Part shown: piece by piece, positions 1-64,000 of the stretch
How positions within the stretch are numbered: position 1 is the first letter of the stretch
How the letters are laid out: the number at the start of each line of letters is the position of its first letter
From: Pararhizobium sp. IMCC3301
GTDB lineage: Bacteria > Pseudomonadota > Alphaproteobacteria > Rhizobiales > GCA-2746425
DNA length: 64,000 nt
NCBI RefSeq assembly: GCF_030758315.1
Contig: NZ_CP132336.1
Location: 186,001 to 250,000 of the forward strand
Direction of reading: 5' to 3'
Program-made: the position numbers and the translations under genes
The notes under the pieces: generated by a model
The model's database searches: none
Seen by the model: only the letters and a program-made list of their open reading frames with translations
Told to the model about the DNA's origin: nothing

Positions 1-40
1 GATTAAAAGTCAGTTGCTCTACCGACTGAGCTAAGGGCTC
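1..40 (-). tRNA. tRNA-Lys (anticodon TTT), 5' part only
   Basis: Read on the minus strand, the end of the window holds a 7-nt acceptor strand (GAGCCCT), the TA linker, a D arm with the usual GCTCAG start, and an anticodon loop CTTTTAA carrying TTT. The gene runs off the left edge, so the variable loop, T arm and 3' end are missing. Confidence 0.9.
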
Positions 41-163
41 CCAAATTCGGGCGGAACATAGGCAGTGCCGCTGGTCGGGTCAATAGCGCTTTGCCTAAAA
101 TCGCGATTTGTCAGAGCGCCGGGATCGGCATGGTTCGCGGACGTCCCGGATATGGCCAAAACC

Positions 164-400
164 TTAAAATGCCTTGAAGGTGGGAATCGTCCGTGTGTCC
201 TTGATTCCTGTGAAATGCTGAATTTTTTCAGTGATAAAATGCCCGATATCATCACTCTCGGCGACGTAGAATTTCACCAGCAGATCGTAATCACCAGCGG
301 TTGAATAAATCTCGGATGCTATTTCCGCGTCGGCAATCTGGTTGGCGACTTCATAGGCTTTTCCCAAATGGCATTTGATTTGCACAAAAACGGTCTGCAT
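164..400 (-). CDS. Stand-alone Lrp/AsnC ligand-binding (RAM) domain protein
   Basis: A 78-residue protein consisting only of the C-terminal ligand-binding domain of Lrp/AsnC regulators (AsnC_trans_reg). It starts MQTVFVQIKC and contains the typical stretches AYEVANQIAD and GDYDLLVKFYV. The DNA-binding helix-turn-helix found in full-length regulators is absent. The start is set by an ATG with a GAGAGG ribosome site just upstream; a longer frame to 565 runs into the divergent hydrolase and has no family similarity. Such short RAM proteins usually form dimers or larger rings that bind amino acids and may modulate full-length Lrp proteins. That role is inferred here. It lies divergent to the hydrolase gene and downstream of tRNA-Lys. 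Confidence 0.8.
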   Translation of the reverse strand: MQTVFVQIKCHLGKAYEVANQIADAEIASEIYSTAGDYDLLVKFYVAESDDIGHFITEKIQHFTGIKDTRTIPTFKAF

Positions 401-451
401 GATCCCTCTCAAAGAGCAACGGTAGAAACCATTTAGGGGAAAAGCCACCAT

Positions 452-1270
452 ATGGAAAGCAAGTTGGATCTGGAAGCTGAATACGACAACCGCGCTCTGG
501 TGCCGGAACATGTCGAAATTCTTCCGCGCTGGGAGAAACAGGCAGCCGAATTCCGCGCCATCCATCCTCCGGAAACGCTTCGCTACGGTACGGCAGAGCG
601 AAATCTGATCGATGTGTTTCGCAGCGATGATTCGGCGGCACGCCGCTCACCTGTGGTGCTGTTCATTCATGGCGGCTATTGGCGCGGCCTCAGCAAGGAC
701 ATGTTCAGCCACATGGCTGGTGGCCTGATGGCCCATGGCCTGGATGTCGCGATGCCCAATTATACTCTGTGTCCCGGCATTGATATTCCCGGTATTGGCG
801 AAGAGCTGCAGGCCTGCTGCCGGTTTCTCGGCGAAACGCAAAAGCGGCCCTTGATGATGACCGGTCACTCTGCCGGCGGCCATCTGGCAGCTTTTCTGTG
901 TCAGAAAAACAGTGTGGACAGATTACCGGTCCCGGTTGTGGCCGGGCTGGGCATTTCAGGTGTTTATGATCTGACACCGATGCTGCATGTCTCGATGAAT
1001 CATGATTTGAAGCTCGATCTGAAAACCGCACTGGCTGCCAGCCCCTATTTTGCCGCGCCGGAACCCGGCATTTCTTTCGATGCATGGGTCGGTTCGGACG
1101 AATCGGATGAGTTCCTGCGGCAAAGTGAGGACTTTGCGTCAAAGTGGCGCGAGAATTCGGCCCACACGACTTATATTGAAATCGCCGGTGCCAATCATTT
1201 TACCGCCGTTGAACCGCTGATTGACCAGAACAGTCTGCTGGTCAAACGTATTGCCGCGCTGGCCGGCTGA
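452..1270 (+). CDS. Alpha/beta hydrolase, kynurenine-formamidase-like
   Basis: A 272-residue cytosolic alpha/beta hydrolase. Visible motifs are the oxyanion-hole signature HGGYW near residue 73, the nucleophile elbow GHSAGGH near residue 138, and a C-terminal histidine in ANHFTAVEPL. An aspartate-rich segment (WVGSDESDEFL) would supply the acid. HGGYW with GHSAGG is characteristic of the arylformamidase/BD-FAE type esterases, so the protein may hydrolyse N-formylkynurenine. No other tryptophan-catabolism gene is nearby, so the substrate is open. The ATG follows AGGGGAAAAG, a good ribosome site. The divergent neighbour is the Lrp-domain protein. Confidence 0.75.
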   Translation: MESKLDLEAEYDNRALVPEHVEILPRWEKQAAEFRAIHPPETLRYGTAERNLIDVFRSDDSAARRSPVVLFIHGGYWRGLSKDMFSHMAGGLMAHGLDVAMPNYTLCPGIDIPGIGEELQACCRFLGETQKRPLMMTGHSAGGHLAAFLCQKNSVDRLPVPVVAGLGISGVYDLTPMLHVSMNHDLKLDLKTALAASPYFAAPEPGISFDAWVGSDESDEFLRQSEDFASKWRENSAHTTYIEIAGANHFTAVEPLIDQNSLLVKRIAALAG

Positions 1271-1341
1271 ACAGTCGGGCAATCCAAAAGCGGGATTTCG
1301 ACGTAAGTGGCATAAGGGCACCACGACTGACGGAGGAAACC

Positions 1342-1788
1342 ATGCATAAAATCATCACACGGGCAATCGCTGCCACAGCAGGCGCAATTGCCATGATCGG
1401 CCTGACATCCGGAATGGCTGCAGCGCAGAATGTTGCGGCAGCAGATCAGACCGAAATCCAGTCCATCATCCGCAGCCAGGTTGATGCTTTTGTCACAGAT
1501 AATTCGTCGACGGCTTTTTCATTTGCCGCACCTTCAATCAAGAACATGTTCGTGACTGAAGAGAACTTCATGAACATGGTGCGCCAGCAATATCCGCAGG
1601 TTTTCCGGCCGCGTACATTCGAATTCGGTCGGCTGGTGGACGGCCCGACAGGACCGGTGCAGGAAGTCTATATCACCGGTCCGGCAGGCAAGGACTGGCT
1701 GGCGGTCTACACATTGGAACAACAGGCCGATGGCAGCTGGAAGATCAGCGGTTGCTATCTGGTTCCCGATAAGGGCGCGAAGGTGTAG
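1342..1788 (+). CDS. Exported DUF4864 protein
   Basis: A 148-residue protein with a clear signal peptide: basic start MHKIITR, hydrophobic core, and AAAQN cleavage region near residue 29. The mature part matches the DUF4864 family (SNTF2-like fold), ending with a WKISGCYLV motif. It probably sits in the periplasm. Function is unknown; related domains bind small ligands or partner proteins. A GGAGGAAACC ribosome site precedes the ATG. It is probably transcribed on its own or after the hydrolase 71 nt upstream, and ends at a hairpin shared with the convergent FAH-family gene. Confidence 0.75.
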   Translation: MHKIITRAIAATAGAIAMIGLTSGMAAAQNVAAADQTEIQSIIRSQVDAFVTDNSSTAFSFAAPSIKNMFVTEENFMNMVRQQYPQVFRPRTFEFGRLVDGPTGPVQEVYITGPAGKDWLAVYTLEQQADGSWKISGCYLVPDKGAKV

Positions 1789-1826
1789 CGAGGCTCTACC
1801 GTATTGCCGCGCCTTGAAAGCGGTAA

Positions 1827-1850
1827 CCGGGAAGCGTTAGCGCTCCCCGG
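1827..1850. terminator. Hairpin between convergent genes
   Basis: A 10-bp near-perfect inverted repeat, CCGGGAAGCG with CGCTCCCCGG around a short TTAG loop, lies between the convergent DUF4864 and FAH-family genes. A weak T-rich tail (ATAATTTAGATT) follows on the plus strand. It probably terminates transcription in both directions. Confidence 0.6.
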
Positions 1851-1890
1851 ATAATTTAGATTCTACTTGTTTGAAGCAAGCGGCCTCAGA

Positions 1891-2574
1891 TCAGATAACT
1901 TCGCAGCGAAACTCACCGACACCTTTAACTGTGCCGACCATGACGTCGCCACGCACAATCGGCCCGACACCGGCGGGCGTTCCCGACATGATCAGATCGC
2001 CCGGCGCAAGTTCGTAATAGTCGGACAGATAATTGATCATTTCCGGCACTTTCCAGATCATCTGATTGAGATCGCCGATCTGTTTCTGCTCGCCATTCAC
2101 CTTCATCTCGATGCGGCCGGCTTCAGGATGGCCGACCTGGGACACCGGATAAAGCGGCCCCATAGGTGCGGACTGCTCAAATGCCTTGCCGATTTCCCAG
2201 GGGCGGCCCATTTTCTTCATCACGCTCTGCAGGTCACGGCGCGTCATGTCAAAGCCGACACCATAGCCGAACACATGGTCGAGAGCGCCGTCCAGAGCAA
2301 TATTGCGACCGCCGCTTTTCAGGGCAACGACCATTTCAATTTCAAAATGCACATCTTCAGTGTGCGGCGGATATGGGAAGGTCCCGCTTTCATCGACATT
2401 GTTGGGGTTCTTCTGAAAGAAAAACGGCGGCTCCCGGTCCGGATCATGACCCATTTCAATAGCGTGGTCGGCGTAGTTGCGGCCAATGCAGTAAATCCGG
2501 CGGATGGGAAACAGATCGTCAGTTCCCGCGACAGACACTGTCGCCTGCTGCGGTGCGTCAATTACGTAATTCAT
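1891..2574 (-). CDS. Fumarylacetoacetate hydrolase family protein
   Basis: A 227-residue FAH-family enzyme. The sequence shows FCIGRNYADHA-like start (IYCIGRNYADHA), the metal-binding ExE segment HFEIEMVVAL, a GYGVGFDMTRRD motif and the closing MSGTPAGVGP. This is the size and motif set of fumarylpyruvate or acylpyruvate hydrolases, which cleave C-C bonds in aromatic-ring or oxaloacetate-type substrates using a divalent metal. The ATG is preceded by GGAAG. Upstream on the same strand is a broken ABC permease; the pair may once have been part of a catabolic unit. The exact substrate cannot be read from the sequence. Confidence 0.85.
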   Translation of the reverse strand: MNYVIDAPQQATVSVAGTDDLFPIRRIYCIGRNYADHAIEMGHDPDREPPFFFQKNPNNVDESGTFPYPPHTEDVHFEIEMVVALKSGGRNIALDGALDHVFGYGVGFDMTRRDLQSVMKKMGRPWEIGKAFEQSAPMGPLYPVSQVGHPEAGRIEMKVNGEQKQIGDLNQMIWKVPEMINYLSDYYELAPGDLIMSGTPAGVGPIVRGDVMVGTVKGVGEFRCEVI

Positions 2575-2624
2575 ATGTGGCTTCCTTCAGATATGTCGCG
2601 AATTGGTTGTGGCAAAAACGGTGC

Positions 2625-3077
2625 CTATGATCGGCTGGCGGCATAATAGTCAACACGGCGTTCCAGATAGGCCAGAGCTTCGGCAATGGCGAATGCAAAG
2701 AAGAACAGGACCAGCAGAACTGCCCAGAAATGCTCCATCAGGAAATTGGACGAGTAGAGTTCGAACAGACGGCCAAACCCGACAATCGACACCAGCAACT
2801 GGCCGATAATGACGCCTTTGACGGCCCTGATAAGCCCGATCCGTACGCCTGCCAAAATTTCCGGCAGTGCTGCCCAGATATAAATCTTGGTGAAGGCCGC
2901 CAGTGGCGAGGCGCCGAACGATTGGGCCATTTCCACCAGTGAGGGCGATATCTGTTTCACTCCGGCACGGCTGTCCAGAACAATGATCCATACCGCGAAC
3001 AGGGTTGTGGTGATGATCACCGTCTGAACACCGATGCCAAACAGAATTAGCAAAGGGATCAGTGCCGCCAGGGGGGG
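2625..3077 (-). pseudogene. ABC transporter permease fragment (NitT/TauT/SsuC type)
   Basis: About 150 residues of the C-terminal half of a binding-protein-dependent transport permease, starting at PPLAALIPLLI. It includes the EAA-type cytoplasmic loop (AQSFGASPLAAFTKIYIWAALPE read in pieces) and the last transmembrane helices. The frame remains open to 3197, but that N-terminal stretch is low-complexity, Arg/Pro-rich and unlike a permease, and no start fits. Roughly the first 100 residues and the partner ATPase and binding-protein genes are missing. The fragment abuts a remnant of a GntR regulator on the other strand, so it is best read as a deletion scar. Confidence 0.75.
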
Positions 3078-3094
3078 TGCATTGCACCGGATGA

Positions 3095-3232
3095 GAGGTG
3101 AGGCAGAACACTTCAACTCTGCCCGCCGGCCATCACGGTTTTGCCGAACACGATACGCTGGTCGATGCGATTGAGGACCGCGATCATGCGGCTGCACACG
3201 CAGTCATGCAGAGCCACCTTCTGTCGGTTTAG
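3095..3232 (+). pseudogene. Remnant of a GntR/FadR-type regulator (FCD domain end)
   Basis: A 45-codon open stretch whose second half reads as the last helix pair of an FCD ligand-binding domain: GFAEHDTLVDAIEDRDHAAA followed by HAVMQSHLLSV and a stop. This is the usual AEH-x-x-x-x-x-AI-x-x-R end of FadR-subfamily GntR regulators. A TGA stop lies directly upstream and no DNA-binding domain precedes it. The rest of the gene was lost at the junction with the truncated permease on the opposite strand. A 13-bp palindrome, GGTGCATTGCACC, sits at the junction (3076-3088). Confidence 0.7.
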
Positions 3233-3307
3233 AATAATTTACAGATTTTGTGCGATGCCGCCGAACAGAGCCTGCGGATCGGTCCCGAATATTGAGCAAG
3301 GAGCAAT

Positions 3308-4525
3308 TCAGCCGAGGCGGGCCGACAATTCCTGTTGCAGTTGCAGAGCTTCCGCGTTGTAGCGCTGGGCCAACACAAGATCAGTGTCGGAATTATCTCT
3401 ATTGAGTGCCAGCAACTCCGCAGCAGTCACTTTGGCCAGTGCCAGATCGCGCAACGATTTCAGTTCCTTGGCTTCCAATCCTATCTCGGCAAATTGTTTC
3501 GCTGCCGCTTCAAAATAGCCGAACGCTTTGCGCAAGGTAACAATCCGGCCGTCAATATCCGCCTGTCTGGCAAGGCAGGTGCCCAGAAAATACCGCGTCT
3601 GTCCGCGCGTTTCTGTTGTCAGCATGGTATCAGGCAGATCGACGATGTCGCGCAGGCGCTTGGAAAGGACGGCCAGTTCAGAGGCGTCACCCATCAGCCC
3701 GGCAAGGGCAATCTCGGCGTGAAGACTTTCCACCACCAACTCATAACTTTGCTTGATCTGGCCGCTTTTGCGTAACGATTGAGCTGCGGCGGAGAGCATA
3801 ATGGAGGCGGATTTCAGCATCCCGGTGCGTTCATGGCTGCGGCCGAATTGAAGCATCATGTCCGCACAGGTACGCACTGCCTCCGGATGATCGGCCACAT
3901 CGTCCAGAGCTGCAAGATCACAGTGCAGTAGTTCACCCGCCTGAAGCGCGGTCCGCAGCTTCTCGTCATCGCCGTCTTGAAGGGCCATATCAAAGAAGAA
4001 GGACATTCGTGCATGCAGTATCTGATGTCTGCGCGAAGTGCTTGCGGACAGATCGGCCAGACCGAGCGCGGCTTCAAAAATTTCCTCTGCCATATGGTTG
4101 CCGGGATCCTCGCCCCGAGCCTCCATGAGTTTATCCAGCAGATCATTTGCTTCGCCGGGCTGACCGCTCATGCCCAGCAACACGGCGCGGTCCAGCGCCA
4201 GGGTCGACAACTGCCGCTCGCGGCTTTGAAAAACGGCGGGAAGGTTCGGATCGGCAACGTCCGGCCGCTTGAAAAACCGGCTGAGGAAATGGGCCGGCGC
4301 CTCGTCAGATGCAGCACCTTCGGCATCCGCATTGCCGACTTCCAGAAGTAACCGGTGATTTATTTCAAACGCGTCTCCAAACTGGCCGGTTGAAGCCATG
4401 TGATAGATCTGATCGCGCAGCGCATTCTGGCTGTTGGTCAGGCCAGCATTCTCGCTAAGGCGGCGCAACAGCAGGCCAAACGCCTTTTTCTGGCGCTCTG
4501 TCGCGTTTGATACTGTTTCAGACAT
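3308..4525 (-). CDS. Conserved helical-repeat (TPR-like) protein of unknown function
   Basis: A 405-residue soluble protein that I do not recognise by name. It is almost entirely helical, with Ala/Leu/Glu-rich segments spaced about 35-40 residues apart, suggesting degenerate TPR-like repeats. There is no signal peptide, membrane segment or catalytic motif. The start chosen is MSETVSNATE with an AAGGCAGC ribosome site; the frame continues 31 residues upstream without a credible start. It could be a scaffold or regulatory protein. It stands alone between the permease/GntR scar and the transglutaminase pair. Confidence 0.55.
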   Translation of the reverse strand: MSETVSNATERQKKAFGLLLRRLSENAGLTNSQNALRDQIYHMASTGQFGDAFEINHRLLLEVGNADAEGAASDEAPAHFLSRFFKRPDVADPNLPAVFQSRERQLSTLALDRAVLLGMSGQPGEANDLLDKLMEARGEDPGNHMAEEIFEAALGLADLSASTSRRHQILHARMSFFFDMALQDGDDEKLRTALQAGELLHCDLAALDDVADHPEAVRTCADMMLQFGRSHERTGMLKSASIMLSAAAQSLRKSGQIKQSYELVVESLHAEIALAGLMGDASELAVLSKRLRDIVDLPDTMLTTETRGQTRYFLGTCLARQADIDGRIVTLRKAFGYFEAAAKQFAEIGLEAKELKSLRDLALAKVTAAELLALNRDNSDTDLVLAQRYNAEALQLQQELSARLG

Positions 4526-4719
4526 GCTGCCTTGCCCCACCAGCTTCCAACCCAAAGTGTTGAAAATACCTGATTCGCAACACTCAGAAAGGATAATGGA
4601 GCAAGTCGGTAGCCGCAAGACGCGTCACCGGGTGGGTTTACAACGTATAACGCACATCCGGTACGCTCGCGAAGCTCGCAGTTGGCACCAGGATTTTCGC
4701 GTGGGTGAAGCCTATGCTG

Positions 4720-5619
4720 TCAGGCCACCTTGGTTGCCACAGGAAACACCAGCGGTTCGCTGACAGGCCGGGTTTTGAGCATTTCCAGAATCGCTTTCTC
4801 GGAGAGTGAGGCGTCAATCTGATCGGTCCACACCCGGAAATAGCTCAGCTTATAATCACCGAAAGATGTAATCATCGCGACATCCGCCGCATCCGTCCCG
4901 CGAACCATCAGGATACGGCCGGCTCTTGGCACGTTATACCGTGCATCAAATGTGTGCCATTTCCCGCCCAGATAGACCTCCAGCCAGGCACAAAAATCAC
5001 CGGGTCCCGAATAGGGCACGCCTATGTCGCCAAGATATCCGCTGGCATAGCGCGCCGGAATATTCATCGCCCGGCAAAATGATATGGTCAGATGAGCGAA
5101 GTCCCTGCAAACACCGGTCTTTTCGCGATAGACTTCGGACGCAGTTTTGTTGGCACGGCCGAACTGATAGCCGAATGTGACATGATCATGCACGAATTGC
5201 GAAATCGCCTGAACCCGCGACCAGCCGGTGGGATAGTTGGCAAACAGGGGCCATGCCGCATCAACCAGGTTGTCGCTGTCACAATAGCGGCTTGGCAGCA
5301 AATATCGCAGAACCTCGTCGGGAAGATTTTGAACTTCATGTTGCTCCGCCAAAGGGCTTTGCGGGTCCTCCTTGCCGTCGATTTCAACAACACAATCGGA
5401 CCACAGCTTGAGCGGGCCACCCGGTGCGGTGACGCGCGCGATGCGGTTTCCAAACTGATCAATATAAACATGGACAGGCTTTTCACCTGCCGGTTGGGCT
5501 CTGACGCGGTCCTCACCTATGATGCGGCCCTGAAAACTGCTATGCACGGAAAGTGCCATAAGCAGCGGCACAGGCCCCACACTTTCTATCTCAATTTCAT
5601 AGCCGATTCGGATAAGCAT
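4720..5619 (-). CDS. Transglutaminase-like protein with altered catalytic His
   Basis: A 299-residue protein with an N-terminal beta domain (about residues 1-90) and a transglutaminase/protease-like core (about 135-250). The nucleophile Cys is visible at residue 171 in GVCRDFAHL, and Asp at 225 in WHTFDAR. The position of the catalytic His, normally HAW, is Cys210 (DFCAWLEVYL). Some family members carry Ser here, so the activity may be non-standard or lost. No signal peptide is seen, so it is probably cytosolic. It is divergent to a second transglutaminase with an intact triad. A perfect EcfG-type promoter lies about 95 nt upstream, which points to general stress control. Confidence 0.85.
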   Translation of the reverse strand: MLIRIGYEIEIESVGPVPLLMALSVHSSFQGRIIGEDRVRAQPAGEKPVHVYIDQFGNRIARVTAPGGPLKLWSDCVVEIDGKEDPQSPLAEQHEVQNLPDEVLRYLLPSRYCDSDNLVDAAWPLFANYPTGWSRVQAISQFVHDHVTFGYQFGRANKTASEVYREKTGVCRDFAHLTISFCRAMNIPARYASGYLGDIGVPYSGPGDFCAWLEVYLGGKWHTFDARYNVPRAGRILMVRGTDAADVAMITSFGDYKLSYFRVWTDQIDASLSEKAILEMLKTRPVSEPLVFPVATKVA

Positions 5620-5713
5620 ATCTGCAGCCTTTATCCCGCCAAGGTTTGGTTTCTTGTGTGTCGGAAGACACCGTCAAAGCGACTTGGTTCGTACGCTTTG
5701 ATGTTGTTGAAAT

Positions 5714-5738
5714 AACGTCCTGGATCTGGGAAGGTTCC
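5714..5738 (-). promoter_or_regulatory. EcfG (general stress sigma) promoter for the minus-strand transglutaminase
   Basis: On the minus strand the sequence reads GGAAC, 16 nt, CGTT, an exact match to the alphaproteobacterial EcfG consensus. It would start transcription about 90 nt before the ATG at 5619. The -35 element overlaps the ribosome-binding site of the divergent transglutaminase (GGAAGG, start at 5740), so the two genes may interfere with each other. Confidence 0.75.
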
Positions 5739-5739
5739 T

Positions 5740-6666
5740 ATGTCTCGCATTCTGCGTATTACCCATCGTACGGAATACAGCTACGCCAGTCCAGTCGGTC
5801 TGAATCCGCACCGCCTCATGCTGCGTCCGCGGGACGGCCACGATCTGTGGGTGGATGATGCACTGTTGACGATCAAACCGAAAGCCTCGCTGCGCTGGTA
5901 TTTTGACACATTCGGCAATTCTGTTGCTGAAGCGGTCTTCACTGAACCGGCAGACCATCTCCTGATCCAGAGCGAACTGGTCATCCGGCGCTACCCATCG
6001 GAGCGCGCCTTCAGGCCACCAGGGGCACACATCTGCCTGTTTCCGTTTGCCTATTCCGAGGAAGACACACTGGATCTGTCGCCTTATCTTGCCCTGCATC
6101 ACCCGCAGGATACGGAGGTGTTGAACCAATGGCTGAATTCCGTATTTATCGACCGGCCAGAGAAAGCCTTCAGTTTTCTGCGCAGCCTCAGTGATGCGAT
6201 CCATAACAATCTTGGATATTCCTCGCGCGAAGAAATGGGCACGCAATCGCCCGCAGAGACAATCTTGAGAGGTGTCGGAACCTGTCGGGATTTCGCCTTT
6301 CTGTTCATGGAAGCGGCACGCATTTTCGGATTTGCCGCACGCTTCGTCACGGGCTATCTCGATGACATGCCAACGAATCCGGATATTTCACCAGGCACTT
6401 CACATGGCACTTCACCAGGCACTTCCAATACCCCGGTCGGGGGCGGCGCGACCCATGCCTGGGCAGATGTTTTTATTCCCGGCGAGGGTTGGATCGAGTT
6501 TGACCCGACCAACAGAATAGTCGGCGGCAGGGCCTTGATTCGTGTCGCAACAACACGCACGCCATCACAAGCCTCCCCGGTGTCCGGCAGCTTCAGGGGC
6601 ACCAGTGAGATGTATCTCGGGTTGCAGGTATCGGTCGATGTGTCGGAAACAGAAGAGCCGGGATGA
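5740..6666 (+). CDS. Transglutaminase family protein with complete catalytic triad
   Basis: A 308-residue protein with an N-terminal transglutaminase-associated domain (LRITHRTEYSYASPV start) and a transglutaminase-like core. Cys182 (GTCRDFAFL), His239 (THAWADVF) and Asp255 (WIEFDPTN) form a complete triad. An insert at about residues 216-231 is made of repeated PGTS/HGTS units, encoded by repeated nucleotide units in positions 6388-6430. It lies just before the active-site His loop. Such proteins often accompany the partner gene on the other strand and may act as amidases or peptidases; the substrate is unknown. The ATG is preceded by GGAAGG. Confidence 0.85.
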   Translation: MSRILRITHRTEYSYASPVGLNPHRLMLRPRDGHDLWVDDALLTIKPKASLRWYFDTFGNSVAEAVFTEPADHLLIQSELVIRRYPSERAFRPPGAHICLFPFAYSEEDTLDLSPYLALHHPQDTEVLNQWLNSVFIDRPEKAFSFLRSLSDAIHNNLGYSSREEMGTQSPAETILRGVGTCRDFAFLFMEAARIFGFAARFVTGYLDDMPTNPDISPGTSHGTSPGTSNTPVGGGATHAWADVFIPGEGWIEFDPTNRIVGGRALIRVATTRTPSQASPVSGSFRGTSEMYLGLQVSVDVSETEEPG

Positions 6667-6728
6667 AGTAATCCACGGCACTACTGGTGACATATCTGAA
6701 TCCCGGAAAGTTTCACTGCCAACAACAA

Positions 6729-7604
6729 TCAGCTCTTCCGTTTCAGGCGGGCGAGCAGGGCTGAAGTATCCCAGCGCTTGCCGCCCATGGCCTGGACCTC
6801 TGCGTAAAACTGGTCGACAAGCGCCGTCACAGGCAGAGTTGAGCCATTGCGGCGCGCTTCGGCGAGAACGATATCGAGATCCTTGCGCATCCAGTCGACC
6901 GCAAATCCGTGTTCATATTCACCGGCCAGCATAGTTTTATAGCGGTTTTCCATCTGCCAGGAGCCTGCGGCTCCTTTGGAAATCACACCAATCACCTTTT
7001 CCATATCAAGACCGGCCTGTTGACCAAACTGAATAGCTTCCGCAAGGCCCTGAACCAGCCCGCCAATGCAGATCTGGTTGACCATTTTGGTCAATTGTCC
7101 GGCACCGCTAGGGCCCATCAGGCCGACCATGCGGGCGTAACACGAGATCACCGGTTCAGCCTGTTTGAAAACGGTCTCGTCACCGCCGACCATCACCGTC
7201 AGAATACCGTTCTCCGCTCCCGCCTGACCGCCGGAGACGGGCGCGTCGAGGAAACTGAAACCCTTGTTGTCAGCTGCCGCCCGCAATTCGCGCGCAACTT
7301 CCGCAGATGCGGTGGTGTTGTCGACAAACACCGCGCCGGATTTCATGGCGCTGAATGCGCCATCCGCGCCGATTGTCACCGATCGCAGATCATCATCATT
7401 GCCAACACAGCAAAACACGAAGTCACAGTCTTTGGCAGCTTCCGCAGGTGTTGCCGCAGTCGTACCGTCAAATTCGGAAACCCATTTGTCAGCCTTTTCC
7501 GCAGAACGATTATAGACCGTGACGTCATGACCGCCCTTGGTTTTCAGATGACCTGCCATGGGGTATCCCATGACGCCCAGGCCGATAAACGCAACTTTTG
7601 CCAT
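6729..7604 (-). CDS. NAD(P)-dependent beta-hydroxyacid dehydrogenase (HIBADH/tartronate semialdehyde reductase family)
   Basis: A 291-residue enzyme of the 3-hydroxyisobutyrate dehydrogenase family. The N-terminal Rossmann motif GLGVMGYPMAGHL, the substrate-site DAPVSGGQAGA and the catalytic lysine in GQLTKMVNQ are all present. The C-terminal all-helical domain is complete. Family members oxidise 3-hydroxyisobutyrate (valine breakdown) or reduce 2-hydroxy-3-oxopropionate (glyoxylate route). Residues around KMVNQICIGG lean to the reductase group, but the choice is not secure. GGAGATC precedes the ATG. It is a single gene, convergent with the transglutaminase and followed upstream by the molybdopterin operon on the same strand. 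Confidence 0.85.
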   Translation of the reverse strand: MAKVAFIGLGVMGYPMAGHLKTKGGHDVTVYNRSAEKADKWVSEFDGTTAATPAEAAKDCDFVFCCVGNDDDLRSVTIGADGAFSAMKSGAVFVDNTTASAEVARELRAAADNKGFSFLDAPVSGGQAGAENGILTVMVGGDETVFKQAEPVISCYARMVGLMGPSGAGQLTKMVNQICIGGLVQGLAEAIQFGQQAGLDMEKVIGVISKGAAGSWQMENRYKTMLAGEYEHGFAVDWMRKDLDIVLAEARRNGSTLPVTALVDQFYAEVQAMGGKRWDTSALLARLKRKS

Positions 7605-7695
7605 TTTGATCTCCAGGTTCGGATATGTTTGAAGGTTTAGTCTCGTGCATTGGGTGCCTTGTCAAGCGTGCCAGGGGTACACTTTCCCCGGCAAC

Positions 7696-8988
7696 TCAAC
7701 GGGATGGAAGTCCAAGTTCGGTAAACGGAATGAAACTCACCGTATCACCGGGCTCGATCTGCGTCACGGCCTCGGGAATTTCGATCAGCCCGTCCGCCTC
7801 CCGCAGGCTGGTAATCAGCCCGGAGCCATCGCGGTCGAACTTTGTCACGCTGAGTGTGTCCGGCTCGGCCCGCCCTAAGATTCCGCGCAAAAACTCGCGC
7901 CGGTCTGGTTTCTTGCGCGCGATGGCAAACGCCGCCTTGACTGGAAACCGTACCGGATCGTGCCACGCGCTGCCTTGCAGCGACAGGATGATCTGGCGCA
8001 CATAAAGCAGGAAGCAGACAAAGGCCGCAACCGGATTGCCGGGAAGGCCGACAAAAACGCAATCGCCGATCTGCCCCATGGTCATCGGCCGTCCGGGCTT
8101 GATCGCCAGTTGCCAGAGATGGCGCTGTCCCAGTGCATCCAGTGCCGTGATGATATGATCTTCGTCGCCACGGCTGGCGCCGCCGGATGTCAGAATCATG
8201 TCATGGCCCGCAGCGGCAGTTGAGATTGTCTCCCGGATAAGTCTGGCATCATCCGGCAATATGCCAAAATCCGTCACCACAACCGGCAAAGTTTCCAAAA
8301 GCCCTTTCAACATGAAGAAATTGGCATCGAACACCTGGCCGGGCTGCGGTGCCACACCGGGGGCAGGGCGCAGCAATTCATCACCGGTGGACAACAGCGC
8401 CACCTTCAATTTCCGATAAACCACAACCTCGCTGATACCCAGCGAGGCAATGGCAGCCAGATCCTGAGCACGCAGGCTGTCTCCCGCCACCAGAACTGTG
8501 GTGCCCTCAAGCACATCTTCACCTGATTTGCGGCAGTTCGCGCCTTGTTTCAAACCAGGCGGAATGGCGACAAACGGCCGATCATTCTGGATATGCGGCT
8601 CGCAATCTTCCTGCATCGCCACTGTGTCGAGCCCGTCCGGCATCGCCGCGCCGGTAAATATGCGGGCGGCGGTCTGCCTTGGCATGGCCTGTTTACGGGC
8701 ATGGCCTGCCGCAACCCGGTCGGCAACTTCGAACCAGCCTCCAACCGCCTTGAAATCCGCATGGCAAAACGCATAGCCGTCAACCGCAGCATTGTCGGAT
8801 AAAGGCACATTGCGCGGCGCAATGATGGGCTGCGCCAGAATGCGCCCGCAGGCAGCTTCCAGCACGATGGTTTCGGTCCCGGCCACTGTGCTGATGCGCT
8901 CGCGCAGCAGGGTCAGCACATCATCATGGCGCAAGCGGTCCTTATCGTGCAGAAAACAATCATTCAGAAGCTTGCGCGGTTCCGTCAT
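7696..8988 (-). CDS. moeA: Molybdopterin molybdotransferase MoeA
   Basis: A 430-residue protein that inserts molybdate into adenylylated molybdopterin in the cytosol. Family motifs are visible: PLSDNAAVDGYAF near residue 62, the MPT-binding TSGGASRGDEDH near residue 267, and GLPGNPVAAFVCF near residue 318. A C-terminal beta domain completes the fold. The ATG overlaps the stop of mobB in an ATGA junction, so the two genes are translationally coupled. It is the last gene of the fdhD-mobA-mobB-moeA operon and supplies cofactor to formate dehydrogenase and other molybdoenzymes not in this window. Confidence 0.95.
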   Translation of the reverse strand: MTEPRKLLNDCFLHDKDRLRHDDVLTLLRERISTVAGTETIVLEAACGRILAQPIIAPRNVPLSDNAAVDGYAFCHADFKAVGGWFEVADRVAAGHARKQAMPRQTAARIFTGAAMPDGLDTVAMQEDCEPHIQNDRPFVAIPPGLKQGANCRKSGEDVLEGTTVLVAGDSLRAQDLAAIASLGISEVVVYRKLKVALLSTGDELLRPAPGVAPQPGQVFDANFFMLKGLLETLPVVVTDFGILPDDARLIRETISTAAAGHDMILTSGGASRGDEDHIITALDALGQRHLWQLAIKPGRPMTMGQIGDCVFVGLPGNPVAAFVCFLLYVRQIILSLQGSAWHDPVRFPVKAAFAIARKKPDRREFLRGILGRAEPDTLSVTKFDRDGSGLITSLREADGLIEIPEAVTQIEPGDTVSFIPFTELGLPSR

Positions 8989-9527
8989 GATACGGCGCGA
9001 TCGCTGGTTTTTCGATTTGGCAAGCCGCTGTGCCTGAGAGCGAAATCAGCAATTTCTGCGACATTGTCGATATCAAAGACTGGCAGGGCTTCGCCAATCA
9101 GGCTGGTGTCACTGGCCAGCGCGACAATATGCGGATCGTCCGGTGCAAGAGGCCGGTCGGACTTGGAACCGACACGACGTGCTTCAATTTTTGGGTGCGA
9201 CTCGCGCTTATAACCTTCCACTATCACCAGATCACAGGGCGCCAGTTTTCCCAGTACATCTTCAAGCAGAGGTTCATCTTCACCGCGCAATTCATGCATC
9301 AGTGCCCAGCGGCGTCCCGAAACCAGCGCCACTTCATGGGCACCCGCTTCACGATGGGCGTAGGAATCGCGTCCTTTCTGATCGATATCGAAATTATGAT
9401 GGGCGTGCTTGACGGTCGAAACTGAAAATCCGCGTGACGTAATCTCCGCCACCAGCCGGCTGACCAGGGTTGTTTTCCCGGAGTTTTTCCAGCCCGTGAC
9501 GCCAAATACCGGAGTTTGCTCAAACAT
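8985..9527 (-). CDS. mobB: Molybdopterin-guanine dinucleotide biosynthesis adaptor MobB
   Basis: A 180-residue GTP-binding protein with a P-loop GWKNSGKTTL, the switch-like TVKHAHHNFDID and the VEGYKRESHPKIE motif typical of MobB. It assists MobA in attaching GMP to molybdopterin. The start at MFEQTPVFGV places the P-loop at the usual distance from the N terminus and overlaps the end of mobA by 8 nt; starts at 9542 or 9563 are possible but extend beyond family length. Its stop overlaps the moeA start. Confidence 0.9.
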   Translation of the reverse strand: MFEQTPVFGVTGWKNSGKTTLVSRLVAEITSRGFSVSTVKHAHHNFDIDQKGRDSYAHREAGAHEVALVSGRRWALMHELRGEDEPLLEDVLGKLAPCDLVIVEGYKRESHPKIEARRVGSKSDRPLAPDDPHIVALASDTSLIGEALPVFDIDNVAEIADFALRHSGLPNRKTSDRAVS

Positions 9528-10149
9528 GCTCGGTCTCGTCATCGGCCAGATATTGTTCCGCAAGCGTCACATCATCCGGCGTATTGATATTGAAGAACGG
9601 GTCTGCACCATTGGCCTGCTTTGTGTCAAACGCCACCGTGGTCCAGCGATGCTGCTGCACGAAGCGCATGATTTTGCGCTCGTCGCCGTCCTTCAGGAAA
9701 CTTGTCAGATCAGGCAACAATTCGAGCGACCAAAGGCCGAAAGTCGGTTGCCGGAACCCCTGTGACGACGCCAGGACAATGTCGTGATCCCGGGACTCAG
9801 CCAGTCTCGACACAAAATCACGCGGAAAGAACGGCGTATCGGCTGCCACACTGCAGACATGTTGAAATCCGTTCTGCCGGGCATAGTCCATGCCAGCCAG
9901 AATTCCGGCCAGCGGTCCGGCATAGCCAGCAACAGTATCGGCAACGACAGGAATGGCAAGACTGTCAAATTTGCTCATGTCCGCATTGGTGTTGACAATG
10001 ACCAAGGGCAATTGCGGGCGGATGCGGCGCAGCACACGCTCCACCATTGGCACACCGGCCAGCGGCATCAGCGTCTTGTCAACCGCACCCATCCGCCGGG
10101 ACTGGCCACCGGCAAGGATAACGCCAAGGATTCCCTGAGTGTCGGTCAT
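9520..10149 (-). CDS. mobA: Molybdenum cofactor guanylyltransferase MobA
   Basis: A 209-residue nucleotidyltransferase that transfers GMP to Mo-molybdopterin. It shows the signature GVILAGGQSRRMG at the N terminus, an invariant lysine soon after (DKTLMPL) and the AADTPFFP metal-binding segment near residue 103. The C terminus has FFNINTPDD, typical of MobA. Start and stop both overlap the neighbours (ATGA with fdhD; 8 nt with mobB), so the operon is compact. Confidence 0.95.
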   Translation of the reverse strand: MTDTQGILGVILAGGQSRRMGAVDKTLMPLAGVPMVERVLRRIRPQLPLVIVNTNADMSKFDSLAIPVVADTVAGYAGPLAGILAGMDYARQNGFQHVCSVAADTPFFPRDFVSRLAESRDHDIVLASSQGFRQPTFGLWSLELLPDLTSFLKDGDERKIMRFVQQHRWTTVAFDTKQANGADPFFNINTPDDVTLAEQYLADDETEHV

Positions 10150-10982
10150 TTTGAGGTTTCTGTTACTGGTTGGCTGTCAAAAATGACACGCTCTTCACCG
10201 GACAGCACCGTGAAGCGGGCGCCGCGTGCCCGGCCAATCAGGGTCAGGCCGGCGCTGCGCGCCAGATCCACGCCCCAGGCCGTGAAGCCGGAGCGTGAAA
10301 TCAGGATTGGAATTCCCATCATCACACATTTGATGACCATTTCGGAGGTGAGGCGGCCGGTAGTGTAAAACAGTTTATCTGCCGGATCACAATCATTCAG
10401 CCACATCCAGCCGGCTATCTTGTCGACAGCATTGTGGCGTCCGACATCTTCCATATAGGCGATGGGCGCGTCGTCCCGCGCCAGAACGCAGCCGTGAATT
10501 GCGCCAGCGGTCAGGTACAGTGATGGCATTGTATTGATCTTTTTCAGCAGGTTCTGCAAAACGCGCCCAGAAAGGATGGTGTTGCCGGGCAGCTTCACAT
10601 CTTCAAAACTTTCCATCACATCGCCAAAAATCGTGCCCTGGGCGCAGCCTGATGTGCGGATTTTCTTTTTCAGCTTTTCCTCAAAGTTGGTTTCGTGCCG
10701 GGTCCGCACAACCACGACACCCAGATCATCATCATAGTCCACCCCGGTAATCGGGTTGTCCGGTTCCAGCATGTTCTGGTTCGCCAGATAACCCACCGCC
10801 AGCAGGTCGGGATGATCACCGATCGTCATCATCGTGACGATTTCCTGGCGGTTCAGGTAAAGCGTCAATGCCCGTTCGGTGACGACCCGGGTTTCCACAG
10901 GGACCCCGGTCTGATCAAAACCGCTCACCGAGGCCGACAGTTTCGGATCGTCCGGCTTTGGAGAGATAATGAGATCACTCAT
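10146..10982 (-). CDS. fdhD: Formate dehydrogenase accessory sulfurtransferase FdhD
   Basis: A 278-residue protein that passes sulfur from a cysteine desulfurase to the molybdenum cofactor of formate dehydrogenase. The region SGCAQGTIFGD carries the sulfur-transfer site; here only one Cys is present where the E. coli protein has a CxxC pair. Other family stretches are EDVGRHNAVDK and TTGRLTSEMV, plus SRSGFTAWGV near the end. It heads the molybdenum-cofactor operon and overlaps mobA by 4 nt. The 266 bases upstream, up to rnd, hold no gene that I can see. Confidence 0.93.
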   Translation of the reverse strand: MSDLIISPKPDDPKLSASVSGFDQTGVPVETRVVTERALTLYLNRQEIVTMMTIGDHPDLLAVGYLANQNMLEPDNPITGVDYDDDLGVVVVRTRHETNFEEKLKKKIRTSGCAQGTIFGDVMESFEDVKLPGNTILSGRVLQNLLKKINTMPSLYLTAGAIHGCVLARDDAPIAYMEDVGRHNAVDKIAGWMWLNDCDPADKLFYTTGRLTSEMVIKCVMMGIPILISRSGFTAWGVDLARSAGLTLIGRARGARFTVLSGEERVIFDSQPVTETSK

Positions 10983-11248
10983 GGTGGGGTCGGATCGCCT
11001 GTCTGTAACGGGTGGCTCTGGTTCATCTATAGCGGACCGTCAGCACTGCGCAAAGGGCGGGCTTGGCTTTTGAAACGGTCAACAGCACATTTTGCTGCAG
11101 ACCTGCCTTAGTGTACGATCAGGGGCACGTAGGTCCGATAAGTGCAGACCATTCATGTTGCCCTGAAAGCCGCACTTCCCTGACAGCTTCCTTATAAACA
11201 ATCCAGCTGCGGTAGTGGATATCAGACCTTTGGCCAGCAAATACCCGA

Positions 11249-12415
11249 TCATTCGCCAATCGGCACCAGAACCACTTTTTTCCGTTTTGAAAGCGCGAAA
11301 CCCAGTTTACCTGCCTTGACCTGCAGGGCCGGTTCACCAAACAACTCGCGGCGCCATCCGGAAAGAGCAGCGACATTCGCTGTATCGCTATCGGCGATTT
11401 TTTCCAGATCATCCATATTTGCGATGATCTTGGAGGCAACGCCATGTTCCTCGCACACCAGCTTGAGCAGGACCTTGAGCAATTCAACCACCGCACTTGA
11501 TCCTTGGGGGCGCCGGGCCGGGCGCGGCACAACAGGGAGTTGATCCTTGGGAATGGATTTGGCACGCTTTACCGCAGCAATCACCGCATCTGCGAATTTC
11601 GACCGGTCAAAGCCTCTCGGCAAGGCGCGCATCCGGCCCAGAGCCTGGGTGTTTTCGGGCTGTTGCGAGGCCAGCTCATAAATTGCATCATCCTTGATGA
11701 TACGGCCGCGCGGCTGGTTTCGGGTTTTCGCCTCTGCTTCACGCCAAGCGGCCAATTCCTGTGTGACAGCCAGCTCAATCGGCTTGCGGGCCCGCATTTT
11801 CAGGCGTTTCCAGGCATCTTCCGGCTCGACAATATACGTGCCGCGGCTTTCCAGAATGGCCATTTCCTCATCCAGCCAGCCGGACCGTTTCTGCTGCTCC
11901 AGACTGTCTTTGAGAGATTTGTAGATGTCTCGCAGATGGGTCACATCAGCCAGAGCATAGGCCTGTTGCTTTTCACTGAGCGGACGATGGCTCCAGTCGG
12001 TGAAGCGCGATGATTTGTCGATCTGGACATCACAGATTTTCAGCACAAGATGATCATAGCTGATGCTGTCGCCATAGCCGCAGACCATCGCTGCAATCTG
12101 GGTATCAAACAACGGAGCCGGGATCAGATCACCCAGCTTAAGGATGATTTCCAGATCCTGACGCGCAGAATGGAACACTTTCACCACATTCCTGTCGGCC
12201 ATCAGCTTGAAGAAGGGGGCAAGATCCAGCCCTTCGGCCAGCGGATCAATCAGCGCCGCTTCGTCTTCGCTGGCCACCTGTATGAGGCACAATATGGGCC
12301 AGTAGGTGCTTTCTCGAAGAAACTCGGTGTCAACGGTGACATAGGGATGTGTAGCCAGGCGTGCGCACATCTCGGCGAGCGCCTTTGTATCGGTCAAAGT
12401 CGTTATTTCGGACAA
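11249..12415 (-). CDS. rnd: Ribonuclease D
   Basis: A 388-residue 3'-5' exoribonuclease of the DEDD superfamily that trims tRNA and other stable RNA ends. Exo motifs are visible: VDTEFLRE near residue 28 (Exo I), FHSARQDLEI near residue 81 (Exo II) and the tyrosine-type Exo III in YALADVTHL near residue 152. HRDC domains follow in the C-terminal half (MRALPRGFDRSKF region). It starts 3 nt after the phaC stop on the same strand and is probably co-transcribed with it. Confidence 0.93.
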   Translation of the reverse strand: MSEITTLTDTKALAEMCARLATHPYVTVDTEFLRESTYWPILCLIQVASEDEAALIDPLAEGLDLAPFFKLMADRNVVKVFHSARQDLEIILKLGDLIPAPLFDTQIAAMVCGYGDSISYDHLVLKICDVQIDKSSRFTDWSHRPLSEKQQAYALADVTHLRDIYKSLKDSLEQQKRSGWLDEEMAILESRGTYIVEPEDAWKRLKMRARKPIELAVTQELAAWREAEAKTRNQPRGRIIKDDAIYELASQQPENTQALGRMRALPRGFDRSKFADAVIAAVKRAKSIPKDQLPVVPRPARRPQGSSAVVELLKVLLKLVCEEHGVASKIIANMDDLEKIADSDTANVAALSGWRRELFGEPALQVKAGKLGFALSKRKKVVLVPIGE

Positions 12416-12418
12416 AAT

Positions 12419-14242
12419 TCAAGCCTTGGTTTTAACGTAGGAACCCGGTGCATCTTCGATAATCTCAATGCCGTTGTCGCCGGGTTGGCGGGCTGGCACC
12501 TGTGTGTTGTTGAGACTCTCGATCCAGGACTGCCAGTGTGGCCACCATGATCCTGGATGTTGGTCTGCCTTTGTGAGCCACTCCTCAAAGTCGCCCTGCG
12601 GTGCGCCGCCGGTCCAGTACTGATATTTGTTTTTGTGCGGCGGATTGATGACGCCGGCAATATGGCCCGATCCGGACATCACAAATTGCACCGGGCCTCC
12701 GAAATGCGCCGATCCGGTAAACACTGACAGGGCCGGCGCAATGTGATCTTCCCGTGTCGCCAGATTATAGATTGGGATTTTGACCTTCGACAGGTCAAGA
12801 CAGACATCATCCACCACCATTTTGCCGCAGCACAGATTGTTTTCCAGATAGCAGTTCCGCATATAAAACGAATGATTGGCCGCCGGCATCCTCGTGCTGT
12901 CCGAATTCCAGTACAGCAGATCAAACGGGAAGGGCTCTTTGCCGCGCATGTAATTATTGACAAAATACGGCCAGATCAGATCATTGGACCGCAGCATGTT
13001 GAACGCATTTGTCATCTTCGAGCCTTCCAGATAACCGCGTTTTTCCATGCGTTTCTCAAGGGCTTTGATCTGTTCTTCGTCGACAAAGATTTTCAGCTCG
13101 CCTGCGTGGGTAAAATCCACCTGTGTGGTAAACAGGGTCGCAGAAGCAATCCGTGTATCTTTCTTTGCCGCCAAATAGGCAAGCGTTACCGACAGCAGCG
13201 TGCCGCCAACGCAATAGCCTATGGCATTGACCTTTTTTTCACCGGTCGCGGCCTCGATCTTGTTCAGAGCCTCCAATATGCCTTCCTTCATATAATGCTC
13301 GAAGCTCTTGCCGGCCTGACGTTCGTCGGGATTCACCCATGAGATCACAAAAACTGTCTGGCCCCGTTCGACCGCCCAGCGGATAAAGGATTTTTCGGGG
13401 TTGAGATCGAGCACGTAGAACTTGTTGATCCAGGGTGGAACGATCAGCAGCGGGCGCTTCAGCACCTTCTCTGTAATTGGCGCGTATTGAATAAGCTGGC
13501 AAACCTCATTTTGAAAAATGACCTTGCCGGGCGTAACCGCCAAATTTTCGCCGACCTTGAACTTTTTCGCATCGGACTGGCGCATTTTCAACTCGCCATC
13601 ACCGGCAATCATGTCTTCTGCCAGCATGCGCATGCCGCGCACCAGGTTTTCACCGTCACTCTGGACGGTTTCTTTCAGCAGCTCCGGATTGGTGAGCAGA
13701 AAATTGGACGGCGACACAGCATTGGATAATTGCTGCACATAAAAATCAGCTTTGCGTTTGGTGTGCGGATCAAGTTCTGCCGCATCGGTCACCATCTGTT
13801 GCGCCCAATTCGACGTAATCAGGTAGAACTGTTTGAGGAAGTCAAAAAACTGGTTCTGTTCCCAGTCTTCGCCAGCAAACCGTTTGTCACCACTTGGTGT
13901 CTCGACGGCCGGCGTGGCGTCATGTCCCTGCATGCGCTGCAGCGAGGAACTCCACAGATTCATGTAGTTCGTCCACAATTTGGTCTGCGCCTGAAGCGCT
14001 CGCTCGGGGTCCGACAACCAGTATTCACCGACTTTCGACAGTGTCCTTACGATTTCCGCAATCTCATCATTCGCATCATCCCCGCCGCGCCGGCCTTCTT
14101 CTCGCGGCTTGATATAGGCGGCGAAGGCGCGGCCAGCTTCCTCAGCAGCGCGCGCCAGATTATTGGCAAAGACTTCGGGGTTCTGAACGATATATTCCAA
14201 AAGCCGATTGTCCCGGAGCGGGTCTTTGGGTTTTTCCGTCAT
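12419..14242 (-). CDS. phaC: Class I poly(3-hydroxyalkanoate) synthase PhaC
   Basis: A 607-residue polymerase that joins hydroxyacyl-CoA units into polyester storage granules. The lipase-box-like active site GYCVGGT has its Cys near residue 344; the partner Asp is in [10 protein letters not shown] and the His in [13 protein letters not shown]. Length and the N-terminal PhaC domain fit class I enzymes. The start MTEKPKDP follows AGGGACC; a frame extends 15 residues upstream without support. No phaA, phaB, phaR or depolymerase gene is adjacent; rnd follows directly. A small phasin-like protein lies 20 kb away. Confidence 0.93.
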
Positions 14243-14432
14243 GGTCCCTGTAAGGTATCTTATTGTTTTCCAGTACTTGTGTATCATTGACCCGACTCAA
14301 GCGAAAGCGCGAGAGGTGTATATTCGGCCCGATAATTGCGCGGTTTCGCAGGTTTTTGGTCTTTTCACGGCCACAGTATCGTGAAACAAACCAAATTCCC
14401 GATTCCGTACCCATCATGAAGCGAGAAATCCG

Positions 14433-15644
14433 ATGGAAGAGTTCCACAAAGTCAAGCGACTGCCAGTCTATGTTTTCGAACACGTCAACAAAATCAAAGC
14501 GGCGGCGCGGGCAGGCGGGGCGGACATTGTGGATTTGGGAATGGGAAATCCTGATTTGCCGACCCCCAAACACATCGTCGACAAATTGGTTGAGACGGTA
14601 TCAAATCCACGCACCCACCGCTATTCCGCATCGCGCGGCATACCCGGTCTGCGCAAGGCACAGGCAGCCTATTATGGCCGCCGCTTTGGTGTGAAACTCG
14701 ATCCAGAGAGCCAGGTAGTGGCGACGCTCGGGTCAAAAGAGGGGTTTGCCAATATGGCACAGGCCATCACCGCACCCGGAGATGTAATTCTGGTGCCGAA
14801 TCCGACTTACCCGATCCATGCATTCGGCTTCATCATGTCGGGCGGTGTAATCCGTTCAATTCCCGCTGAGCCCGGCCCCGAATTTTTTCATGCTGCGGAG
14901 CGTGCGATCCGGCATTGTATTCCCAAACCGCTGGCCCTCATTCTCAATTATCCATCGAACCCGACTGCGTTTCTTGCGGATCTGGATTTTTACCAGGACG
15001 TTGTCGCCTTTGCCCGTAAACATGACCTGCTGATCTTGTCGGATCTGGCCTATTCTGAAATCTATTTTGACGGTCCCCCGCCACCGTCGATCCTTCAAGT
15101 CGATGGCGCCATCGATATCGCCGTAGAGTTTACCAGCATGTCTAAAACATTTTCCATGCCGGGCTGGCGCATGGGATTTGCCGTCGGCAACGAGCGCCTG
15201 ATCGCAGCGCTTGCACGGGTCAAATCCTATCTGGATTATGGTGCATTCACGCCCATTCAGGTTGCAGCGGCCGCTGCGTTGAACGGCAGTGAGGATTGCA
15301 TCCATGAAGCCCGTAAAATTTATAAGGGCCGCCGCGATGTCATGGTCGATTCATTTGCCCGCGCTGGCTGGCATGTTCCATCGCCCGGTGCAACGATGTT
15401 TGCCTGGGCCCCTTTGCCGGAAGGATTCAAACATATGGGCTCGTTCGAGTTTTCCAGATTGCTGATCGAACAGGCTGACGTCGCGGTGGCGCCGGGGGTC
15501 GGCTTCGGCGAACATGGTGACAACCATGTTCGCATTGCTCTGGTGGAAAATGAACAACGGATCCGCCAGGCTGCCCGAAACTTGCGACGCTTCCTTGCAT
15601 CTGCCCAGCAATCCATGCCAAACGTCGTGCCAATCAGCGCCTAG
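14433..15644 (+). CDS. PLP-dependent aminotransferase (alanine/LL-diaminopimelate AlaC-type)
   Basis: A 403-residue fold-type I aminotransferase. Cofactor-binding features are the NYPSNPTA segment, DLAYSEIYFDG, and the Schiff-base lysine in SMSKTFSMPGWRMGF. The sequence is of the class annotated as alanine transaminase or LL-diaminopimelate aminotransferase (AatA/AlaC). It likely makes alanine from pyruvate and glutamate or acts in lysine synthesis. It is divergent to phaC and stands 35 nt before homoserine dehydrogenase, an arrangement I know from other Hyphomicrobiales. Confidence 0.9.
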   Translation: MEEFHKVKRLPVYVFEHVNKIKAAARAGGADIVDLGMGNPDLPTPKHIVDKLVETVSNPRTHRYSASRGIPGLRKAQAAYYGRRFGVKLDPESQVVATLGSKEGFANMAQAITAPGDVILVPNPTYPIHAFGFIMSGGVIRSIPAEPGPEFFHAAERAIRHCIPKPLALILNYPSNPTAFLADLDFYQDVVAFARKHDLLILSDLAYSEIYFDGPPPPSILQVDGAIDIAVEFTSMSKTFSMPGWRMGFAVGNERLIAALARVKSYLDYGAFTPIQVAAAAALNGSEDCIHEARKIYKGRRDVMVDSFARAGWHVPSPGATMFAWAPLPEGFKHMGSFEFSRLLIEQADVAVAPGVGFGEHGDNHVRIALVENEQRIRQAARNLRRFLASAQQSMPNVVPISA

Positions 15645-15679
15645 ACGCTGTTTCTACTGCAAATTCGGAAAGACCTTCA

Positions 15680-16993
15680 ATGACAGATGCGTTGCGACTC
15701 GGCGTTGCCGGGCTTGGAACTGTTGGCTGTTCGCTGATTCAGCTTCTGGCCAGACAAAAAGACGTTCTGGAAAGTCGTTGTGGTCGCACATTATCGGTAA
15801 TGGGGGTCAGCGCGCGTTCACGCAATCTCAAGCGTGACATATCAATTGACGGATTGGCCTGGCACGATGATCCCGTGACGCTGGCGACAGCACCCGATGT
15901 GGATGTCTTTGTCGAGCTGATTGGCGGAGATGCAGGCGCTGCCGACATTTCGGTGCGGGCCGCTCTGAAAGCTGGAAAACACGTTGTCACCGCCAACAAG
16001 GCGCTGTTGGCAAAACATGGCGGCGAATTGGCGACACTGGCCGAAAAGCATGGCGTTACCCTGAATTTCGAGGCGGCGGTTGCAGGCGGAATTCCCATCA
16101 TCAAGGCAATGCGGGAAAGTCTTGCTGGCAATCAGGTATCCCGAGTCTCCGGCATCTTGAACGGAACCTGCAATTATATCCTGACCCGAATGGAGCGGGA
16201 TAATCTATCCTTTGCCGCATGTCTGGAGGAAGCGCAGCAACTCGGCTATGCGGAAGCTGATCCGACATTCGACGTTGAAGGGTTTGATACGGCCCATAAG
16301 CTGGCATTGCTGACAAGCCTGGCGTTCGGTACGCAGATCAACAGCGAAGATATTTATGTGGAAGGCATCTCTTCCATCACCCCCCAGGACATCCAGGCCG
16401 CGGCTGAGCTTGGTTATCGCATCAAGCTGCTTGGTGTTGCCCAGCGACGCACAACTGGCATTGAGCAAAGGGTACACCCGACCATGGTGCCCCTGGAAGG
16501 TCACCTCGCGCAGATATCCGACGTGACCAATGCGGTTTCTGTTGATGCTGATGCGGTCGGTAACATCACACTGTCCGGACCGGGCGCCGGCGGCGATGCC
16601 ACTGCCTCTGCAGTGCTGGGCGACATAGCCGACATTGCACGCGGCCTTCGTACACTGCCGCTGGGCGTCAGCGTCACTGAGCTGAAACCCTATGTCCGGG
16701 CCAGAATGGGCGCGCATGAAGGCGGTTATTACATCCGGCTTACAGTCAGCGACCGGCTTGGCGCGTTCGCCTCCATTGCCGGGCGTATGGCCGAGGCCGG
16801 TATTTCGCTGGCAAGTATCGTTCAGAAAAACCGGGACGGTCAGCCCGGTGTCTCAAACGGGCCGGAAACCAAATCCGTGCTTCTGATCACGCATCAAACA
16901 ACAGAAAGTGCCATTCGCGAAGCATTGGTGCATATTAGGTCCGACGGTCATATTGTCGGGGATCCGCAACTGATCCGGCTGGAAATAGCCTGA
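15680..16993 (+). CDS. hom: Homoserine dehydrogenase
   Basis: A 437-residue enzyme that reduces aspartate semialdehyde to homoserine, the branch point to threonine and methionine. An N-terminal NAD(P)-binding motif (GVAGLGTVGCSL), the catalytic segment NGTCNYILTRM and YAEADPTFDVEGFDTAHKL are clear. The C-terminal 90 residues form an ACT domain (YYIRLTVSDRLGAFASIA), which gives threonine feedback in other species. GGAAAG precedes the ATG. It is second in the aatA-hom-glpX-recJ series. Confidence 0.96.
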   Translation: MTDALRLGVAGLGTVGCSLIQLLARQKDVLESRCGRTLSVMGVSARSRNLKRDISIDGLAWHDDPVTLATAPDVDVFVELIGGDAGAADISVRAALKAGKHVVTANKALLAKHGGELATLAEKHGVTLNFEAAVAGGIPIIKAMRESLAGNQVSRVSGILNGTCNYILTRMERDNLSFAACLEEAQQLGYAEADPTFDVEGFDTAHKLALLTSLAFGTQINSEDIYVEGISSITPQDIQAAAELGYRIKLLGVAQRRTTGIEQRVHPTMVPLEGHLAQISDVTNAVSVDADAVGNITLSGPGAGGDATASAVLGDIADIARGLRTLPLGVSVTELKPYVRARMGAHEGGYYIRLTVSDRLGAFASIAGRMAEAGISLASIVQKNRDGQPGVSNGPETKSVLLITHQTTESAIREALVHIRSDGHIVGDPQLIRLEIA

Positions 16994-17039
16994 ATCTGAA
17001 TAAAGGGGCAGGGGCTGCCGCGCAGCCTTTAAAAATGAC

Positions 17040-18029
17040 ATGAGCACCAGACAGTCCGAAGAAATGGTTCTTGATCGCATTCTCACTCTGGAACTGGCCC
17101 GCGTCACAGAACGCGCGGCAGTGGCCGCTGCAAGGTTGCGCGGACGTGGCGACGAAAAAGCCGCCGATCAGGCCGCAGTCGATGCCATGCGCAATGAACT
17201 GAATGCATTGCAGATTGACGGAACCGTGGTGATCGGCGAGGGCGAGCGCGACGAAGCACCGATGCTTTACATCGGAGAGAAAGTCGGCCGCAAAGGCGGC
17301 GGCCCGAAAGTCGATATCGCACTGGACCCGCTGGAAGGCACCACGATTTGTGCCAAAAACCTGCCCAATTCCCTGGCGGTGGTAGCTATCGCAAATGAGG
17401 GCAATCTGCTCAATGCGCCGGATGTTTACATGGACAAGATCGCCATTGGACCCGGTTACCCGCAAGGGACAGTCGATCTTGATCATGCTCCAGCGGAAAA
17501 TATGGCCCGCTTGGCTAAGGCAAAAGGCGTTGCCATACATCAGGTGACGGCCTGCATTCTGGATCGGCCGCGGCATGCCCGGATGATCGAGGAAGTGCGC
17601 CAGACCGGCGCGGCGATCCGGTTGATCGGAGATGGCGATGTGGCGGGTGTCATCCACACCACAGATCCGGATGAAACCGGTATCGACATTTACATGGGCA
17701 TAGGCGGCGCGCCTGAAGGCGTCTTGGCCGCAGCTGCACTACGCTGCATCGGTGGCCAGATGCAGGGCAGGCTTGTGATCAACACACAGCAGCAACGCGA
17801 CCGCGCTATCAAGATGGGGATTGAAGATGTGAGCAAAAAATTTGACATGTCGGAAATGGCCAAAGGCGACGTTCTGTTCGCAGCAACCGGCGTAACCGAT
17901 GGTAACATGCTGGCCGGTGTACGGTTTGACAAAGACAGCATCACCACCCACACAGTCGTTATGCGTTCATCCAGCCACACGGTGCGCTGGATCAAAGCCA
18001 GACACAGCCTGACCAGCAAATTCTCCTAG
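17040..18029 (+). CDS. glpX: Class II fructose-1,6-bisphosphatase GlpX
   Basis: A 329-residue lithium-sensitive phosphatase of gluconeogenesis. Metal and substrate motifs include VVIGEGERDEAPML, DPLEGTTICAK and IGDGDVAGVI, followed by GIGGAPEGVLAAAAL. The length is typical. It follows hom by 46 nt and precedes recJ by about 24 nt; the ribosome site is weak, so translation may depend on readthrough from the operon. Confidence 0.95.
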   Translation: MSTRQSEEMVLDRILTLELARVTERAAVAAARLRGRGDEKAADQAAVDAMRNELNALQIDGTVVIGEGERDEAPMLYIGEKVGRKGGGPKVDIALDPLEGTTICAKNLPNSLAVVAIANEGNLLNAPDVYMDKIAIGPGYPQGTVDLDHAPAENMARLAKAKGVAIHQVTACILDRPRHARMIEEVRQTGAAIRLIGDGDVAGVIHTTDPDETGIDIYMGIGGAPEGVLAAAALRCIGGQMQGRLVINTQQQRDRAIKMGIEDVSKKFDMSEMAKGDVLFAATGVTDGNMLAGVRFDKDSITTHTVVMRSSSHTVRWIKARHSLTSKFS

Positions 18030-18053
18030 CGCCAGAGACGGGGAGAGTTGCAT

Positions 18054-19847
18054 TTGCAGCAGCGCCATTTTCTTGGAGTTGAAAAATCCCTGACCGGCCG
18101 CGCCTGGGTCGAAAGTCTTGACGCCAAGACACAGGCGATTGCGACGGCCATTGCCCAACGCCATCAACTGCCGGAACTGTTGGGCCGCGTACTGGCCGCC
18201 CGCGGCGTCGACATAGACGAGGCTGCACAGTTTCTGACGCCCTCGCTGCGTGATCTGATGCCGGATCCCAATACACTGACCGACATGGACACAGCGGCAG
18301 AACGCCTTGCAGAGGCTGTGGCAAAGCAGCAGAAAATTGCTATTTTTGGCGACTATGATGTGGATGGTGCGACCAGTTCGGCGCTGTTGTTCCGTTTTAT
18401 GCGTCATTTTGGCGTCTTGGCGGAGATTTACATCCCGGACCGCATTTTTGAAGGATATGGCCCCAATGGCCCGGCCATCGACAGTCTGATTGATGCCGGC
18501 GCGCAACTGATTGTCACAGTTGACTGCGGCTCTTCCAGTTTCGAGGCTCTGGAACATGCCGCAAGACGCGATTGCGATGTCGTCATTCTGGATCATCACC
18601 AGCTTGGCGAGGAATTGCCGCAGGCCGTCGCACTGGTCAATCCGAACCGGCAGGACGATCTGTCGGGTCAGGGCCATTTGGCAGCCGTCGGAGTCGTGTT
18701 TCTGACACTTGTCGCCACTCTTGCAAAGTTGCGCTCCGCCAACCACCCCGCCGCAGGGAACTGCGATCTCCTGGCGTGGCTTGATCTGGTGGCGCTTGGC
18801 ACGGTGTGCGATGTGGTACCGCTGAAAGGTCTTAATCGGGCCTATATCACAAAGGGTCTGGTTGCCATTCGTCACGGTCGCAATGCAGGGCTTCATGCGT
18901 TGATGAAGACGGCCCGGCTCACCGGACCGGCAAATTCCTATCATCTGGGTTTTCTTATCGGCCCGAGGATCAATGCCGGCGGACGAATTGGAGATGCATC
19001 TCTGGGCGCTAGATTGTTGTCTCTGGATGATCCCGTTGCCGCAGAAACCATCGCTGAGCAACTGGATGAGTTGAACAAGCAGAGACAGGCGATTGAGACC
19101 GACATGCTGGCAGAAGCAATTGCCGAAGCTGAACGGGACATCGGGGAAGGGCCGGGGCCTGCGGTGCTGATCACCGGTCAGGAGGACTGGCATCCGGGCA
19201 TTGTCGGTTTATTGGCAGCACGGCTCAAAGAACGCTTCCAGCGTCCGGCATTCGCAATTTCCTACAATCCCAATGGCATTGGCACGGGTTCGGCCCGCTC
19301 GGTTCCGGGGGTCGATGTCGGAGCTGCCGTCAGAGGTGCAGTTGATGCAGGGATTCTGGTCAAGGGTGGTGGGCATTCGATGGCTGCCGGTTTAACCATT
19401 GAACGCGCCAGGCTCGGTCATTTTCGTGAATATCTGGAAGAACATCTGGCTGGCGCTGCCGAAGCGGCAAGGGGACAAAATCAGTTGCGGATCGACGGAG
19501 CAATTACCGCCAATGGCGCAACCCTCGATTTTATGGAACTGGTAGAACGAGCGGGACCCTATGGTTCTGCGCATTCACAACCGGTCTTTGCAATGCCTGC
19601 GCATTACATCGGACCAGCTAAAATCGTCGGTTCCGGCCATGTTCGCGCCAGTATTTCGTCAGGACAGGGAACACGCATCAACGCCATAGCTTTCAGGGCG
19701 GCCGATGGTCCCATCGGCCAGGCTATGCTAAAGCAACGTGACGGCACATTTCACCTGGCGGGCACGTTTTCATTGGATCATTGGGGCGGCCGGCCAAGTG
19801 TGCAGTTTCGCATTCTCGATCTGGCCCGGCCGGGACAGCGTAGATGA
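18054..19847 (+). CDS. recJ: Single-stranded-DNA-specific exonuclease RecJ
   Basis: A DHH-family 5'-3' exonuclease for recombination and mismatch repair. Motifs are FGDYDVDGATSSAL near residue 97, VTVDCGSS, ILDHH (the DHH motif) and, in DHHA1, GGGHSMAAGLT near residue 440. The C-terminal OB-like region is complete. I place the start at TTG 18054 because GGGGAGAG lies 6 nt upstream; the alternative TTG at 18048 touches that ribosome site. No ATG fits. The stop overlaps the region before the Cache-domain gene. Confidence 0.92.
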   Translation: MQQRHFLGVEKSLTGRAWVESLDAKTQAIATAIAQRHQLPELLGRVLAARGVDIDEAAQFLTPSLRDLMPDPNTLTDMDTAAERLAEAVAKQQKIAIFGDYDVDGATSSALLFRFMRHFGVLAEIYIPDRIFEGYGPNGPAIDSLIDAGAQLIVTVDCGSSSFEALEHAARRDCDVVILDHHQLGEELPQAVALVNPNRQDDLSGQGHLAAVGVVFLTLVATLAKLRSANHPAAGNCDLLAWLDLVALGTVCDVVPLKGLNRAYITKGLVAIRHGRNAGLHALMKTARLTGPANSYHLGFLIGPRINAGGRIGDASLGARLLSLDDPVAAETIAEQLDELNKQRQAIETDMLAEAIAEAERDIGEGPGPAVLITGQEDWHPGIVGLLAARLKERFQRPAFAISYNPNGIGTGSARSVPGVDVGAAVRGAVDAGILVKGGGHSMAAGLTIERARLGHFREYLEEHLAGAAEAARGQNQLRIDGAITANGATLDFMELVERAGPYGSAHSQPVFAMPAHYIGPAKIVGSGHVRASISSGQGTRINAIAFRAADGPIGQAMLKQRDGTFHLAGTFSLDHWGGRPSVQFRILDLARPGQRR

Positions 19848-19894
19848 AACGCCAGATTGGCTGGACGTGTAACAGGCTGGAAGGCACGCTTGCA

Positions 19895-20692
19895 ATGAAA
19901 CACCTGAAGTTGATTGTACTGAGTTTGATGGCTGGCGGTTTGTTCCTCGCTGAACCTGGTGCCGTGTCCGCCATGGACCCTGAACCCCGCATAGATACCG
20001 GTGTCAACGAACTGGTCCGAACACGAGTACAATTGAAAGGCGCCTTCCTGACCAAACAGGTCGACAGTCATTTGAAGCAAAATGATCTGGTTCTGATGGC
20101 GGTAGGCGATTTCCTCAGCGCCAATCCTGATGTCTCCCCGGAAATTGCCCATTCGCGCATGAAAAGATATCAGCGAGTGGCTGCCGGACTGCGTTCCATC
20201 CTGGCCATCGGACCGGACGGCTCTCTCCTGCATGACAGCTACAACCTTCCAGCACCCGACTTCAATCTTGGAGACCGGATTTATGTCCGGGAGGCGGTGC
20301 GCCAGGGCACAGGCGATCTGCGGATCAATGCGCCGGTGGCCGGCCGGCAAAGTGGTATTCCTTTTATCCCGCTTACGCGCGGTCAGTTCGACGTGGAGGG
20401 AAATGCCACCGGCGTCATTGTCGGTATACTCGGTCCGGAGACATTGCTCCCGGAGGACAGCGACTGCGCCCTTTGCGTTTCAGCAGTTATGACCCGGGAC
20501 ATGGACATTCTGGTCAGCAGGCCGTCCGGATTGACGTTTCCTGCCGATCTGATCAGCCGAATTCGGAACTCGCATTCTGCTACCGGACTGGAGCTGATCG
20601 ATGTCAACGGCAGCAAATCACTTGTGACCTGGACCAAAAATATTCATGCCGGAGTTGTCACGCTGAGTGCGGAACTGCTTCCCGGTCAATAG
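19895..20692 (+). CDS. Exported Cache (PDC)-like sensor domain protein without output domain
   Basis: A 265-residue protein with a signal peptide (MKHLKLIVLSLMAGG, cleavage near AVSAM). The mature part resembles the extracellular double Cache/PDC sensor of chemoreceptors and histidine kinases: a long helix, then a segment reading IGPDGSLLHDSY, GDRIYVREAVR, and APVAGRQSGIPFIPLTR with GVIVGILGPETLL, which is the usual order of Cache_1 strands. There is no second membrane helix and no kinase, HAMP, GGDEF or methyl-accepting domain after it. It would be a soluble periplasmic ligand binder. The start chosen has GGAAGG upstream; a longer frame to 19844 is possible. It follows recJ directly. Confidence 0.6.
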   Translation: MKHLKLIVLSLMAGGLFLAEPGAVSAMDPEPRIDTGVNELVRTRVQLKGAFLTKQVDSHLKQNDLVLMAVGDFLSANPDVSPEIAHSRMKRYQRVAAGLRSILAIGPDGSLLHDSYNLPAPDFNLGDRIYVREAVRQGTGDLRINAPVAGRQSGIPFIPLTRGQFDVEGNATGVIVGILGPETLLPEDSDCALCVSAVMTRDMDILVSRPSGLTFPADLISRIRNSHSATGLELIDVNGSKSLVTWTKNIHAGVVTLSAELLPGQ

Positions 20693-20741
20693 ACTGACCG
20701 TGCGATGAAATCTGACAGGCAATAGTTGACGAGGAAACGCC

Positions 20742-21077
20742 TCACTCGTCGCGTTTGGTGTTGCGAACCAGATATTTGAAGGCTTCCACAATATCGGACT
20801 GTGAAAAATCCGAAACCGGTTTTCCGATTTCCTGCTCGACAGCCCTCAGTGTCGCGGCCGGATCCAGATTCTGGCTCTCGGCCGCCAGAACGATCATCAG
20901 GTTCAACTCGGTCTCGTAAGACGGGATTTTAACCGAGCGATAGACATATCCTCCTGTCACCCCGATCAAAATCCCCGCCAGCAGTGACACTACGATCAGC
21001 GTGGCGCGTCCGCGGCGTTCCTGATCAATATCTGCCTTATGCTGCTTTAACCGCTGCTGTAGCTCGAAATCGAGCAT
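20742..21077 (-). CDS. Small single-span membrane protein, unknown function
   Basis: A 111-residue protein with a charged N-terminal helix (LQQRLKQHKADIDQERRG), one transmembrane segment (TLIVVSLLAGILIGVTGGYV) and a soluble helical tail of about 65 residues. I do not recognise the family. The start MLDFEL is supported by GGGAG about 5 nt upstream; the frame runs further back with no better start. It is convergent with the Cache-domain gene. Confidence 0.6.
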   Translation of the reverse strand: MLDFELQQRLKQHKADIDQERRGRATLIVVSLLAGILIGVTGGYVYRSVKIPSYETELNLMIVLAAESQNLDPAATLRAVEQEIGKPVSDFSQSDIVEAFKYLVRNTKRDE

Positions 21078-21297
21078 ATCTCCCGTCAAAATCGAAACTT
21101 TCCAATTATCCGGCTGAAACGACTTTCTGTGCCGCGTCAGCCCTATTCCATATACAAAAGAGGCACCGTCGAAATGCATTCAAGTCATGCCAGAAGCCTG
21201 CGATCAGGTGACGGACATCGCCTGCAGCCATGCAGGTTAATGCCGCGAACACTATGGCTTTTGTCAATCTTGTGAACTGCCCCGCGCAATGAACCAT

Positions 21298-21312
21298 ATT
21301 GCGTGACGCAAT
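21298..21312. promoter_or_regulatory. Perfect 15-bp palindrome in a 423-bp gene-free stretch
   Basis: The gene-free stretch from 21078 to 21500 holds no convincing coding frame. It contains a perfect palindrome, ATTGCGT-G-ACGCAAT, about 220 nt upstream of the small membrane protein, and a short hairpin CCTGCA-GCCA-TGCAGG at about 21221-21237. The palindrome looks like a dimeric-regulator operator. The regulator is not known. Confidence 0.35.
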
Positions 21313-21500
21313 GGAAGGACTGGATGGCGTCAATCGGTGAAGGGGTCTCGCAGTTGTACCATCCGCTGCGGCAAGGCGGAAACAGTTGGTAGGCTCAGCA
21401 TGCAACGGTCGGACCCGGATGTGCCGCGCTTTCAGGGAAACCAGGTTGCCTGGATTGAAAATCAGTCTGCCACTGCAGCCAACACGTCATCGTTTGAAAG

Positions 21501-21992
21501 TCAGGGAGCGGAACTGCGACGTGCACGGCGTTGCGCCTCGAATGAAACAATTTTTTCAATCGGCGCGTCATCCTCTTCCTGCAGATAGTGACACAATTCC
21601 AGGAACAGATCGGCAAATTCCTTGGGGCCGTTTTCCTGAATACGCTTGTCCTTGATAATATGGAAGGCGACATTGTAGACCACGCGAGAGGAGATGCCAT
21701 TGCGGCGGCTGCCACCGTAGGGGACCTCGAGATAGGTTCTGATGATTTCTTCATCCTCAACTGCGAGGCGGCGTTTTCCAGAAAGAATCTTGCTGACAAC
21801 CGACACGTCACGTCCAAGCGCCTGAGCAAGGCCGCTGCGCGTTTTGCCCGGTTTGTCGAGCCCATCAAAGATCCAAGTCAAATCCATAAGCAGCTGTGTC
21901 GAATTCACATCCTTTTGCAACCAGTGGTGCATATATATATAGCTCTGTGCGAAATTCGCAACATCAACCGTATCCGCGCGCCGCTGCTTCAT
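21501..21992 (-). CDS. Helix-turn-helix (XRE-like) regulator
   Basis: A 163-residue protein with a Cro/C1-type helix-turn-helix in the first half: TRSGLAQALGRDVSVVSKIL followed by SGKRRLAVEDEEII. The C-terminal part is helical and ends in a basic tail rich in Arg and Ser. The start is uncertain, since none of the candidate ATGs (21992, 21932, 21884) has a strong ribosome site. Target genes are unknown. Confidence 0.6.
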   Translation of the reverse strand: MKQRRADTVDVANFAQSYIYMHHWLQKDVNSTQLLMDLTWIFDGLDKPGKTRSGLAQALGRDVSVVSKILSGKRRLAVEDEEIIRTYLEVPYGGSRRNGISSRVVYNVAFHIIKDKRIQENGPKEFADLFLELCHYLQEEDDAPIEKIVSFEAQRRARRSSAP

Positions 21993-22130
21993 GGCGATTG
22001 TTGCGGTCAAGCCGGCTAAGGAAATCATTCCAAGGACCGGAAAGGTTCCCGACAGGGCAGTCGTGTTGAAACTGACAACTGTCCAGCTTCTGCAGCACAT
22101 TGAATAATTGAAGGGCAAGGATTAGAGCAG

Positions 22131-22188
22131 GCCAGCTTGAATAAGCCAGCTACCAGCTTGAACAAGCCAGCTCTTCAACAAGCCAGCT
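22131..22188. repeat. Degenerate short repeat of GCCAGCT units
   Basis: Between the HTH gene and tRNA-Glu the motif GCCAGCT occurs at 22131, 22145, 22166 and 22182, with a partial copy at about 22153, separated by 7-14 nt of AT-richer sequence with AACAA or AATAA cores. It is not CRISPR-like: units are too short and spacers too small. Confidence 0.5.
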
Positions 22189-22229
22189 AAAGTGTGCTCT
22201 TACACTACGGGTTGCGTGCCACTTTGCAG

Positions 22230-22305
22230 TGGCACGCCCTACGGGACTCGAACCCGTGTTTCCGCCGTGAAAGGGCGGCGTCCTAGACCGCTAGACGAAG
22301 GGCGC
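22230..22305 (-). tRNA. tRNA-Glu (anticodon TTC)
   Basis: A full 76-nt cloverleaf on the minus strand: acceptor GCGCCCT pairs with AGGGCGT, the anticodon loop is CTTTCAC with anticodon TTC, the T loop is GTTCGAGTC, and CCA is encoded at the 3' end. The G discriminator fits tRNA-Glu. Confidence 0.96.
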
Positions 22306-22464
22306 TTCGGGAGTGGCTTATAGAGAGGATTCTTGAGGGGAGCAACCCTCTTAATTTCCCGCACCCGGTTTTTTTAAACCGGCTATCAAGGCAATCCGGC
22401 ACCATGGAAACGGTGACCGCTTGTTGTCCTCGTATGGCTGCGGTTGGATGGCCGCAACTGGCTG

Positions 22465-22884
22465 TTACCAGTGTCCGGTATTGGGCATTGATGCCCACGG
22501 TTCCTGCGCTGGCAGCGGGTCACCTTCCTGCAGCAATTCGATTGAAATATTGTCTGGCGAGCGCACGAATGCCATGTGGCCGTCCCGCGGCGGACGGTTG
22601 ATGACAATCCCCATGTCCATCAACTTCTGGCAAAGTTTGTATATATCATCGACCCGGTACGCCAGATGGCCAAAATTGCGGCCTTCATCATAATCTTCAG
22701 GGTCCCAATTATAGGTCAATTCCACCTGCGCCTTTTCATCGCCTTGTGCTGCCAGAAAAATCAGCGTGAAACGCCCCTTCTCATTCTCGATGCGGCGGGT
22801 CTCCTGTAACCCAAGTCCTTCGCAATAGAATTTCAACGATGCTTGCACATTTGTCACACGGACCATGGTGTGAAGATATTTCAT
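22465..22884 (-). CDS. gloA: Lactoylglutathione lyase (glyoxalase I)
   Basis: A 139-residue enzyme that turns the methylglyoxal-glutathione adduct into lactoylglutathione. Family features are HTMVRVTNVQASLKFY at the N terminus (metal His), the ELTYNWDPEDYDEGRNFGH block with Glu and His ligands, and a final DNISIELLQ with the catalytic Glu. AGGAG lies 8 nt before the ATG. The frame extends 49 codons upstream but that part is not glyoxalase-like. Confidence 0.95.
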   Translation of the reverse strand: MKYLHTMVRVTNVQASLKFYCEGLGLQETRRIENEKGRFTLIFLAAQGDEKAQVELTYNWDPEDYDEGRNFGHLAYRVDDIYKLCQKLMDMGIVINRPPRDGHMAFVRSPDNISIELLQEGDPLPAQEPWASMPNTGHW

Positions 22885-23300
22885 GAAAAGCTCCTGGGAG
22901 GTTGCGGTGGAAAAAAAAGCGCTGGCTTTGTGGTACACGGCTTTGAAAAATGCCGATGGACACAACATAGGGCATGTTGCCACAGATTGAAGCACTGTTT
23001 TTCTGAAGTTGCCTCCAGCGATCTTCCGCAAAAGTCCGAGACAGATTTTTGGTATTCGGCCAGATGACTGGGTGAAACAGAGCCGTCATAATGAGGGTAA
23101 TCACCTGTTGTGCGCGGATTTTCCGGGGGGGATGAAGTGCGATCTTGTTGCATAAGCAAAAATCACATGGCATCTATAGTAACGAGGTTGACGGTGATTC
23201 TGTTTTGTCACCGGCGTTTGATGACTCGCTTTGACGTTGCAGCGAATGGCACTGCTTGGGGGGGATAGGCAAACGATCGCTTGGTCGAGAGGGCAGTTCT
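22885..23300. other. Gene-free stretch between gloA and the cold-shock gene
   Basis: About 416 bases between divergent genes without a credible coding frame. It should hold the gloA promoter and a long leader for the cold-shock gene. A poly-purine run and a seven-G run (around 23126 and 23260) are present. I could not assign a known structured RNA. Confidence 0.4.
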
Positions 23301-23930
23301 ATGAGTTCCAAACAGCCAGACGATTCAGGTGCTGCGCCAACAGGTGCCGGCGAGACGAGACAAGCCGATGGTGCGCTCGAACGCGACGGCCGGACAAATC
23401 CCGACATTCCGGTCGATTTGCAGGTTATCGCCGGAGCCATAAAATGGTTCGACGTCTCAAAGGGATACGGCTTTGTCGTCCCTGATGATGGCACCCACGA
23501 CATTCTCCTGCATGTCACCACTTTGCGCCGCGACGGCTTTCTCACCGCATTGGAAGGTGCCCGTGTTGTTTGCGAAGTAACCCGGCAGAGCAAGGGGCTT
23601 CAGGCTTTCAGAGTGTTGTCGATGGACGACAGCACAGCACTGCAACCCACTCCCGGAGAGGCGACCCGCACCCACACCCAGGTTGCACCGGAAAGCGAAA
23701 TGGTTCTGGTCACCGTAAAATGGTTCAACAGAACCAAGGGATTCGGGTTTGTCACTGAAAGCGAAACCGCACCGGATATATTCATCCATATGGAAACCTT
23801 GCGGCAGTTTGGACTGACCGAATTGCGGCCGGGCCAAAAGGTGCTGGTCCGTTACGGCAAAGGCCCGAAAGGGCTGATGTGTGCAGAAGTGCGCCCGGCC
23901 GAAGGTCCGGGCCAGCCGGTCTCTCACTAA
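23301..23930 (+). CDS. Protein with two cold-shock domains
   Basis: A 209-residue nucleic-acid-binding protein with two cold-shock domains separated by a linker. The first reads [19 protein letters not shown] and the second [16 protein letters not shown], with the RNP-2-like DILLH and DIFIH following in each. Most Csp proteins have a single domain of about 70 residues; this double form is common in alphaproteobacteria. It probably binds single-stranded RNA or DNA. The N-terminal 40 residues are polar and disordered. GAGAGGG precedes the ATG. Confidence 0.9.
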
Positions 23931-24090
23931 CAAGCCTGCACCCCATCTGGATTGCTGCTTAGCGGCCTCTGTTTTGCCGGAATCTCTGGACAGTATCCCT
24001 CTCTGCAACAGCAACAAAACAGCTTGTCAGGTAAACCCGCAGGGGCAGCGTAGTCTGGCAGATCAATCAAGAAAAAAGGCAAGTTGGGCC

Positions 24091-24609
24091 ATGACCATAT
24101 TTTCCTGTCGCGCCGGAACCTCTTTGATCAGCCATTTAAGGCCCCTCGTTTTAGCTGTCTTTCTGCTGGGTTTGCCAAATTCCCTCTGGGCTCAGCAGGC
24201 GCAATCGATTGTGCCCAGTCCGGTTTATTTGTCGATTGAAACGAAAACTGAAACCGAGCGCTTTATTGTCGAGATCGCGGATGAACCGACAGAGCGTGAG
24301 GTCGGCCTGATGTTTCGTGTCGAGCTGCCGCAAGATCAGGGCATGCTTTTTGACTTTGAAGAAGACCGGAATGTAACCATGTGGATGCGCAATACACCAC
24401 TTTCACTCGACATGGTGTTTATCGACCGCAGTGGTCAGGTGGTGCGTGTTGCCCCAAACACGACACCATTTTCGACTGATATCATTTCATCAGGGCAACC
24501 TGTCCGCTATGTGCTGGAAATCAACGCCGGGGAGGCGGATGCCAGGGGAATTCGTGCCGGCGACAAGGTGCTGCACCCGCTGATAGAGAAAAATACGCCT
24601 CGGAATTGA
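24091..24609 (+). CDS. Exported DUF192 protein
   Basis: A 172-residue protein with an N-terminal signal or anchor (hydrophobic LRPLVLAVFLLGLPNSLWAQ) and a DUF192 domain. Conserved stretches are REVGLMFRVELPQDQGMLFDF, here given in two halves (REVGLMFR and GMLFDF), MWMRNTPLSLDMVF and the ending GDKVLH. It likely works in the periplasm; the biochemical role of DUF192 is unknown. It starts 160 nt after the double cold-shock gene and precedes tRNA-Pro. Confidence 0.87.
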   Translation: MTIFSCRAGTSLISHLRPLVLAVFLLGLPNSLWAQQAQSIVPSPVYLSIETKTETERFIVEIADEPTEREVGLMFRVELPQDQGMLFDFEEDRNVTMWMRNTPLSLDMVFIDRSGQVVRVAPNTTPFSTDIISSGQPVRYVLEINAGEADARGIRAGDKVLHPLIEKNTPRN

Positions 24610-24752
24610 TTCCGCCGGAGGGGCATGTTGCGCGCGTTTTCCGGCCTTCGTTACAAGCTTTTTGAATTTTCCCGAAATGTGGTCTTGTCCCAGCCAGATT
24701 GTCCGTGTATGAGGCGTGTCTCTGGAGCAAAAAACCGCTGCAGATATTGGTA

Positions 24753-24829
24753 CGGGGTATAGCTCAGCCTGGTAGAGCACTGGTTTTGGGAACCAGGGGT
24801 CGAGAGTTCGAATCTTTCTGCCCCGACCA
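24753..24829 (+). tRNA. tRNA-Pro (anticodon TGG)
   Basis: A 77-nt tRNA: acceptor CGGGGTA pairs with TGCCCCG (one mismatch or wobble), D arm AGCTCAGCCTGGTAGAGC, anticodon loop TTTGGGA with TGG, T arm AGAGTTCGAATCTTT, and an encoded CCA. The C1 start of the acceptor is typical of proline tRNA. Confidence 0.95.
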
Positions 24830-24997
24830 CTTTTCAGACACACAGTTCGACTTTGCGACGGAGAGGACTGATCCACTCCGGTGGTGTGGCGGCAACACCG
24901 CCAAAGCTGGAATCCGCCCTTGCCACATCGTGCCTGCTACCTGTAATTAAAGGGCCAGACTATCTGCAAAAAACAGTTTGAAACCCAAGAGTTCAAT

Positions 24998-25303
24998 ATG
25001 GTCGCACGCATATATCAACCCACCAAGAATCCGATGCAGTCAGGGCGTGGCAAAAGCGACGACTGGATTCTTGAATATGCGCGGGAAACGCCGCGTAAAA
25101 TCGAACCTCTGATGGGCTACACCTCTTCGTCAGACATGAAGCAGCAGATCAGGCTGAATTTCTCAAGCCCAGAAGAAGCTGTCGCCTATGCCGAGCGAAA
25201 TGGCATTCCCTATCAGCTTGCCAACCAAAAACAGCGCAAGGTTCGTGCGACCTCCTATTCGGAGAATTTCAGATTCGATCGCAAACAGGCGTGGACGCAT
25301 TAG
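24998..25303 (+). CDS. Complex I accessory subunit (Ndufs4/ETC complex I family)
   Basis: A 101-residue protein of the NDUFS4 family, an accessory subunit of NADH:ubiquinone oxidoreductase found in alphaproteobacteria and mitochondria. The family opening [16 protein letters not shown], the WILEY segment and the C-terminal [16 protein letters not shown] are visible. It binds at the peripheral arm near the N module. It lies between tRNA-Pro and tRNA-Arg and away from the nuo operon, as is usual. Confidence 0.93.
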
Positions 25304-25321
25304 CGTTTCCGGCATCTGACA

Positions 25322-25398
25322 GGCCCCGTAGCTCAGCTGGATAGAGCAGCGGACTTCTAATCCGCAGGTCGTAGGTTCGAGTCCTACCGGGGTCACCA
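25322..25398 (+). tRNA. tRNA-Arg (anticodon TCT)
   Basis: A 77-nt cloverleaf with acceptor GGCCCCG pairing with CGGGGTC, anticodon loop ACTTCTAAT carrying TCT, T arm GTAGGTTCGAGTCCTAC and encoded CCA. The gene starts 18 nt after the complex I subunit. A transposase remnant follows at once, so its 3' side may have been an insertion point. Confidence 0.96.
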
Positions 25399-25409
25399 TC
25401 CTCTCAATT

Positions 25410-25676
25410 GTCCGATGTCCGACCCGGAGCGGCAACGGCTACGCAAATCTCGCGTCGACAGGTGGCATTGAGCACTTCGTCGTCGGCAGTAAGCCCGGAA
25501 CGCGGGTCGCGGCGGGCTGCTATCACATCCAGAATGTAAACTCGCTCCACGCCCGCTACAACAGGTTTATCAAGCCATTCTGTGGCCCTGCCATAAAGAA
25601 CCTCGACGGCTACATCCGCTGGCTGGAGGTGCGGCTTGCTGGACTGCGGCCAGCGGAGATTGTCTGGTCATCATAG
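25410..25676 (+). mobile_element. IS1595-like transposase remnant (C-terminal end)
   Basis: An 88-codon open stretch without a start. The second half reads HIQNVNSLHARYNRFIKPF, then CGPAIKNLDGYIRWLE and a stop. The pattern H-x-QNVN-x-x-H-x-R, then F-x-GPA-x-x-x-L-x-x-Y-x-x-W is the C-terminal end of ISXO2/IS1595-type transposases. The catalytic N-terminal part and terminal inverted repeats are not found nearby. It lies 12 nt after tRNA-Arg. Confidence 0.7.
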
Positions 25677-25736
25677 ACACAGCATGGCGAACAACAGAGA
25701 TGTCCGCTCCGAGCCAAGAGTTAATTACAAGTGGTG

Positions 25737-26480
25737 CTATAATTGGACGTGGATATGATCATCGTGGCGCGCAGCGCGACAGCCTTGAAATCTGATCTTT
25801 TGGCTTTTAGCGCCGAACCTTTCTCTCAGATGCGGTTCGATGAAGACTTTTTCCACGCGATCGTCCGCGCCAAGCAGTTGCAGGGCTTTTTTCATCCGCG
25901 AGGGTTCAAGTCGGTAATCAGGCCAAAGGCCTTGTAGCCAGGCCACATTCCACCGCAACGTGATCGTATTATTGGGGCAATCGGTTGGCCCGTCCTCGAA
26001 TGCGAAATAGCCAACAGGCGACTTAGATACACCGGGCAAATACCCCTTGTTGCTCTCGTAGTAAAAAGCAAGATCGGCTTTCCTCCCATCATCATGTGAA
26101 AGATGAGGAAGCAAGGGAAAGCCAGAAAAATAAGGAAAGTTGGCATCGAGGACACGCGTTACTGTTCCGGGGTATTCGCTCTCCATTCGGGAGGCAAAGT
26201 CGATCAAAACTTCATGAAGCTCAGGAATAACATATTGCCTGTTTAGAGCACAATACAGTTTAGACTGCATCTGGAGCATCTCGCCAGAGATGCATGGGAT
26301 TGGTTCACGTCCTATCACCGGCGCAAGCCAGAGGGCCGTCACTGATAGTGTGACATAGGTGGCTGCGAAAACAACGGCTCTCTGCTTGAAACACAACGCC
26401 ATCAGCCAAGCCACCCCGCCGACTTGCGAAATGATGGTCAGCGAAACGAAGATGAAGACGTGAAATAGAAATCTGATCAT
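25737..26480 (-). CDS. Membrane-anchored LAS-type (M15/M74-like) peptidase, predicted
   Basis: A 247-residue protein with two hydrophobic N-terminal segments (MIRFLFHVFIFVSLTII and VVFAATYVTLSVTALWLAPVI) and a large periplasmic part. The latter carries SHDDGRKADLAF (the His-x6-Asp zinc ligands of LAS peptidases) and ends in HDDHIHVQL (the His-x-His ligand pair). This is the MepA/VanX-type metal site, so cleavage of peptidoglycan peptides is likely. The start at 26480 is chosen since the first helix begins there; the frame runs 58 codons further upstream without support. It lies between the transposase tail and a gene-free stretch, and its base composition looks lower in GC than the neighbours, which suggests transfer. 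Confidence 0.55.
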   Translation of the reverse strand: MIRFLFHVFIFVSLTIISQVGGVAWLMALCFKQRAVVFAATYVTLSVTALWLAPVIGREPIPCISGEMLQMQSKLYCALNRQYVIPELHEVLIDFASRMESEYPGTVTRVLDANFPYFSGFPLLPHLSHDDGRKADLAFYYESNKGYLPGVSKSPVGYFAFEDGPTDCPNNTITLRWNVAWLQGLWPDYRLEPSRMKKALQLLGADDRVEKVFIEPHLRERFGAKSQKIRFQGCRAARHDDHIHVQL

Positions 26481-27075
26481 AGTTTCAGCTTGCCGCAGAT
26501 TCTCAGCATTTAACAGACGGAAAGAGAGGGTCCGCTTTGTCCGCATAGCAGGCCAACACGATATGCGGACACCCCCTAAATTTTTGTGTGCTGGAAACCC
26601 GCTATGACCGGCTTGAATGGTTATATCTTGCACCGCAAGGGCATCGCCGGACACTCTTCACCTGGAATTCCGGCGCAGTGGCAGACGCTCACTGGCTTGC
26701 GCCCTGATTACGCAAAGTATCTGAATTTAAGGTAGTTTTTGGACCACCCTGCGGACCTCAGGTTGGATAAACAGGTAAATTCCAGCTTCTCGCAGCCACT
26801 TGATCCAGACCCATTCAAATTTCGCGATAGCAGATTGCCACAATCGGGTCGGCGGACTTGACCCGAAAGTTAAATTGCCGTTCGATGAACTTGACCTTGG
26901 CGTTCGAAGCGGCATTTATTGTCGCAGCAACCGGGGAGGGCCAGCAGGAGTATATACTCCGTTCCGAGCTGCAGCGATTATCAGGCCGGTTGCACCTTGT
27001 TCCCTGCCTGATCTCATAGTAGTGAGGCGGCATCCATCTTTACAAACCTAATGCAGGTAGCAAAAAGGCTGAAAA
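26481..27075. other. Gene-free stretch upstream of aapJ
   Basis: About 595 bases without a convincing gene. Short frames occur on both strands (for example about 62 codons on the minus strand, 26727-26915) but none shows family features or a ribosome site. The area next to the transposase tail may be eroded insertion-element sequence. The end of it must carry the aapJ promoter. Confidence 0.4.
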
Positions 27076-28107
27076 GTGAAACAGGCACTTCTGTCGCTCG
27101 CTGTGGGCGTGGCAATGACTATATCTGGAACCTTATCTTTCGCTGCTTCTCATGGGTCTTCCACACTTGATGACGTCAAGGCCAAAGGCTTTGTGCAATG
27201 TGGAGTGAGCGAAGGCCTTCCAGGATTCTCAAACCCCAATGATGTGGGCAAGTGGGCAGGTCTGGACGTGGATATATGCCGCGCAATTGCCGCAGCGATC
27301 TTCGGCGATGGCAATTTGGTGAAATTCACTCCGCTGGCCGCAAATGAACGTTTCGCAGCGCTTCAGTCCGGTAAGGTCGATATTCTGTCCCGTAATACGA
27401 CATGGACCATGACACTCGACGCCAGCCTGGGCCTGTCTTTCGTCACCGTGACCTACTATGATGGACAAGGTTTCATGGTTCCCAAGGAAATCGGAGTGTC
27501 TTCGGCTCTTGAATTGTCCGGCGCATCCGTCTGCACCAATTCAAACACAACAACAGAATTGAACGTTTCGGACTATTTCCGTGCCAACAACATGGAGCTG
27601 GAGATCATTGCGTTTGACAAGGCTGATGACGTTGTCGCCGCCTATGATTCCGGCCGCTGCCAGGTTTATACCAGCGATGCCTCGGGCCTCTATGCACAGC
27701 GCCTGAAGCTTGATAATCCGGATGACCACATTGTTCTCCCGGAAATCATTTCCAAGGAGCCCCTCGGCCCGGTCGTCCGGGAAGGCGACAATGCCTGGTT
27801 CAACCTCAGCAAATGGGTTATCTTTGCATTGGTCAATGCAGAAGAATTGGGTGTTACAAGCGAAAACATCGATGACTTGATGGGGTCGGATAACCCTGCA
27901 ATTGCCCGAATCCTTGGGACAGCTGGTGGGTTCGGCGAAATGATTGGTCTTGAAAACGATTTTGCCGTCAAAGCTATCAGGGCGGTTGGCAATTATGGTG
28001 AAATCTTCGAGCGTAATGTGGGCCCGGATACTCCGATTGGTATTGCCCGTGGCATCAATGCATTGTGGTCCGATGGTGGCCTGATGTACGCTCCGCCTCT
28101 GCGTTGA
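27076..28107 (+). CDS. aapJ: General L-amino acid ABC transporter binding protein (AapJ-like)
   Basis: A 343-residue periplasmic binding protein with a signal peptide (MKQALLSLAVGVAMTISG, cleavage after SFAAS). The solute-binding fold family 3 is clear: VKAKGFVQCGVSEGLPGFS, WAGLDVDICRAIAAA, DILSRNTTWTMTLDASLG and the C-terminal GINALWSDGGLMYAPPLR, as in AapJ/BztA. It captures a broad range of L-amino acids for an inner-membrane permease. The start is GTG. The usual aapQMP permease and ATPase genes do not follow; an acyl-CoA dehydrogenase does. It may serve a transporter encoded elsewhere. Confidence 0.9.
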   Translation: MKQALLSLAVGVAMTISGTLSFAASHGSSTLDDVKAKGFVQCGVSEGLPGFSNPNDVGKWAGLDVDICRAIAAAIFGDGNLVKFTPLAANERFAALQSGKVDILSRNTTWTMTLDASLGLSFVTVTYYDGQGFMVPKEIGVSSALELSGASVCTNSNTTTELNVSDYFRANNMELEIIAFDKADDVVAAYDSGRCQVYTSDASGLYAQRLKLDNPDDHIVLPEIISKEPLGPVVREGDNAWFNLSKWVIFALVNAEELGVTSENIDDLMGSDNPAIARILGTAGGFGEMIGLENDFAVKAIRAVGNYGEIFERNVGPDTPIGIARGINALWSDGGLMYAPPLR

Positions 28108-28179
28108 ACGGAATGGATATTCCGGCAGGCGACCGTAGTCCCGCTGCAACTCCGGTGCCACTCGACCAGTGAGGTTCAC

Positions 28180-29820
28180 ATGGTAGATTGCAATCCGGGT
28201 TCGGATCTTGGAACCCATGACGTTTACAACCAGCCGCCCGGTCGCGGCGATCGCAACCTTTGGCAGGACGACGAACCCCTGCGCGAAGTTGCAGCGCAGG
28301 CAAATGCGCAGCACAAGGTGCTCGACCTTTATGGCGGTGCGCTTGGCCAGGCCAAAATGCGAGACGCTGCGCGCGATGCCAACCGGTACGCTCCTGAATT
28401 GCACCTGTTCGACAGCGGCGGACGGCGCCTTGATGAAGTTCGATTTCACCCTGCCTACCATCAGTTCATGGAAATCTCGGCTGCAGCAGGCTATTCCGCA
28501 GTCGCCTGGGAAGGCGGCCCCGGTGCCCATGCGACCCATGCCGCAATGGTGTATCTTGCCAGCCAGGTGGAGCCGGGACATTGTTGCCCGCTGACGATGA
28601 GCTATGCGTCCATTCCGGTGATTTCCACAGCGGATCAGCTTTCAGACGATTGGCGTTCGAAACTTCTGGCACGGCAGTACGATCCCTCTATCCGGCCTGT
28701 CGCCGAAAAACAGGCCGTGACCCTTGGCATGGCCATGACCGAGAAACAGGGCGGGTCCGATGTTCGGACCAACACAACCCGCGCCGAGCCCGATGGCGAA
28801 GTCTGGCGGCTGACAGGACACAAATGGTTCTGTTCCGCGCCGATGTCCGACGGGTTTCTGACGCTGGCAAAGATTTCCGGGAGACTGACCTGTTTTCTGG
28901 TGCCGCGCTGGCTGCAGGGGGAGCGCAACCGCATCCGTATCCTGAGGCTGAAGGACAAACTCGGCAACCGCTCGAACGCTTCCGCCGAGATTGAATATGA
29001 TCGCGCGCTTGCCTATCAGATCGGTGACCCGGGGCAGGGCGTGCGCACAATCCTGGAAATGGTTCATCACACCCGGCTTGATACATCAATCGCGCCGGCA
29101 GGGCTGATGCGGGCGGCCCTGTCTGAAGCGCATCATTGGACCCAGCATCGCACCGCATTCCAGAAACGCCTGATTGACCAGCCACTTATGCGCACGGTTC
29201 TGGCAGATTTGACACTTGACTGGGAAGGCACATTGGCGCTCGCAATGCATGTCGCCAGCGCCTTTGACGGAACCACTGAACAGGACCGCGCCTTTGCCAG
29301 AATAGGGGTCGCGCTGTCAAAGTTCATGGCCAACAAGCTCTGCCCGATTGTTATCTGCGAAGCGATGGAGGTTCTGGGCGGCATGGGTTATGTCGAGGAC
29401 ACACCGCTTCCGATGCTGTACCGCGAAGCCCCGCTCAACGGCATATGGGAAGGCTCGGGCAACGTCATCTGCCTGGATGCGCTCAGAACTCTGGAGAAAG
29501 AACCACTTGCTGTAGAAGTTCTGGCAACAGAACTGGATGCGGCCACGGGGCTGAGCAGACGCTACGATTCAGCACTGAAGCAACATCGTGCGCGCTGGCC
29601 TTCCATTCCGCCGGAGGTTGAAGCCCGCTGGTTCGTGGAGCGGACGGCGCTCCTTCTGACTGCGTCAATCCTGATCCGTCACGCGCCAGATGCCATCGCC
29701 GGCGGCTTCGTCGCAACCCGCGTTTCGGCCGACAGGGGGCGCATTCCCGGCACCGTCGCCAATTTGGATGTCGACAGTATTTTGTCGCGAATGGCCCCGG
29801 CTGGTCAGGGTGGAGACTAA
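28180..29820 (+). CDS. aidB: AidB-like acyl-CoA dehydrogenase
   Basis: A 546-residue flavoenzyme of the acyl-CoA dehydrogenase superfamily, AidB branch. The opening YNQPPGRGDRNLWQDD, the FAD-site motif AMTEKQGGSDVRTNTT and the EAPLNGIWEGSGNVICLD segment match AidB proteins, which in E. coli belong to the response to alkylating agents and bind DNA with a C-terminal domain. Its enzyme substrate is not settled. It lies 72 nt after aapJ and overlaps the convergent sseA by 4 nt. Confidence 0.88.
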   Translation: MVDCNPGSDLGTHDVYNQPPGRGDRNLWQDDEPLREVAAQANAQHKVLDLYGGALGQAKMRDAARDANRYAPELHLFDSGGRRLDEVRFHPAYHQFMEISAAAGYSAVAWEGGPGAHATHAAMVYLASQVEPGHCCPLTMSYASIPVISTADQLSDDWRSKLLARQYDPSIRPVAEKQAVTLGMAMTEKQGGSDVRTNTTRAEPDGEVWRLTGHKWFCSAPMSDGFLTLAKISGRLTCFLVPRWLQGERNRIRILRLKDKLGNRSNASAEIEYDRALAYQIGDPGQGVRTILEMVHHTRLDTSIAPAGLMRAALSEAHHWTQHRTAFQKRLIDQPLMRTVLADLTLDWEGTLALAMHVASAFDGTTEQDRAFARIGVALSKFMANKLCPIVICEAMEVLGGMGYVEDTPLPMLYREAPLNGIWEGSGNVICLDALRTLEKEPLAVEVLATELDAATGLSRRYDSALKQHRARWPSIPPEVEARWFVERTALLLTASILIRHAPDAIAGGFVATRVSADRGRIPGTVANLDVDSILSRMAPAGQGGD

Positions 29821-30665
29821 CTGATGATTTTCCCGGCGGTTTCCGGGCGCCAGCCCCATTCCGCCCAGGACCCGTCATAGAGTTTGTTGTTGCTGTGGCC
29901 CAACTCGCTCAATCCCAGGGACAGGATGGCGGCGGTGACGCCGGAACCGCAGGTGGTAATGACCGGTTGTGTCAGATCAATCCCAGCTTCTTCAAACGCC
30001 CGTTGCAATTCGGTGTCTGACTTGAAAATGCCATCCTCCGTGAGCAGCTTTTGGAACGGCAGATTTTTTGCCCCCGGCATGCGACCGCTTTTGACGCCCG
30101 CTCGCGGTTCCGGCGCAAGTCCTTTGAAGCGCTCGGCGCTGCGGGCATCCAACACCTGATGATCCTGGTGTTCCGCCACCCGCATAACTTCCTGCCAGTC
30201 GGCGATCATGCTGTCATCCAGAGTGGCTCGATAATTTGCGATTAGTGCTTCGACAGCACCTTTTTGCAGAGGGCCAGCAACACTCTTCCAAGCGGGCAGG
30301 CCGCCATCCAGAACAAACACTTTTTCATGACCAAAGGCGCGGAACATCCACCATATGCGCGCCGCGGACATCAGCCCGGCACCATCATAAATCACCACAG
30401 TGTCGGGATTGGAAATACCCAGCGAAGCCGCCGCCTCTGCAAAAACCTCTGCAGCCGGCATCATATGCGGCAGATCACTGGTCTGATCTGAATTTGCATC
30501 CACATCAAAGAACACCGCACCTGGAATGTGGCCGGCAGTATATTCTGCAATCGCGTCCCGGTTCTGCTGCGGCAGATACCACGAGCCGTCAATGATCTTT
30601 AAATCAGCATCAGCCAGATGATCGCGCAGCCACTTGGCGGAAACCAGATTTTTCGATTTGCGCAT
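29817..30665 (-). CDS. sseA: 3-mercaptopyruvate sulfurtransferase
   Basis: A 282-residue protein with two rhodanese domains. The active-site loop in the second domain is CGSGVTAAI, the MST signature, rather than the CRxGx(R/T) of thiosulfate sulfurtransferase. It moves sulfur from 3-mercaptopyruvate, a cysteine breakdown product, to thiol acceptors or cyanide. The ATG shares its last base with the alaX stop (TGATG junction), so it is translated right after alaX. It is third in the cysK-alaX-sseA operon. Confidence 0.93.
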   Translation of the reverse strand: MRKSKNLVSAKWLRDHLADADLKIIDGSWYLPQQNRDAIAEYTAGHIPGAVFFDVDANSDQTSDLPHMMPAAEVFAEAAASLGISNPDTVVIYDGAGLMSAARIWWMFRAFGHEKVFVLDGGLPAWKSVAGPLQKGAVEALIANYRATLDDSMIADWQEVMRVAEHQDHQVLDARSAERFKGLAPEPRAGVKSGRMPGAKNLPFQKLLTEDGIFKSDTELQRAFEEAGIDLTQPVITTCGSGVTAAILSLGLSELGHSNNKLYDGSWAEWGWRPETAGKIIS

Positions 30666-31402
30666 CAGACCGCTCCTTCCGCCAACCGCACGCGAATGCG
30701 TCGGTTCTGTTTGCCCTTGTTCTCAATCTTGTAAACCTCAAGAGCTCCGATCTCACCGGTCGCGCGCACATGGGTTCCGCCACAGGGCTGCAGATCAATC
30801 TCGTCATTTTCGCCAATCGAAACCAAACGCACTTTGCCGCTGCCCATTGGCGGTTTGACCGACATGGTGCGGATCAGTTCCGGCTGTGCTTCAAGCTCTG
30901 CATCGTCGATCCAGCGCTGGGACACCGGATGGTTCTCTGCCACAAGCGTGTTCAGCCGCAGCGTCAGAGCTTCCCGGTCCATACTTTCCGGCATGTCAAA
31001 ATCCAGACGGCTTTCTGTGGTGCCGATCTGGCCTCCAGTCACCGGAAACGGTACCGATGCACACAACAAATGCAGTGCTGTGTGCATCCGCATCAGCCGA
31101 TGGCGGCGGTCCCAATCCAGTTCGGCGGTCACGCTCTCGCCGATTTCCGGCAGGTTGTCCGGCGAGGCGGGAACCAGAATCAATTCTTCTTTGTTTTGCC
31201 CGCAAACGGTGGTGGCAATCTCGATAACGCTGCCGTTAGCCCGCTGTAGCTTGCCCGTGTCGCCTGGCTGACCGCCGCTGGTTCCGTAAAATATGGTTTG
31301 GTCGAGAATAATCCCGCCGCGATCATTTATTTCAACAACCTTCGCGGCTGTTTCCGTCAAATAGGCATCTTCGAGAAAAAGTTTCCTGAACACGCGGCTC
31401 AT
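30665..31402 (-). CDS. Alanyl-tRNA editing protein AlaX
   Basis: A 245-residue trans-editing protein related to the editing domain of alanyl-tRNA synthetase. It removes Ser (and Gly) wrongly attached to tRNA-Ala. Zinc/catalytic motifs are MHTALHLLC (His-x3-His) and QPCGGTHVRATGEIG (Cys-x3-His), with an N-terminal beta-barrel (GTSGGQPGDTG). The start overlaps the cysK stop by 4 nt. Its position between cysteine synthase and mercaptopyruvate sulfurtransferase suggests that serine-related mischarging is handled together with cysteine metabolism. Confidence 0.92.
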   Translation of the reverse strand: MSRVFRKLFLEDAYLTETAAKVVEINDRGGIILDQTIFYGTSGGQPGDTGKLQRANGSVIEIATTVCGQNKEELILVPASPDNLPEIGESVTAELDWDRRHRLMRMHTALHLLCASVPFPVTGGQIGTTESRLDFDMPESMDREALTLRLNTLVAENHPVSQRWIDDAELEAQPELIRTMSVKPPMGSGKVRLVSIGENDEIDLQPCGGTHVRATGEIGALEVYKIENKGKQNRRIRVRLAEGAV

Positions 31403-32436
31403 GCAGGTACATCTTCGAACGGGATTTCCAGTGTGGTCCGCTTTTCCAGCCAGCCTGGAACCGGCAGATCCTTGGAGCGCAGAAACTCCGGATTGAACAG
31501 TTTCGACTGATAGCGGTTTCCATAATCGCACAACACAGTCACGATTGTATGGCCAGGACCCAGTTCCCTGGCCATGCGCACTGCGCCTTCGATATTGATG
31601 CCGGAAGAACCGCCCAGAACCAGCCCTTCATGCTCGACCAGATAGAACACATGATCAAGCGCATCCGTGTCGGAAATCTGATATGCCACATCAATTGGAG
31701 CACCTACCAGATTGGCGGTCTCGCGGCCCTGACCGATCCCCTCGGTGATGGAGGAACCGCTCGCTCCGAATTCGCCGCTGGTGTAATATTTGAACAGCGC
31801 CGACCCGAACGGATCAGCCAGGCCGATCCTCACTGCAGGGTTTTTTGCCTTCAGCGCCATGCCCACTCCGGCAAGAGTTCCGCCCGAGCCAACCGAGCAT
31901 ATAAAGCCATCCACCTTGCCATTGGTCTGTTGCCAGATTTCCGGTCCGGTGGTTTCGATATGCGCCTGCCTGTTGGCAACATTGTCGAACTGATTGGCCC
32001 ACACCGCCCCCTTGGGATCCGATGCGGCAATCTGATCGGCCAGGCGGCCGGATACTTTGACATAATTGTTCGGATTCTTGTACGGCACAGCCGGCACCTG
32101 AATAAGCTCGGCACCCATCAGCCGCAGCATATCCTTTTTTTCTTCCGACTGGGTTTCAGGGATAACGATCACAGATCTGAAGCCCATCGCATTGGCAACC
32201 ATGGAAACGCCGATTCCGGTATTGCCGGCCGTTCCCTCGACCACTGTGCCTCCGGGTTTCAGCGCACCGCTTGCTACCGCGTCGCGAATTATATAAAGCG
32301 CAGCCCTGTCCTTGACTGATTGACCCGGATTGAGGAATTCTGCTTTTCCCAGAATCTCGCATCCGGTTGCATCTGATACTTTGTTAAGTCGGATAAGTGG
32401 CGTATTACCAATGGCTTCTAGGACGGTTTTATACAC
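31399..32436 (-). CDS. cysK: Cysteine synthase (O-acetylserine sulfhydrylase)
   Basis: A 345-residue PLP enzyme that makes cysteine from O-acetylserine and sulfide. It shows AIGNTPLIRL, the PLP lysine in NPGQSVKDRAAL, EGTAGNTGIG and the phosphate-binding VGSGGTLAG. The best start is GTG 32436 (VYKTVLEAIG), which matches the usual N terminus; the frame goes on for 77 codons upstream, including an ATG at 32535, without a family match. The ribosome site is only moderate. It heads the operon with alaX and sseA, coupled by an ATGA overlap. Confidence 0.9.
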   Translation of the reverse strand: MYKTVLEAIGNTPLIRLNKVSDATGCEILGKAEFLNPGQSVKDRAALYIIRDAVASGALKPGGTVVEGTAGNTGIGVSMVANAMGFRSVIVIPETQSEEKKDMLRLMGAELIQVPAVPYKNPNNYVKVSGRLADQIAASDPKGAVWANQFDNVANRQAHIETTGPEIWQQTNGKVDGFICSVGSGGTLAGVGMALKAKNPAVRIGLADPFGSALFKYYTSGEFGASGSSITEGIGQGRETANLVGAPIDVAYQISDTDALDHVFYLVEHEGLVLGGSSGINIEGAVRMARELGPGHTIVTVLCDYGNRYQSKLFNPEFLRSKDLPVPGWLEKRTTLEIPFEDVPA

Positions 32437-32546
32437 AGGATAAATTCTTCTTTTATGGCAGGAGGTATGTATATCGCGCTTTTGCCGGATTGGAACAATG
32501 CTGAGTTCAGGAAGGCTATTCCGTTTTTTGTGCATTCCTTGGAATA

Positions 32547-32575
32547 TAAATAGCCTAGCACAGTGTGACAGGCAA
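32547..32575 (-). promoter_or_regulatory. Possible sigma-70 promoter for cysK
   Basis: On the minus strand TTGCCT is followed after 17 nt by TATTTA, giving a leader of about 105 nt before the cysK GTG. The fit to the housekeeping consensus is fair. No regulator site was identified. Confidence 0.35.
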
Positions 32576-32674
32576 ACAGCAGCTTTCCCGATCAGTGACC
32601 ATATTTCTGCATTGGCAGGATTGACTTCCGTTTTCCATAGGTAGAGGGCTGAAAAACACTTTTCCAACTCCCGG

Positions 32675-32703
32675 TGATCCAGCGCACCGAAGACAACGTA
32701 ACA
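32675..32703 (+). promoter_or_regulatory. ECF11/RpoE-type promoter for chrR-SDR
   Basis: TGATCC at 32675-32680, then 16 nt, then CGTAA at 32697-32701. This is the promoter type used by the RpoE sigma factors that pair with ChrR (singlet-oxygen response). The same elements with the same spacing precede the photolyase operon on the other strand. Transcription would start about 70 nt before chrR. Confidence 0.7.
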
Positions 32704-32721
32704 TTAGAAAAATACAAGTAT

Positions 32722-32790
32722 ATGGTTGCTATGCCGGCAGACAATTCAGGTTTGCCTGATACAGCCTTAGGATTGGTTGAACATGCTTGA
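32722..32790 (+). other. Possible 22-codon leader ORF overlapping the chrR start
   Basis: A small frame with ATG at 32722 and TGA at 32788-32790 lies between the promoter and chrR and overlaps the chrR start codon. This is where the partner sigma gene would normally end and couple to chrR. It could be a coupling leader, a relic of a deleted sigma gene, or chance. No clear ribosome site is seen. Confidence 0.2.
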
Positions 32791-33427
32791 ACAGGCCGAT
32801 GCCATTGACGCTCTGGTGGCGGAGTTTGTTTCAGGAACGTTGCCGACGCCGCTACAGGTGTTGTTGGCGTCCCATCTTGAAATGAACGCATCAAACCGCG
32901 GTTGGGTTGCAAATCTGGAAGCTTTAGCCGGAATCGAGCTGTCCGGGATCGACCCGGAGCCGCTTGCAGACCGCAATGCCATGCTTGAACGTATCATGGC
33001 TTCTTCCAGAGAGGGGAGGCCGTTCGTTGAGGCGAGTGAGAAATATCCGACGCCTGACATGCTGCAGCGTTTTATTGGCATGCCGCTTTCTCAGGTTTCC
33101 TGGAAACGAAACCGCTTTGCCGGTATCGATGAGGTCAAACTCGGTGAAATCGATGGCTGCAAGGCGTCGCTTTACCGCTTTCCGGCCGGGAAGGGCGTTC
33201 CGCTTCATACCCATGAAGGTATCGAGATGACGCTCGTGCTGCAGGGTGGCTTCAGTGACGAGACGGGTCATTACGTTAAAGGACAAATTTCGGTGGCAGA
33301 TGGAACCGTCTCTCATCGTCCGGTCGCCGATGACGACGAGGAATGTATCTGCTTTTCAGTCACCGACGCTCCAATCAGGCTAACCGGACCGCTGGGCCGG
33401 TTCATATCGCCGTTCCTGCGGACTTAA
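32783..33427 (+). CDS. chrR: ChrR-type anti-sigma/cupin protein lacking the usual zinc ligands in its sigma-binding domain
   Basis: A 214-residue protein with an N-terminal anti-sigma domain (about 1-85) and a C-terminal cupin (about 95-205). The cupin zinc ligands are intact: His142 and His144 and Glu148 in HTHEGIE, and His178. In the N-terminal domain His31 remains, but the positions of the two zinc cysteines (35 and 38) are Asn, and the N-terminal His near residue 6 is absent. In R. sphaeroides ChrR that zinc is needed to hold RpoE. Either this is a zinc-independent form or it no longer inhibits a sigma factor. AGGA lies 9 nt before the ATG. No sigma gene is adjacent. An SDR follows 19 nt downstream. 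Confidence 0.8.
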   Translation: MLEQADAIDALVAEFVSGTLPTPLQVLLASHLEMNASNRGWVANLEALAGIELSGIDPEPLADRNAMLERIMASSREGRPFVEASEKYPTPDMLQRFIGMPLSQVSWKRNRFAGIDEVKLGEIDGCKASLYRFPAGKGVPLHTHEGIEMTLVLQGGFSDETGHYVKGQISVADGTVSHRPVADDDEECICFSVTDAPIRLTGPLGRFISPFLRT

Positions 33428-33446
33428 ATCGTTGCAGCGAGGCCGC

Positions 33447-34241
33447 ATGCCACCCTATCAGGCTATACCATCTGACGGAATCGCCTGGATAACGGGGGCC
33501 AGCAGCGGTCTTGGCTATCATGTGGCAAAACGGCTCGCTGCTGCCGGCTGGACAGTTGCAGCCACAGCCCGCAGCGCTGATGATTTGGAAACGCTCGCCG
33601 CTGAATGTTCCGCCATGCCCGGACGGGTTGTACCCGCAAGCGGTGACGTCACGGACCAGGCGGCAATGGCAAAGCTTGCTGACAGCCTGATTGCGAACCA
33701 TGGTGGCATAGCTCTGCTGATCCTGAATGCCGGCATTTATCTGCCACTAAGGGCGAACGAATTGAAAGTTGAAGATTTTGACAAGAGTTTTGCGGTCAAT
33801 CTCAATGGAGTGACCAATTGTCTTGTGCCCTGCCTTGACCACATGCGGGCCAGGAAACGGGGCCAGATTGCCATTACGTCCTCGGTCGCCGGATTTGGCG
33901 GATTGCCGACATCTGCTGCCTATGGAGCCACCAAAGCCGGCCTTACAAATATGGCCGAGAGCCTGAAATTCGATCTTGATTTGCTCAACATTCATATCCA
34001 GATCGTGCATCCCGGATTTGTTGACACACCGGCCACCCAGTCCAATCCATTTCCAATGCCGTTTCTCATGGAGGTCGAAGATGCCGCCGATCGGTTTGTG
34101 AGGGGCCTGAAATCCGGACGCTTCGAGATCAGCTTTCCAAAACGATTTACCTATGGCCTGAAATTCTTGAATTTGCTGCCATACCCGCTTTATTTCTGGC
34201 TTCTGAATCGCGCGACAGGTTGGAAGTCCAGATCGACATAA
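33447..34241 (+). CDS. Short-chain dehydrogenase/reductase
   Basis: A 264-residue classical SDR. The cofactor motif TGASSGLG, NAG in LILNAGIY, the catalytic Ser in ITSSVAG and YGATKAG (Tyr-x3-Lys) are all present. A C-terminal hydrophobic patch (NLLPYPLYFWLLN) suggests membrane contact and a lipid or other greasy substrate. GAGG precedes ATG 33447. It is co-transcribed with chrR. In R. sphaeroides an SDR is part of the RpoE-controlled furan-fatty-acid locus, so a role in lipid change under oxidative stress is a reasonable inference. Confidence 0.85.
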   Translation: MPPYQAIPSDGIAWITGASSGLGYHVAKRLAAAGWTVAATARSADDLETLAAECSAMPGRVVPASGDVTDQAAMAKLADSLIANHGGIALLILNAGIYLPLRANELKVEDFDKSFAVNLNGVTNCLVPCLDHMRARKRGQIAITSSVAGFGGLPTSAAYGATKAGLTNMAESLKFDLDLLNIHIQIVHPGFVDTPATQSNPFPMPFLMEVEDAADRFVRGLKSGRFEISFPKRFTYGLKFLNLLPYPLYFWLLNRATGWKSRST

Positions 34242-34307
34242 TTTCACGCTGAAAAAATTGATCGGCACCGTAGCGTCCCGCAATGTCAGCAGCCCTGGAG
34301 ATCTATT

Positions 34308-34628
34308 ATGGCACGACATACCAATCCTGCAGACGCATGGAAACTTGGCTTTGACAGTTGGCGCATGATCAGCGAAGCGCAGTATGTTGTTGCTCTGCGC
34401 CTCGCTGGAATGTCTGGATTGTGGCACATGCAGCCGAACGAAACTGCACGCATGGTCAGCGAAAAGAATGCAGCCTTCACTCAATCCGCGGCAAAAGCAC
34501 TGATCGCTGCATCGTCCGGTGCACGACCAGATCAGATTGCCGCAGCCGCTTTGGCTCCGGTCAGAAAGAAAACCGCCAGCAATGTCAAGCGGTTAACCCG
34601 TGCGGCTCTGCGCAACTCAAAGCTCTAG
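34308..34628 (+). CDS. Small phasin-like protein (often annotated antifreeze protein)
   Basis: A 106-residue, wholly helical, Ala-rich protein with the pattern seen in small alphaproteobacterial phasin-like or so-called antifreeze proteins (WKLGFDSWRMISEAQ, then ALRLAGMSGLW, then NETARMVSEKNAAF). Such proteins coat polyester granules or act in stress; the antifreeze label is historical. GGAG precedes the ATG. The genome makes PHA (phaC in this window), so granule binding is possible. Confidence 0.65.
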   Translation: MARHTNPADAWKLGFDSWRMISEAQYVVALRLAGMSGLWHMQPNETARMVSEKNAAFTQSAAKALIAASSGARPDQIAAAALAPVRKKTASNVKRLTRAALRNSKL

Positions 34629-34648
34629 ACAGCGAAAATATCAGTCAA

Positions 34649-34900
34649 TCAGCTTCTCTTGGCTATCATACCCCAGATGGCCAGCACGATGATTGCACCC
34701 ACCACGGCACCAATCAGGCCAGCGCTCTCTTCCGGGCCGTACCATCCTAGCCACTGACCCAGATAAGAGGCTAAGAAAGCGCCCACGATACCCAGAATGG
34801 TGGTTAGTATAAATCCGGAAGGCTCATTTTTTCCCGGCATGATGAATTTCGCTATAACCCCGGCAACGAAGCCGATGATGATCGTCCAGATAATTCCCAC
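34649..34900 (-). CDS. GlsB/YeaQ/YmgE family stress membrane protein
   Basis: An 83-residue integral membrane protein with three hydrophobic segments: WTIIIGFVAGVIAKFIM, a glycine-rich middle span and GAVVGAIIVLAIWGMIAKR. The pattern, including PG between the first two spans, is that of the transglycosylase-associated (GlsB/YeaQ/YmgE) family, induced by stress in many bacteria. Function is unknown. It sits next to YciE-type ferritin-like protein on the same strand. Confidence 0.9.
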   Translation of the reverse strand: MGIIWTIIIGFVAGVIAKFIMPGKNEPSGFILTTILGIVGAFLASYLGQWLGWYGPEESAGLIGAVVGAIIVLAIWGMIAKRS

Positions 34901-35026
34901 GTGATAATTCCTTTTCTGCGCTACTTGGTACAGTAGGCCCGGAACGCCAGGAAGGCAGACTTGGTCTCAACCTTCTGTATCACCGGCGCTCCGAGTCACT
35001 TTTTTCGACCCGTTCTGCAATGCAGT

Positions 35027-35503
35027 TTACTTGGTTTTGTTGATGGTTTCCACAGCCATGCTGGTCAGCTTGGCATTCGCGGCCTTTTCCATGTCGAGAA
35101 TCTGCGTCAACAGATCATGAGCTTCTTCAAAGCCGAGCACTTTGGCCCATTCACGAAGCGTTCCATAGCGGGCAATTTCATAGTGTTCCACAGCCTGGGC
35201 AGCGGCCAGCAATGCGGCATCAAGCGCTACGCCACTGGCTTCTTCAATGATGCCTTCGGTTTCCTTGATAAGGCCTTCAATGGCGTCGCATTTTTCTCCT
35301 TCGGGCTTCTTGTCGATGGACGAGAATACTTTCTTCAGAAGTTCAATCTGCTCGCGGGTTTCACTAAGATGCTCGTCGACAGCCTTCTTCAGTTTGGCGC
35401 TGCTTGTGGCTTTCGCAACCTTAGGCAATGCTTTGGTCAGCGCTTGCTCGGCGTAGTAGATATCTTTCAAAGTGTGGTGAAATGCATCATTCAAAGTTTT
35501 CAC
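35027..35503 (-). CDS. YciE/DUF892 ferritin-like protein
   Basis: A 158-residue four-helix protein of the DUF892 family. The opening FHHTLKDIYYAEQALTKALP carries the first Glu/His ligands, and later ExxxxH-type segments (AVEHYEIARYGTL) supply others for a di-iron centre. YciE-type proteins are induced by stress or stationary phase; activity is not established. An EcfG-type promoter lies about 50 nt upstream. Confidence 0.9.
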   Translation of the reverse strand: MKTLNDAFHHTLKDIYYAEQALTKALPKVAKATSSAKLKKAVDEHLSETREQIELLKKVFSSIDKKPEGEKCDAIEGLIKETEGIIEEASGVALDAALLAAAQAVEHYEIARYGTLREWAKVLGFEEAHDLLTQILDMEKAANAKLTSMAVETINKTK

Positions 35504-35547
35504 TGTAGTGTCCTTTTTGCAGTTAGGTTCAAATCACTCACCATCAC

Positions 35548-35573
35548 AACTGTTTGTATCCGCAGTCGGTTCC
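35548..35573 (-). promoter_or_regulatory. EcfG-type promoter for the YciE-like gene
   Basis: On the minus strand GGAAC is followed after 17 nt by AGTT, one mismatch from the GGAAC-N16/17-CGTT consensus of the general stress sigma factor. It would start transcription about 40 nt before the YciE-like ATG. Confidence 0.55.
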
Positions 35574-35633
35574 CGACGTTTTGAATTGTTTCCTGATTAT
35601 CCCTGTGTTGCGGCGCAGACAATCATGAGTCAA

Positions 35634-36959
35634 TCAGGCTGAACCGGTTTCGATTTTCTGCCTGAGCTCGATCTGGCGCGCTTCATCAAGCGGAAAATTC
35701 CACATCAGCGCGATGGCAATCGATTTCAGAAAAACCGGCAACCCGCCATATAGAAAGCTCAGCGTAAACAACGCGCCGGGCGCATTATCCAATCGGGCAT
35801 CGAACCCCGCCAGTGCCAGCAGTGGAAAGGCCAGGCCAACGCCGAGAGCGAGGGAAGCTTTGGTGGCAAGGCCCCAGAAGGCGAAATACAATCCACTGCG
35901 TTGCTCGCCGGATTCAGCCGTGTCCAGATCAATCACATCGGCCTGTATTGAGGCCGGCAATGTCAGATCGGCACCAAGGGTCAGTCCGGTCAGAACACTG
36001 ATAGCGGCAAACCACCACACATCACCGTCGCCCAACAGCATGACCATGAGAAAAACCGGTAGCGCGAGGCTCATGGCAACACACCAGGTGCGGTGTTTGC
36101 CCAGCCGGTCCGACACTTTGAGCCAGACAGGCACACCCAGAACTCCGCAGAGGAAATAGACAATCAGAAGAGGGCCCTGAGCGGCTTCCGCGTTGAGCAC
36201 ATTCCCGACAAACAGCAAAAACAGCGTGGCCGGCAACCCATTGGCAAGGCCATTGATAAAAAACGCAATCAGCAGTCGGATAAACACCGTATTGTTGCGC
36301 AGGAATCTCATTCCGTCGTGGAAATTGACGCTCTGATGGCTGTGTTCCTTGGGCTCCGGGACGTTCCACACGGTAAGTGCTGCCGTCAAAGGCAGACCCA
36401 CACAGACAAACAGGGCAAGGGCGTATAGTCCGGCCGCGTCAACCTCGCGTGAGCTGGAGACGAGAATCGGCAGAATAATCGCAATCAGCGTGCCGATAAC
36501 GACCAGCCCTTCGCGGACACCACTGAGACGAGATCGCATTTGATAATTGCCGCTCAGTTCAGCGCCCCAGGCGGCATAGGGCAGTTGCACCATGCTCCAG
36601 CCGACCGACAGCGCCAGTCCCCAGAGCGCCAGATAGGTGATGGAGGGAGCTGGTCCGGGCACAAAAATCATCCAGGTGCCGGCAATTGTCAGCGGCACTC
36701 CGGCCAGGAACCAACTCCTCCGCCGACCGAAACTTGGCCGGATACGGTCGCTGAGAAGGCCAATGAGCGGATCATTGACCGCATTGAACAGACGGATCGC
36801 AAACAGCACAATCCCGACAAGAGCAAGATCAAGACCGAGGGATTTGGTATAGAACGTTGGAACGAAAATGAAGAAAGGCAGAGTCAGGACCGAGATCGGT
36901 ATGGCCGGAAGCCCGTAAATCAGGATTTGGCTCCAGCGCAAGCCGCTTGAATGGGTCAC
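35634..36959 (-). CDS. GPH-family (MFS_2) transporter
   Basis: A 441-residue membrane protein with about 12 hydrophobic segments and the GPH/sugar:cation symporter hallmark NAVNDPLIGLLSDR near residue 59, followed by GRRRSWFLAG. Transported substrate is unknown; members carry sugars or lipids. It starts 3 nt after the methyltransferase stop and is the last gene of the photolyase operon. A GPH transporter also lies in the RpoE-controlled R. sphaeroides locus around cfaA-like genes, which supports a shared role. Confidence 0.87.
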   Translation of the reverse strand: MTHSSGLRWSQILIYGLPAIPISVLTLPFFIFVPTFYTKSLGLDLALVGIVLFAIRLFNAVNDPLIGLLSDRIRPSFGRRRSWFLAGVPLTIAGTWMIFVPGPAPSITYLALWGLALSVGWSMVQLPYAAWGAELSGNYQMRSRLSGVREGLVVIGTLIAIILPILVSSSREVDAAGLYALALFVCVGLPLTAALTVWNVPEPKEHSHQSVNFHDGMRFLRNNTVFIRLLIAFFINGLANGLPATLFLLFVGNVLNAEAAQGPLLIVYFLCGVLGVPVWLKVSDRLGKHRTWCVAMSLALPVFLMVMLLGDGDVWWFAAISVLTGLTLGADLTLPASIQADVIDLDTAESGEQRSGLYFAFWGLATKASLALGVGLAFPLLALAGFDARLDNAPGALFTLSFLYGGLPVFLKSIAIALMWNFPLDEARQIELRQKIETGSA

Positions 36960-36962
36960 GCT

Positions 36963-38207
36963 CTACTTGCGGGCAAACACAAGCTGACGAACATCGATAT
37001 TCTCGGAGCGAAAACCGGCTTCGCAGTAATGCAGATAGTAACGCCATAAATTGTTGAACTGCTGATCAAATCCCAGCGGCATAATGCTCGGCCAGGCCTC
37101 GTCAAACCGCTCGCGCCAGATTTGCAGAGTTTTGGCATAATCATGGCCGAACACCCGTTCTGACACCATATGCAGATCGACCTGCTCACCCAGATGCTGC
37201 AGAATCTGTGGTGTAGGCAGCATTCCACCGGGAAATATATAGCGCCGGATGAAATCCATCTCATTGCGGTAAGTTTGGAAAAACCGGTCCTGAATCGTAA
37301 TGATCTGCAGGCCCGCGGTTCCGCCTGGTTTCAGACAATTCTTCATCCGGTCAAAAAACACCGGCCAGTAGGCTTCTCCCACTGCTTCAAACATCTCGAT
37401 CGAGGCAATTCTGTCATATTGACCGGTTTCGTCACGATAGTCCTGAAACTTGATATTGACCTTCTCCGACAGACCCGCCTTGAAGACGCGTTCTCTGGCA
37501 AAATCAAACTGTTCCTGAGATATTGTCAGCGCCGTGACGTTACAGCCGATTTCGCGCGCGGCAAATTCGGCAAAACCACCCCATCCGCAGCCGATTTCCA
37601 GAACAGTATCAGAAGCGCCGATACCGGCCTGATCGGCAAGGCTGCGGTATTTCAGAATCTGCGCCTGCGACAAATCCTCCAGCCCGCTTTCGAAGACGGC
37701 GGACGAATAGGTCATCGTCGGGTCAAGCCATTGCCGGTAAAACGCATTGCCAAGGTCGTAATGCGCCGAAATGTTCTTTTTTGATCCCCGCCTTGTATTG
37801 CGATTGAGCCAGCCGCGTAGTTTCAGGATCAGTTTGACCACGTGCCGGTCGTCGATAGCCGTCTGAATGAGACCTTGGTTGACGCAGAACAATTCCAGAA
37901 ATCGGGTGACGTCGGGACTGCTCCATTCTTCCGCCACAAACCCCTCGGCGACGCCAAGTTCGCCGCGTTTCAACAGCCGCGAAGCGAAATTGTGATCGTG
38001 AATGATGAGATCGGCCGCCGGTCCCGGCTTGCTGCCACATATTTGAAACGCTTGACCTTCTGGCAGATGAATTGTCAGGGAGCCGGCTTCCAGACCGGTT
38101 GCAAAACGAATCGCGCCCCGGGTCAGACGTGGCAGTGATCTGGTTTTTTCCCGCACATCGGCACGCGTGACCGAGGTGACCAGCTGACCCGATGAGGACA
38201 TATTCAT
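36963..38207 (-). CDS. Cyclopropane-fatty-acid-synthase-like SAM methyltransferase
   Basis: A 414-residue enzyme of the CFA synthase family. The SAM-binding motif VLEIGCGWGGFAEFA is near residue 200, followed by ASIEMFEAVGEAYW, RRYIFPGGMLPT and FDQQFNNLWRYYLHYCE. It methylates double bonds of phospholipid acyl chains, giving either a cyclopropane ring or, in the UfaM-type variant, an 11-methyl unsaturated chain on the way to furan fatty acids. The operon partners (FAD oxidoreductase, DUF1365, GPH transporter) favour the latter but do not prove it. It is 66 nt downstream of the DUF1365 gene. Confidence 0.9.
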   Translation of the reverse strand: MNMSSSGQLVTSVTRADVREKTRSLPRLTRGAIRFATGLEAGSLTIHLPEGQAFQICGSKPGPAADLIIHDHNFASRLLKRGELGVAEGFVAEEWSSPDVTRFLELFCVNQGLIQTAIDDRHVVKLILKLRGWLNRNTRRGSKKNISAHYDLGNAFYRQWLDPTMTYSSAVFESGLEDLSQAQILKYRSLADQAGIGASDTVLEIGCGWGGFAEFAAREIGCNVTALTISQEQFDFARERVFKAGLSEKVNIKFQDYRDETGQYDRIASIEMFEAVGEAYWPVFFDRMKNCLKPGGTAGLQIITIQDRFFQTYRNEMDFIRRYIFPGGMLPTPQILQHLGEQVDLHMVSERVFGHDYAKTLQIWRERFDEAWPSIMPLGFDQQFNNLWRYYLHYCEAGFRSENIDVRQLVFARK

Positions 38208-38273
38208 AGTGCCGAACCATCCAGTTGCAAATAGGCAGCAAAGTGTAGCATCAAGCTCACAAAAATCTCAAGA

Positions 38274-39092
38274 TCAGGGAACAAAAGGCCGCGGCGCATC
38301 ACTCGGCTCATGGGTATCATTATAGGAAACGGCCTTCGGACGGCGCGGACGGCGATGGAACCGCGCACCTTTGACCCACAGTTTAAACGCTTCCCAATGA
38401 ATGCCGCCAACAATTTTGAGGGTCTGAAACGGCACCTGAACAAACGCCCGCAACAGATTTGCGGTCGTCAGTGCCCGGCGCTTGCCGCTGAATGTCGCAG
38501 CCAGAAGGGGGCCTTCAGCGTCACATTCCAGTATGCGCAGGGTTAAAGCCGTATCAGGCCGGTTGAGACGAAACCGGTATGTCATATCCATATCGATGAA
38601 AGGCGAGACGTAAAACCGCTTGTTTCTTTCCTGGCGGATGTGTCCGTCCTGGCTCTCTCCCATGCGCACCGGTGCCACATAGGTATGGTGCTCGCCAAAA
38701 GTGTTTCGCACTTCATAAATCAGGGCGCTCAGATGATCGCTGGCATCGTAGCAGTAGTACACCGACAGCGGATTGAAGACCCAGCCGAAAACCCGGGGAT
38801 AGCACAGCAGTTCAATCCGGTACGGCGGCTTTTCCCCCGCCGCCTGCAACATCGCATCCACATAGTCACGCAGCGACGTGCCGTCGCGCGCGCCATGATC
38901 CTTGTCAAAAAAGCTCAGCAGGTTGAACCGGTTATGAGAAAAAATCGCGCTGTCTGCAGCCCGTGGTAACTGGTCCAGATCAAGCAACAAAGCATAGACA
39001 CGGTACTGGAACCTGTGCCCCATAGGTTTCAGCCGTGCATGCATCACCTTGCCGTCGTACAGCGCATTGCGTGAGGCCGATTGCGTGTTCAT
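38274..39092 (-). CDS. DUF1365 protein
   Basis: A 272-residue protein of family DUF1365, nearly always found with an FAD oxidoreductase and a CFA-like methyltransferase. Visible family stretches are HARLKPMGHRFQYRVY, the PPYRIELLCYPRVFGWVFNP block (in parts) and LSVYYCYD. Biochemical role is not known. I use ATG 39092; a GTG directly before it (39095) is an alternative. It begins just after the stop of the FAD oxidoreductase. Confidence 0.88.
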   Translation of the reverse strand: MNTQSASRNALYDGKVMHARLKPMGHRFQYRVYALLLDLDQLPRAADSAIFSHNRFNLLSFFDKDHGARDGTSLRDYVDAMLQAAGEKPPYRIELLCYPRVFGWVFNPLSVYYCYDASDHLSALIYEVRNTFGEHHTYVAPVRMGESQDGHIRQERNKRFYVSPFIDMDMTYRFRLNRPDTALTLRILECDAEGPLLAATFSGKRRALTTANLLRAFVQVPFQTLKIVGGIHWEAFKLWVKGARFHRRPRRPKAVSYNDTHEPSDAPRPFVP

Positions 39093-39095
39093 CAC

Positions 39096-40394
39096 CTATT
39101 CCGCTGCTGCCACGAATGGTTGCTCATCATTGGCTGCCACCGGACGCCATGGAATGACGCCACCAAGCTTTTCGGCAACCCGAAGGCCTGATGCCAGGCC
39201 ATCCTCGTGGAATCCGTATCCCGTCCATGCGCCACAGAACCAGGTGCGGTTAATGCCCTGAATCCGGTCCAGCATTTTCTGCGCCGCCAGTGCGGAGCTG
39301 TCATATTGCGGATGATCATACTCGAACTCATCGAAAATCAGATGATCTTCGGGCAGGCGGACAGGGTTGAGGCTGATAAACAGCGGTTTTTTCTCATCAA
39401 TACCCTGCAATTTGTTCATCCAGTAGGTCACCGATACGTCTGGCCCCTCCGGCTGGGTTTCGCTCAGATAGTTCCATGCTGCCCATGCGCCCTTGCGGCG
39501 CGGCATCAGCGAGGGGTCACGGTGCAGGAAAACCCGGTTCGGCTTGAAGCGCACCCTGGAGAGAATGTCGGTTTCATCCGCCGACGCATCACTCAAAGCT
39601 TTCAGTGTCTGATCGCTGTGGCCTGCCATAATCACCTGATCATAGGTATCGCTCTGTCCATGATTGTCCATAATCGTAACGCCGTCCCGGTTTCGGACAA
39701 CGGAGACCGCTTCGCAGCCCAGACGCATATTGGATGCAAGCGGCGCCAGTAATTTTTCTACATAGCTCCTGCTGCCGCCGGTCACGGTGCGCCATCTGGG
39801 ACGTTCAAAATGCAGCAGGCGATGATTGTTGAAGAAATTGGCAAAACTCTCGACGGGAAATGCCAGCATTTCGGTCGCCGGAGTGGACCAGATCGCAGAC
39901 CCCATCGGCACCAGATATTCATTGCGGAACCGTTTGGAAAATTTGCGTTTGTCGAGATAGTTTCCAAGCGACAGCCCGGACAAGTTATTGGCAGCAAGAT
40001 CGCCAAGACACTGCCGGTTAAAACGGAAAATCTCCCGCAACATCCACAAAAAACTGGGGGAAAACATATTTCGCTTCTGGGCAAAAATGCCTCGCGGAAT
40101 GCTGTCGCTCCATTCCGAACCACCGCGTTGGCTGAAGGAAAAGCTCATATCACTGGGCTCGGTCGCAACACCCAGATGATCAAACATTGCCGTGAGATTG
40201 GGATAGTTCAGCGCATTGTAAACAATAAAGCCGGTATCAACACTGATGGTTTCTCCGTCGTAATCGACGTCCACCGTTGCGCTGTGGCCACCGGGGCGGT
40301 TGCGCCGTTCATACAGCGTCACCTGATGTTTTGAATGAAGTGCCCAGGCGGCAGAATTTCCCGATATGCCGGAGCCGATGACAGCGATTTTCAT
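39096..40394 (-). CDS. FAD-dependent oxidoreductase (amine-oxidase type)
   Basis: A 432-residue flavoprotein starting with the dinucleotide motif IAVIGSGISGNSAAW, followed by ERRNRPGGHSATVD and DTGFIVYN. It belongs to the NAD/FAD-binding amine-oxidase-like group that accompanies DUF1365 and CFA synthase genes. In R. sphaeroides the corresponding gene is required for full response to singlet oxygen and is linked to furan fatty acid formation (desaturation of the methylated chain). That function is inferred here from order. It starts 29 nt after the photolyase stop. Confidence 0.87.
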   Translation of the reverse strand: MKIAVIGSGISGNSAAWALHSKHQVTLYERRNRPGGHSATVDVDYDGETISVDTGFIVYNALNYPNLTAMFDHLGVATEPSDMSFSFSQRGGSEWSDSIPRGIFAQKRNMFSPSFLWMLREIFRFNRQCLGDLAANNLSGLSLGNYLDKRKFSKRFRNEYLVPMGSAIWSTPATEMLAFPVESFANFFNNHRLLHFERPRWRTVTGGSRSYVEKLLAPLASNMRLGCEAVSVVRNRDGVTIMDNHGQSDTYDQVIMAGHSDQTLKALSDASADETDILSRVRFKPNRVFLHRDPSLMPRRKGAWAAWNYLSETQPEGPDVSVTYWMNKLQGIDEKKPLFISLNPVRLPEDHLIFDEFEYDHPQYDSSALAAQKMLDRIQGINRTWFCGAWTGYGFHEDGLASGLRVAEKLGGVIPWRPVAANDEQPFVAAAE

Positions 40395-40423
40395 ATATAG
40401 GAGTCCAATCTTGCGGCCGGTTG

Positions 40424-41911
40424 CTATGCGGCTTCTTTTGTCTTTGCGAATGCCGAGAGCGCTTTCTCTCTGGCAAGCGAATGCTCGACAATCGGTTTAG
40501 GGTAGGTCTTTCCCAACTCAACACCGGCTTTTTTCAGCACATCACCGGGGGCTTTCCAGGGAGCGTTCAGATATTTGGTCGGCAGATCTTTCAACTCCGG
40601 CACGAAATGGCGGATATAAGCGCCGTCGCGGTCGAATTTTTCACCCTGACTCATCGGGTTGAAGATGCGGAAATACGGAGCCGCATCAGCGCCGGAACCG
40701 GCAACCCACTGCCAGCTTGCAGCGTTGTTGGCAGGATCGGCATCGACCAGTGTATCCCAGAACCAGGCTTCGCCGTGCCGCCAGTCGAGCAACATATGCT
40801 TGACCAGAAAGGAGGCTGTGATCATCCGTACCCGATTGTGCATCCAGCCGGTTTGCCAGAGTTGCCGCAAGCCCGCATCGACCATCGGATATCCGGTTTG
40901 TCCGGTCTGCCAGAGCGGCAGAAAATCAGTATTGCCTTGCCAGGGAAAAGCATCGAAGCGGGGCTGAAAGTTCTGGCTCGCAAGATCTGGATTGTAATAC
41001 AGCAAACTATAGGAAAATTCGCGCCACAGGACTTCCGACAGGAAAGTCTCCAGATCCAGGGACGGAATCTCCAGATCAGGCGCAGTAGCAGCCGTCCATA
41101 TCTGATAGGGGCTGATTTCGCCAAAAGCGATGTGGGGCGATAATCGCGATGTGCCCTCTATAGCTGGCAGATTACGTCGTTCCCGGTACCCGGTGATGCC
41201 ATCGTCATGCAGAAAGGCGCTGAGGCGTGCCTTTGCACCGGCCTCTCCGGGCGTCCAGGTTGCGGCAATGGTTTCCGACCAGTCCGGACTGGCAGGGAGC
41301 AGCCCCCAATCTTCCAGAGTGTCTGAATCCGGTTGCAACTCAGCAGACAGAAGCCTGCCGGGTGCAGCATGGAACGAGCGATCAACACCGGCAGACAGGC
41401 AGGCCCGCTGGAACGGACTGTAGACCTTGTAATAGCCGCCCGAGTTTTTTTCGATTTCCCACGGTTCAAACAGCAAATTTGATTTAAAGCTCTGCGCCAC
41501 GAGGTCCCGGTCTTCGAGCCGCGCTTTTACCTGCTGGTCGGTCTCCATACCCACGGCGTCATAACGCCGGTTCCAGAACACGTTTCGTGCGCCGCTGACC
41601 TCAACCAGATCTTCGAGAATCTCAACAGGGTCGCCACGGCGCAAAACGAGTTGGCCACCGATTTGTTTGATGGAAGCTGACAAGGCGGCAAGGCTGTGAT
41701 GCAGCCACCACTTCGAGGCACCGCCAATGTCGCGCTGACCGGTTTCCAGAATGAAAACACACAGCACCGGTCCGCCGCATTTCAAAGCTTCCCTGAGGGC
41801 TGAATTGTCGGTTATGCGCAAATCTCTGCGAAACCAGACAATGCTGGTGCTGCAGGCGTTTGAAGGTTTTGTTTTCACCGGTTCTGAGACGGTGTTTGAC
41901 CCATTTTTCAT
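40424..41911 (-). CDS. phrB: DNA photolyase / cryptochrome
   Basis: A 495-residue flavoprotein that repairs pyrimidine dimers with blue light. The N-terminal photolyase domain (SIVWFRRDLRITDNSALREA) and the FAD-binding C-terminal domain are complete, with the conserved stretches LWREFSYSLLYY, TGYPMVDAGLRQLWQTGWMHNR and DWRHGEAWFWDTLVDADPANN (in parts). Sequence resembles class I CPD photolyases. It is the first gene of the five-gene stress operon, behind an ECF11-type promoter. phrA is a classic RpoE target in R. sphaeroides. Confidence 0.93.
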   Translation of the reverse strand: MKNGSNTVSEPVKTKPSNACSTSIVWFRRDLRITDNSALREALKCGGPVLCVFILETGQRDIGGASKWWLHHSLAALSASIKQIGGQLVLRRGDPVEILEDLVEVSGARNVFWNRRYDAVGMETDQQVKARLEDRDLVAQSFKSNLLFEPWEIEKNSGGYYKVYSPFQRACLSAGVDRSFHAAPGRLLSAELQPDSDTLEDWGLLPASPDWSETIAATWTPGEAGAKARLSAFLHDDGITGYRERRNLPAIEGTSRLSPHIAFGEISPYQIWTAATAPDLEIPSLDLETFLSEVLWREFSYSLLYYNPDLASQNFQPRFDAFPWQGNTDFLPLWQTGQTGYPMVDAGLRQLWQTGWMHNRVRMITASFLVKHMLLDWRHGEAWFWDTLVDADPANNAASWQWVAGSGADAAPYFRIFNPMSQGEKFDRDGAYIRHFVPELKDLPTKYLNAPWKAPGDVLKKAGVELGKTYPKPIVEHSLAREKALSAFAKTKEAA

Positions 41912-41940
41912 CGGAGTATGTGATCCCGTTTTCTAAACAG

Positions 41941-41969
41941 CTTTACGCCATTCCTGCGACAACGGATCA
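41941..41969 (-). promoter_or_regulatory. ECF11/RpoE-type promoter for the photolyase operon
   Basis: On the minus strand TGATCC, 16 nt, CGTAA: identical core elements and spacing to the site before chrR. It lies about 30 nt upstream of the photolyase ATG, leaving a short leader. It should drive photolyase, FAD oxidoreductase, DUF1365, methyltransferase and GPH transporter. Confidence 0.75.
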
Positions 41970-42030
41970 CGCTCATTCGTATGAGAACTCATATTATTGA
42001 TGTTGGCAGATATAAAAGTTTGGATCAAAC

Positions 42031-42657
42031 TCAGCCGGCTGCGTCGAAAGCCGCTACAAGTTTCCGGGCGATCGTGCCGATTTCATCGGCTGTCCGGCCT
42101 GGCTTGTACAGTGTGCTGCCAATGCCAAAGCCGTGAATGTCTTTGGCCCTGTAAGCTGCAAAGGAAGTTTCATCAATCCCGCCAACGGCAGCGATCGGTG
42201 TTCCCACGGGAAGCACTGCCTTGATCCCGGAAATGCCGCCGGGACCAAGCGTGTCGGCAGGAAAGAATTTCAGCACATGCGCGCCCGCATCAAGCGCATT
42301 GAAAGCATCGCTTGCGGTAAAGACACCAGGCATGGAGAACATGTCACATTTTCGCGTTCGGCGGATAACATCGCTGTTGGTATTGGGTGATATAACGATC
42401 TGCGAACCGATCCCGGACAGCCGGTCAACATCATCTGCGGTCAGCACGGTTCCTGCGCCGACAAGCGCTCTGCCATCCGACAGCTTGACAAGGCGGGCAA
42501 TGCTGTCAAACGGGTCCGGCGAGTTCAATGGCACTTCAATCAGTGTAATTCCGGCCTCAATCAGCGTTTCCGCGATCACTTCCACTTCATTCGGGCGTAC
42601 ACCGCGCAGGATCGCTACAATACCGCGATGTTTGGTAAATTCATTGAGCCAGTTCAT
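42031..42657 (-). CDS. dgoA: 2-dehydro-3-deoxy-6-phosphogalactonate aldolase
   Basis: A 208-residue class I aldolase of the KDPG/KHG family that splits KDPGal into pyruvate and glyceraldehyde 3-phosphate. Visible are GIVAILRGVRPNEVE with the catalytic Glu region (IEVPLNSPDPF), GAGTVL and the Schiff-base lysine in HVLKFFPA. It starts 21 nt after dgoK on the same strand. The rest of the galactose/galactonate path (dgoD, transporter, regulator) is not adjacent. Confidence 0.93.
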   Translation of the reverse strand: MNWLNEFTKHRGIVAILRGVRPNEVEVIAETLIEAGITLIEVPLNSPDPFDSIARLVKLSDGRALVGAGTVLTADDVDRLSGIGSQIVISPNTNSDVIRRTRKCDMFSMPGVFTASDAFNALDAGAHVLKFFPADTLGPGGISGIKAVLPVGTPIAAVGGIDETSFAAYRAKDIHGFGIGSTLYKPGRTADEIGTIARKLVAAFDAAG

Positions 42658-42678
42658 AAATTCAGTCCTTCAGAGCCG

Positions 42679-43635
42679 TCAGGCCGTTGTCATGCGTTGT
42701 TTGTGTGCAAGATACCACAGGCCTCTTGAGCTGGCATCAAGACCAGACAGTGTCCTGGCTCTGATGCCAACAAGTTCGCAGGCTTTGGCGTAAAGCGGCG
42801 TCAGGCCGCGCCCGCCAATAATAAAACCGTCCTGTGCGCCCTGTTTCCCGCCCTTGAACCAGCCACCGGTTTCTGCTGCGGCAAATTCTGCACCGATCAT
42901 CAAGCCGGACAGCCTGGCTGCGCTGTCGTCCTTCTGTGCGCCGTTCAACACATCCTGGGTGCGGATCTGGAACAACCCCGACACCAGCGGCACACGGCCA
43001 CTGATAACCTCGTCAAAGCCGCGCAAAAAGGCGGGATGTTCGGCGGGAATATCAGTTTCGTCAGCGGGCACCGAGTGGCGCAGGATTGAAGCAGTTGCCA
43101 GCAGGGAATACAATTCCCCGGTCAGAAAGGTCTGAAACCTCGAAATTTTTCCGTCTTTGACCGCGACCCATTTGCAATGGGTTCCGGGCAATATGGCAAG
43201 GCCTTCAAAATCATCCTGCCGCGCCAGAAGGCCGGCAATCTGGGTTTCTTCACCGCGCATGATATCCGCATTATGGTTTGAATCCCGGTAGAGCAGACCG
43301 GGGACGATGCACACAATCCGCCCCGATGCCGTGCGAAGCTGAGTGATCCGGGAACCAAGTTCGGATAGCAATGCCGGGCAGGGCAGATATGGTGCTTCGC
43401 GCCATCCCTGGCGAGAGCCCGCCATGCCACAAATCCACACCGGCAATTCCGGCCAGCCATCCACCAGCCGTTCAAACACGCTTTCAAACCCGTCCGCGTG
43501 GAGACCTCCGGCCCCCTCAGGAGCGTATCTTGTGTCAAGCACATCACCATTTGCATCCAGCAGTGAGCCCCGGCAATTGGTTGTGCCCCAATCAATGGCA
43601 ATCATGTCTGCACTGGAGGGGTTCGGGGCGCTCAA
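42679..43635 (-). CDS. dgoK: 2-dehydro-3-deoxygalactonokinase
   Basis: A 318-residue sugar kinase of the DgoK family that phosphorylates 2-keto-3-deoxygalactonate. It starts with the phosphate-binding IAIDWGTTNCRG and has the conserved ICGMAGSRQGW and LPGTHCKWV motifs. The start is TTG 43635, because AAGGAG lies 6 nt upstream; an ATG at 43674 in the same frame has no such site. It is transcribed before dgoA. Confidence 0.9.
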   Translation of the reverse strand: MSAPNPSSADMIAIDWGTTNCRGSLLDANGDVLDTRYAPEGAGGLHADGFESVFERLVDGWPELPVWICGMAGSRQGWREAPYLPCPALLSELGSRITQLRTASGRIVCIVPGLLYRDSNHNADIMRGEETQIAGLLARQDDFEGLAILPGTHCKWVAVKDGKISRFQTFLTGELYSLLATASILRHSVPADETDIPAEHPAFLRGFDEVISGRVPLVSGLFQIRTQDVLNGAQKDDSAARLSGLMIGAEFAAAETGGWFKGGKQGAQDGFIIGGRGLTPLYAKACELVGIRARTLSGLDASSRGLWYLAHKQRMTTA

Positions 43636-43899
43636 GACGGCTCCTTCCTGTTCAAAGTGAGGGAGGCTTGGCAATGGACCTCGTCACGAGAGTCCTCCCA
43701 CGGGTTTTCAGTGTTACACCAAAATAGCGCTCCGGATGAAAGGTCAAAAGTCGAACGCCCGGTCATCCGATATAATCAGGGGCAGATCTGGTCCGCATCC
43801 GATCATGGATATTTTCAAATTCACCACTTCACGATTTTAAACCGACACACCCCCGCTGAACGTCGTCAGCCTTCACTTGTGGTCGTCAGGGCTGGCCGT

Positions 43900-45585
43900 T
43901 CATGCAATTCTTCGAATGGGTGTCGCCACCCTTAGCAGCGCCTCGAACTCCGGCGCTGGCAGCGGTTTGGCGAAAATGAAACCTTGCGCCTCATCGCAGC
44001 CCTCTGCCTTAAGAAAATTGAGTTGCGGTGCTGTTTCCACACCTTCTGCAATGACACCCAGTCCAATATTGTGCGCCATCACAATTAAAGAACGGGTGAT
44101 CGCCGCTACTTTTGCATCTCTGGAAAGGTCACGGATGAAACTCTGGTCAATCTTGATGTGAGTCAAAGCCATCTGGGTGAGGAGCCGCAGCGAACCGTAT
44201 CCGGTCCCAAAATCATCAAACGCAAGCTGAACACCCAGTTGCCTTAGCTTGTGGAGTAACTCCAGCGTTGCGTCATCAGAAGTGAGAGCGATATTCTCGG
44301 TAATCTCAAGTTCGAGGGCAGTGGGAGGCAATTCTGTATCGGCGAGTATCTGTTTGACAGTATCAAGGAATGCGGGGTCGTGAAACTGGCTGGGGAATAG
44401 GTTTACGGCGATTCGGATCGGCAGCAACCCCTGTTTGCGCCACGCGGCTGCCGCTTCACAAGCGGTTCGGAGTATCCATGTGCCCACATCAATCGCGATT
44501 GCGCTGCCCGCGAGAGCGTCGATAAACGCACCGGGGGCTACAACAATACCGTCGTCACGACGCCATCTAAGAAGCGCCTCGGCTCCAACAACAACGGAAT
44601 CCGCAAGCCGTATCTGCGGTTGGTAATATAGCTGGAATTCGCCATTTGTGTGGGCGCGTCGCAATTTGAGGTCCAGATCACGCCGTGCCTCTGCTTCAGC
44701 ACGCAACAAGTGGTGAAAAAAGATGTAGCTGCCAGAGCTGGTGGCCTTGGCCCTGTAAAGAGCCAGATCGACGTTAGCCATCAACTCCTCGACATTGGCC
44801 CCGTCAGCAGGGGCAATGGCAATCCCGGCGCTTGCACTGACATGCACTACCTTTCCGCCTATCTCAAACGATTGCTGGATTTCCACCAGCATTCTATCAA
44901 CCTCGCCGGCCACCCGGCACGGATCGCCGCAGTTTGGAAAAACGGCGACGAATTCGTCTCCGCCCAGCCGGTAGATGGATGCACCATCACCGACGACGGC
45001 GGCCCATCGCTTGCCGACGATGTTGAGCAATTGGTCACCTGTCGAATGCCCCAGCGTATCGTTGACCTCTTTGAATCCGTCAAGATCGAACAGAACAATT
45101 GAAGTCGGCTGGAGCGAGGGCGCCGCGCCACATTTGAGAAGTTTCTCGAGTTCCAGGTAAAGCGACGCCCGATTTGGCAGGTCAGTCAGCGGATCATTGT
45201 AGGCAAGCTTCTTTAAATCATCGCTCAATTTCTTGCTGGTGCTAATGTCGCGAATGACCGCAAGAGTAAGTTGCTCGGGACTCGTTAAATGGCTGAGCAT
45301 AATGTCGACCGGAAATTCGCTGCCATCCTTCCTGCGCCCGTGGAGCTCAATTCCTGCTCCCATGCTGCGCACGGTTGGCATGAGTTGAAAGGCCTTGCGG
45401 TGACCGACATGCCGACGCCGGATACGGTCCGGCAGGAGAACTTCCATTGGCTGACCCAGCAAATCGGATTCATCATAAGCGAACATGGTGGTAAGTCGGC
45501 TGTTGACCTGCCGAATGACGCCTTCATGGTCAACAGTCACAACGGCATCGGGTATCAGCTCAAATAATGCATCGTTTGCTGGCAT
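43900..45585 (-). CDS. PAS-GGDEF-EAL cyclic-di-GMP protein
   Basis: A 561-residue cytosolic protein with an N-terminal PAS sensor (about 1-125; ELIPDAVVTVDHEGVIRQVN), a GGDEF domain with intact RLGGDEFVAVF, and an EAL domain (GAEALLRW, and DDFGTGYGSL later). Both synthase and phosphodiesterase sites look usable, so it may make or break down cyclic-di-GMP depending on the PAS signal. The start MPANDALF follows AGAGG. A perfect EcfG promoter lies 180 nt upstream, placing it in the general stress response. Confidence 0.92.
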   Translation of the reverse strand: MPANDALFELIPDAVVTVDHEGVIRQVNSRLTTMFAYDESDLLGQPMEVLLPDRIRRRHVGHRKAFQLMPTVRSMGAGIELHGRRKDGSEFPVDIMLSHLTSPEQLTLAVIRDISTSKKLSDDLKKLAYNDPLTDLPNRASLYLELEKLLKCGAAPSLQPTSIVLFDLDGFKEVNDTLGHSTGDQLLNIVGKRWAAVVGDGASIYRLGGDEFVAVFPNCGDPCRVAGEVDRMLVEIQQSFEIGGKVVHVSASAGIAIAPADGANVEELMANVDLALYRAKATSSGSYIFFHHLLRAEAEARRDLDLKLRRAHTNGEFQLYYQPQIRLADSVVVGAEALLRWRRDDGIVVAPGAFIDALAGSAIAIDVGTWILRTACEAAAAWRKQGLLPIRIAVNLFPSQFHDPAFLDTVKQILADTELPPTALELEITENIALTSDDATLELLHKLRQLGVQLAFDDFGTGYGSLRLLTQMALTHIKIDQSFIRDLSRDAKVAAITRSLIVMAHNIGLGVIAEGVETAPQLNFLKAEGCDEAQGFIFAKPLPAPEFEALLRVATPIRRIA

Positions 45586-45762
45586 CTTTGCCTCTTTTCT
45601 CGTGTTATCGGGCGTCAGGGGCATGCCAAGAAGCCTTTATCAATCTCGTATTCCAGTTTGCACATATGGGCTTCAACAGGCTTGATGAGACAAGCCTCGA
45701 CGGAAAACCGGCGGCTTGAATTTAATCGAACGATAGAAGTCAAACCTTATCCCCTGGTGCCA

Positions 45763-45787
45763 AACGTGAGCTATACCTGATTGTTCC
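45763..45787 (-). promoter_or_regulatory. EcfG promoter for the PAS-GGDEF-EAL gene
   Basis: On the minus strand GGAAC, 16 nt, CGTT, an exact consensus match. It leaves a leader of about 170 nt before the ATG at 45585. Confidence 0.7.
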
Positions 45788-46487
45788 CGTTGCGGAATTA
45801 TGGTGGGTGATATGATTTATTTTCTGTAAAACCGGCCGGGCCGGGCCGGGTGCTACGCAGGGCGTCTTGATGCGTGCCAGATCTGCGAGACCTTCCAGAA
45901 CCACTTTGCAGCAATTCCGACCCATGAACATTGTTCGATACCGTTTTACCGGGCCTTTGCCCGGACGCGTGGTTCCCTGCCGATGGCTCCAAACCAAAGG
46001 TTTATAAGGACGCGCCGGGTTCTTCCGCTCATTATAATCAAAGGCCGTCGTCTCGGAATACTGCTTTATCAGCGGTTTGCTTTCCCGCACCGGGGACGCC
46101 GTTTTGCACTACGATAATTTGAAGTTGATGGCTTTTAGCTGGAGCAACAGCCCGCTTGTGAACTCGCAACATGCGACTTCATGACGCGCTACGTATCGGA
46201 TGTGGGCAGGGCATTGCAGCTGCTGATCTCCAGTTTTTGCCACTATCGCCTGACGCCCACGGCAGCCTCCCTGCATCTCCGGAGGTATCTGCACATGCAC
46301 CGGTAAACCAGTCTGACACGCCTGAACGGAACGATGATCAGACGCCGAAGCGACGGGTCGGTCTGATGCAGAAAACTGATTGAAAATCGGGGAAACGGTA
46401 GTACGATTCCCCCAGACGCTGATCGCCTCTGGGGGAAACTACGGAGGCGAAACTACGGCGCACAGCGTTCGCAGTTTTCTTCCAAAA
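45788..46487. other. Gene-free stretch before tRNA-Asn
   Basis: About 700 bases between the EcfG promoter and tRNA-Asn. Frames of up to about 115 codons occur but lack ribosome sites, family features or consistent codon use. A GC-rich tandem run (CCGGG units) is at about 45832-45850. It may be eroded coding DNA; I can name nothing in it. Confidence 0.4.
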
Positions 46488-46563
46488 TGGCTCCCCGAGC
46501 CGGACTCGAACCAGCGACAAGGTGATTAACAGTCACCTGCTCTACCAACTGAGCTATCGGGGA
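46488..46563 (-). tRNA. tRNA-Asn (anticodon GTT)
   Basis: A 76-nt cloverleaf on the minus strand: acceptor TCCCCGA pairs with TCGGGGA, D arm AGCTCAGTTGGTAGAGC, anticodon loop CTGTTAA with GTT, T arm CTGGTTCGAGTCCGG, and encoded CCA. Confidence 0.96.
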
Positions 46564-46720
46564 TCAGTGGTGAGCGTCTATACAAAAGGATTAAGGCGTT
46601 GCCAAGAGCGGATTGCCGGTTGGAACACTTTTTCTGTCGGGTTTTTCGCCACCACCCTTAATTCGCGCACGATTCAGACCTATCTGCCGCATCAGTTGAA
46701 TTCACGCAAAATGGTGTCAA

Positions 46721-46978
46721 ATGCCTTCGATCAAATTCGCCGGAAAATCATTCGATCTGCCGCGTTCGCAATTGGCCCGCATGTCGCTGGGTGTTGTATT
46801 TCTACTGTTTGGATTGGTCGGGTTTCTGCCGATTGTCGGTTTCTGGATGATTCCAGTCGGCTTGATCATACTGTCCTATGATGTGCCTTTTCTGCGACGC
46901 CAGACCAGACGTCTTTCGGTGTGGTGGGGGCGGCGCCGGCAGAAGAAAGACGGTCATTCAGGGAAAGACCCGGCGTAA
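46721..46978 (+). CDS. Small membrane protein (PGPGW-like), unknown function
   Basis: An 85-residue protein with a basic/hydrophobic N-terminal part, a hydrophobic hairpin (LGVVFLLFGLVGFLPIVGFWM then IPVGLIILSY, two spans) and a strongly basic C terminus (RRQTRRLSVWWGRRRQKK). The pattern resembles small PGPGW-type transmembrane proteins. Role unknown. It is the only gene between tRNA-Asn and the B12 riboswitch. Confidence 0.6.
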   Translation: MPSIKFAGKSFDLPRSQLARMSLGVVFLLFGLVGFLPIVGFWMIPVGLIILSYDVPFLRRQTRRLSVWWGRRRQKKDGHSGKDPA

Positions 46979-47020
46979 CTTCGCTTGCAAATTCGGCTGC
47001 GAACAGCTTATGTGACGATG

Positions 47021-47214
47021 TGTTGGTTCTGGTGCCTCTTGAATGTGAAGCACCGGATGAAAAGGGAACACGGATGCAGGTGACCCAAGCCGGGGTCTGC
47101 AAACCGGGACTGCCCCCGCAACTGTGAGCGGTGAGCCGCTGTTTCATATGCCACTGGATTAATCCGGGAAGGCGAAACAGATGGCAGCGAACCGCGAGTC
47201 AGGAGACCTGCCGA
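47021..47214 (+). promoter_or_regulatory. Cobalamin (B12) riboswitch
   Basis: All main landmarks are in order: GGTGCC-type P3 start, GGGAACACGG, the core GCCCCCGCAACTGTGAGCGG, CCACTGG, CGGGAAGGCG and the B12 box AGTCAGGAGACCTGCC. Adenosylcobalamin binding would shut off the genes downstream. It ends about 50 nt before cbtB and probably controls cobalt uptake and perhaps the whole cbtB-cobQ series. Confidence 0.95.
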
Positions 47215-47262
47215 CACAATCAGAAAAAACCCGCCGTCGGGTCGGACGGACAGGAGCAACAT

Positions 47263-47469
47263 ATGTCTTACAATATTTCAGCCAACAGGGCTTCAACTGC
47301 AGTCTCAGATGGCGCGCGGACCGGAACCTTTTCTGCCAGACAGCGCGCCGCTGCAATGGCCTTGATGCTTGGCATTCTGGTGGTTTTCACGACCGGATTT
47401 GCCTATCCCGAAATTCTTCATAATGCGGCCCATGACGCGCGGCACGCAAGCGGATTTCCCTGCCACTAA
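47263..47469 (+). CDS. cbtB: Cobalt transporter subunit CbtB
   Basis: A 68-residue membrane protein with one transmembrane helix (AAAMALMLGILVVFTTGFAY) and a histidine-rich C-terminal tail (EILHNAAHDARHASGFPCH) likely to bind cobalt. AGGAG precedes the ATG. It directly follows the B12 riboswitch and pairs with CbtA 18 nt downstream. Confidence 0.9.
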   Translation: MSYNISANRASTAVSDGARTGTFSARQRAAAMALMLGILVVFTTGFAYPEILHNAAHDARHASGFPCH

Positions 47470-47487
47470 GGCACTCAAGGACACATC

Positions 47488-48183
47488 ATGTTTTTTAAAA
47501 TTTTGCTGAGTGCCGTTTTCGCGGCTCTGGCGGCGGGCATCATCGTATCTGCAGTTCAGCAGGTCACAACGACACCGCTGATTCTCATTGCCGAAACCTA
47601 TGAGGACGGGTCTGCATCCGCCACTCATTCAGGAACAGAACTGCCAGCCTCGGGTCCGGCAGGTTCAGTTTCTGATACATCTGAACCTCAGACCGGTTCC
47701 ATCTCACGCTCGGTCATGACCGCTGTGGCCAACATTGTTCTGGCTTTCGGCTTCAGTCTGGCATTGCTGTCGGTTCAAATCATGCTCAACCGCAACATCA
47801 GCGTGCGAACCGGGCTGTTTTGGGGGATTGCCGCCTTTGCTGCCTTTCATCTGGCACCGGCGCTCGGACTGCCCCCGGAACTGCCGGGAAGCGCTGCCGG
47901 CGAGCTGGTATCACGGCAGATCTGGTGGGCCGCCACCGCCATTCTGACCGCACTCGGCATCGCTCTGCTGGTCTATCGTCAGACTTTTTGGGTGATTGCG
48001 GCTGCAGCTCTGCTGTTTGCGCTGCCGCATCTGTATGGCGCACCCCAGCCGCAGCAATATGCCAGCACGGTTCCGGCCGAGGTCGCAGCGCACTTCGCCG
48101 CATCCTCGCTGGTGATAATGGCGGTGTTCTGGACCATGATCGGGTCTTTGAGCGGCTTTTTCTTTGCCCGTCAGATTGCGTGA
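47488..48183 (+). CDS. cbtA: Cobalt transporter subunit CbtA
   Basis: A 231-residue integral membrane protein with about five to six hydrophobic segments, belonging to the CbtA family of predicted B12-regulated cobalt transporters. The first span is ILLSAVFAALAAGIIVSAVQ; PHLYGAP and conserved His residues lie in later loops. Its stop overlaps a possible GTG start of cobU. Cobalt import fits the neighbouring cobaltochelatase gene. Confidence 0.9.
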   Translation: MFFKILLSAVFAALAAGIIVSAVQQVTTTPLILIAETYEDGSASATHSGTELPASGPAGSVSDTSEPQTGSISRSVMTAVANIVLAFGFSLALLSVQIMLNRNISVRTGLFWGIAAFAAFHLAPALGLPPELPGSAAGELVSRQIWWAATAILTALGIALLVYRQTFWVIAAAALLFALPHLYGAPQPQQYASTVPAEVAAHFAASSLVIMAVFWTMIGSLSGFFFARQIA

Positions 48184-48188
48184 AACCG

Positions 48189-48713
48189 ATGCTCTCAGCG
48201 GATCACAAATCGGTCCTGATCCTGGGCGGTGCCCGGTCCGGGAAGAGTGCCTATGGCGAAGAAGTGGTGCTGTCCTGCGGGGGCGTGCCACACTATATCG
48301 CAACCGCCAGCGCACTTGACACCGAGATGCAGCGCCGCATCGAGCAACACCGCAGCCGCCGCGGGCCGCAATGGAAGCTCACCGAAGAGCCGCTTGAATT
48401 GTGTGACGCGTTGAGGCAGGCGGACCGCAACAGCAAAGCTGTGCTGGTCGACTGCCTCACTCTGTGGCTGTCCAATCTGATGCACAACGAACGCGATATC
48501 ACCGGCGAGACCGACCGGCTGATTGAACTGCTGTCCGGTCTCCACGCAACCATCGTGTTTGTATCGAATGAGGTAGGACTTGGCATCGTGCCGGAAAACC
48601 GGCTTGCGCGGCAATTCCGCGATCACCAGGGGCAGATCAACCGTAGAATTGCCAGTTGTGTCGACCGGGTTGATTTTGTCGCTGCCGGTCTGCCACTCAC
48701 GCTGAAATCATAA
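48189..48713 (+). CDS. cobU: Adenosylcobinamide kinase/guanylyltransferase
   Basis: A 174-residue bifunctional enzyme (CobU, also called CobP) that phosphorylates adenosylcobinamide and transfers GMP to it. The P-loop ILGGARSGKSAYGE and the segment ATASALDTEMQRRIEQHRSRR match the family, as does VSNEVGLGIVPEN. ATG 48189 is used; GTG 48180, overlapping the cbtA stop, is an alternative. Confidence 0.94.
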   Translation: MLSADHKSVLILGGARSGKSAYGEEVVLSCGGVPHYIATASALDTEMQRRIEQHRSRRGPQWKLTEEPLELCDALRQADRNSKAVLVDCLTLWLSNLMHNERDITGETDRLIELLSGLHATIVFVSNEVGLGIVPENRLARQFRDHQGQINRRIASCVDRVDFVAAGLPLTLKS

Positions 48714-48724
48714 AGGACCAGATC

Positions 48725-49774
48725 ATGCCTTCGCCAAACAGAATACCAGTCACCATCATCACCGGATTTCTCGGGGCCGGCAAAACCACCCTGATCCGGC
48801 ATCTGCTGCAAAATGCCGGTGGCCGGAAAATTGCGCTGATCATCAACGAATTCGGCGATATGGGCTTTGATGCCGAGCTTTTGAAAGGCTGTAACTCGGA
48901 TGCCTGCAGCGCGGATGATATTGTCGAGCTGACCAATGGCTGTATCTGCTGCACGGTGGCCGAGGATTTTCTGCCCACCATGGAAACTTTGCTGGCACGC
49001 ACTGAGCAACCCGATCACATCATCATCGAAACCTCCGGTCTTGCGCTGCCGCAGCCGCTGGTTCGGGCGTTTTCCTGGCCTGGCGTCAAATCCCGGGTCA
49101 CTGTCGACGGTGTGGTCACAGTGGTGGATACCGCCGCGCTCGCCGAGGGCCGAATGGTCCATGACGAGGATGCGCTGCAGCAGCAACGCACCGCCGATGA
49201 AGCGCTGGACCATGAAAGCCCGATTGAGGAATTGTTTGAGGACCAGCTGAAATGCGCAGATCTGGTGGTGCTGTCGAAGGCTGATCTGGTCAGCGCAGAA
49301 GGTCTTGCGAAGGCGCGACAGATTGTCGCCCACGATACCCGGGACAATGTGCGTTTTCTGGAGGCGTCAAACGGTGTCGTTTCCGTGTCCGCCATTCTCG
49401 GCCTGACCGCTGAGGCAGAAGACGATATGGCAACGCGCAAGAGCCACCATGATGATCATGACCACGACCATGATCACGACGATTTTGAAACCTTTATCGT
49501 CGCTGACAGTTTGCACGCCAGCGTTGAGGATGCCAGAGCAGCGGTGCTTGCCGCCATGGCCGGTCACGGTGTTCTGAGGATCAAGGGAGCCGTGTCGATC
49601 GCAAATAAAGCTGCCCCACTGGCAGTACAGGCAGTTGGACCGCGTGTCGAAACCTGGTTTGCACCCGCCAGCGGCGGCAGTCCGAAACTGGTGGTGATCG
49701 GAGAAAAAGGGCTGGACCGCAGCGCCATCATGGCCATTCTGGCGTCAGCACCTGCCATAAAACAGGCGAGTTAA
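48725..49774 (+). CDS. cobW: Cobalamin biosynthesis GTPase CobW
   Basis: A 349-residue G3E-family metallochaperone GTPase. The P-loop TGFLGAGKTTLIRH, the CxCC metal site GCICCTV and IIETSGLALPQP are visible. A His/Asp-rich stretch (KSHHDDHDHDHDHDDFE) separates the two domains and should bind metal. CobW is thought to deliver cobalt to the CobNST chelatase; cobN follows by 3 nt. Confidence 0.94.
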   Translation: MPSPNRIPVTIITGFLGAGKTTLIRHLLQNAGGRKIALIINEFGDMGFDAELLKGCNSDACSADDIVELTNGCICCTVAEDFLPTMETLLARTEQPDHIIIETSGLALPQPLVRAFSWPGVKSRVTVDGVVTVVDTAALAEGRMVHDEDALQQQRTADEALDHESPIEELFEDQLKCADLVVLSKADLVSAEGLAKARQIVAHDTRDNVRFLEASNGVVSVSAILGLTAEAEDDMATRKSHHDDHDHDHDHDDFETFIVADSLHASVEDARAAVLAAMAGHGVLRIKGAVSIANKAAPLAVQAVGPRVETWFAPASGGSPKLVVIGEKGLDRSAIMAILASAPAIKQAS

Positions 49775-49777
49775 GCA

Positions 49778-52700
49778 GTGCATATTCTCCAGGCTCAGGC
49801 GCGACGTATTGAAGATGGCGAAGAGGCCGTCGACCTTGCGCAGTCGCCTGGGGACATTGTTATTCTGACAGCCGCCGATACGGAAATATCCGGATTTGCT
49901 TATGCCGCCGGATCGTTGGAAAAGGGCTTTCCAAGTCTGCGAATTGCCAGCCTGATGGCCCTGTCGCATCCCTATTCGGTGGATCTGTATGCGGACAACA
50001 CGCTTGCACAGGCAAAGCTGATCGTCGTGCGGGTGCTGGGCGGGCGTAATTACTGGTCCTACGGATTGGAAAGGCTGGCTGAACTGGCTCGTGCCAGATC
50101 TGTCAGGATCATTGTTGTTCCGGGAGACGCCAGCTGGGACAGTGACCTTGAAGCCGAGACCACGCTGGACATTGCAACAGCCCGCACTTTCTGGCGCTAT
50201 TGCGTTGAGGGCGGCGTTGAAAACCTCAAAAACGCGCTTCGGTATCTGGCGCAGCAGATTGGATACGAAAGTCCGGCAGCACCGCCCAAACAGCTTCCCA
50301 AGGCCGGGCTGTACTGGCCCGGTGAAGCAGAGCCAGCGCTTGACGCCATTCAGAACAGCTTTGTCCACAATGGCACAGCAGCCATTGTGTTTTACCGGTC
50401 CAGCGTTCAGGCCAATGCTACGGCACCGATTGACGCGCTGATAGAAGCGCTGAACAGGGCGGGCCTCAACGCTCTGCCGATCTATGTCTCCAGCCTGAAA
50501 GACCCTGAATCGGTTGCCGTTCTGAGCAGCATTCTAGCCCAGGCAAGCCCGTCGATCACCCTCAATGGCACGGCTTTCGCCGTATCCAAAGCCGGCGGTC
50601 AACATGTTGCAACGCCTCTGGATCAGGCCGGCAGGATGGTGCTGCAATTTGTCATGTCCGGCACTTCCGAAGCGGGCTGGCGGGAAAGCGACCGGGGCCT
50701 TACCGCCAAAGACCTGACCATGCATGTGGTGCTGCCCGAGATCGATGGCCGTGTACTGACCCAGGTCATTTCATTCAAGGAAGAGGATGCGTTTGATACA
50801 AGGACTGAATGCCGGCCGACACGTTTTGTCCCGATCAATGACCGCATCAACCGGCTTGCCACACAGGCTGCGGCATGGTCCCGATTGCGCGATGCTGCAG
50901 CTTCAGACAAGAAGCTGGCTCTCATCCTGTCGAACTATCCCAATAAGGATGGTCGCATGGCCAATGGCGTCGGACTTGATACGCCGGCAAGCACGATCGC
51001 GCTGATGAGAGCCCTTCAGGCCGAAAACTACACGGCAGACCATGCGCCGGAAGACGGCAAATCCCTGATGGATCTGTTGATGAGCGGTCCGACAAATGCA
51101 TTTGACGAAGTTCGCCTAAGGCAGGCAAAGCAAGGACTCACACTTGAGCAATATCTCCATCACTATAAAGAATTGCCAAAATCTCTTCAAAAAGCAGTTG
51201 AAGAACGATGGGGCGCGCCTCAAGATGATCCCGCCTGCATAGACGGCATCTTCCGACTTGCCGTCCACACTTTCGGCAACATTGCCGTCGGAATACAGCC
51301 GGCACGGGGTTACAATATTGATCCCAAAGAGACCTATCATGATCCGGCCCTTGTGCCGCCGCATAATTATCTGGCGTTTTATGCCTGGCTGCGCGGCGAA
51401 TTTGGTGCCGATGCGCTGATCCATATGGGCAAGCACGGCAACACCGAGTGGCTGCCGGGCAAAGCCTTGGCCCTGTCCTCGGAATGCTGGCCCGACGCGA
51501 TCATGCAGGGCCTGCCTGTAGTCTATCCGTTCATCGTCAATGATCCGGGAGAAGGAGCCCAGGCCAAACGCCGCATCAGTTCGGTGATTGTCGATCACCT
51601 GATGCCGGCCATGACCCGTGCAGAAACCTACGGCCCGTTATCGGAAATCGAAGCGCTGATCGATGAATATTTTCTGGCAACCGGTGTCGACCCCAAACGC
51701 GTCAGATTGCTGGAAGAACAGATTTTGGAAGCGATTGAACGCCACGCGCTCGGAGCCGAACTTGGTTTACCCCCCGGCGTCGAAAAACATGAGGTTCTGC
51801 AACGCCTTGACGGCTACATCTGCGAATTGAAGGAAATGCAGATACGCGACGGCCTGCACAGTTTGGGCCAGTCACCGACCGGCAGGCAAAGAACCGATAC
51901 GCTGGTGGCACTGGCCCGCGTGCCCGGCTCGTCGCACATGTCTTTGCACCGGGCACTGGCAGCAGATTTGGGCCTTGACCGGTTCGATCCGCTGGATTGT
52001 GAGTTATCAGCGCCCTGGACCGGGCCTGCGCCGGACGCGTTGGCTGGGGCTTCAGACCGGCCATGGCGCACCAATGCCGATACTTTGGAACGGATTGAAA
52101 GCCTTGCGGCGCAGTTGGTGAATGGCGATCTGGCCGTTCAAAAGCAGTGGGACAAGACTGCAACCGTTCTGACTTACGTAAATGGAGCTATGGCAAAAGC
52201 CCTTGATGACAGCGGCATATCTGAAATCCAAGCCTGCATGACCGCGCTCAACGGTTCGTTCGTGCCGCCGGGGCCGTCGGGCGCGCCAACGCGCGGGCGG
52301 CTGGATTGCCTGCCGACAGGACGTAACTTTTATTCCGTGGATGTGCGGTCCGTGCCGACCAAAGCCGCCTGGCAGCTTGGCCGGCAATCGGCTGAGCTTG
52401 TGACCGAGCGTTATTTCCAGGAGCAAGGTGAATGGCCGGCAGCCCTTGCGCTGACAGCCTGGGGCACTTCCAATATGCGCACCGGCGGAGACGATATTGC
52501 ACAGGCCATGGCGTTGATCGGTGTTGAACCTGTCTGGGAAGCGCTTTCGGGCCGGGTGACCGGCTTCAGGATCATCCCCTTGTCGGAGCTGAAACGGCCG
52601 CGTGTCGATGTCACGCTGCGCATCTCCGGTTTCTTCCGCGATGCGTTCCCGCTGCAGATCGATCTGTTTGACAGTGCGGTGCGTGGTGTTGCTGAACTGG

Positions 52701-53509
52701 ACGAACCGGAAGATGCCAATCCGATTGCCACCCGCGTGCGGGCGGAAACACGCAAGCTGGTGTCGGCCGGCCTGTCTGAGGAAGATGCCGCAAAGCGCGC
52801 CGGTTTCCGTATCTTCGGCTCAATGCCGGGGACCTACGGCGCCGGGCTGCAGGCCCTGATTGATGAAAATCTGTGGGAAGACCGCTCGGATTTCGCTGAA
52901 AGCTTCCTCATATGGGGCGGTTTTGCCTATGGCGCAGGGTCGGAAGGCGATGGCGCCCGCGATATGCTGGAAACCCGTCTGGGCCAGACCCAGCTGGTGC
53001 TGCAGAACCAGGACAACAGGGAACATGACATTCTCGACAGTGATGATTATTATCAGTTCCAGGGTGGTTTGACGGCGGCTGTAGCAACACTGTCAGGCGT
53101 GGAACCCGCCGTCTATCATGGCGATCATTCGCGTCCCGAAACACCGGTGATACGCTCATTGCAGGAAGAGCTGGCCCGGGTAGTTCGCGGCCGCGCAGCC
53201 AATCCCAAATGGATCGCCGGAATGATGCGCCACGGCTATAAGGGCGCATTCGAGATGGCCGCCACGCTCGATTATCTGTTTGCCTATGCCGCCACCACAA
53301 AGGCGGTTCAGAGCCACCAGTTTGATCTGCTTTATGACGCTTATTTTGATGATGAGGATGTGCGCCAGTTCATTGAACTGCACAATCCCGCTGCGCTGAA
53401 GGAAATGGCTGACCGCTTTCTTCAGGCCATTGACCGGGAATTGTGGCAGCCACGGCGCAACAGTATTTTTGCCGAGTTGAAATACCTCAAAGGGGAGAAA
53501 GTCGCATGA
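49778..53509 (+). CDS. cobN: Cobaltochelatase subunit CobN
   Basis: A 1243-residue large subunit of the aerobic ATP-dependent cobaltochelatase, which inserts Co2+ into hydrogenobyrinic acid a,c-diamide. The CobN/Mg-chelatase H family is clear from ALILSNYPNKDGRMANGVGL, HMGKHGNTEWLPGKA and GAPTRGRLDCLPTGRNFYS (in parts). Length is slightly below the common 1270. The start is GTG. The AAA+ partners cobS and cobT are not here, as usual. The stop overlaps the cobO start (ATGA). Confidence 0.95.
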   Translation: MHILQAQARRIEDGEEAVDLAQSPGDIVILTAADTEISGFAYAAGSLEKGFPSLRIASLMALSHPYSVDLYADNTLAQAKLIVVRVLGGRNYWSYGLERLAELARARSVRIIVVPGDASWDSDLEAETTLDIATARTFWRYCVEGGVENLKNALRYLAQQIGYESPAAPPKQLPKAGLYWPGEAEPALDAIQNSFVHNGTAAIVFYRSSVQANATAPIDALIEALNRAGLNALPIYVSSLKDPESVAVLSSILAQASPSITLNGTAFAVSKAGGQHVATPLDQAGRMVLQFVMSGTSEAGWRESDRGLTAKDLTMHVVLPEIDGRVLTQVISFKEEDAFDTRTECRPTRFVPINDRINRLATQAAAWSRLRDAAASDKKLALILSNYPNKDGRMANGVGLDTPASTIALMRALQAENYTADHAPEDGKSLMDLLMSGPTNAFDEVRLRQAKQGLTLEQYLHHYKELPKSLQKAVEERWGAPQDDPACIDGIFRLAVHTFGNIAVGIQPARGYNIDPKETYHDPALVPPHNYLAFYAWLRGEFGADALIHMGKHGNTEWLPGKALALSSECWPDAIMQGLPVVYPFIVNDPGEGAQAKRRISSVIVDHLMPAMTRAETYGPLSEIEALIDEYFLATGVDPKRVRLLEEQILEAIERHALGAELGLPPGVEKHEVLQRLDGYICELKEMQIRDGLHSLGQSPTGRQRTDTLVALARVPGSSHMSLHRALAADLGLDRFDPLDCELSAPWTGPAPDALAGASDRPWRTNADTLERIESLAAQLVNGDLAVQKQWDKTATVLTYVNGAMAKALDDSGISEIQACMTALNGSFVPPGPSGAPTRGRLDCLPTGRNFYSVDVRSVPTKAAWQLGRQSAELVTERYFQEQGEWPAALALTAWGTSNMRTGGDDIAQAMALIGVEPVWEALSGRVTGFRIIPLSELKRPRVDVTLRISGFFRDAFPLQIDLFDSAVRGVAELDEPEDANPIATRVRAETRKLVSAGLSEEDAAKRAGFRIFGSMPGTYGAGLQALIDENLWEDRSDFAESFLIWGGFAYGAGSEGDGARDMLETRLGQTQLVLQNQDNREHDILDSDDYYQFQGGLTAAVATLSGVEPAVYHGDHSRPETPVIRSLQEELARVVRGRAANPKWIAGMMRHGYKGAFEMAATLDYLFAYAATTKAVQSHQFDLLYDAYFDDEDVRQFIELHNPAALKEMADRFLQAIDRELWQPRRNSIFAELKYLKGEKVA

Positions 53510-54132
53510 GCATCAAGGATAACATGACGGAAGAACAACTCAATGCGCGCCATGCCGAAAAAATGAAGAAAAAGAAGGCGGCGCGTGACAAGATCATCGC
53601 CACCAAAACAATCGAAAAGGGCCTTGTGATTGTCCATACCGGGAAAGGCAAGGGCAAATCCACCGCTGCTTTCGGGCTTGTTTTCCGCTCGCTCGGCCAT
53701 GGCCACAAGATCGGCATTGTCCAATTCGTCAAGGGCAAATGGGAAACCGGAGAGCGCACCGTGCTGGAACGGTTTCCCGAACTGGTCTCGCACTTCACCA
53801 TGGGTGAAGGCTTTACCTGGGAAACCCAGGACCGTCAGCGCGACATAAAGGCGGCCCACGAAGCCTGGGAGAAAGCCAAACAGCTGATCATGGATGATGA
53901 GCACAAACTGGTGCTGCTCGACGAGTTGAACATAGTGCTGCGTTACGATTATATCGACGTGGAAGAAGTGGTCGCGTTTCTGAAACAGAAACCCCATGAC
54001 AAGCATGTTGTCATTACCGGCCGCAACGCCAAGGAATCGCTCATCGAAATCGCAGATCTGGTCACGGAAATGACCATGATCAAGCATCCATTCCGTTCCG
54101 GCGTTAAAGCGCAAGTCGGGATCGAGTTCTAA
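53506..54132 (+). CDS. cobO: Cob(I)yrinic acid a,c-diamide adenosyltransferase
   Basis: A 208-residue ATP:corrinoid adenosyltransferase (CobA/CobO/BtuR). The P-loop HTGKGKGKSTAAFG near residue 45 and VLLDELNIVLRYDYID near residue 130 are typical. It attaches the 5'-deoxyadenosyl group to reduced cobalt. The N-terminal 30 residues are basic. It is translationally coupled to cobN and ends 3 nt before cobQ. Confidence 0.95.
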   Translation: MSIKDNMTEEQLNARHAEKMKKKKAARDKIIATKTIEKGLVIVHTGKGKGKSTAAFGLVFRSLGHGHKIGIVQFVKGKWETGERTVLERFPELVSHFTMGEGFTWETQDRQRDIKAAHEAWEKAKQLIMDDEHKLVLLDELNIVLRYDYIDVEEVVAFLKQKPHDKHVVITGRNAKESLIEIADLVTEMTMIKHPFRSGVKAQVGIEF

Positions 54133-54135
54133 AAC

Positions 54136-55602
54136 ATGTCGCGCAAACCGGCGCTGATGCTGCAGGGAACCGGCTCCAATGTCGGCAAGTCGATTCTGGT
54201 TGCGGGTCTGGCGCGGGCCCTGGTTCAGCGCGGCATAAAAGTAGCACCATTCAAGCCGCAGAACATGTCGAACAATGCCGGTGTCGCTGATGGCGGCGAA
54301 ATTGGCCGGGCGCAAATGCTGCAGGCCCGCGCGGCGCGCCTGGCGCCGAGTATTCATATGAACCCGGTGCTGCTGAAACCGGAAAGCGAAATCGGTGCCC
54401 AGATCATCGTTCAGGGGCGCTTGGCCGGTACCATGCGGGCGCATGAATATGGATCTCATAAAATGACATTGATGCCGAATGTGCTGGAAAGTTTTCAGGC
54501 ATTGGAAGCGGATTATGATCTCATTCTGGTGGAAGGCGCGGGAAGCCCGGCGGAAATCAATCTGCGGGCAGGGGACATCGCCAATATGGGTTTTGCCGAA
54601 GCCGCCGATGTTCCGGTGGTTCTGATCGGCGATATCGACCGGGGCGGAGTGATTGCCAGTGTGGTCGGCACCCACACTGTGCTGCCTGTCAGCGAACGCC
54701 AGCGCATCAAGGGCTTTCTGATCAACAAATTCCGCGGCGACGTGTCCCTGTTCGATGACGGCCTGTCGGAAATTGCGAAGCGAACCGGATGGCGGCCTCT
54801 GGGCGTTGTGCCGTATTTTTCGCAGGCGCGGCGCTTGCCGGCAGAAGATGTGCTGGACCTGCAAACCGGGGTCAACTCATCGGGCAGTTTCACCATTGCA
54901 GTGCCGAAATTACCGCGAATTGCCAATTTTGATGATCTCGATCCGCTGGCGTCTGAACCGGATGTGTCGGTGCATCTGGTCGAATCCGGCGAGCCGCTGC
55001 CGCAAAATGCCGATCTGATTTTGCTGCCCGGTTCGAAATCCACCATTTCGGATCTGGAATTCCTCAAAGCCGAGGGCTGGGATATTGATATTGCCGCGCA
55101 TCTGCGACAGGGCAGGCCGGTGATCGGTCTGTGCGGTGGCTATCAGATGCTCGGCAGGCGCATTTCTGATCCTCATGGCGTTGAAGGCCCTGCGCGGTCG
55201 ATTGAGGGGCTCGGCCATCTCGATATTGAAACGACCCTGAGCCGAACCAAGACAACCAGTCCGGCCCGTGGCGTGCATTGCGCTAGCGGTTTGGCGGTAA
55301 CGGGCTACGAGATACATCTTGGTGAAACCACCGGTTCGGATTGCGAGCGCCCCTTTGCGCATATTTCCGGGCGCACGGATGGAGCACATAGCCCGAACGG
55401 CCTGGTCTGCGGCACCTATATGCATGGAACTTTCAGCGCTGACGCCTTCCGCCGCAGGTATCTGCAGGGATTTGGCCTCGCGGCCTCGGATTATCGCTAT
55501 GATCAGGCGATTGATCAGTGTCTGGATGAGTTGGCGCAACATCTGGAAACCCATCTCGATATCGGCGCGTTGCTGGATATCGCCTATGCAAGAGCAGCGT
55601 AA
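54136..55602 (+). CDS. cobQ: Cobyric acid synthase
   Basis: A 488-residue glutamine-dependent amidotransferase that adds four amide groups to adenosylcobyrinic acid a,c-diamide. The N-terminal ATP-binding domain shows [16 protein letters not shown] and [12 protein letters not shown]; the C-terminal glutaminase domain has its Cys in [11 protein letters not shown] near residue 333 and His in TYMHGTF. Its last 19 nt overlap the end of cobD on the other strand. Confidence 0.95.
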
Positions 55603-56570
55603 AGCCCGAGATAGACAAGCCAGTGCAGGATCAGCACCGCAACCATCTGCCGCAATGCCCGGCGGATATCGACTTCATCGGCAGTATCGCGGCCACCGCC
55701 ATTGAAGAAGGGCGCCTCAATTTTCACGCTGTCATATTGTCTTGGTCCGGCCAGCGAAATGCCGAGTGCATGGGCGGTTGCAGCCTCGGGCCATCCCGCA
55801 TTGGGGGAACGATGCCAGCGGGCCTCGCGCAAAGTGCCGATTAACGTCTTTATCACTGAACCGCCCACTATCGGCGCGCACAGAGCCAGCAGGATGGCGG
55901 TTATGCGCGCGGGTATGAGGTTGAGCAGATCGTCAAGCCGTGCCGCCGCCCAGCCAAAGGCGCGATAGGTTTCGTTGCGGTGCCCGATCATTGAATCCGC
56001 TGTGTTGACAGCCTTGTAGACCAGAAGTCCGGGAAAACCGGCAATTGCGAACCAGAAGGCGGGCGCAATTACGCCATCCGACAGGTTTTCTGCCGTCGAT
56101 TCAATGGCGGCGCGGGCTATGCCGGTTTGATCAAGTTGCTCCGGATTGCGGCCGACAATCCTGGAAACCGCCTTACGCGCCTGCTGAAGATCGGCACCAC
56201 CAAGGGCATTGGCAACAGCAGCAACATGGCCATAAAGGCTTTTTTGCGCCAGCAGAACAGACGCTGCCAGAATCATGCCGGCTGATCCGGCAAGAGATTG
56301 CCCTGACACCCAGCGCATTCCCAAACCGGCTGCAGCGGCAACACTGATCAGAATCAGGATCAGAACACTGCCTGTCAGATAGTTTCCCGCACCGATGCGC
56401 CTGAAATTGAGCAGCTTGTCGAGACCGCTGATCAGCGCACCGATCCAGGCTACCGGATGCGGAATACGGCGCCACAGCCAATCCGGGTCGCCTAGAATGG
56501 CGTCCAGCAGCAGGACGACAAGCAGGCTTGCCAGCGTTCCGGACAGAAACAGCGTATAGTCAAGAAGCAT
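55584..56570 (-). CDS. cobD: Adenosylcobinamide-phosphate synthase (CobD/CbiB)
   Basis: A 328-residue membrane protein that joins aminopropanol phosphate to cobyric acid. The family opening [25 protein letters not shown] (in parts: LGDPDWLWR and HPVAWIG), [17 protein letters not shown] and [17 protein letters not shown] are clear, with several membrane helices. The start at MLLDYTLF overlaps cobC by 11 nt. Convergent with cobQ, sharing 19 nt at the ends. Confidence 0.93.
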
Positions 56571-57552
56571 CGCGCTGGAAATCCTCAAACTCTCCAAGAC
56601 TTTGGGCAAGACGGCTGAAATCGCTCATGCTGGCTGGCGCGCCAAAGCGCAACCATGTCGGTTGAGAGGAAAACATCCGCGTCCAGATCTGTCGTTCGGC
56701 CAGATGCCGATGCAGCCGGACAGCGTCAGTTTGGCGGTACAGCAGAAACAGATCAGTCCTTCCGAGAATCCTGTCCGGGCCTTTCAGAAACGTCTCCAGC
56801 CGGTCCATACTGTGTTTCAGGTGGATGCGGCTTGCCGCCTGCCATGCCCGATCTTCCAGCGCAACTTTGCCGATCCGCAGGGCAGGACCGCTGATGCTCC
56901 AGTCGCCAAACCGGTTTGACACAGCTTCCACCAGATCGCGCCGGCCAATCACAAATCCAAGTCGCAAACCAGCAAGGCCGAAAAATTTCCCGAATGATTT
57001 CAATACAATGATCGGCAGGTCAGGGCGAAGATGCGGCACGATGCTGCACGCCGGGGTGCAATCCATAAAGGCCTCATCGACGATCAACACGCAATCCGGC
57101 GAGAGTTCTCCAGCCAATTTGAGCAATGTTTCAGCGGGTCTGAGTTCGCCCGTCGGATTGTTGGGATTGACGATAATCAGATGTTGGCTGGCCACTGCAG
57201 TGGCACCAGCGCTGTGCCCATACACGTCATGACCGCGGGCGCTCCAGGCCGCGCGATGACTGGAATAGGTCGGTTCGGCAATAGCGACCGGACCCGGCAG
57301 AAAATCCGGCAGCTGGTTGATCGCCGCCTCGGTTCCGGGCACAGCGCCTATCGCTGTGTCTGCGGGTACATTGTAATAGGCCCTTGCTGTTTCCAGCAAC
57401 CCTTCTCTGTTCCGTGCAGATGGGAGGCTCTGCCAGTCGGCAGAATTGAGTTCTGGCAAGGGATAGGCCAGCGAGTTGATGCCGGTCGAAAGATCCAGCC
57501 ATGCATCAGCATTACGAGATTTGTCCAAAGGAGGTTCGCCACCATGTTTCAT
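56560..57552 (-). CDS. cobC: Threonine-phosphate decarboxylase (CobC)
   Basis: A 330-residue PLP enzyme of the class I aminotransferase fold that makes aminopropanol phosphate for the cobalamin side chain. It begins MKHGGEPP and shows DLSTGINSLAYPLP, NPNNPTGELRP and the PLP lysine in VLKSFGKFFGLAGLRLGF. An ATG 10 codons upstream is possible, but MKHGG is the usual family start. It is transcribed with cobD from a site near tRNA-Cys. Confidence 0.92.
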   Translation of the reverse strand: MKHGGEPPLDKSRNADAWLDLSTGINSLAYPLPELNSADWQSLPSARNREGLLETARAYYNVPADTAIGAVPGTEAAINQLPDFLPGPVAIAEPTYSSHRAAWSARGHDVYGHSAGATAVASQHLIIVNPNNPTGELRPAETLLKLAGELSPDCVLIVDEAFMDCTPACSIVPHLRPDLPIIVLKSFGKFFGLAGLRLGFVIGRRDLVEAVSNRFGDWSISGPALRIGKVALEDRAWQAASRIHLKHSMDRLETFLKGPDRILGRTDLFLLYRQTDAVRLHRHLAERQIWTRMFSSQPTWLRFGAPASMSDFSRLAQSLGEFEDFQRDAS

Positions 57553-57600
57553 ATCAGATGGCCATTCCGTCGTGCAGAGCAAAAGCAGTCTTACACAAAC

Positions 57601-57674
57601 TGGAGGCCTCGCCCGGAATCGAACCGGGGTTCACGGATTTGCAATCCGCTGCGTAACCACTCCGCCACGAGGCC
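57601..57674 (-). tRNA. tRNA-Cys (anticodon GCA)
   Basis: A 74-nt cloverleaf on the minus strand: acceptor GGCCTCG pairs with CGAGGCC, anticodon loop ATTGCAAAT with GCA, T arm CCCGGTTCGATTCCGGG, U discriminator and encoded CCA. Confidence 0.96.
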
Positions 57675-57930
57675 TTCATTTGGATGCTGTGGCTTTAGCA
57701 AACCGGATTCATTCGGACAACAGCAAAACGCGTTCTGGTGACAGTTTCCGCAAGAGAACCTGTCTTAGCGTTAATGCCAGCAAGGTGGGACACGTGCAGT
57801 TGCCCTTTCATAAAATATGTAATCAAACGTCGCAGCGCTGTAATCCAGTCTTGCGTGCTCTGCCCCGCACCGGTATGGACTATGCAACCTGGGGGACATT
57901 CAAATGGCCCAAGATGAGAGAATCTGAGCG

Positions 57931-58599
57931 ATGACGGATTTTGCAGATTTGCGAAAGAATATGGTGGAACACCAGCTTCGCACAAATGACGTGACATCTT
58001 CCGCCGTTCTTGACCGGTTCGGGCAATTGGCACGGGAAATATTCGTGCCGGCAGATCGCCGGGCATTTGCGTATACCGATAGTGACGTCCCGGTCTGGAA
58101 CAATGGGTCGGGAGAGCAGCGCTATCTGATGGAGGCCTATCCGTTTGCCCGTCTGGTTCAGGCCGCACAGCTCAAGCCCAGTGATCTGGTGCTCGATATC
58201 GGGTGTGGCACCGGATACTCGACCGCGATTCTGGCAGGATTTTGCGAATCCGTCGTGGCCATCGAAAGCGCCGCCGATCTGGTGGATATCGCAACCGGCA
58301 ATCTGATGGATCTGAAAATCGACAATGCGGTGGTCCTGCAAAGTGAATTGCACAACGGATATGCCAAAGAAGGCCCCTATGATGTGATAATCATCAACGG
58401 AGCAGTTGATGAAGTGCCGCCGGTACTGTTTGATCAGTTGCGGTCAGACGGACGGCTTTTGAGCTTTGTCGGTCATGGCCATTCCGGTAATCTGTCGGTT
58501 TTCAGGAAAACCGGCGCGGGTGCCACTTGCGTTCCGATCATCAATGCCAGCGTACCGCCAATGCCGGGCTTTGAGCGGGTCGAAAGTTTTGTATTTTAG
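57931..58599 (+). CDS. pcm: Protein-L-isoaspartate O-methyltransferase
   Basis: A 222-residue SAM-dependent methyltransferase of the PCMT family that repairs isoaspartyl residues in aged proteins. The opening MVEHQLRTNDVT, the SAM motif LDIGCGTGYSTAIL and the acidic VAIES that follows are typical. Some conserved PCMT positions differ, as often seen in the rhizobial copies next to tolC. The tolC-type gene follows 134 nt downstream. Confidence 0.88.
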   Translation: MTDFADLRKNMVEHQLRTNDVTSSAVLDRFGQLAREIFVPADRRAFAYTDSDVPVWNNGSGEQRYLMEAYPFARLVQAAQLKPSDLVLDIGCGTGYSTAILAGFCESVVAIESAADLVDIATGNLMDLKIDNAVVLQSELHNGYAKEGPYDVIIINGAVDEVPPVLFDQLRSDGRLLSFVGHGHSGNLSVFRKTGAGATCVPIINASVPPMPGFERVESFVF

Positions 58600-58733
58600 A
58601 TCAGATCAATGCGGAATTGTGCATCTGATCGATTTGACGGTTGCAGGGCGCCTGAACGGCGCTGAAATCGCATTCAATGGCCTGCATTGTGGCCGGAGCA
58701 GTTAGTGACTGTATACAGACAGGCGCGGAAACG

Positions 58734-60170
58734 ATGTCCGCGTCGCGACGTTTAGCGGTCTTGAAAGGATTCGGTGTGGGAAGAAAAAATCAGGGCATTT
58801 TGTCAGGGATAACCACAGCAGCGCTCGCAGCCGTCATGACCATGGCAGTTCCGGCTATTTCCAATGCCGAAACGCTGCTTCAGGCGCTGTCATCCGCCTA
58901 TAGCAACAATCCGGAATTGAATGTCGCCAGAGCAGCTACTCGAGCGGTGGATGAGGGTGTTCCGCAGGCTCTTTCCGGGTACCGCCCGAATGTCAACGCA
59001 AGCGGCAGTCTCCAGCAAACCTGGACCGACACCGACGTCCGCAACGGTCCGGACACGTCAACCGACATAGGAAGCGGCACGCTCGGTCTGAATGTCACGC
59101 AAAACCTGTTTCGCGGCTTTCGCACGGCAAATGGCACCAAACAGGCGGAAGCGGCAGTACTGGCCAGTCGAGCCAGCCTGCTGAACACCGAACAGAATAT
59201 CCTGTTTTCAGCTGCAGAAGCTTTCATGAATGTGCTGCGCGACCAGGCATTGGTTGAGCTCAGATCCCAGAACATGACCTTTTTGGGCGAACAGGGCCGC
59301 GCTACAAGGGACCGGTTTGAAGTCGGCGAAACGACGCGAACAGATGTCGCACAATCCGATGCGCGGATCAGTCTTGCTGCATCTCAATTGAATTTGGCCC
59401 AGGCGACACTGAATTCCAGCCGGGCGATTTATCAGCAAATCATCGGCAATCAACCGGGTAATCTGAAGCAGAATTTTACTGCTGACAGACTGCTACCCAA
59501 CACGCTTGACGCTGCACTGGCTGTTGCGCTCAGCGATCACCCAGCGATTCTGGCGGCGACCTATAATGCCGATTCCTCGTCCTTCAACACCAAAGTGATC
59601 GAAGGCGAGTTGCTGCCGACCGTCACGTTGGAAGGCGATGTCACAAGAACCTACAATTTTGATGGCGCCACGAGACAACGCGACAGCGCCTCGATTACCG
59701 GCCGTATCAATATCCCGATTTATCAGGGAGGCCGCGTGTCCTCTCGGGTGCGTCAAGCAAAGGAGATTGAAGGACAGCGTTTGCTGGAGTTGGATTTGAC
59801 CCGACAGCAGGTCCGGGCTTCAGTCATTTCAGCCTGGGGTCAACTGACAGCCAGCCGCGCCGTTATTGTGGCCGCCGAGGCTCAGCGAAACGCCAGCCAG
59901 ATTGCGTTGAGCGGCGTGATCGAGGAGCAGCGGGTTGGCCAACGCACAACTCTTGACGTGCTGAACGCACAACAGGAGCTTCAGGACGCGCGCGTAAATC
60001 TGGTATCTGCCAGACGCGATCAGGTTGTCGCCGCTTTTGCACTGGTTTCGGCTGTGGGCAAACTCAATGCACAGAGGCTGGGCCTCAGCGGCCAGATTTA
60101 CCAGCCTGAAGAGCATTATGAACAAGTGCGCGATAAGTGGTTCGGCTTGCGCACACCGGACGGCCGCTGA
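58734..60170 (+). CDS. tolC: TolC-family outer membrane efflux protein
   Basis: A 478-residue outer-membrane channel of the TolC/OEP family, the exit duct for drug efflux and type I secretion. A signal peptide ends near AISNAETLL; two OEP repeats follow, with TQNLFRGFRT and PIYQGGRVSSRVRQA as the equatorial motifs and long coiled-coil helices between. The start MSASRRLA follows GCGGAAACG; the frame extends 19 codons upstream. The order pcm-tolC-popZ is well known in Hyphomicrobiales. Confidence 0.93.
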   Translation: MSASRRLAVLKGFGVGRKNQGILSGITTAALAAVMTMAVPAISNAETLLQALSSAYSNNPELNVARAATRAVDEGVPQALSGYRPNVNASGSLQQTWTDTDVRNGPDTSTDIGSGTLGLNVTQNLFRGFRTANGTKQAEAAVLASRASLLNTEQNILFSAAEAFMNVLRDQALVELRSQNMTFLGEQGRATRDRFEVGETTRTDVAQSDARISLAASQLNLAQATLNSSRAIYQQIIGNQPGNLKQNFTADRLLPNTLDAALAVALSDHPAILAATYNADSSSFNTKVIEGELLPTVTLEGDVTRTYNFDGATRQRDSASITGRINIPIYQGGRVSSRVRQAKEIEGQRLLELDLTRQQVRASVISAWGQLTASRAVIVAAEAQRNASQIALSGVIEEQRVGQRTTLDVLNAQQELQDARVNLVSARRDQVVAAFALVSAVGKLNAQRLGLSGQIYQPEEHYEQVRDKWFGLRTPDGR

Positions 60171-60192
60171 ACGTATATCTACAGCGCGTCAG

Positions 60193-60213
60193 TTTCCTGG
60201 ATCAGCCAGGAAA
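60193..60213 (+). terminator. Hairpin after tolC
   Basis: A perfect 8-bp stem (TTTCCTGG with CCAGGAAA) around an ATCAG loop lies 23 nt after the tolC stop. No T run follows, so it may be a weak terminator or an mRNA-end stabiliser. Confidence 0.45.
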
Positions 60214-60377
60214 TCTGATGTTGACAGGCGACATTCACACAGGCTCTGCAGTCTTCAGGTTGCGGGGTTCTCATTCTGACCCTGTGTCAGATATACTGAT
60301 GGCCAGCGAATCGGCGCACCCTTGACATTTGGCGAAGCCAGTCAGTTGTTGGTTGGCCTAATACTTGGGAAAAGCAC

Positions 60378-61112
60378 ATGTCCAACTCCGCCGCCGCGCA
60401 AGAACCTTCGATGGAAGAAATTTTGGCTTCCATCCGCCGGATTATAACCGACGAGGAAGACAATGCAGCGCCAGTGCCCGGTTTCAAATCGAGCGAAACC
60501 GATGGTGTGGAAGCGGTCGTTTCCGATTCCACTGAACAGGAAGGGGATACCGTGAGCGGCAACCGGTCCATGTCGACGGATGATCTCGAAGCTTTGTTTG
60601 ATTCCGATAATGAAGCAGATGAGACATCTGTGCCTGAACCTGAGCCAAGGTCTGGTCCAAAACCCGCCTTCGCAACCGATGATCCGAGTGAGCCCGTAGC
60701 TGAAGCCACCTCTGAAGATAACTACGATGACGTCGTACAACTCACAACGGCCGAAATCGATGACGCCGAACCCGACGATGAACCTGATGAAATACCGATC
60801 GTTGATGGAATGGACGTCATGTTTGACGTGGGTGGTGAGACAGCATCTCCGCACACAGCGCTGCCGGTAGATCCCGAGCCAAAGGCCGGGGGCATGTTCG
60901 AAAACCTCGTCAGCCAGCAGGCTGAACGTTCAGTCTCAGAGGCATTTTCCAGTCTTTCCGGGCTCGTTGTTTCCGGCCAGGCAAAGACTATGGAAGATCT
61001 CGTGAAGGAAATGCTGCGGCCTATGCTGCAATCTTGGCTTGATCAGAACCTGCCGCCACTTGTCGAAAAAATGGTTGCAGCGGAAATCCGCAGGCTGACT
61101 GGAAAGAATTGA
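60378..61112 (+). CDS. popZ: PopZ-like polar organising protein (DUF2497)
   Basis: A 244-residue protein with the DUF2497/PopZ layout: a short N-terminal helix (PSMEEILASIRRIITDEED), a long acidic, Pro/Glu/Asp-rich disordered middle (about 35-165), and a C-terminal helical oligomerisation region (LVKEMLRPMLQSWLDQNLPP and VEKMVAAEIRRL). In Caulobacter PopZ forms a polar mesh that anchors the chromosome origin and cell-cycle proteins. It follows tolC as in other Hyphomicrobiales; valS, which usually comes next, does not follow here. Confidence 0.88.
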   Translation: MSNSAAAQEPSMEEILASIRRIITDEEDNAAPVPGFKSSETDGVEAVVSDSTEQEGDTVSGNRSMSTDDLEALFDSDNEADETSVPEPEPRSGPKPAFATDDPSEPVAEATSEDNYDDVVQLTTAEIDDAEPDDEPDEIPIVDGMDVMFDVGGETASPHTALPVDPEPKAGGMFENLVSQQAERSVSEAFSSLSGLVVSGQAKTMEDLVKEMLRPMLQSWLDQNLPPLVEKMVAAEIRRLTGKN

Positions 61113-61125
61113 ATTTTACGCTCTG

Positions 61126-61156
61126 CTGCGGGTCCGGTCTGAATTTGTGCCCGCAG
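61126..61156. terminator. Possible hairpin between convergent popZ and CHASE2 gene
   Basis: A 7-bp inverted repeat (CTGCGGG and CCCGCAG) with a 17-nt loop in the 55-nt gap between convergent genes. It may act as a shared terminator; no T run is present. Confidence 0.35.
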
Positions 61157-61167
61157 AGGCGCTGATC

Positions 61168-64000
61168 TCACGCAGTGCGCGAATATTCTTCGATGTGTTC
61201 CGAATTGGCGATTTCCGCAATCATTCTTCGAATTATTTTTGCTGATAGTGGAGTGCCGAACAAGAACCCCTGAGCCTGATCACAGCCAATCAACTTCAGG
61301 AACGTGAGCTGCTCCTCGGTTTCAACGCCTTCGCACAACATTGTTGCGCCAACCACATCAGATAGAGTCTTGGTAAACTGCACGATAGATTGGCTCGTGG
61401 GGTCGGTCGTCAGATTACGGATGAACGATTTGTCGACCTTCACCTGATCAAACGGAAACTGGGTCATATAACCGAGCGAAGCGTAGCCTGTGCCGAAATC
61501 GTCCAGGGCAAGTGTAACGCCAAGAGACCGCAGATCATGCATGGTTTGCAGCACGGCATCGCTGCACGTCAGAATGGTCGATTCCGTTATCTCCAGTTGA
61601 AGATGGTTTGGCTTCAGTCCGGATGTCTCCAACGCGGACGTAACACTGGCGATAATGTCTCCGCGCAGGAATTGCACCGGGGACACGTTGACGGCAACGG
61701 GAATCGCCTCCGTCCAGTTTGCTGCCTCGCAACACGCTGCCTGCAGAATCCAGTCCCCTAATGGTTCAATCATTCCACTGGCTTCAGCAATTGCTATAAA
61801 TTCGTCGGGCGACACCGCGCCAAGAACCGGATGAGACCAGCGCGTCAGGGCTTCCATGCCCACCAGATGTCGTCCATTCACGTCGACCTGCGGCTGATAT
61901 AGGATCTGAAAATCCCGGTTTTCCAATGCCGGTCTGAGTTCTCGTTCGATCTGCCGGGCCCGAGCATGTTTTGCTGACGAAACCGGATCATAAGGCCGGA
62001 CAGACTGCCCGGCGACATCGGTGCCCTCATCCAGTGTCATCTCAGCGCAATTCAGCAAGGCATCTGCGGCTTGTGTCGGACTTTCAGAACGGGCGTAACT
62101 TATCCTGACGTCAATTTGGATGGAGCCGCTTTCGAGAAAATAGGTTTGTGCCAACAAATTCGCGACCTGCAGGCTTGTGACATGCAACTGAAGCTGCGGA
62201 TCGGTCTCTTGCAACAGCACCGCAAATGTATCACCGCCCAATCTTGAAATACACTCGACGCCAATCTCGGACTCCGCCAGACGGGTCACAACCGCGCACA
62301 ACAACTGATCGCCCACATCGCGCCCGAGGGTTGTGTTGACAGTCTTGAACCGATTGAGATTGATGGCCATTATCTGACAGGATTGCGCCGGGGTCAGCCG
62401 CGCCAGTTTCTGATTCAAGATGTCCAGAAATGCGTGCCGTCTGAAAGCGCCGGTAAGCTCATCGCGCTTTGAAAGAAAGTCCAGCCGTTCCGCCTGTCGG
62501 CGTTTTGTTGTGATATCCCGCGCAGTGACACAGGCGATGGAGCGTCCATCTGCAAGGAATTGAGTGCGTGTCTCAGTATTGGTCAGCCGGGAGGGCGTCA
62601 CCGTAAACTCTATTATTTTATCGTCTGTTGCCGATGTCAGAATCAGTTCTCCGCCTGTGTCACTGGCTCTGACGCCCTGGTTCAGGTCCGCCAGACTTTG
62701 GCGCACGCATTCCAGAATAGGCTCTGGCATGACAATGCAGTTTTCAGGGTTTTCGCGCTGCACTGCAGATTGCCCGAATATAATTCGGGCTTTCGGGCTT
62801 GCTTCAAGGACAGCCCCGGCTTCATCTACAATCAGAATTGCCTCGGAACTGTCATCGAAGACCTGTCTCAAAAGGTTATTGGCATTTCGCGTCCGAGCAT
62901 CGGCCAAAACTATCAGCCAATTTCGCAAACCAAATTCACGAACAGCAAGAACGAGGAGCAGAGCAAGGTTCATTGCATGCAGAGCTGCCGTCGGCAGTGA
63001 GATTGAGCTGGTATAAAACAGGATAAAGCCAATACCTTCGGCCAAAATTGAGATGGCAAGTACCGCACCTATTCGCGTTAGCAGATGCGTTGATTTCCAA
63101 AGTAACAGGACCAAAAACTGGAGGAGGGCACAGAACAGCAAAGGCCAGATCGCCAATATCCGAACAATCTCAAAATTCTGCTTCAAGGTTTCCGCTGCAA
63201 CAATCTGCAACATTGCACCTGGAAGCGACCCGTAGACCGGCACAGCAAATGTGTCGCGCAATTCTACGGCATGCGCTCCGATCACCACAGTTTTCTGCTC
63301 CAAACCGGACTCGGGCAGTTTGTTGCTGAGCAGGTCGATGAATGAATAGAGTGGAACGGTATCGGGATCGATAGCGAAATTTATGGCGAAATCCAAGCCA
63401 GACAGCCCCGATTTCCCGGACAGAAGCGCCGGCATTGACGATTCTGGCTCTCCGGCAATCATATTACCAAACGGAAATCTGCGGACAATCCCGTCATGGT
63501 CCGGAAAAACATTCACCGTTGCCAGCCAGGCACTGTCCAGAAATATTGGCAGTGGCACGCTATCAGCAATATCTTCTGTACCGGACTTTACTGAAGATGT
63601 CTGGGAGAAAGCAGCCAGACTGACTGTGCCATTTGCCTGGCGGATAGACTTTGCAAGAATTGCATCCTGCTCCGGGCTCGACGGTGTGCTGAAATCAACA
63701 TCAATGAAAATCTCAAGCGCGTTGCTTTCAACCAGTCGATCAATCGCCTCCGCCATCACACTGCGAGGCCATGGCCAGACGCCGATTTCATCAAGCGTTT
63801 GCTTGTCAATGGCAACGAAGACAATATCGCCGCTGGCAGGACGTTTAGACAGCGCCATGCGGCTTTCTTCGGTCCAGTTTTCCGCTTCGTGCCAAATGTT
63901 GACCTGTTGGGAGACAAACGCCAGCAGCAACAACAGGATGGGAATAAAACCGAGCTTGAGCCAATCCGGACCGGCAAGACCGGTCCGCCAGAGGCTGCAA
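61168..64000 (-). CDS. CHASE2-PAS-GGDEF-EAL membrane signalling protein, 5' end cut off by the window
   Basis: A protein of more than 940 residues whose frame stays open to the window edge, so the start lies beyond it. The N-terminal part has a membrane span (FIPILLLLLAFV), an extracytoplasmic CHASE2 sensor (about 250 residues, IVFVAIDKQTLDEIGVWPWP), then three membrane helices, a PAS domain, a GGDEF domain and an EAL domain. The GGDEF motif is degenerate (RLGGDTFAVLL), so diguanylate cyclase activity is doubtful. The EAL motif (GMEALTRW) and DDFGTGYASLGY are intact, suggesting a cyclic-di-GMP phosphodiesterase that senses an outside signal. It takes the place where valS is expected after popZ. 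Confidence 0.92.
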   Translation of the reverse strand, partial: CSLWRTGLAGPDWLKLGFIPILLLLLAFVSQQVNIWHEAENWTEESRMALSKRPASGDIVFVAIDKQTLDEIGVWPWPRSVMAEAIDRLVESNALEIFIDVDFSTPSSPEQDAILAKSIRQANGTVSLAAFSQTSSVKSGTEDIADSVPLPIFLDSAWLATVNVFPDHDGIVRRFPFGNMIAGEPESSMPALLSGKSGLSGLDFAINFAIDPDTVPLYSFIDLLSNKLPESGLEQKTVVIGAHAVELRDTFAVPVYGSLPGAMLQIVAAETLKQNFEIVRILAIWPLLFCALLQFLVLLLWKSTHLLTRIGAVLAISILAEGIGFILFYTSSISLPTAALHAMNLALLLVLAVREFGLRNWLIVLADARTRNANNLLRQVFDDSSEAILIVDEAGAVLEASPKARIIFGQSAVQRENPENCIVMPEPILECVRQSLADLNQGVRASDTGGELILTSATDDKIIEFTVTPSRLTNTETRTQFLADGRSIACVTARDITTKRRQAERLDFLSKRDELTGAFRRHAFLDILNQKLARLTPAQSCQIMAINLNRFKTVNTTLGRDVGDQLLCAVVTRLAESEIGVECISRLGGDTFAVLLQETDPQLQLHVTSLQVANLLAQTYFLESGSIQIDVRISYARSESPTQAADALLNCAEMTLDEGTDVAGQSVRPYDPVSSAKHARARQIERELRPALENRDFQILYQPQVDVNGRHLVGMEALTRWSHPVLGAVSPDEFIAIAEASGMIEPLGDWILQAACCEAANWTEAIPVAVNVSPVQFLRGDIIASVTSALETSGLKPNHLQLEITESTILTCSDAVLQTMHDLRSLGVTLALDDFGTGYASLGYMTQFPFDQVKVDKSFIRNLTTDPTSQSIVQFTKTLSDVVGATMLCEGVETEEQLTFLKLIGCDQAQGFLFGTPLSAKIIRRMIAEIANSEHIEEYSRTA

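Follow-up and report, generated by a model that had tools for sequence, protein, structure and literature searches.

Evidence for a probable split ECF11 regulon in Pararhizobium sp. IMCC3301, with chrR encoded 3.4 Mb from an ECF11-type sigma gene

The founding pair of the ECF11 group, RpoE (sigma-E) and ChrR of R. sphaeroides, is encoded in an rpoE-chrR operon, and ChrR carries a zinc-binding anti-sigma domain (ASD), as described in PMC6852236. RpoE was also reported to regulate its own gene (PMC10673084). All ECF11 sigma genes were said to share an operon with a ChrR-like gene (PMC3597554). A ChrR gene behind the sigma gene is the usual trait of the group and does not define it by sequence. 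A model-peptide study proposed the zinc site of the ASD as the site that reacts with singlet oxygen (PMC6432622).

The window analysed here is a stretch of 64,000 nucleotides (contig C1, NZ_CP132336.1, positions 186,001 to 250,000) of the Pararhizobium sp. IMCC3301 genome. An earlier note on this DNA had named the genes chrR, SDR, photolyase, FAD oxidoreductase, DUF1365, CFA-like and GPH from the letters alone, and profile matches confirmed these names. The features are as follows, in window positions unless a contig is given:

32675..32701, plus strand: ECF11-type promoter of chrR, TGATCC-N16-CGTAA (pattern scan)
32783..33427, plus strand: chrR, ChrR family anti-sigma factor (TIGR02451, 146.9 bits, cut-off 124.5)
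32873..32896, plus strand: codons of H31-xxx-N35-xx-N38, corresponding to the ASD zinc motif HxxxCxxC (alignment to 2z2s/2q1z ChrR)
33432..34241, plus strand: short-chain dehydrogenase/reductase, SDR (PF00106, E 5.2e-49)
35634..36959, minus strand: GPH/MFS_2 family transporter, last gene of the operon (PF13347, E 2.6e-75)
36963..38207, minus strand: cyclopropane-fatty-acid-synthase-like (CFA-like) methyltransferase (PF02353, E 9.3e-82)
38274..39095, minus strand: DUF1365 protein (PF07103, E 1.3e-81)
39096..40394, minus strand: FAD-dependent amine-oxidase-like oxidoreductase (PF01593/PF13450)
40424..41911, minus strand: DNA photolyase, first gene of the operon (PF00875 and PF03441)
41943..41969, minus strand: ECF11-type promoter of the photolyase operon, TGATCC-N16-CGTAA (pattern scan)
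C1:3655779-3656414: ECF11-type sigma gene, 3.4 Mb from the window chrR (best PDB match 2q1z_A)

The SDR gene starts 4 nt past the end of chrR and is presumably co-transcribed with it, and the genes from photolyase to the GPH/MFS_2 transporter are tightly spaced. A pattern scan allowing spacers of 14-20 found TGATCC-N16-CGTAA twice in the window, where 100 dinucleotide shuffles gave a mean of 0.09 such sites and never two. Both identical copies lie where the earlier note had placed them, before chrR on the plus strand and before photolyase on the minus strand, and their -10 ends are 81 nt and 31 nt from the respective start codons (32783 and 41911). The sites agree with the ECF11 promoter consensus TGATCC-N16-CGTA given for P. 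syringae in PMC5507510. The earlier reading of ECF11-type promoters and of a singlet-oxygen-type regulon is supported.

The absence of a sigma gene from the window, already claimed before, was confirmed, as none of the 14 Sigma70_r2 matches of the genome falls within C1:186001-250000. A sigma factor missing from the whole genome was ruled out, because an ECF11-type sigma gene was found 3.4 Mb away. Its closest solved relative is R. sphaeroides RpoE (2q1z_A, E 1.9e-47; next 2.7e-23), and the ECF11 assignment rests on this closeness; the genome's next-best sigma factor is only distantly related to it (E 2.4e-18). The gene is flanked by IalB and DUF1232 genes with no ChrR gene adjoining, the window chrR is the sole ChrR match in the whole genome, and no ECF11 site above chance was found before this sigma gene. 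The earlier note had held that an ECF11 sigma gene with its own ChrR partner elsewhere would reduce the case to a split regulon; the sigma gene was found, its own ChrR partner was not beside it, and by that measure the arrangement amounts to a split regulon. The distant sigma factor would presumably read the two window promoters.

In a survey of 249 genomes of the order (thresholds E 1e-28 for ChrR and E 1e-29 for sigma), 146 had both genes, three ChrR only, two sigma only and 98 neither. Gene places were known for 145 of the 146, G197 being the one without a ChrR place; 92 pairs were linked (less than 5 kb apart on one contig) and 53, from 17 family codes, were unlinked. Nine of the 53 unlinked genomes have both genes on the same contig at least 1.0 Mb apart, so that draft contigs do not explain the separation. 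In the sigma trees a single branch sets the unlinked sigmas apart from the others (SH-aLRT 96 with 115 rows and 98 with 37 rows), and an arrangement that makes up one clade across 17 family codes rules out a recent local rearrangement. The word rewired in the earlier note was right, for a whole clade, and this clade is an exception to the operon linkage of ECF11 sigma and ChrR genes. As the clade has a single origin and provides one independent pair, its joint traits are one event and the counts show no cause. A set of named loci, the best 80 of 570 (67 unlinked, 13 linked; ChrR sought within at most 8 kb), overlaps the survey genomes (e.g. L125 is G001 and L200 is G038), so the counts are not additive; L192, L196, L193 and L202, four of these 67 unlinked loci, lie outside the main clade (SH-aLRT 88). 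Among 38 additional chrR loci of the unlinked type, an SDR match was present in 31.

Promoters and motifs were counted in all 53 unlinked and in 62 linked genomes; of the linked ones, 61 come from the survey's 92 and one is G013, an 84% complete genome of the first survey. An ECF11 site with at least 9 of 10 fixed bases was present before the sigma gene in 0/53 unlinked versus 49/62 linked genomes, and before chrR in 45/53 unlinked versus 3/62 linked genomes. Eight of the 53 unlinked chrR genes have no clear N16 site, and two of them, in G033 and G102, have a site at N15. Among the best 80 of 570 named loci, the site was found before none of the 67 unlinked sigmas and before five of the 13 linked ones; the eight others are Hyphomonadaceae and one Caulobacteraceae, so that loss of the sigma site also occurs outside split pairs. 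Within the genus, chrR, the photolyase operon and rpoH-II carry an exact TGATCC-N16-CGTA in all four members that own the sigma gene, the photolyase-operon site being present in G001, G002 and G003. G004, of the same genus, has neither sigma nor ChrR, but it also gave no photolyase match (E 1e-40) and no RpoH match of any kind (E 1e-60) and is therefore of little use as a negative control. Genome-wide, the 10-base site occurs nine times versus two in a reversed control, and several sites may thus be chance.

Other promoter types before the unlinked sigma genes were considered as well. Strict EcfG and RpoH patterns matched none of the 53 and a strict sigma-70 pattern matched two, without excess, and a common site of these types was rejected on this basis; a relaxed EcfG pattern matched 6/53, versus 1.2 in shuffles and 3/62 linked genomes. 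An element GGTTACSAAA-N2-GTTG, found in 7/33 held-out genomes (p<=0.05) versus 3/62 linked ones, was too weak to be retained.

The window ChrR does not reach the narrower ChrR model NF051881 (115.9 bits versus a cut-off of 300). Its ASD reads HLEMNASN where R. sphaeroides ChrR has HLSLCDEC, with both cysteines replaced, and in the alignment position 6 is Asp where ZAS proteins have His6. Since the ZAS motif H-x3-C-x2-C (with His6) is lacking, the protein is a ChrR homologue and, by motif, not a ZAS protein, and the best reading of its sequence is that the known mode of zinc binding is unavailable to the ASD. CxxC is absent in 51 of 53 ChrRs examined from unlinked genomes and present in 53/62 linked ones, and His31 is retained in 50/53 unlinked ChrRs. 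The two unlinked exceptions, G065 and G096, each have two ChrR genes, of which the one examined has CxxC. Nine of the 62 linked pairs and, among the best 80 of 570 named loci, L175, L181, L189 and Hyphomonadaceae also lack CxxC, so the split did not bring about the loss of the zinc site. Neither this loss nor the missing ECF11 promoter at the sigma gene featured in the earlier note.

The cupin-like domain of the window ChrR keeps the zinc ligands H142, H144, E148 and H178, which were found in 15/15 unlinked proteins. Conservation is lower in the ASD than in the cupin domain (mean identity 39% versus 50%), and within the genus the ASD is under constraint (dN/dS 0.09-0.30 in computable pairs). 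In an AF2 model (mean pLDDT 78.8; top PDB match 2q1z ChrR), the first three ASD helices are modelled and the fourth has a pLDDT near 50. Sigma and ChrR protein distances are correlated (Mantel r 0.90, 15 genomes), as shared ancestry would likewise produce. ChrR probably still binds the sigma factor.

Which of the two genes moved is suggested by their neighbours. Among the best 80 of 570 named loci, IalB lies near 65 of the 67 unlinked sigmas and near 10 of the 13 linked sister loci, nine of which have the order rlmN-ialB-sigma-chrR. The order's 62 linked loci, in which about 1 kb upstream of sigma was visible, showed no IalB, and the direction of the move therefore rests on the sister lineages. 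Given these common rlmN-ialB neighbours, chrR seems to have departed and the sigma gene to have kept its place; a moving sigma gene is disfavoured, and the relocation in the earlier note is probably to be reversed. Within the order, linked pairs have CFA (20/62), FAD oxidoreductase (29/62) and SDR (26/62) genes nearby, as chrR has at its present place. In a ChrR tree of 117 rows, which left out G157, G124, G065, G096, G246, G011, G103 and G066 and omits three of the 13 named linked ChrRs, the unlinked proteins form one clade (99), grouped with ialB-type Rhodospirillales ChrRs (89, not starred) and apart from the order's own linked pairs. A tree that leaves out just G157 and G124 and keeps the long or double-gene rows lacks the joint clade of unlinked and ialB-type proteins, without rejecting it (p-AU 0.38).

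Taken as a whole, the explanation that we consider probable is a working split ECF11 regulon of the RpoE/ChrR type, in which chrR moved, sigma self-activation was lost and the ASD is zinc-less. The window would hold two units of this regulon, with chrR, the photolyase operon and rpoH-II as members, and the sigma factor would be encoded 3.4 Mb off at an rlmN-ialB site that looks ancestral. The chrR gene would have quit the sigma-chrR operon in the common ancestor of a large clade of the order, settled beside the effector genes of the regulon and come under its own ECF11 promoter. Without an ECF11 promoter at its gene, the sigma factor would no longer raise its own level in that way, and the remaining ECF11-driven loop would be the sigma factor making its own inhibitor. 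Without the His/Cys zinc site, any hold on sigma would be by a zinc-free helical bundle, leaving the cupin-like domain with its zinc ligands as the candidate sensor and, presumably, singlet oxygen as the signal. Gene places, promoter motifs, ligand loss, clade and neighbourhoods are seen in the sequences themselves; the use of these promoters by this sigma factor, its binding by ChrR, the direction of the move and singlet oxygen as the signal are inferred. The stronger statement for the whole clade, that self-activation is gone, only the inhibitor is sigma-driven, the ASD does not sense by zinc and the cupin-like domain is the sole sensor, is tentative and slightly short of an even chance.

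Among the alternatives, ChrR might no longer be an anti-sigma factor because a zinc-less ASD cannot hold sigma; it would then be a cupin effector of the regulon, and sigma would either be unrestrained and constitutive or be regulated solely at transcription. In R. sphaeroides, inhibition requires ASD-bound zinc according to PMC6852236, the ASD is the less conserved domain, and a possible element precedes many unlinked sigma genes. We nevertheless regard this as unlikely, given His31 in 50/53, the three modelled ASD helices, the joint presence or absence of ChrR and sigma across genomes and the soluble zinc-free anti-sigma domains that PMC7406223 describes in other groups; the distance correlation points the same way, although shared ancestry gives the same. 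It is a good deal less probable that partners were swapped, an ancestor with two ECF11 systems retaining the sigma gene from the first (ialB site) and the ChrR from the second (CFA/FAD cluster). The neighbours of linked pairs in the order, and IalB being seen in none of 62 of them, would fit such a swap, but the grouping of unlinked with ialB-type ChrRs, away from these pairs, speaks against it, even if that grouping was lost without being rejected in the larger tree. That the two window sites arose by chance or serve another sigma factor is hardly credible: at least one exact genome site is not closely followed by an open frame of 60 aa and others resemble gene interiors, yet the same three units carry the site in 4/4 genomes, chrR has it in 45/53, and both sites match the consensus in PMC5507510.

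If the split regulon works as proposed, the clade would offer a stable experiment of nature on a regulatory pair known from textbooks, with the operon broken, the positive loop removed, the zinc site lost and the regulon kept. Swaps between relatives could show if singlet-oxygen sensing depends on the zinc site of the ASD, and what an ECF sigma factor gains by activating its own gene. On the tentative stronger reading, singlet oxygen would be sensed without the ASD zinc cluster that the chemical study in PMC6432622 proposed as target. Pairing of sigma and anti-sigma factors by adjacency would miss the pair of this clade.

Compared with known systems, the locus resembles R. sphaeroides RpoE-ChrR in sigma and ChrR homology, in the cupin zinc ligands and in photolyase and rpoH-II, which are described as targets there as well (PMC10673084, PMC6852236). 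It differs in that the genes are 3.4 Mb apart, the sigma gene has no ECF11 site and the ASD ligands except His31 are replaced. ECF11 PSPTO_1043-1042 of P. syringae shares the TGATCC-N16-CGTA consensus and a phr operon as target (PMC5507510), but there sigma and ChrR form one unit with the site before sigma. About 28% of soluble ASDIs have no zinc motif (PMC7406223); the account of zinc-free ASDIs given there does not mention an ECF11/ChrR clade with a cupin domain and separated genes, and its zinc-free class I domains (RseA, RskA and non-zinc soluble ASDIs) indicate that the ASD fold is possible without zinc, as would be the case here.

A motif scan confirmed the two identical ECF11-type (RpoE/ChrR-type) promoter sites that the earlier note had described in the window, and a third such site was located elsewhere in the genome of strain IMCC3301 (contig C1).

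32675-32701, plus strand: ECF11-type site before chrR, TGATCC-N16-CGTAA
41969-41943, minus strand: ECF11-type site before photolyase, TGATCC-N16-CGTAA
C1:2280080-2280105 (locus L013:1288-1313): exact TGATCC-N16-CGTA site, 49 nucleotides before a gene of the rpoH-II type

With spacers of 14–20 nucleotides allowed, the window held exactly the first two TGATCC/CGTAA sites as compared with 0.09 in shuffles, and since both have N16, they also match the spacer of the Pseudomonas syringae ECF11 sigma consensus TGATCC-N16-CGTA reported from a binding-site study (PMC5507510). The gene identities proposed earlier were supported by profile matches, and the photolyase, FAD oxidoreductase, DUF1365, CFA-like, and GPH genes show operon-like spacing. 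Behind the chrR-SDR unit, 34308-34628 encodes a small protein that weakly resembles a phasin of PHA granules (26.5 bits against a cut-off of 100). Across the genome, TGATCC-N16-CGTA was found at nine sites versus two in a reversed control; three of the nine precede chrR, the photolyase operon, and rpoH, and the remaining six may be chance. The rpoH product matches PRK07500 with 461.6 bits, above the cut-off of that profile, and is one of two RpoH-like proteins of this genome. All three units also carry the site in three genus relatives (G001, G002, and G003). By analogy with the sigma-E to RpoHII cascade known from R. sphaeroides (PMC6852236), the rpoH-II site would be the expected second tier of a singlet-oxygen cascade.

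A Sigma70_r2 search of the genome (4.58 Mb, one contig) gave 14 matches, none of them in the 64-kb window, in line with the absence noted before. An ECF11-type sigma was found at C1:3655779-3656414, but without an adjoining ChrR partner. Its nearest solved relative is R. sphaeroides RpoE (E 1.9e-47; next 2.7e-23), and the closest other sigma of the genome reaches only E 2.4e-18. The gene is flanked by rlmN and ialB, and its neighbours include ialB and DUF1232 but no anti-sigma gene. The window chrR is the sole ChrR in a search of the genome, 3.4 Mb away along the contig or, should the contig be circular and closed, about 1.15 Mb in the opposite direction. The sigma start region (L026:7680-7790) is unlike that of the genus relatives, and its conserved ATG context is out of frame with the long open reading frame, so the N-terminus (about 30 residues) is uncertain.

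This arrangement recurs across the order. Among 249 genomes with a completeness of at least 90%, ChrR and this type of sigma co-occur: 146 had both, three ChrR only, two sigma only, and 98 neither. Of 145 genomes with positions for both genes, 92 had the genes within 5 kb on one contig (linked) and 53, spanning 17 family codes, had them apart (unlinked), in nine cases on one contig at a distance of 1.0 Mb or more. A single branch separates the unlinked sigmas from the rest of the tree (SH-aLRT 96; 98 in the 37-row tree of a first survey). In a set of named loci (the best 80 of 570), no ChrR was found within 8 kb, or less at contig ends, in 67, which were classed as unlinked by this local absence alone and include Rhizobium leguminosarum, R. 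phaseoli, Stappia, Roseibium, Hoeflea, Ahrensia, and Methylopila. Plasmids such as NC_008378.1 and NZ_CP050098.1 (Rhizobium leguminosarum-type) carry a ChrR gene together with a sigma gene in the annotation of that match, and R. leguminosarum Norway has the unlinked sigma on the chromosome; this group may harbour two ECF11 systems side by side.

The earlier suggestion of a rewired or relocated regulon holds in spirit as to regulation, but the displaced gene is probably chrR and not sigma. Within the best 80 of 570 loci, IalB lies near 65 and RlmN near 53 of the 67 unlinked sigmas, and each is present in 10 of the 13 linked loci, nine of which show the order rlmN-ialB-sigma-chrR (carriers include Pelagibius, Fodinicurvata, Stella, Hyphomonas, and Henriciella). 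IalB was also present at 38/38 further unlinked sigma loci. As these flanks are common to unlinked sigmas and linked sister loci, the sigma seems to be still at its old place and chrR to have departed. This argument depends on sister lineages, because none of the 62 linked pairs within the order showed IalB (roughly 1 kb visible); CFA, FAD oxidoreductase, or SDR genes are frequent neighbours of these pairs. A ChrR tree of 117 rows, with long or double-gene rows omitted, agrees with chrR having left: unlinked ChrRs form one clade (support 99), which joins ialB-type Rhodospirillales ChrRs (89), whereas the order's own linked pairs fall elsewhere (84). With the long or double-gene rows kept, the joint clade was absent yet not rejected (p-AU 0.38). 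At the long chrR loci, cysK and SDR lie near chrR in nine of ten, eight of these nine also having CFA, DUF1365, and FAD oxidoreductase; the G045 chrR locus has none of the five. The 38 short loci have CysK in 30 and SDR in 31.

The window ChrR has lost three of four zinc ligands of its anti-sigma domain (ASD). Aligned to 2z2s and 2q1z, it reads HLEMNASN versus HLSLCDEC in R. sphaeroides ChrR and has Asp at the position of His6; His31 is retained. The cupin-domain ligands (H142, H144, E148, and H178) are complete, as in 15/15 unlinked proteins. In an AlphaFold2 model (mean pLDDT 78.8, 11 rows), the cupin barrel is preceded by four helices, of which the last (61-74) has a pLDDT near 50; in the PDB, the model best matches the ChrR chains of 2q1z and 2z2s. 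Inhibition by R. sphaeroides ChrR is reported to require zinc in the ASD, and RseA to maintain a comparable fold that lacks zinc (PMC6852236). Linked ChrRs of Pelagibius, Fodinicurvata, and a Rhodospirillaceae metagenome-assembled genome likewise keep His31 and lack the cysteines, Hyphomonadaceae linked ChrRs have lost His31 as well, and the Cys pair of the zinc motif (CxxC) is missing from 9/62 linked ChrRs. Because such linked proteins exist and the zinc motif must have changed seven times or more along the sigma tree, zinc loss probably preceded the split or happened independently of it.

When the 53 unlinked and 62 linked genomes were compared, CxxC was present in 2/53 versus 53/62 ChrRs. 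Two unlinked genomes of one genus, G065 (L224) and G096 (L233), have two ChrR genes each, and the one examined in each has CxxC and is preceded by an ECF11 site of its own. When 9 or more of the 10 fixed bases of TGATCC-N16-CGTA were required, a score of 9 being reached by about 1% of shuffled upstream regions, a site precedes sigma in 0/53 unlinked versus 49/62 linked genomes and chrR in 45/53 versus 3/62; in G033 and G102, two of the eight unlinked misses at chrR, a site is present at a spacing of N15 instead. In the named set (best 80 of 570), sigma is preceded by a site in 0/67 unlinked and 5/13 linked loci, the eight linked exceptions being Hyphomonadaceae and Caulobacteraceae. Seven linked Hyphomonadaceae loci (L168, L172, L180, L183, L188, L190, and L203) lack both the ASD zinc ligands and the site before sigma. 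Fisher values for the three traits are extreme, but as the genomes share ancestry and the sigma tree gives the split a single origin, the association is a stable state of one clade and not repeated co-evolution. In 18 unlinked genomes from four families (e.g., L284, L270, and L297), a candidate element centred on GGTTAC(C/G)A lies upstream of sigma; it could control the orphan sigma or be part of the divergent ialB gene.

In the circuit we propose, ChrR would retain sigma in unstressed cells via a zinc-free helical ASD, and singlet oxygen would release it through the cupin-like domain, by analogy with R. sphaeroides. Released sigma would then transcribe rpoH-II, the photolyase operon, and chrR-SDR from the sites found, but not its own gene, as no ECF11 site precedes it. 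The sigma level would thus be set outside the loop, fresh ChrR would end the response, and a homeostatic circuit would replace a self-amplifying operon. No report of an ECF11 sigma and its ChrR encoded apart, or of a ChrR that lacks zinc, was found in titles and the beginnings of abstracts, where a prior mention could be missed. An operon of the sigma gene with a ChrR-like gene has been stated to be true of all ECF11 sigmas (PMC3597554), and R. sphaeroides RpoE is reported to regulate its own gene (PMC10673084), in contrast to strain IMCC3301 with no ECF11 site before sigma. The finding is real; promoter and regulon are ordinary parts, but the whole is an unusual variant of the ECF11 system.
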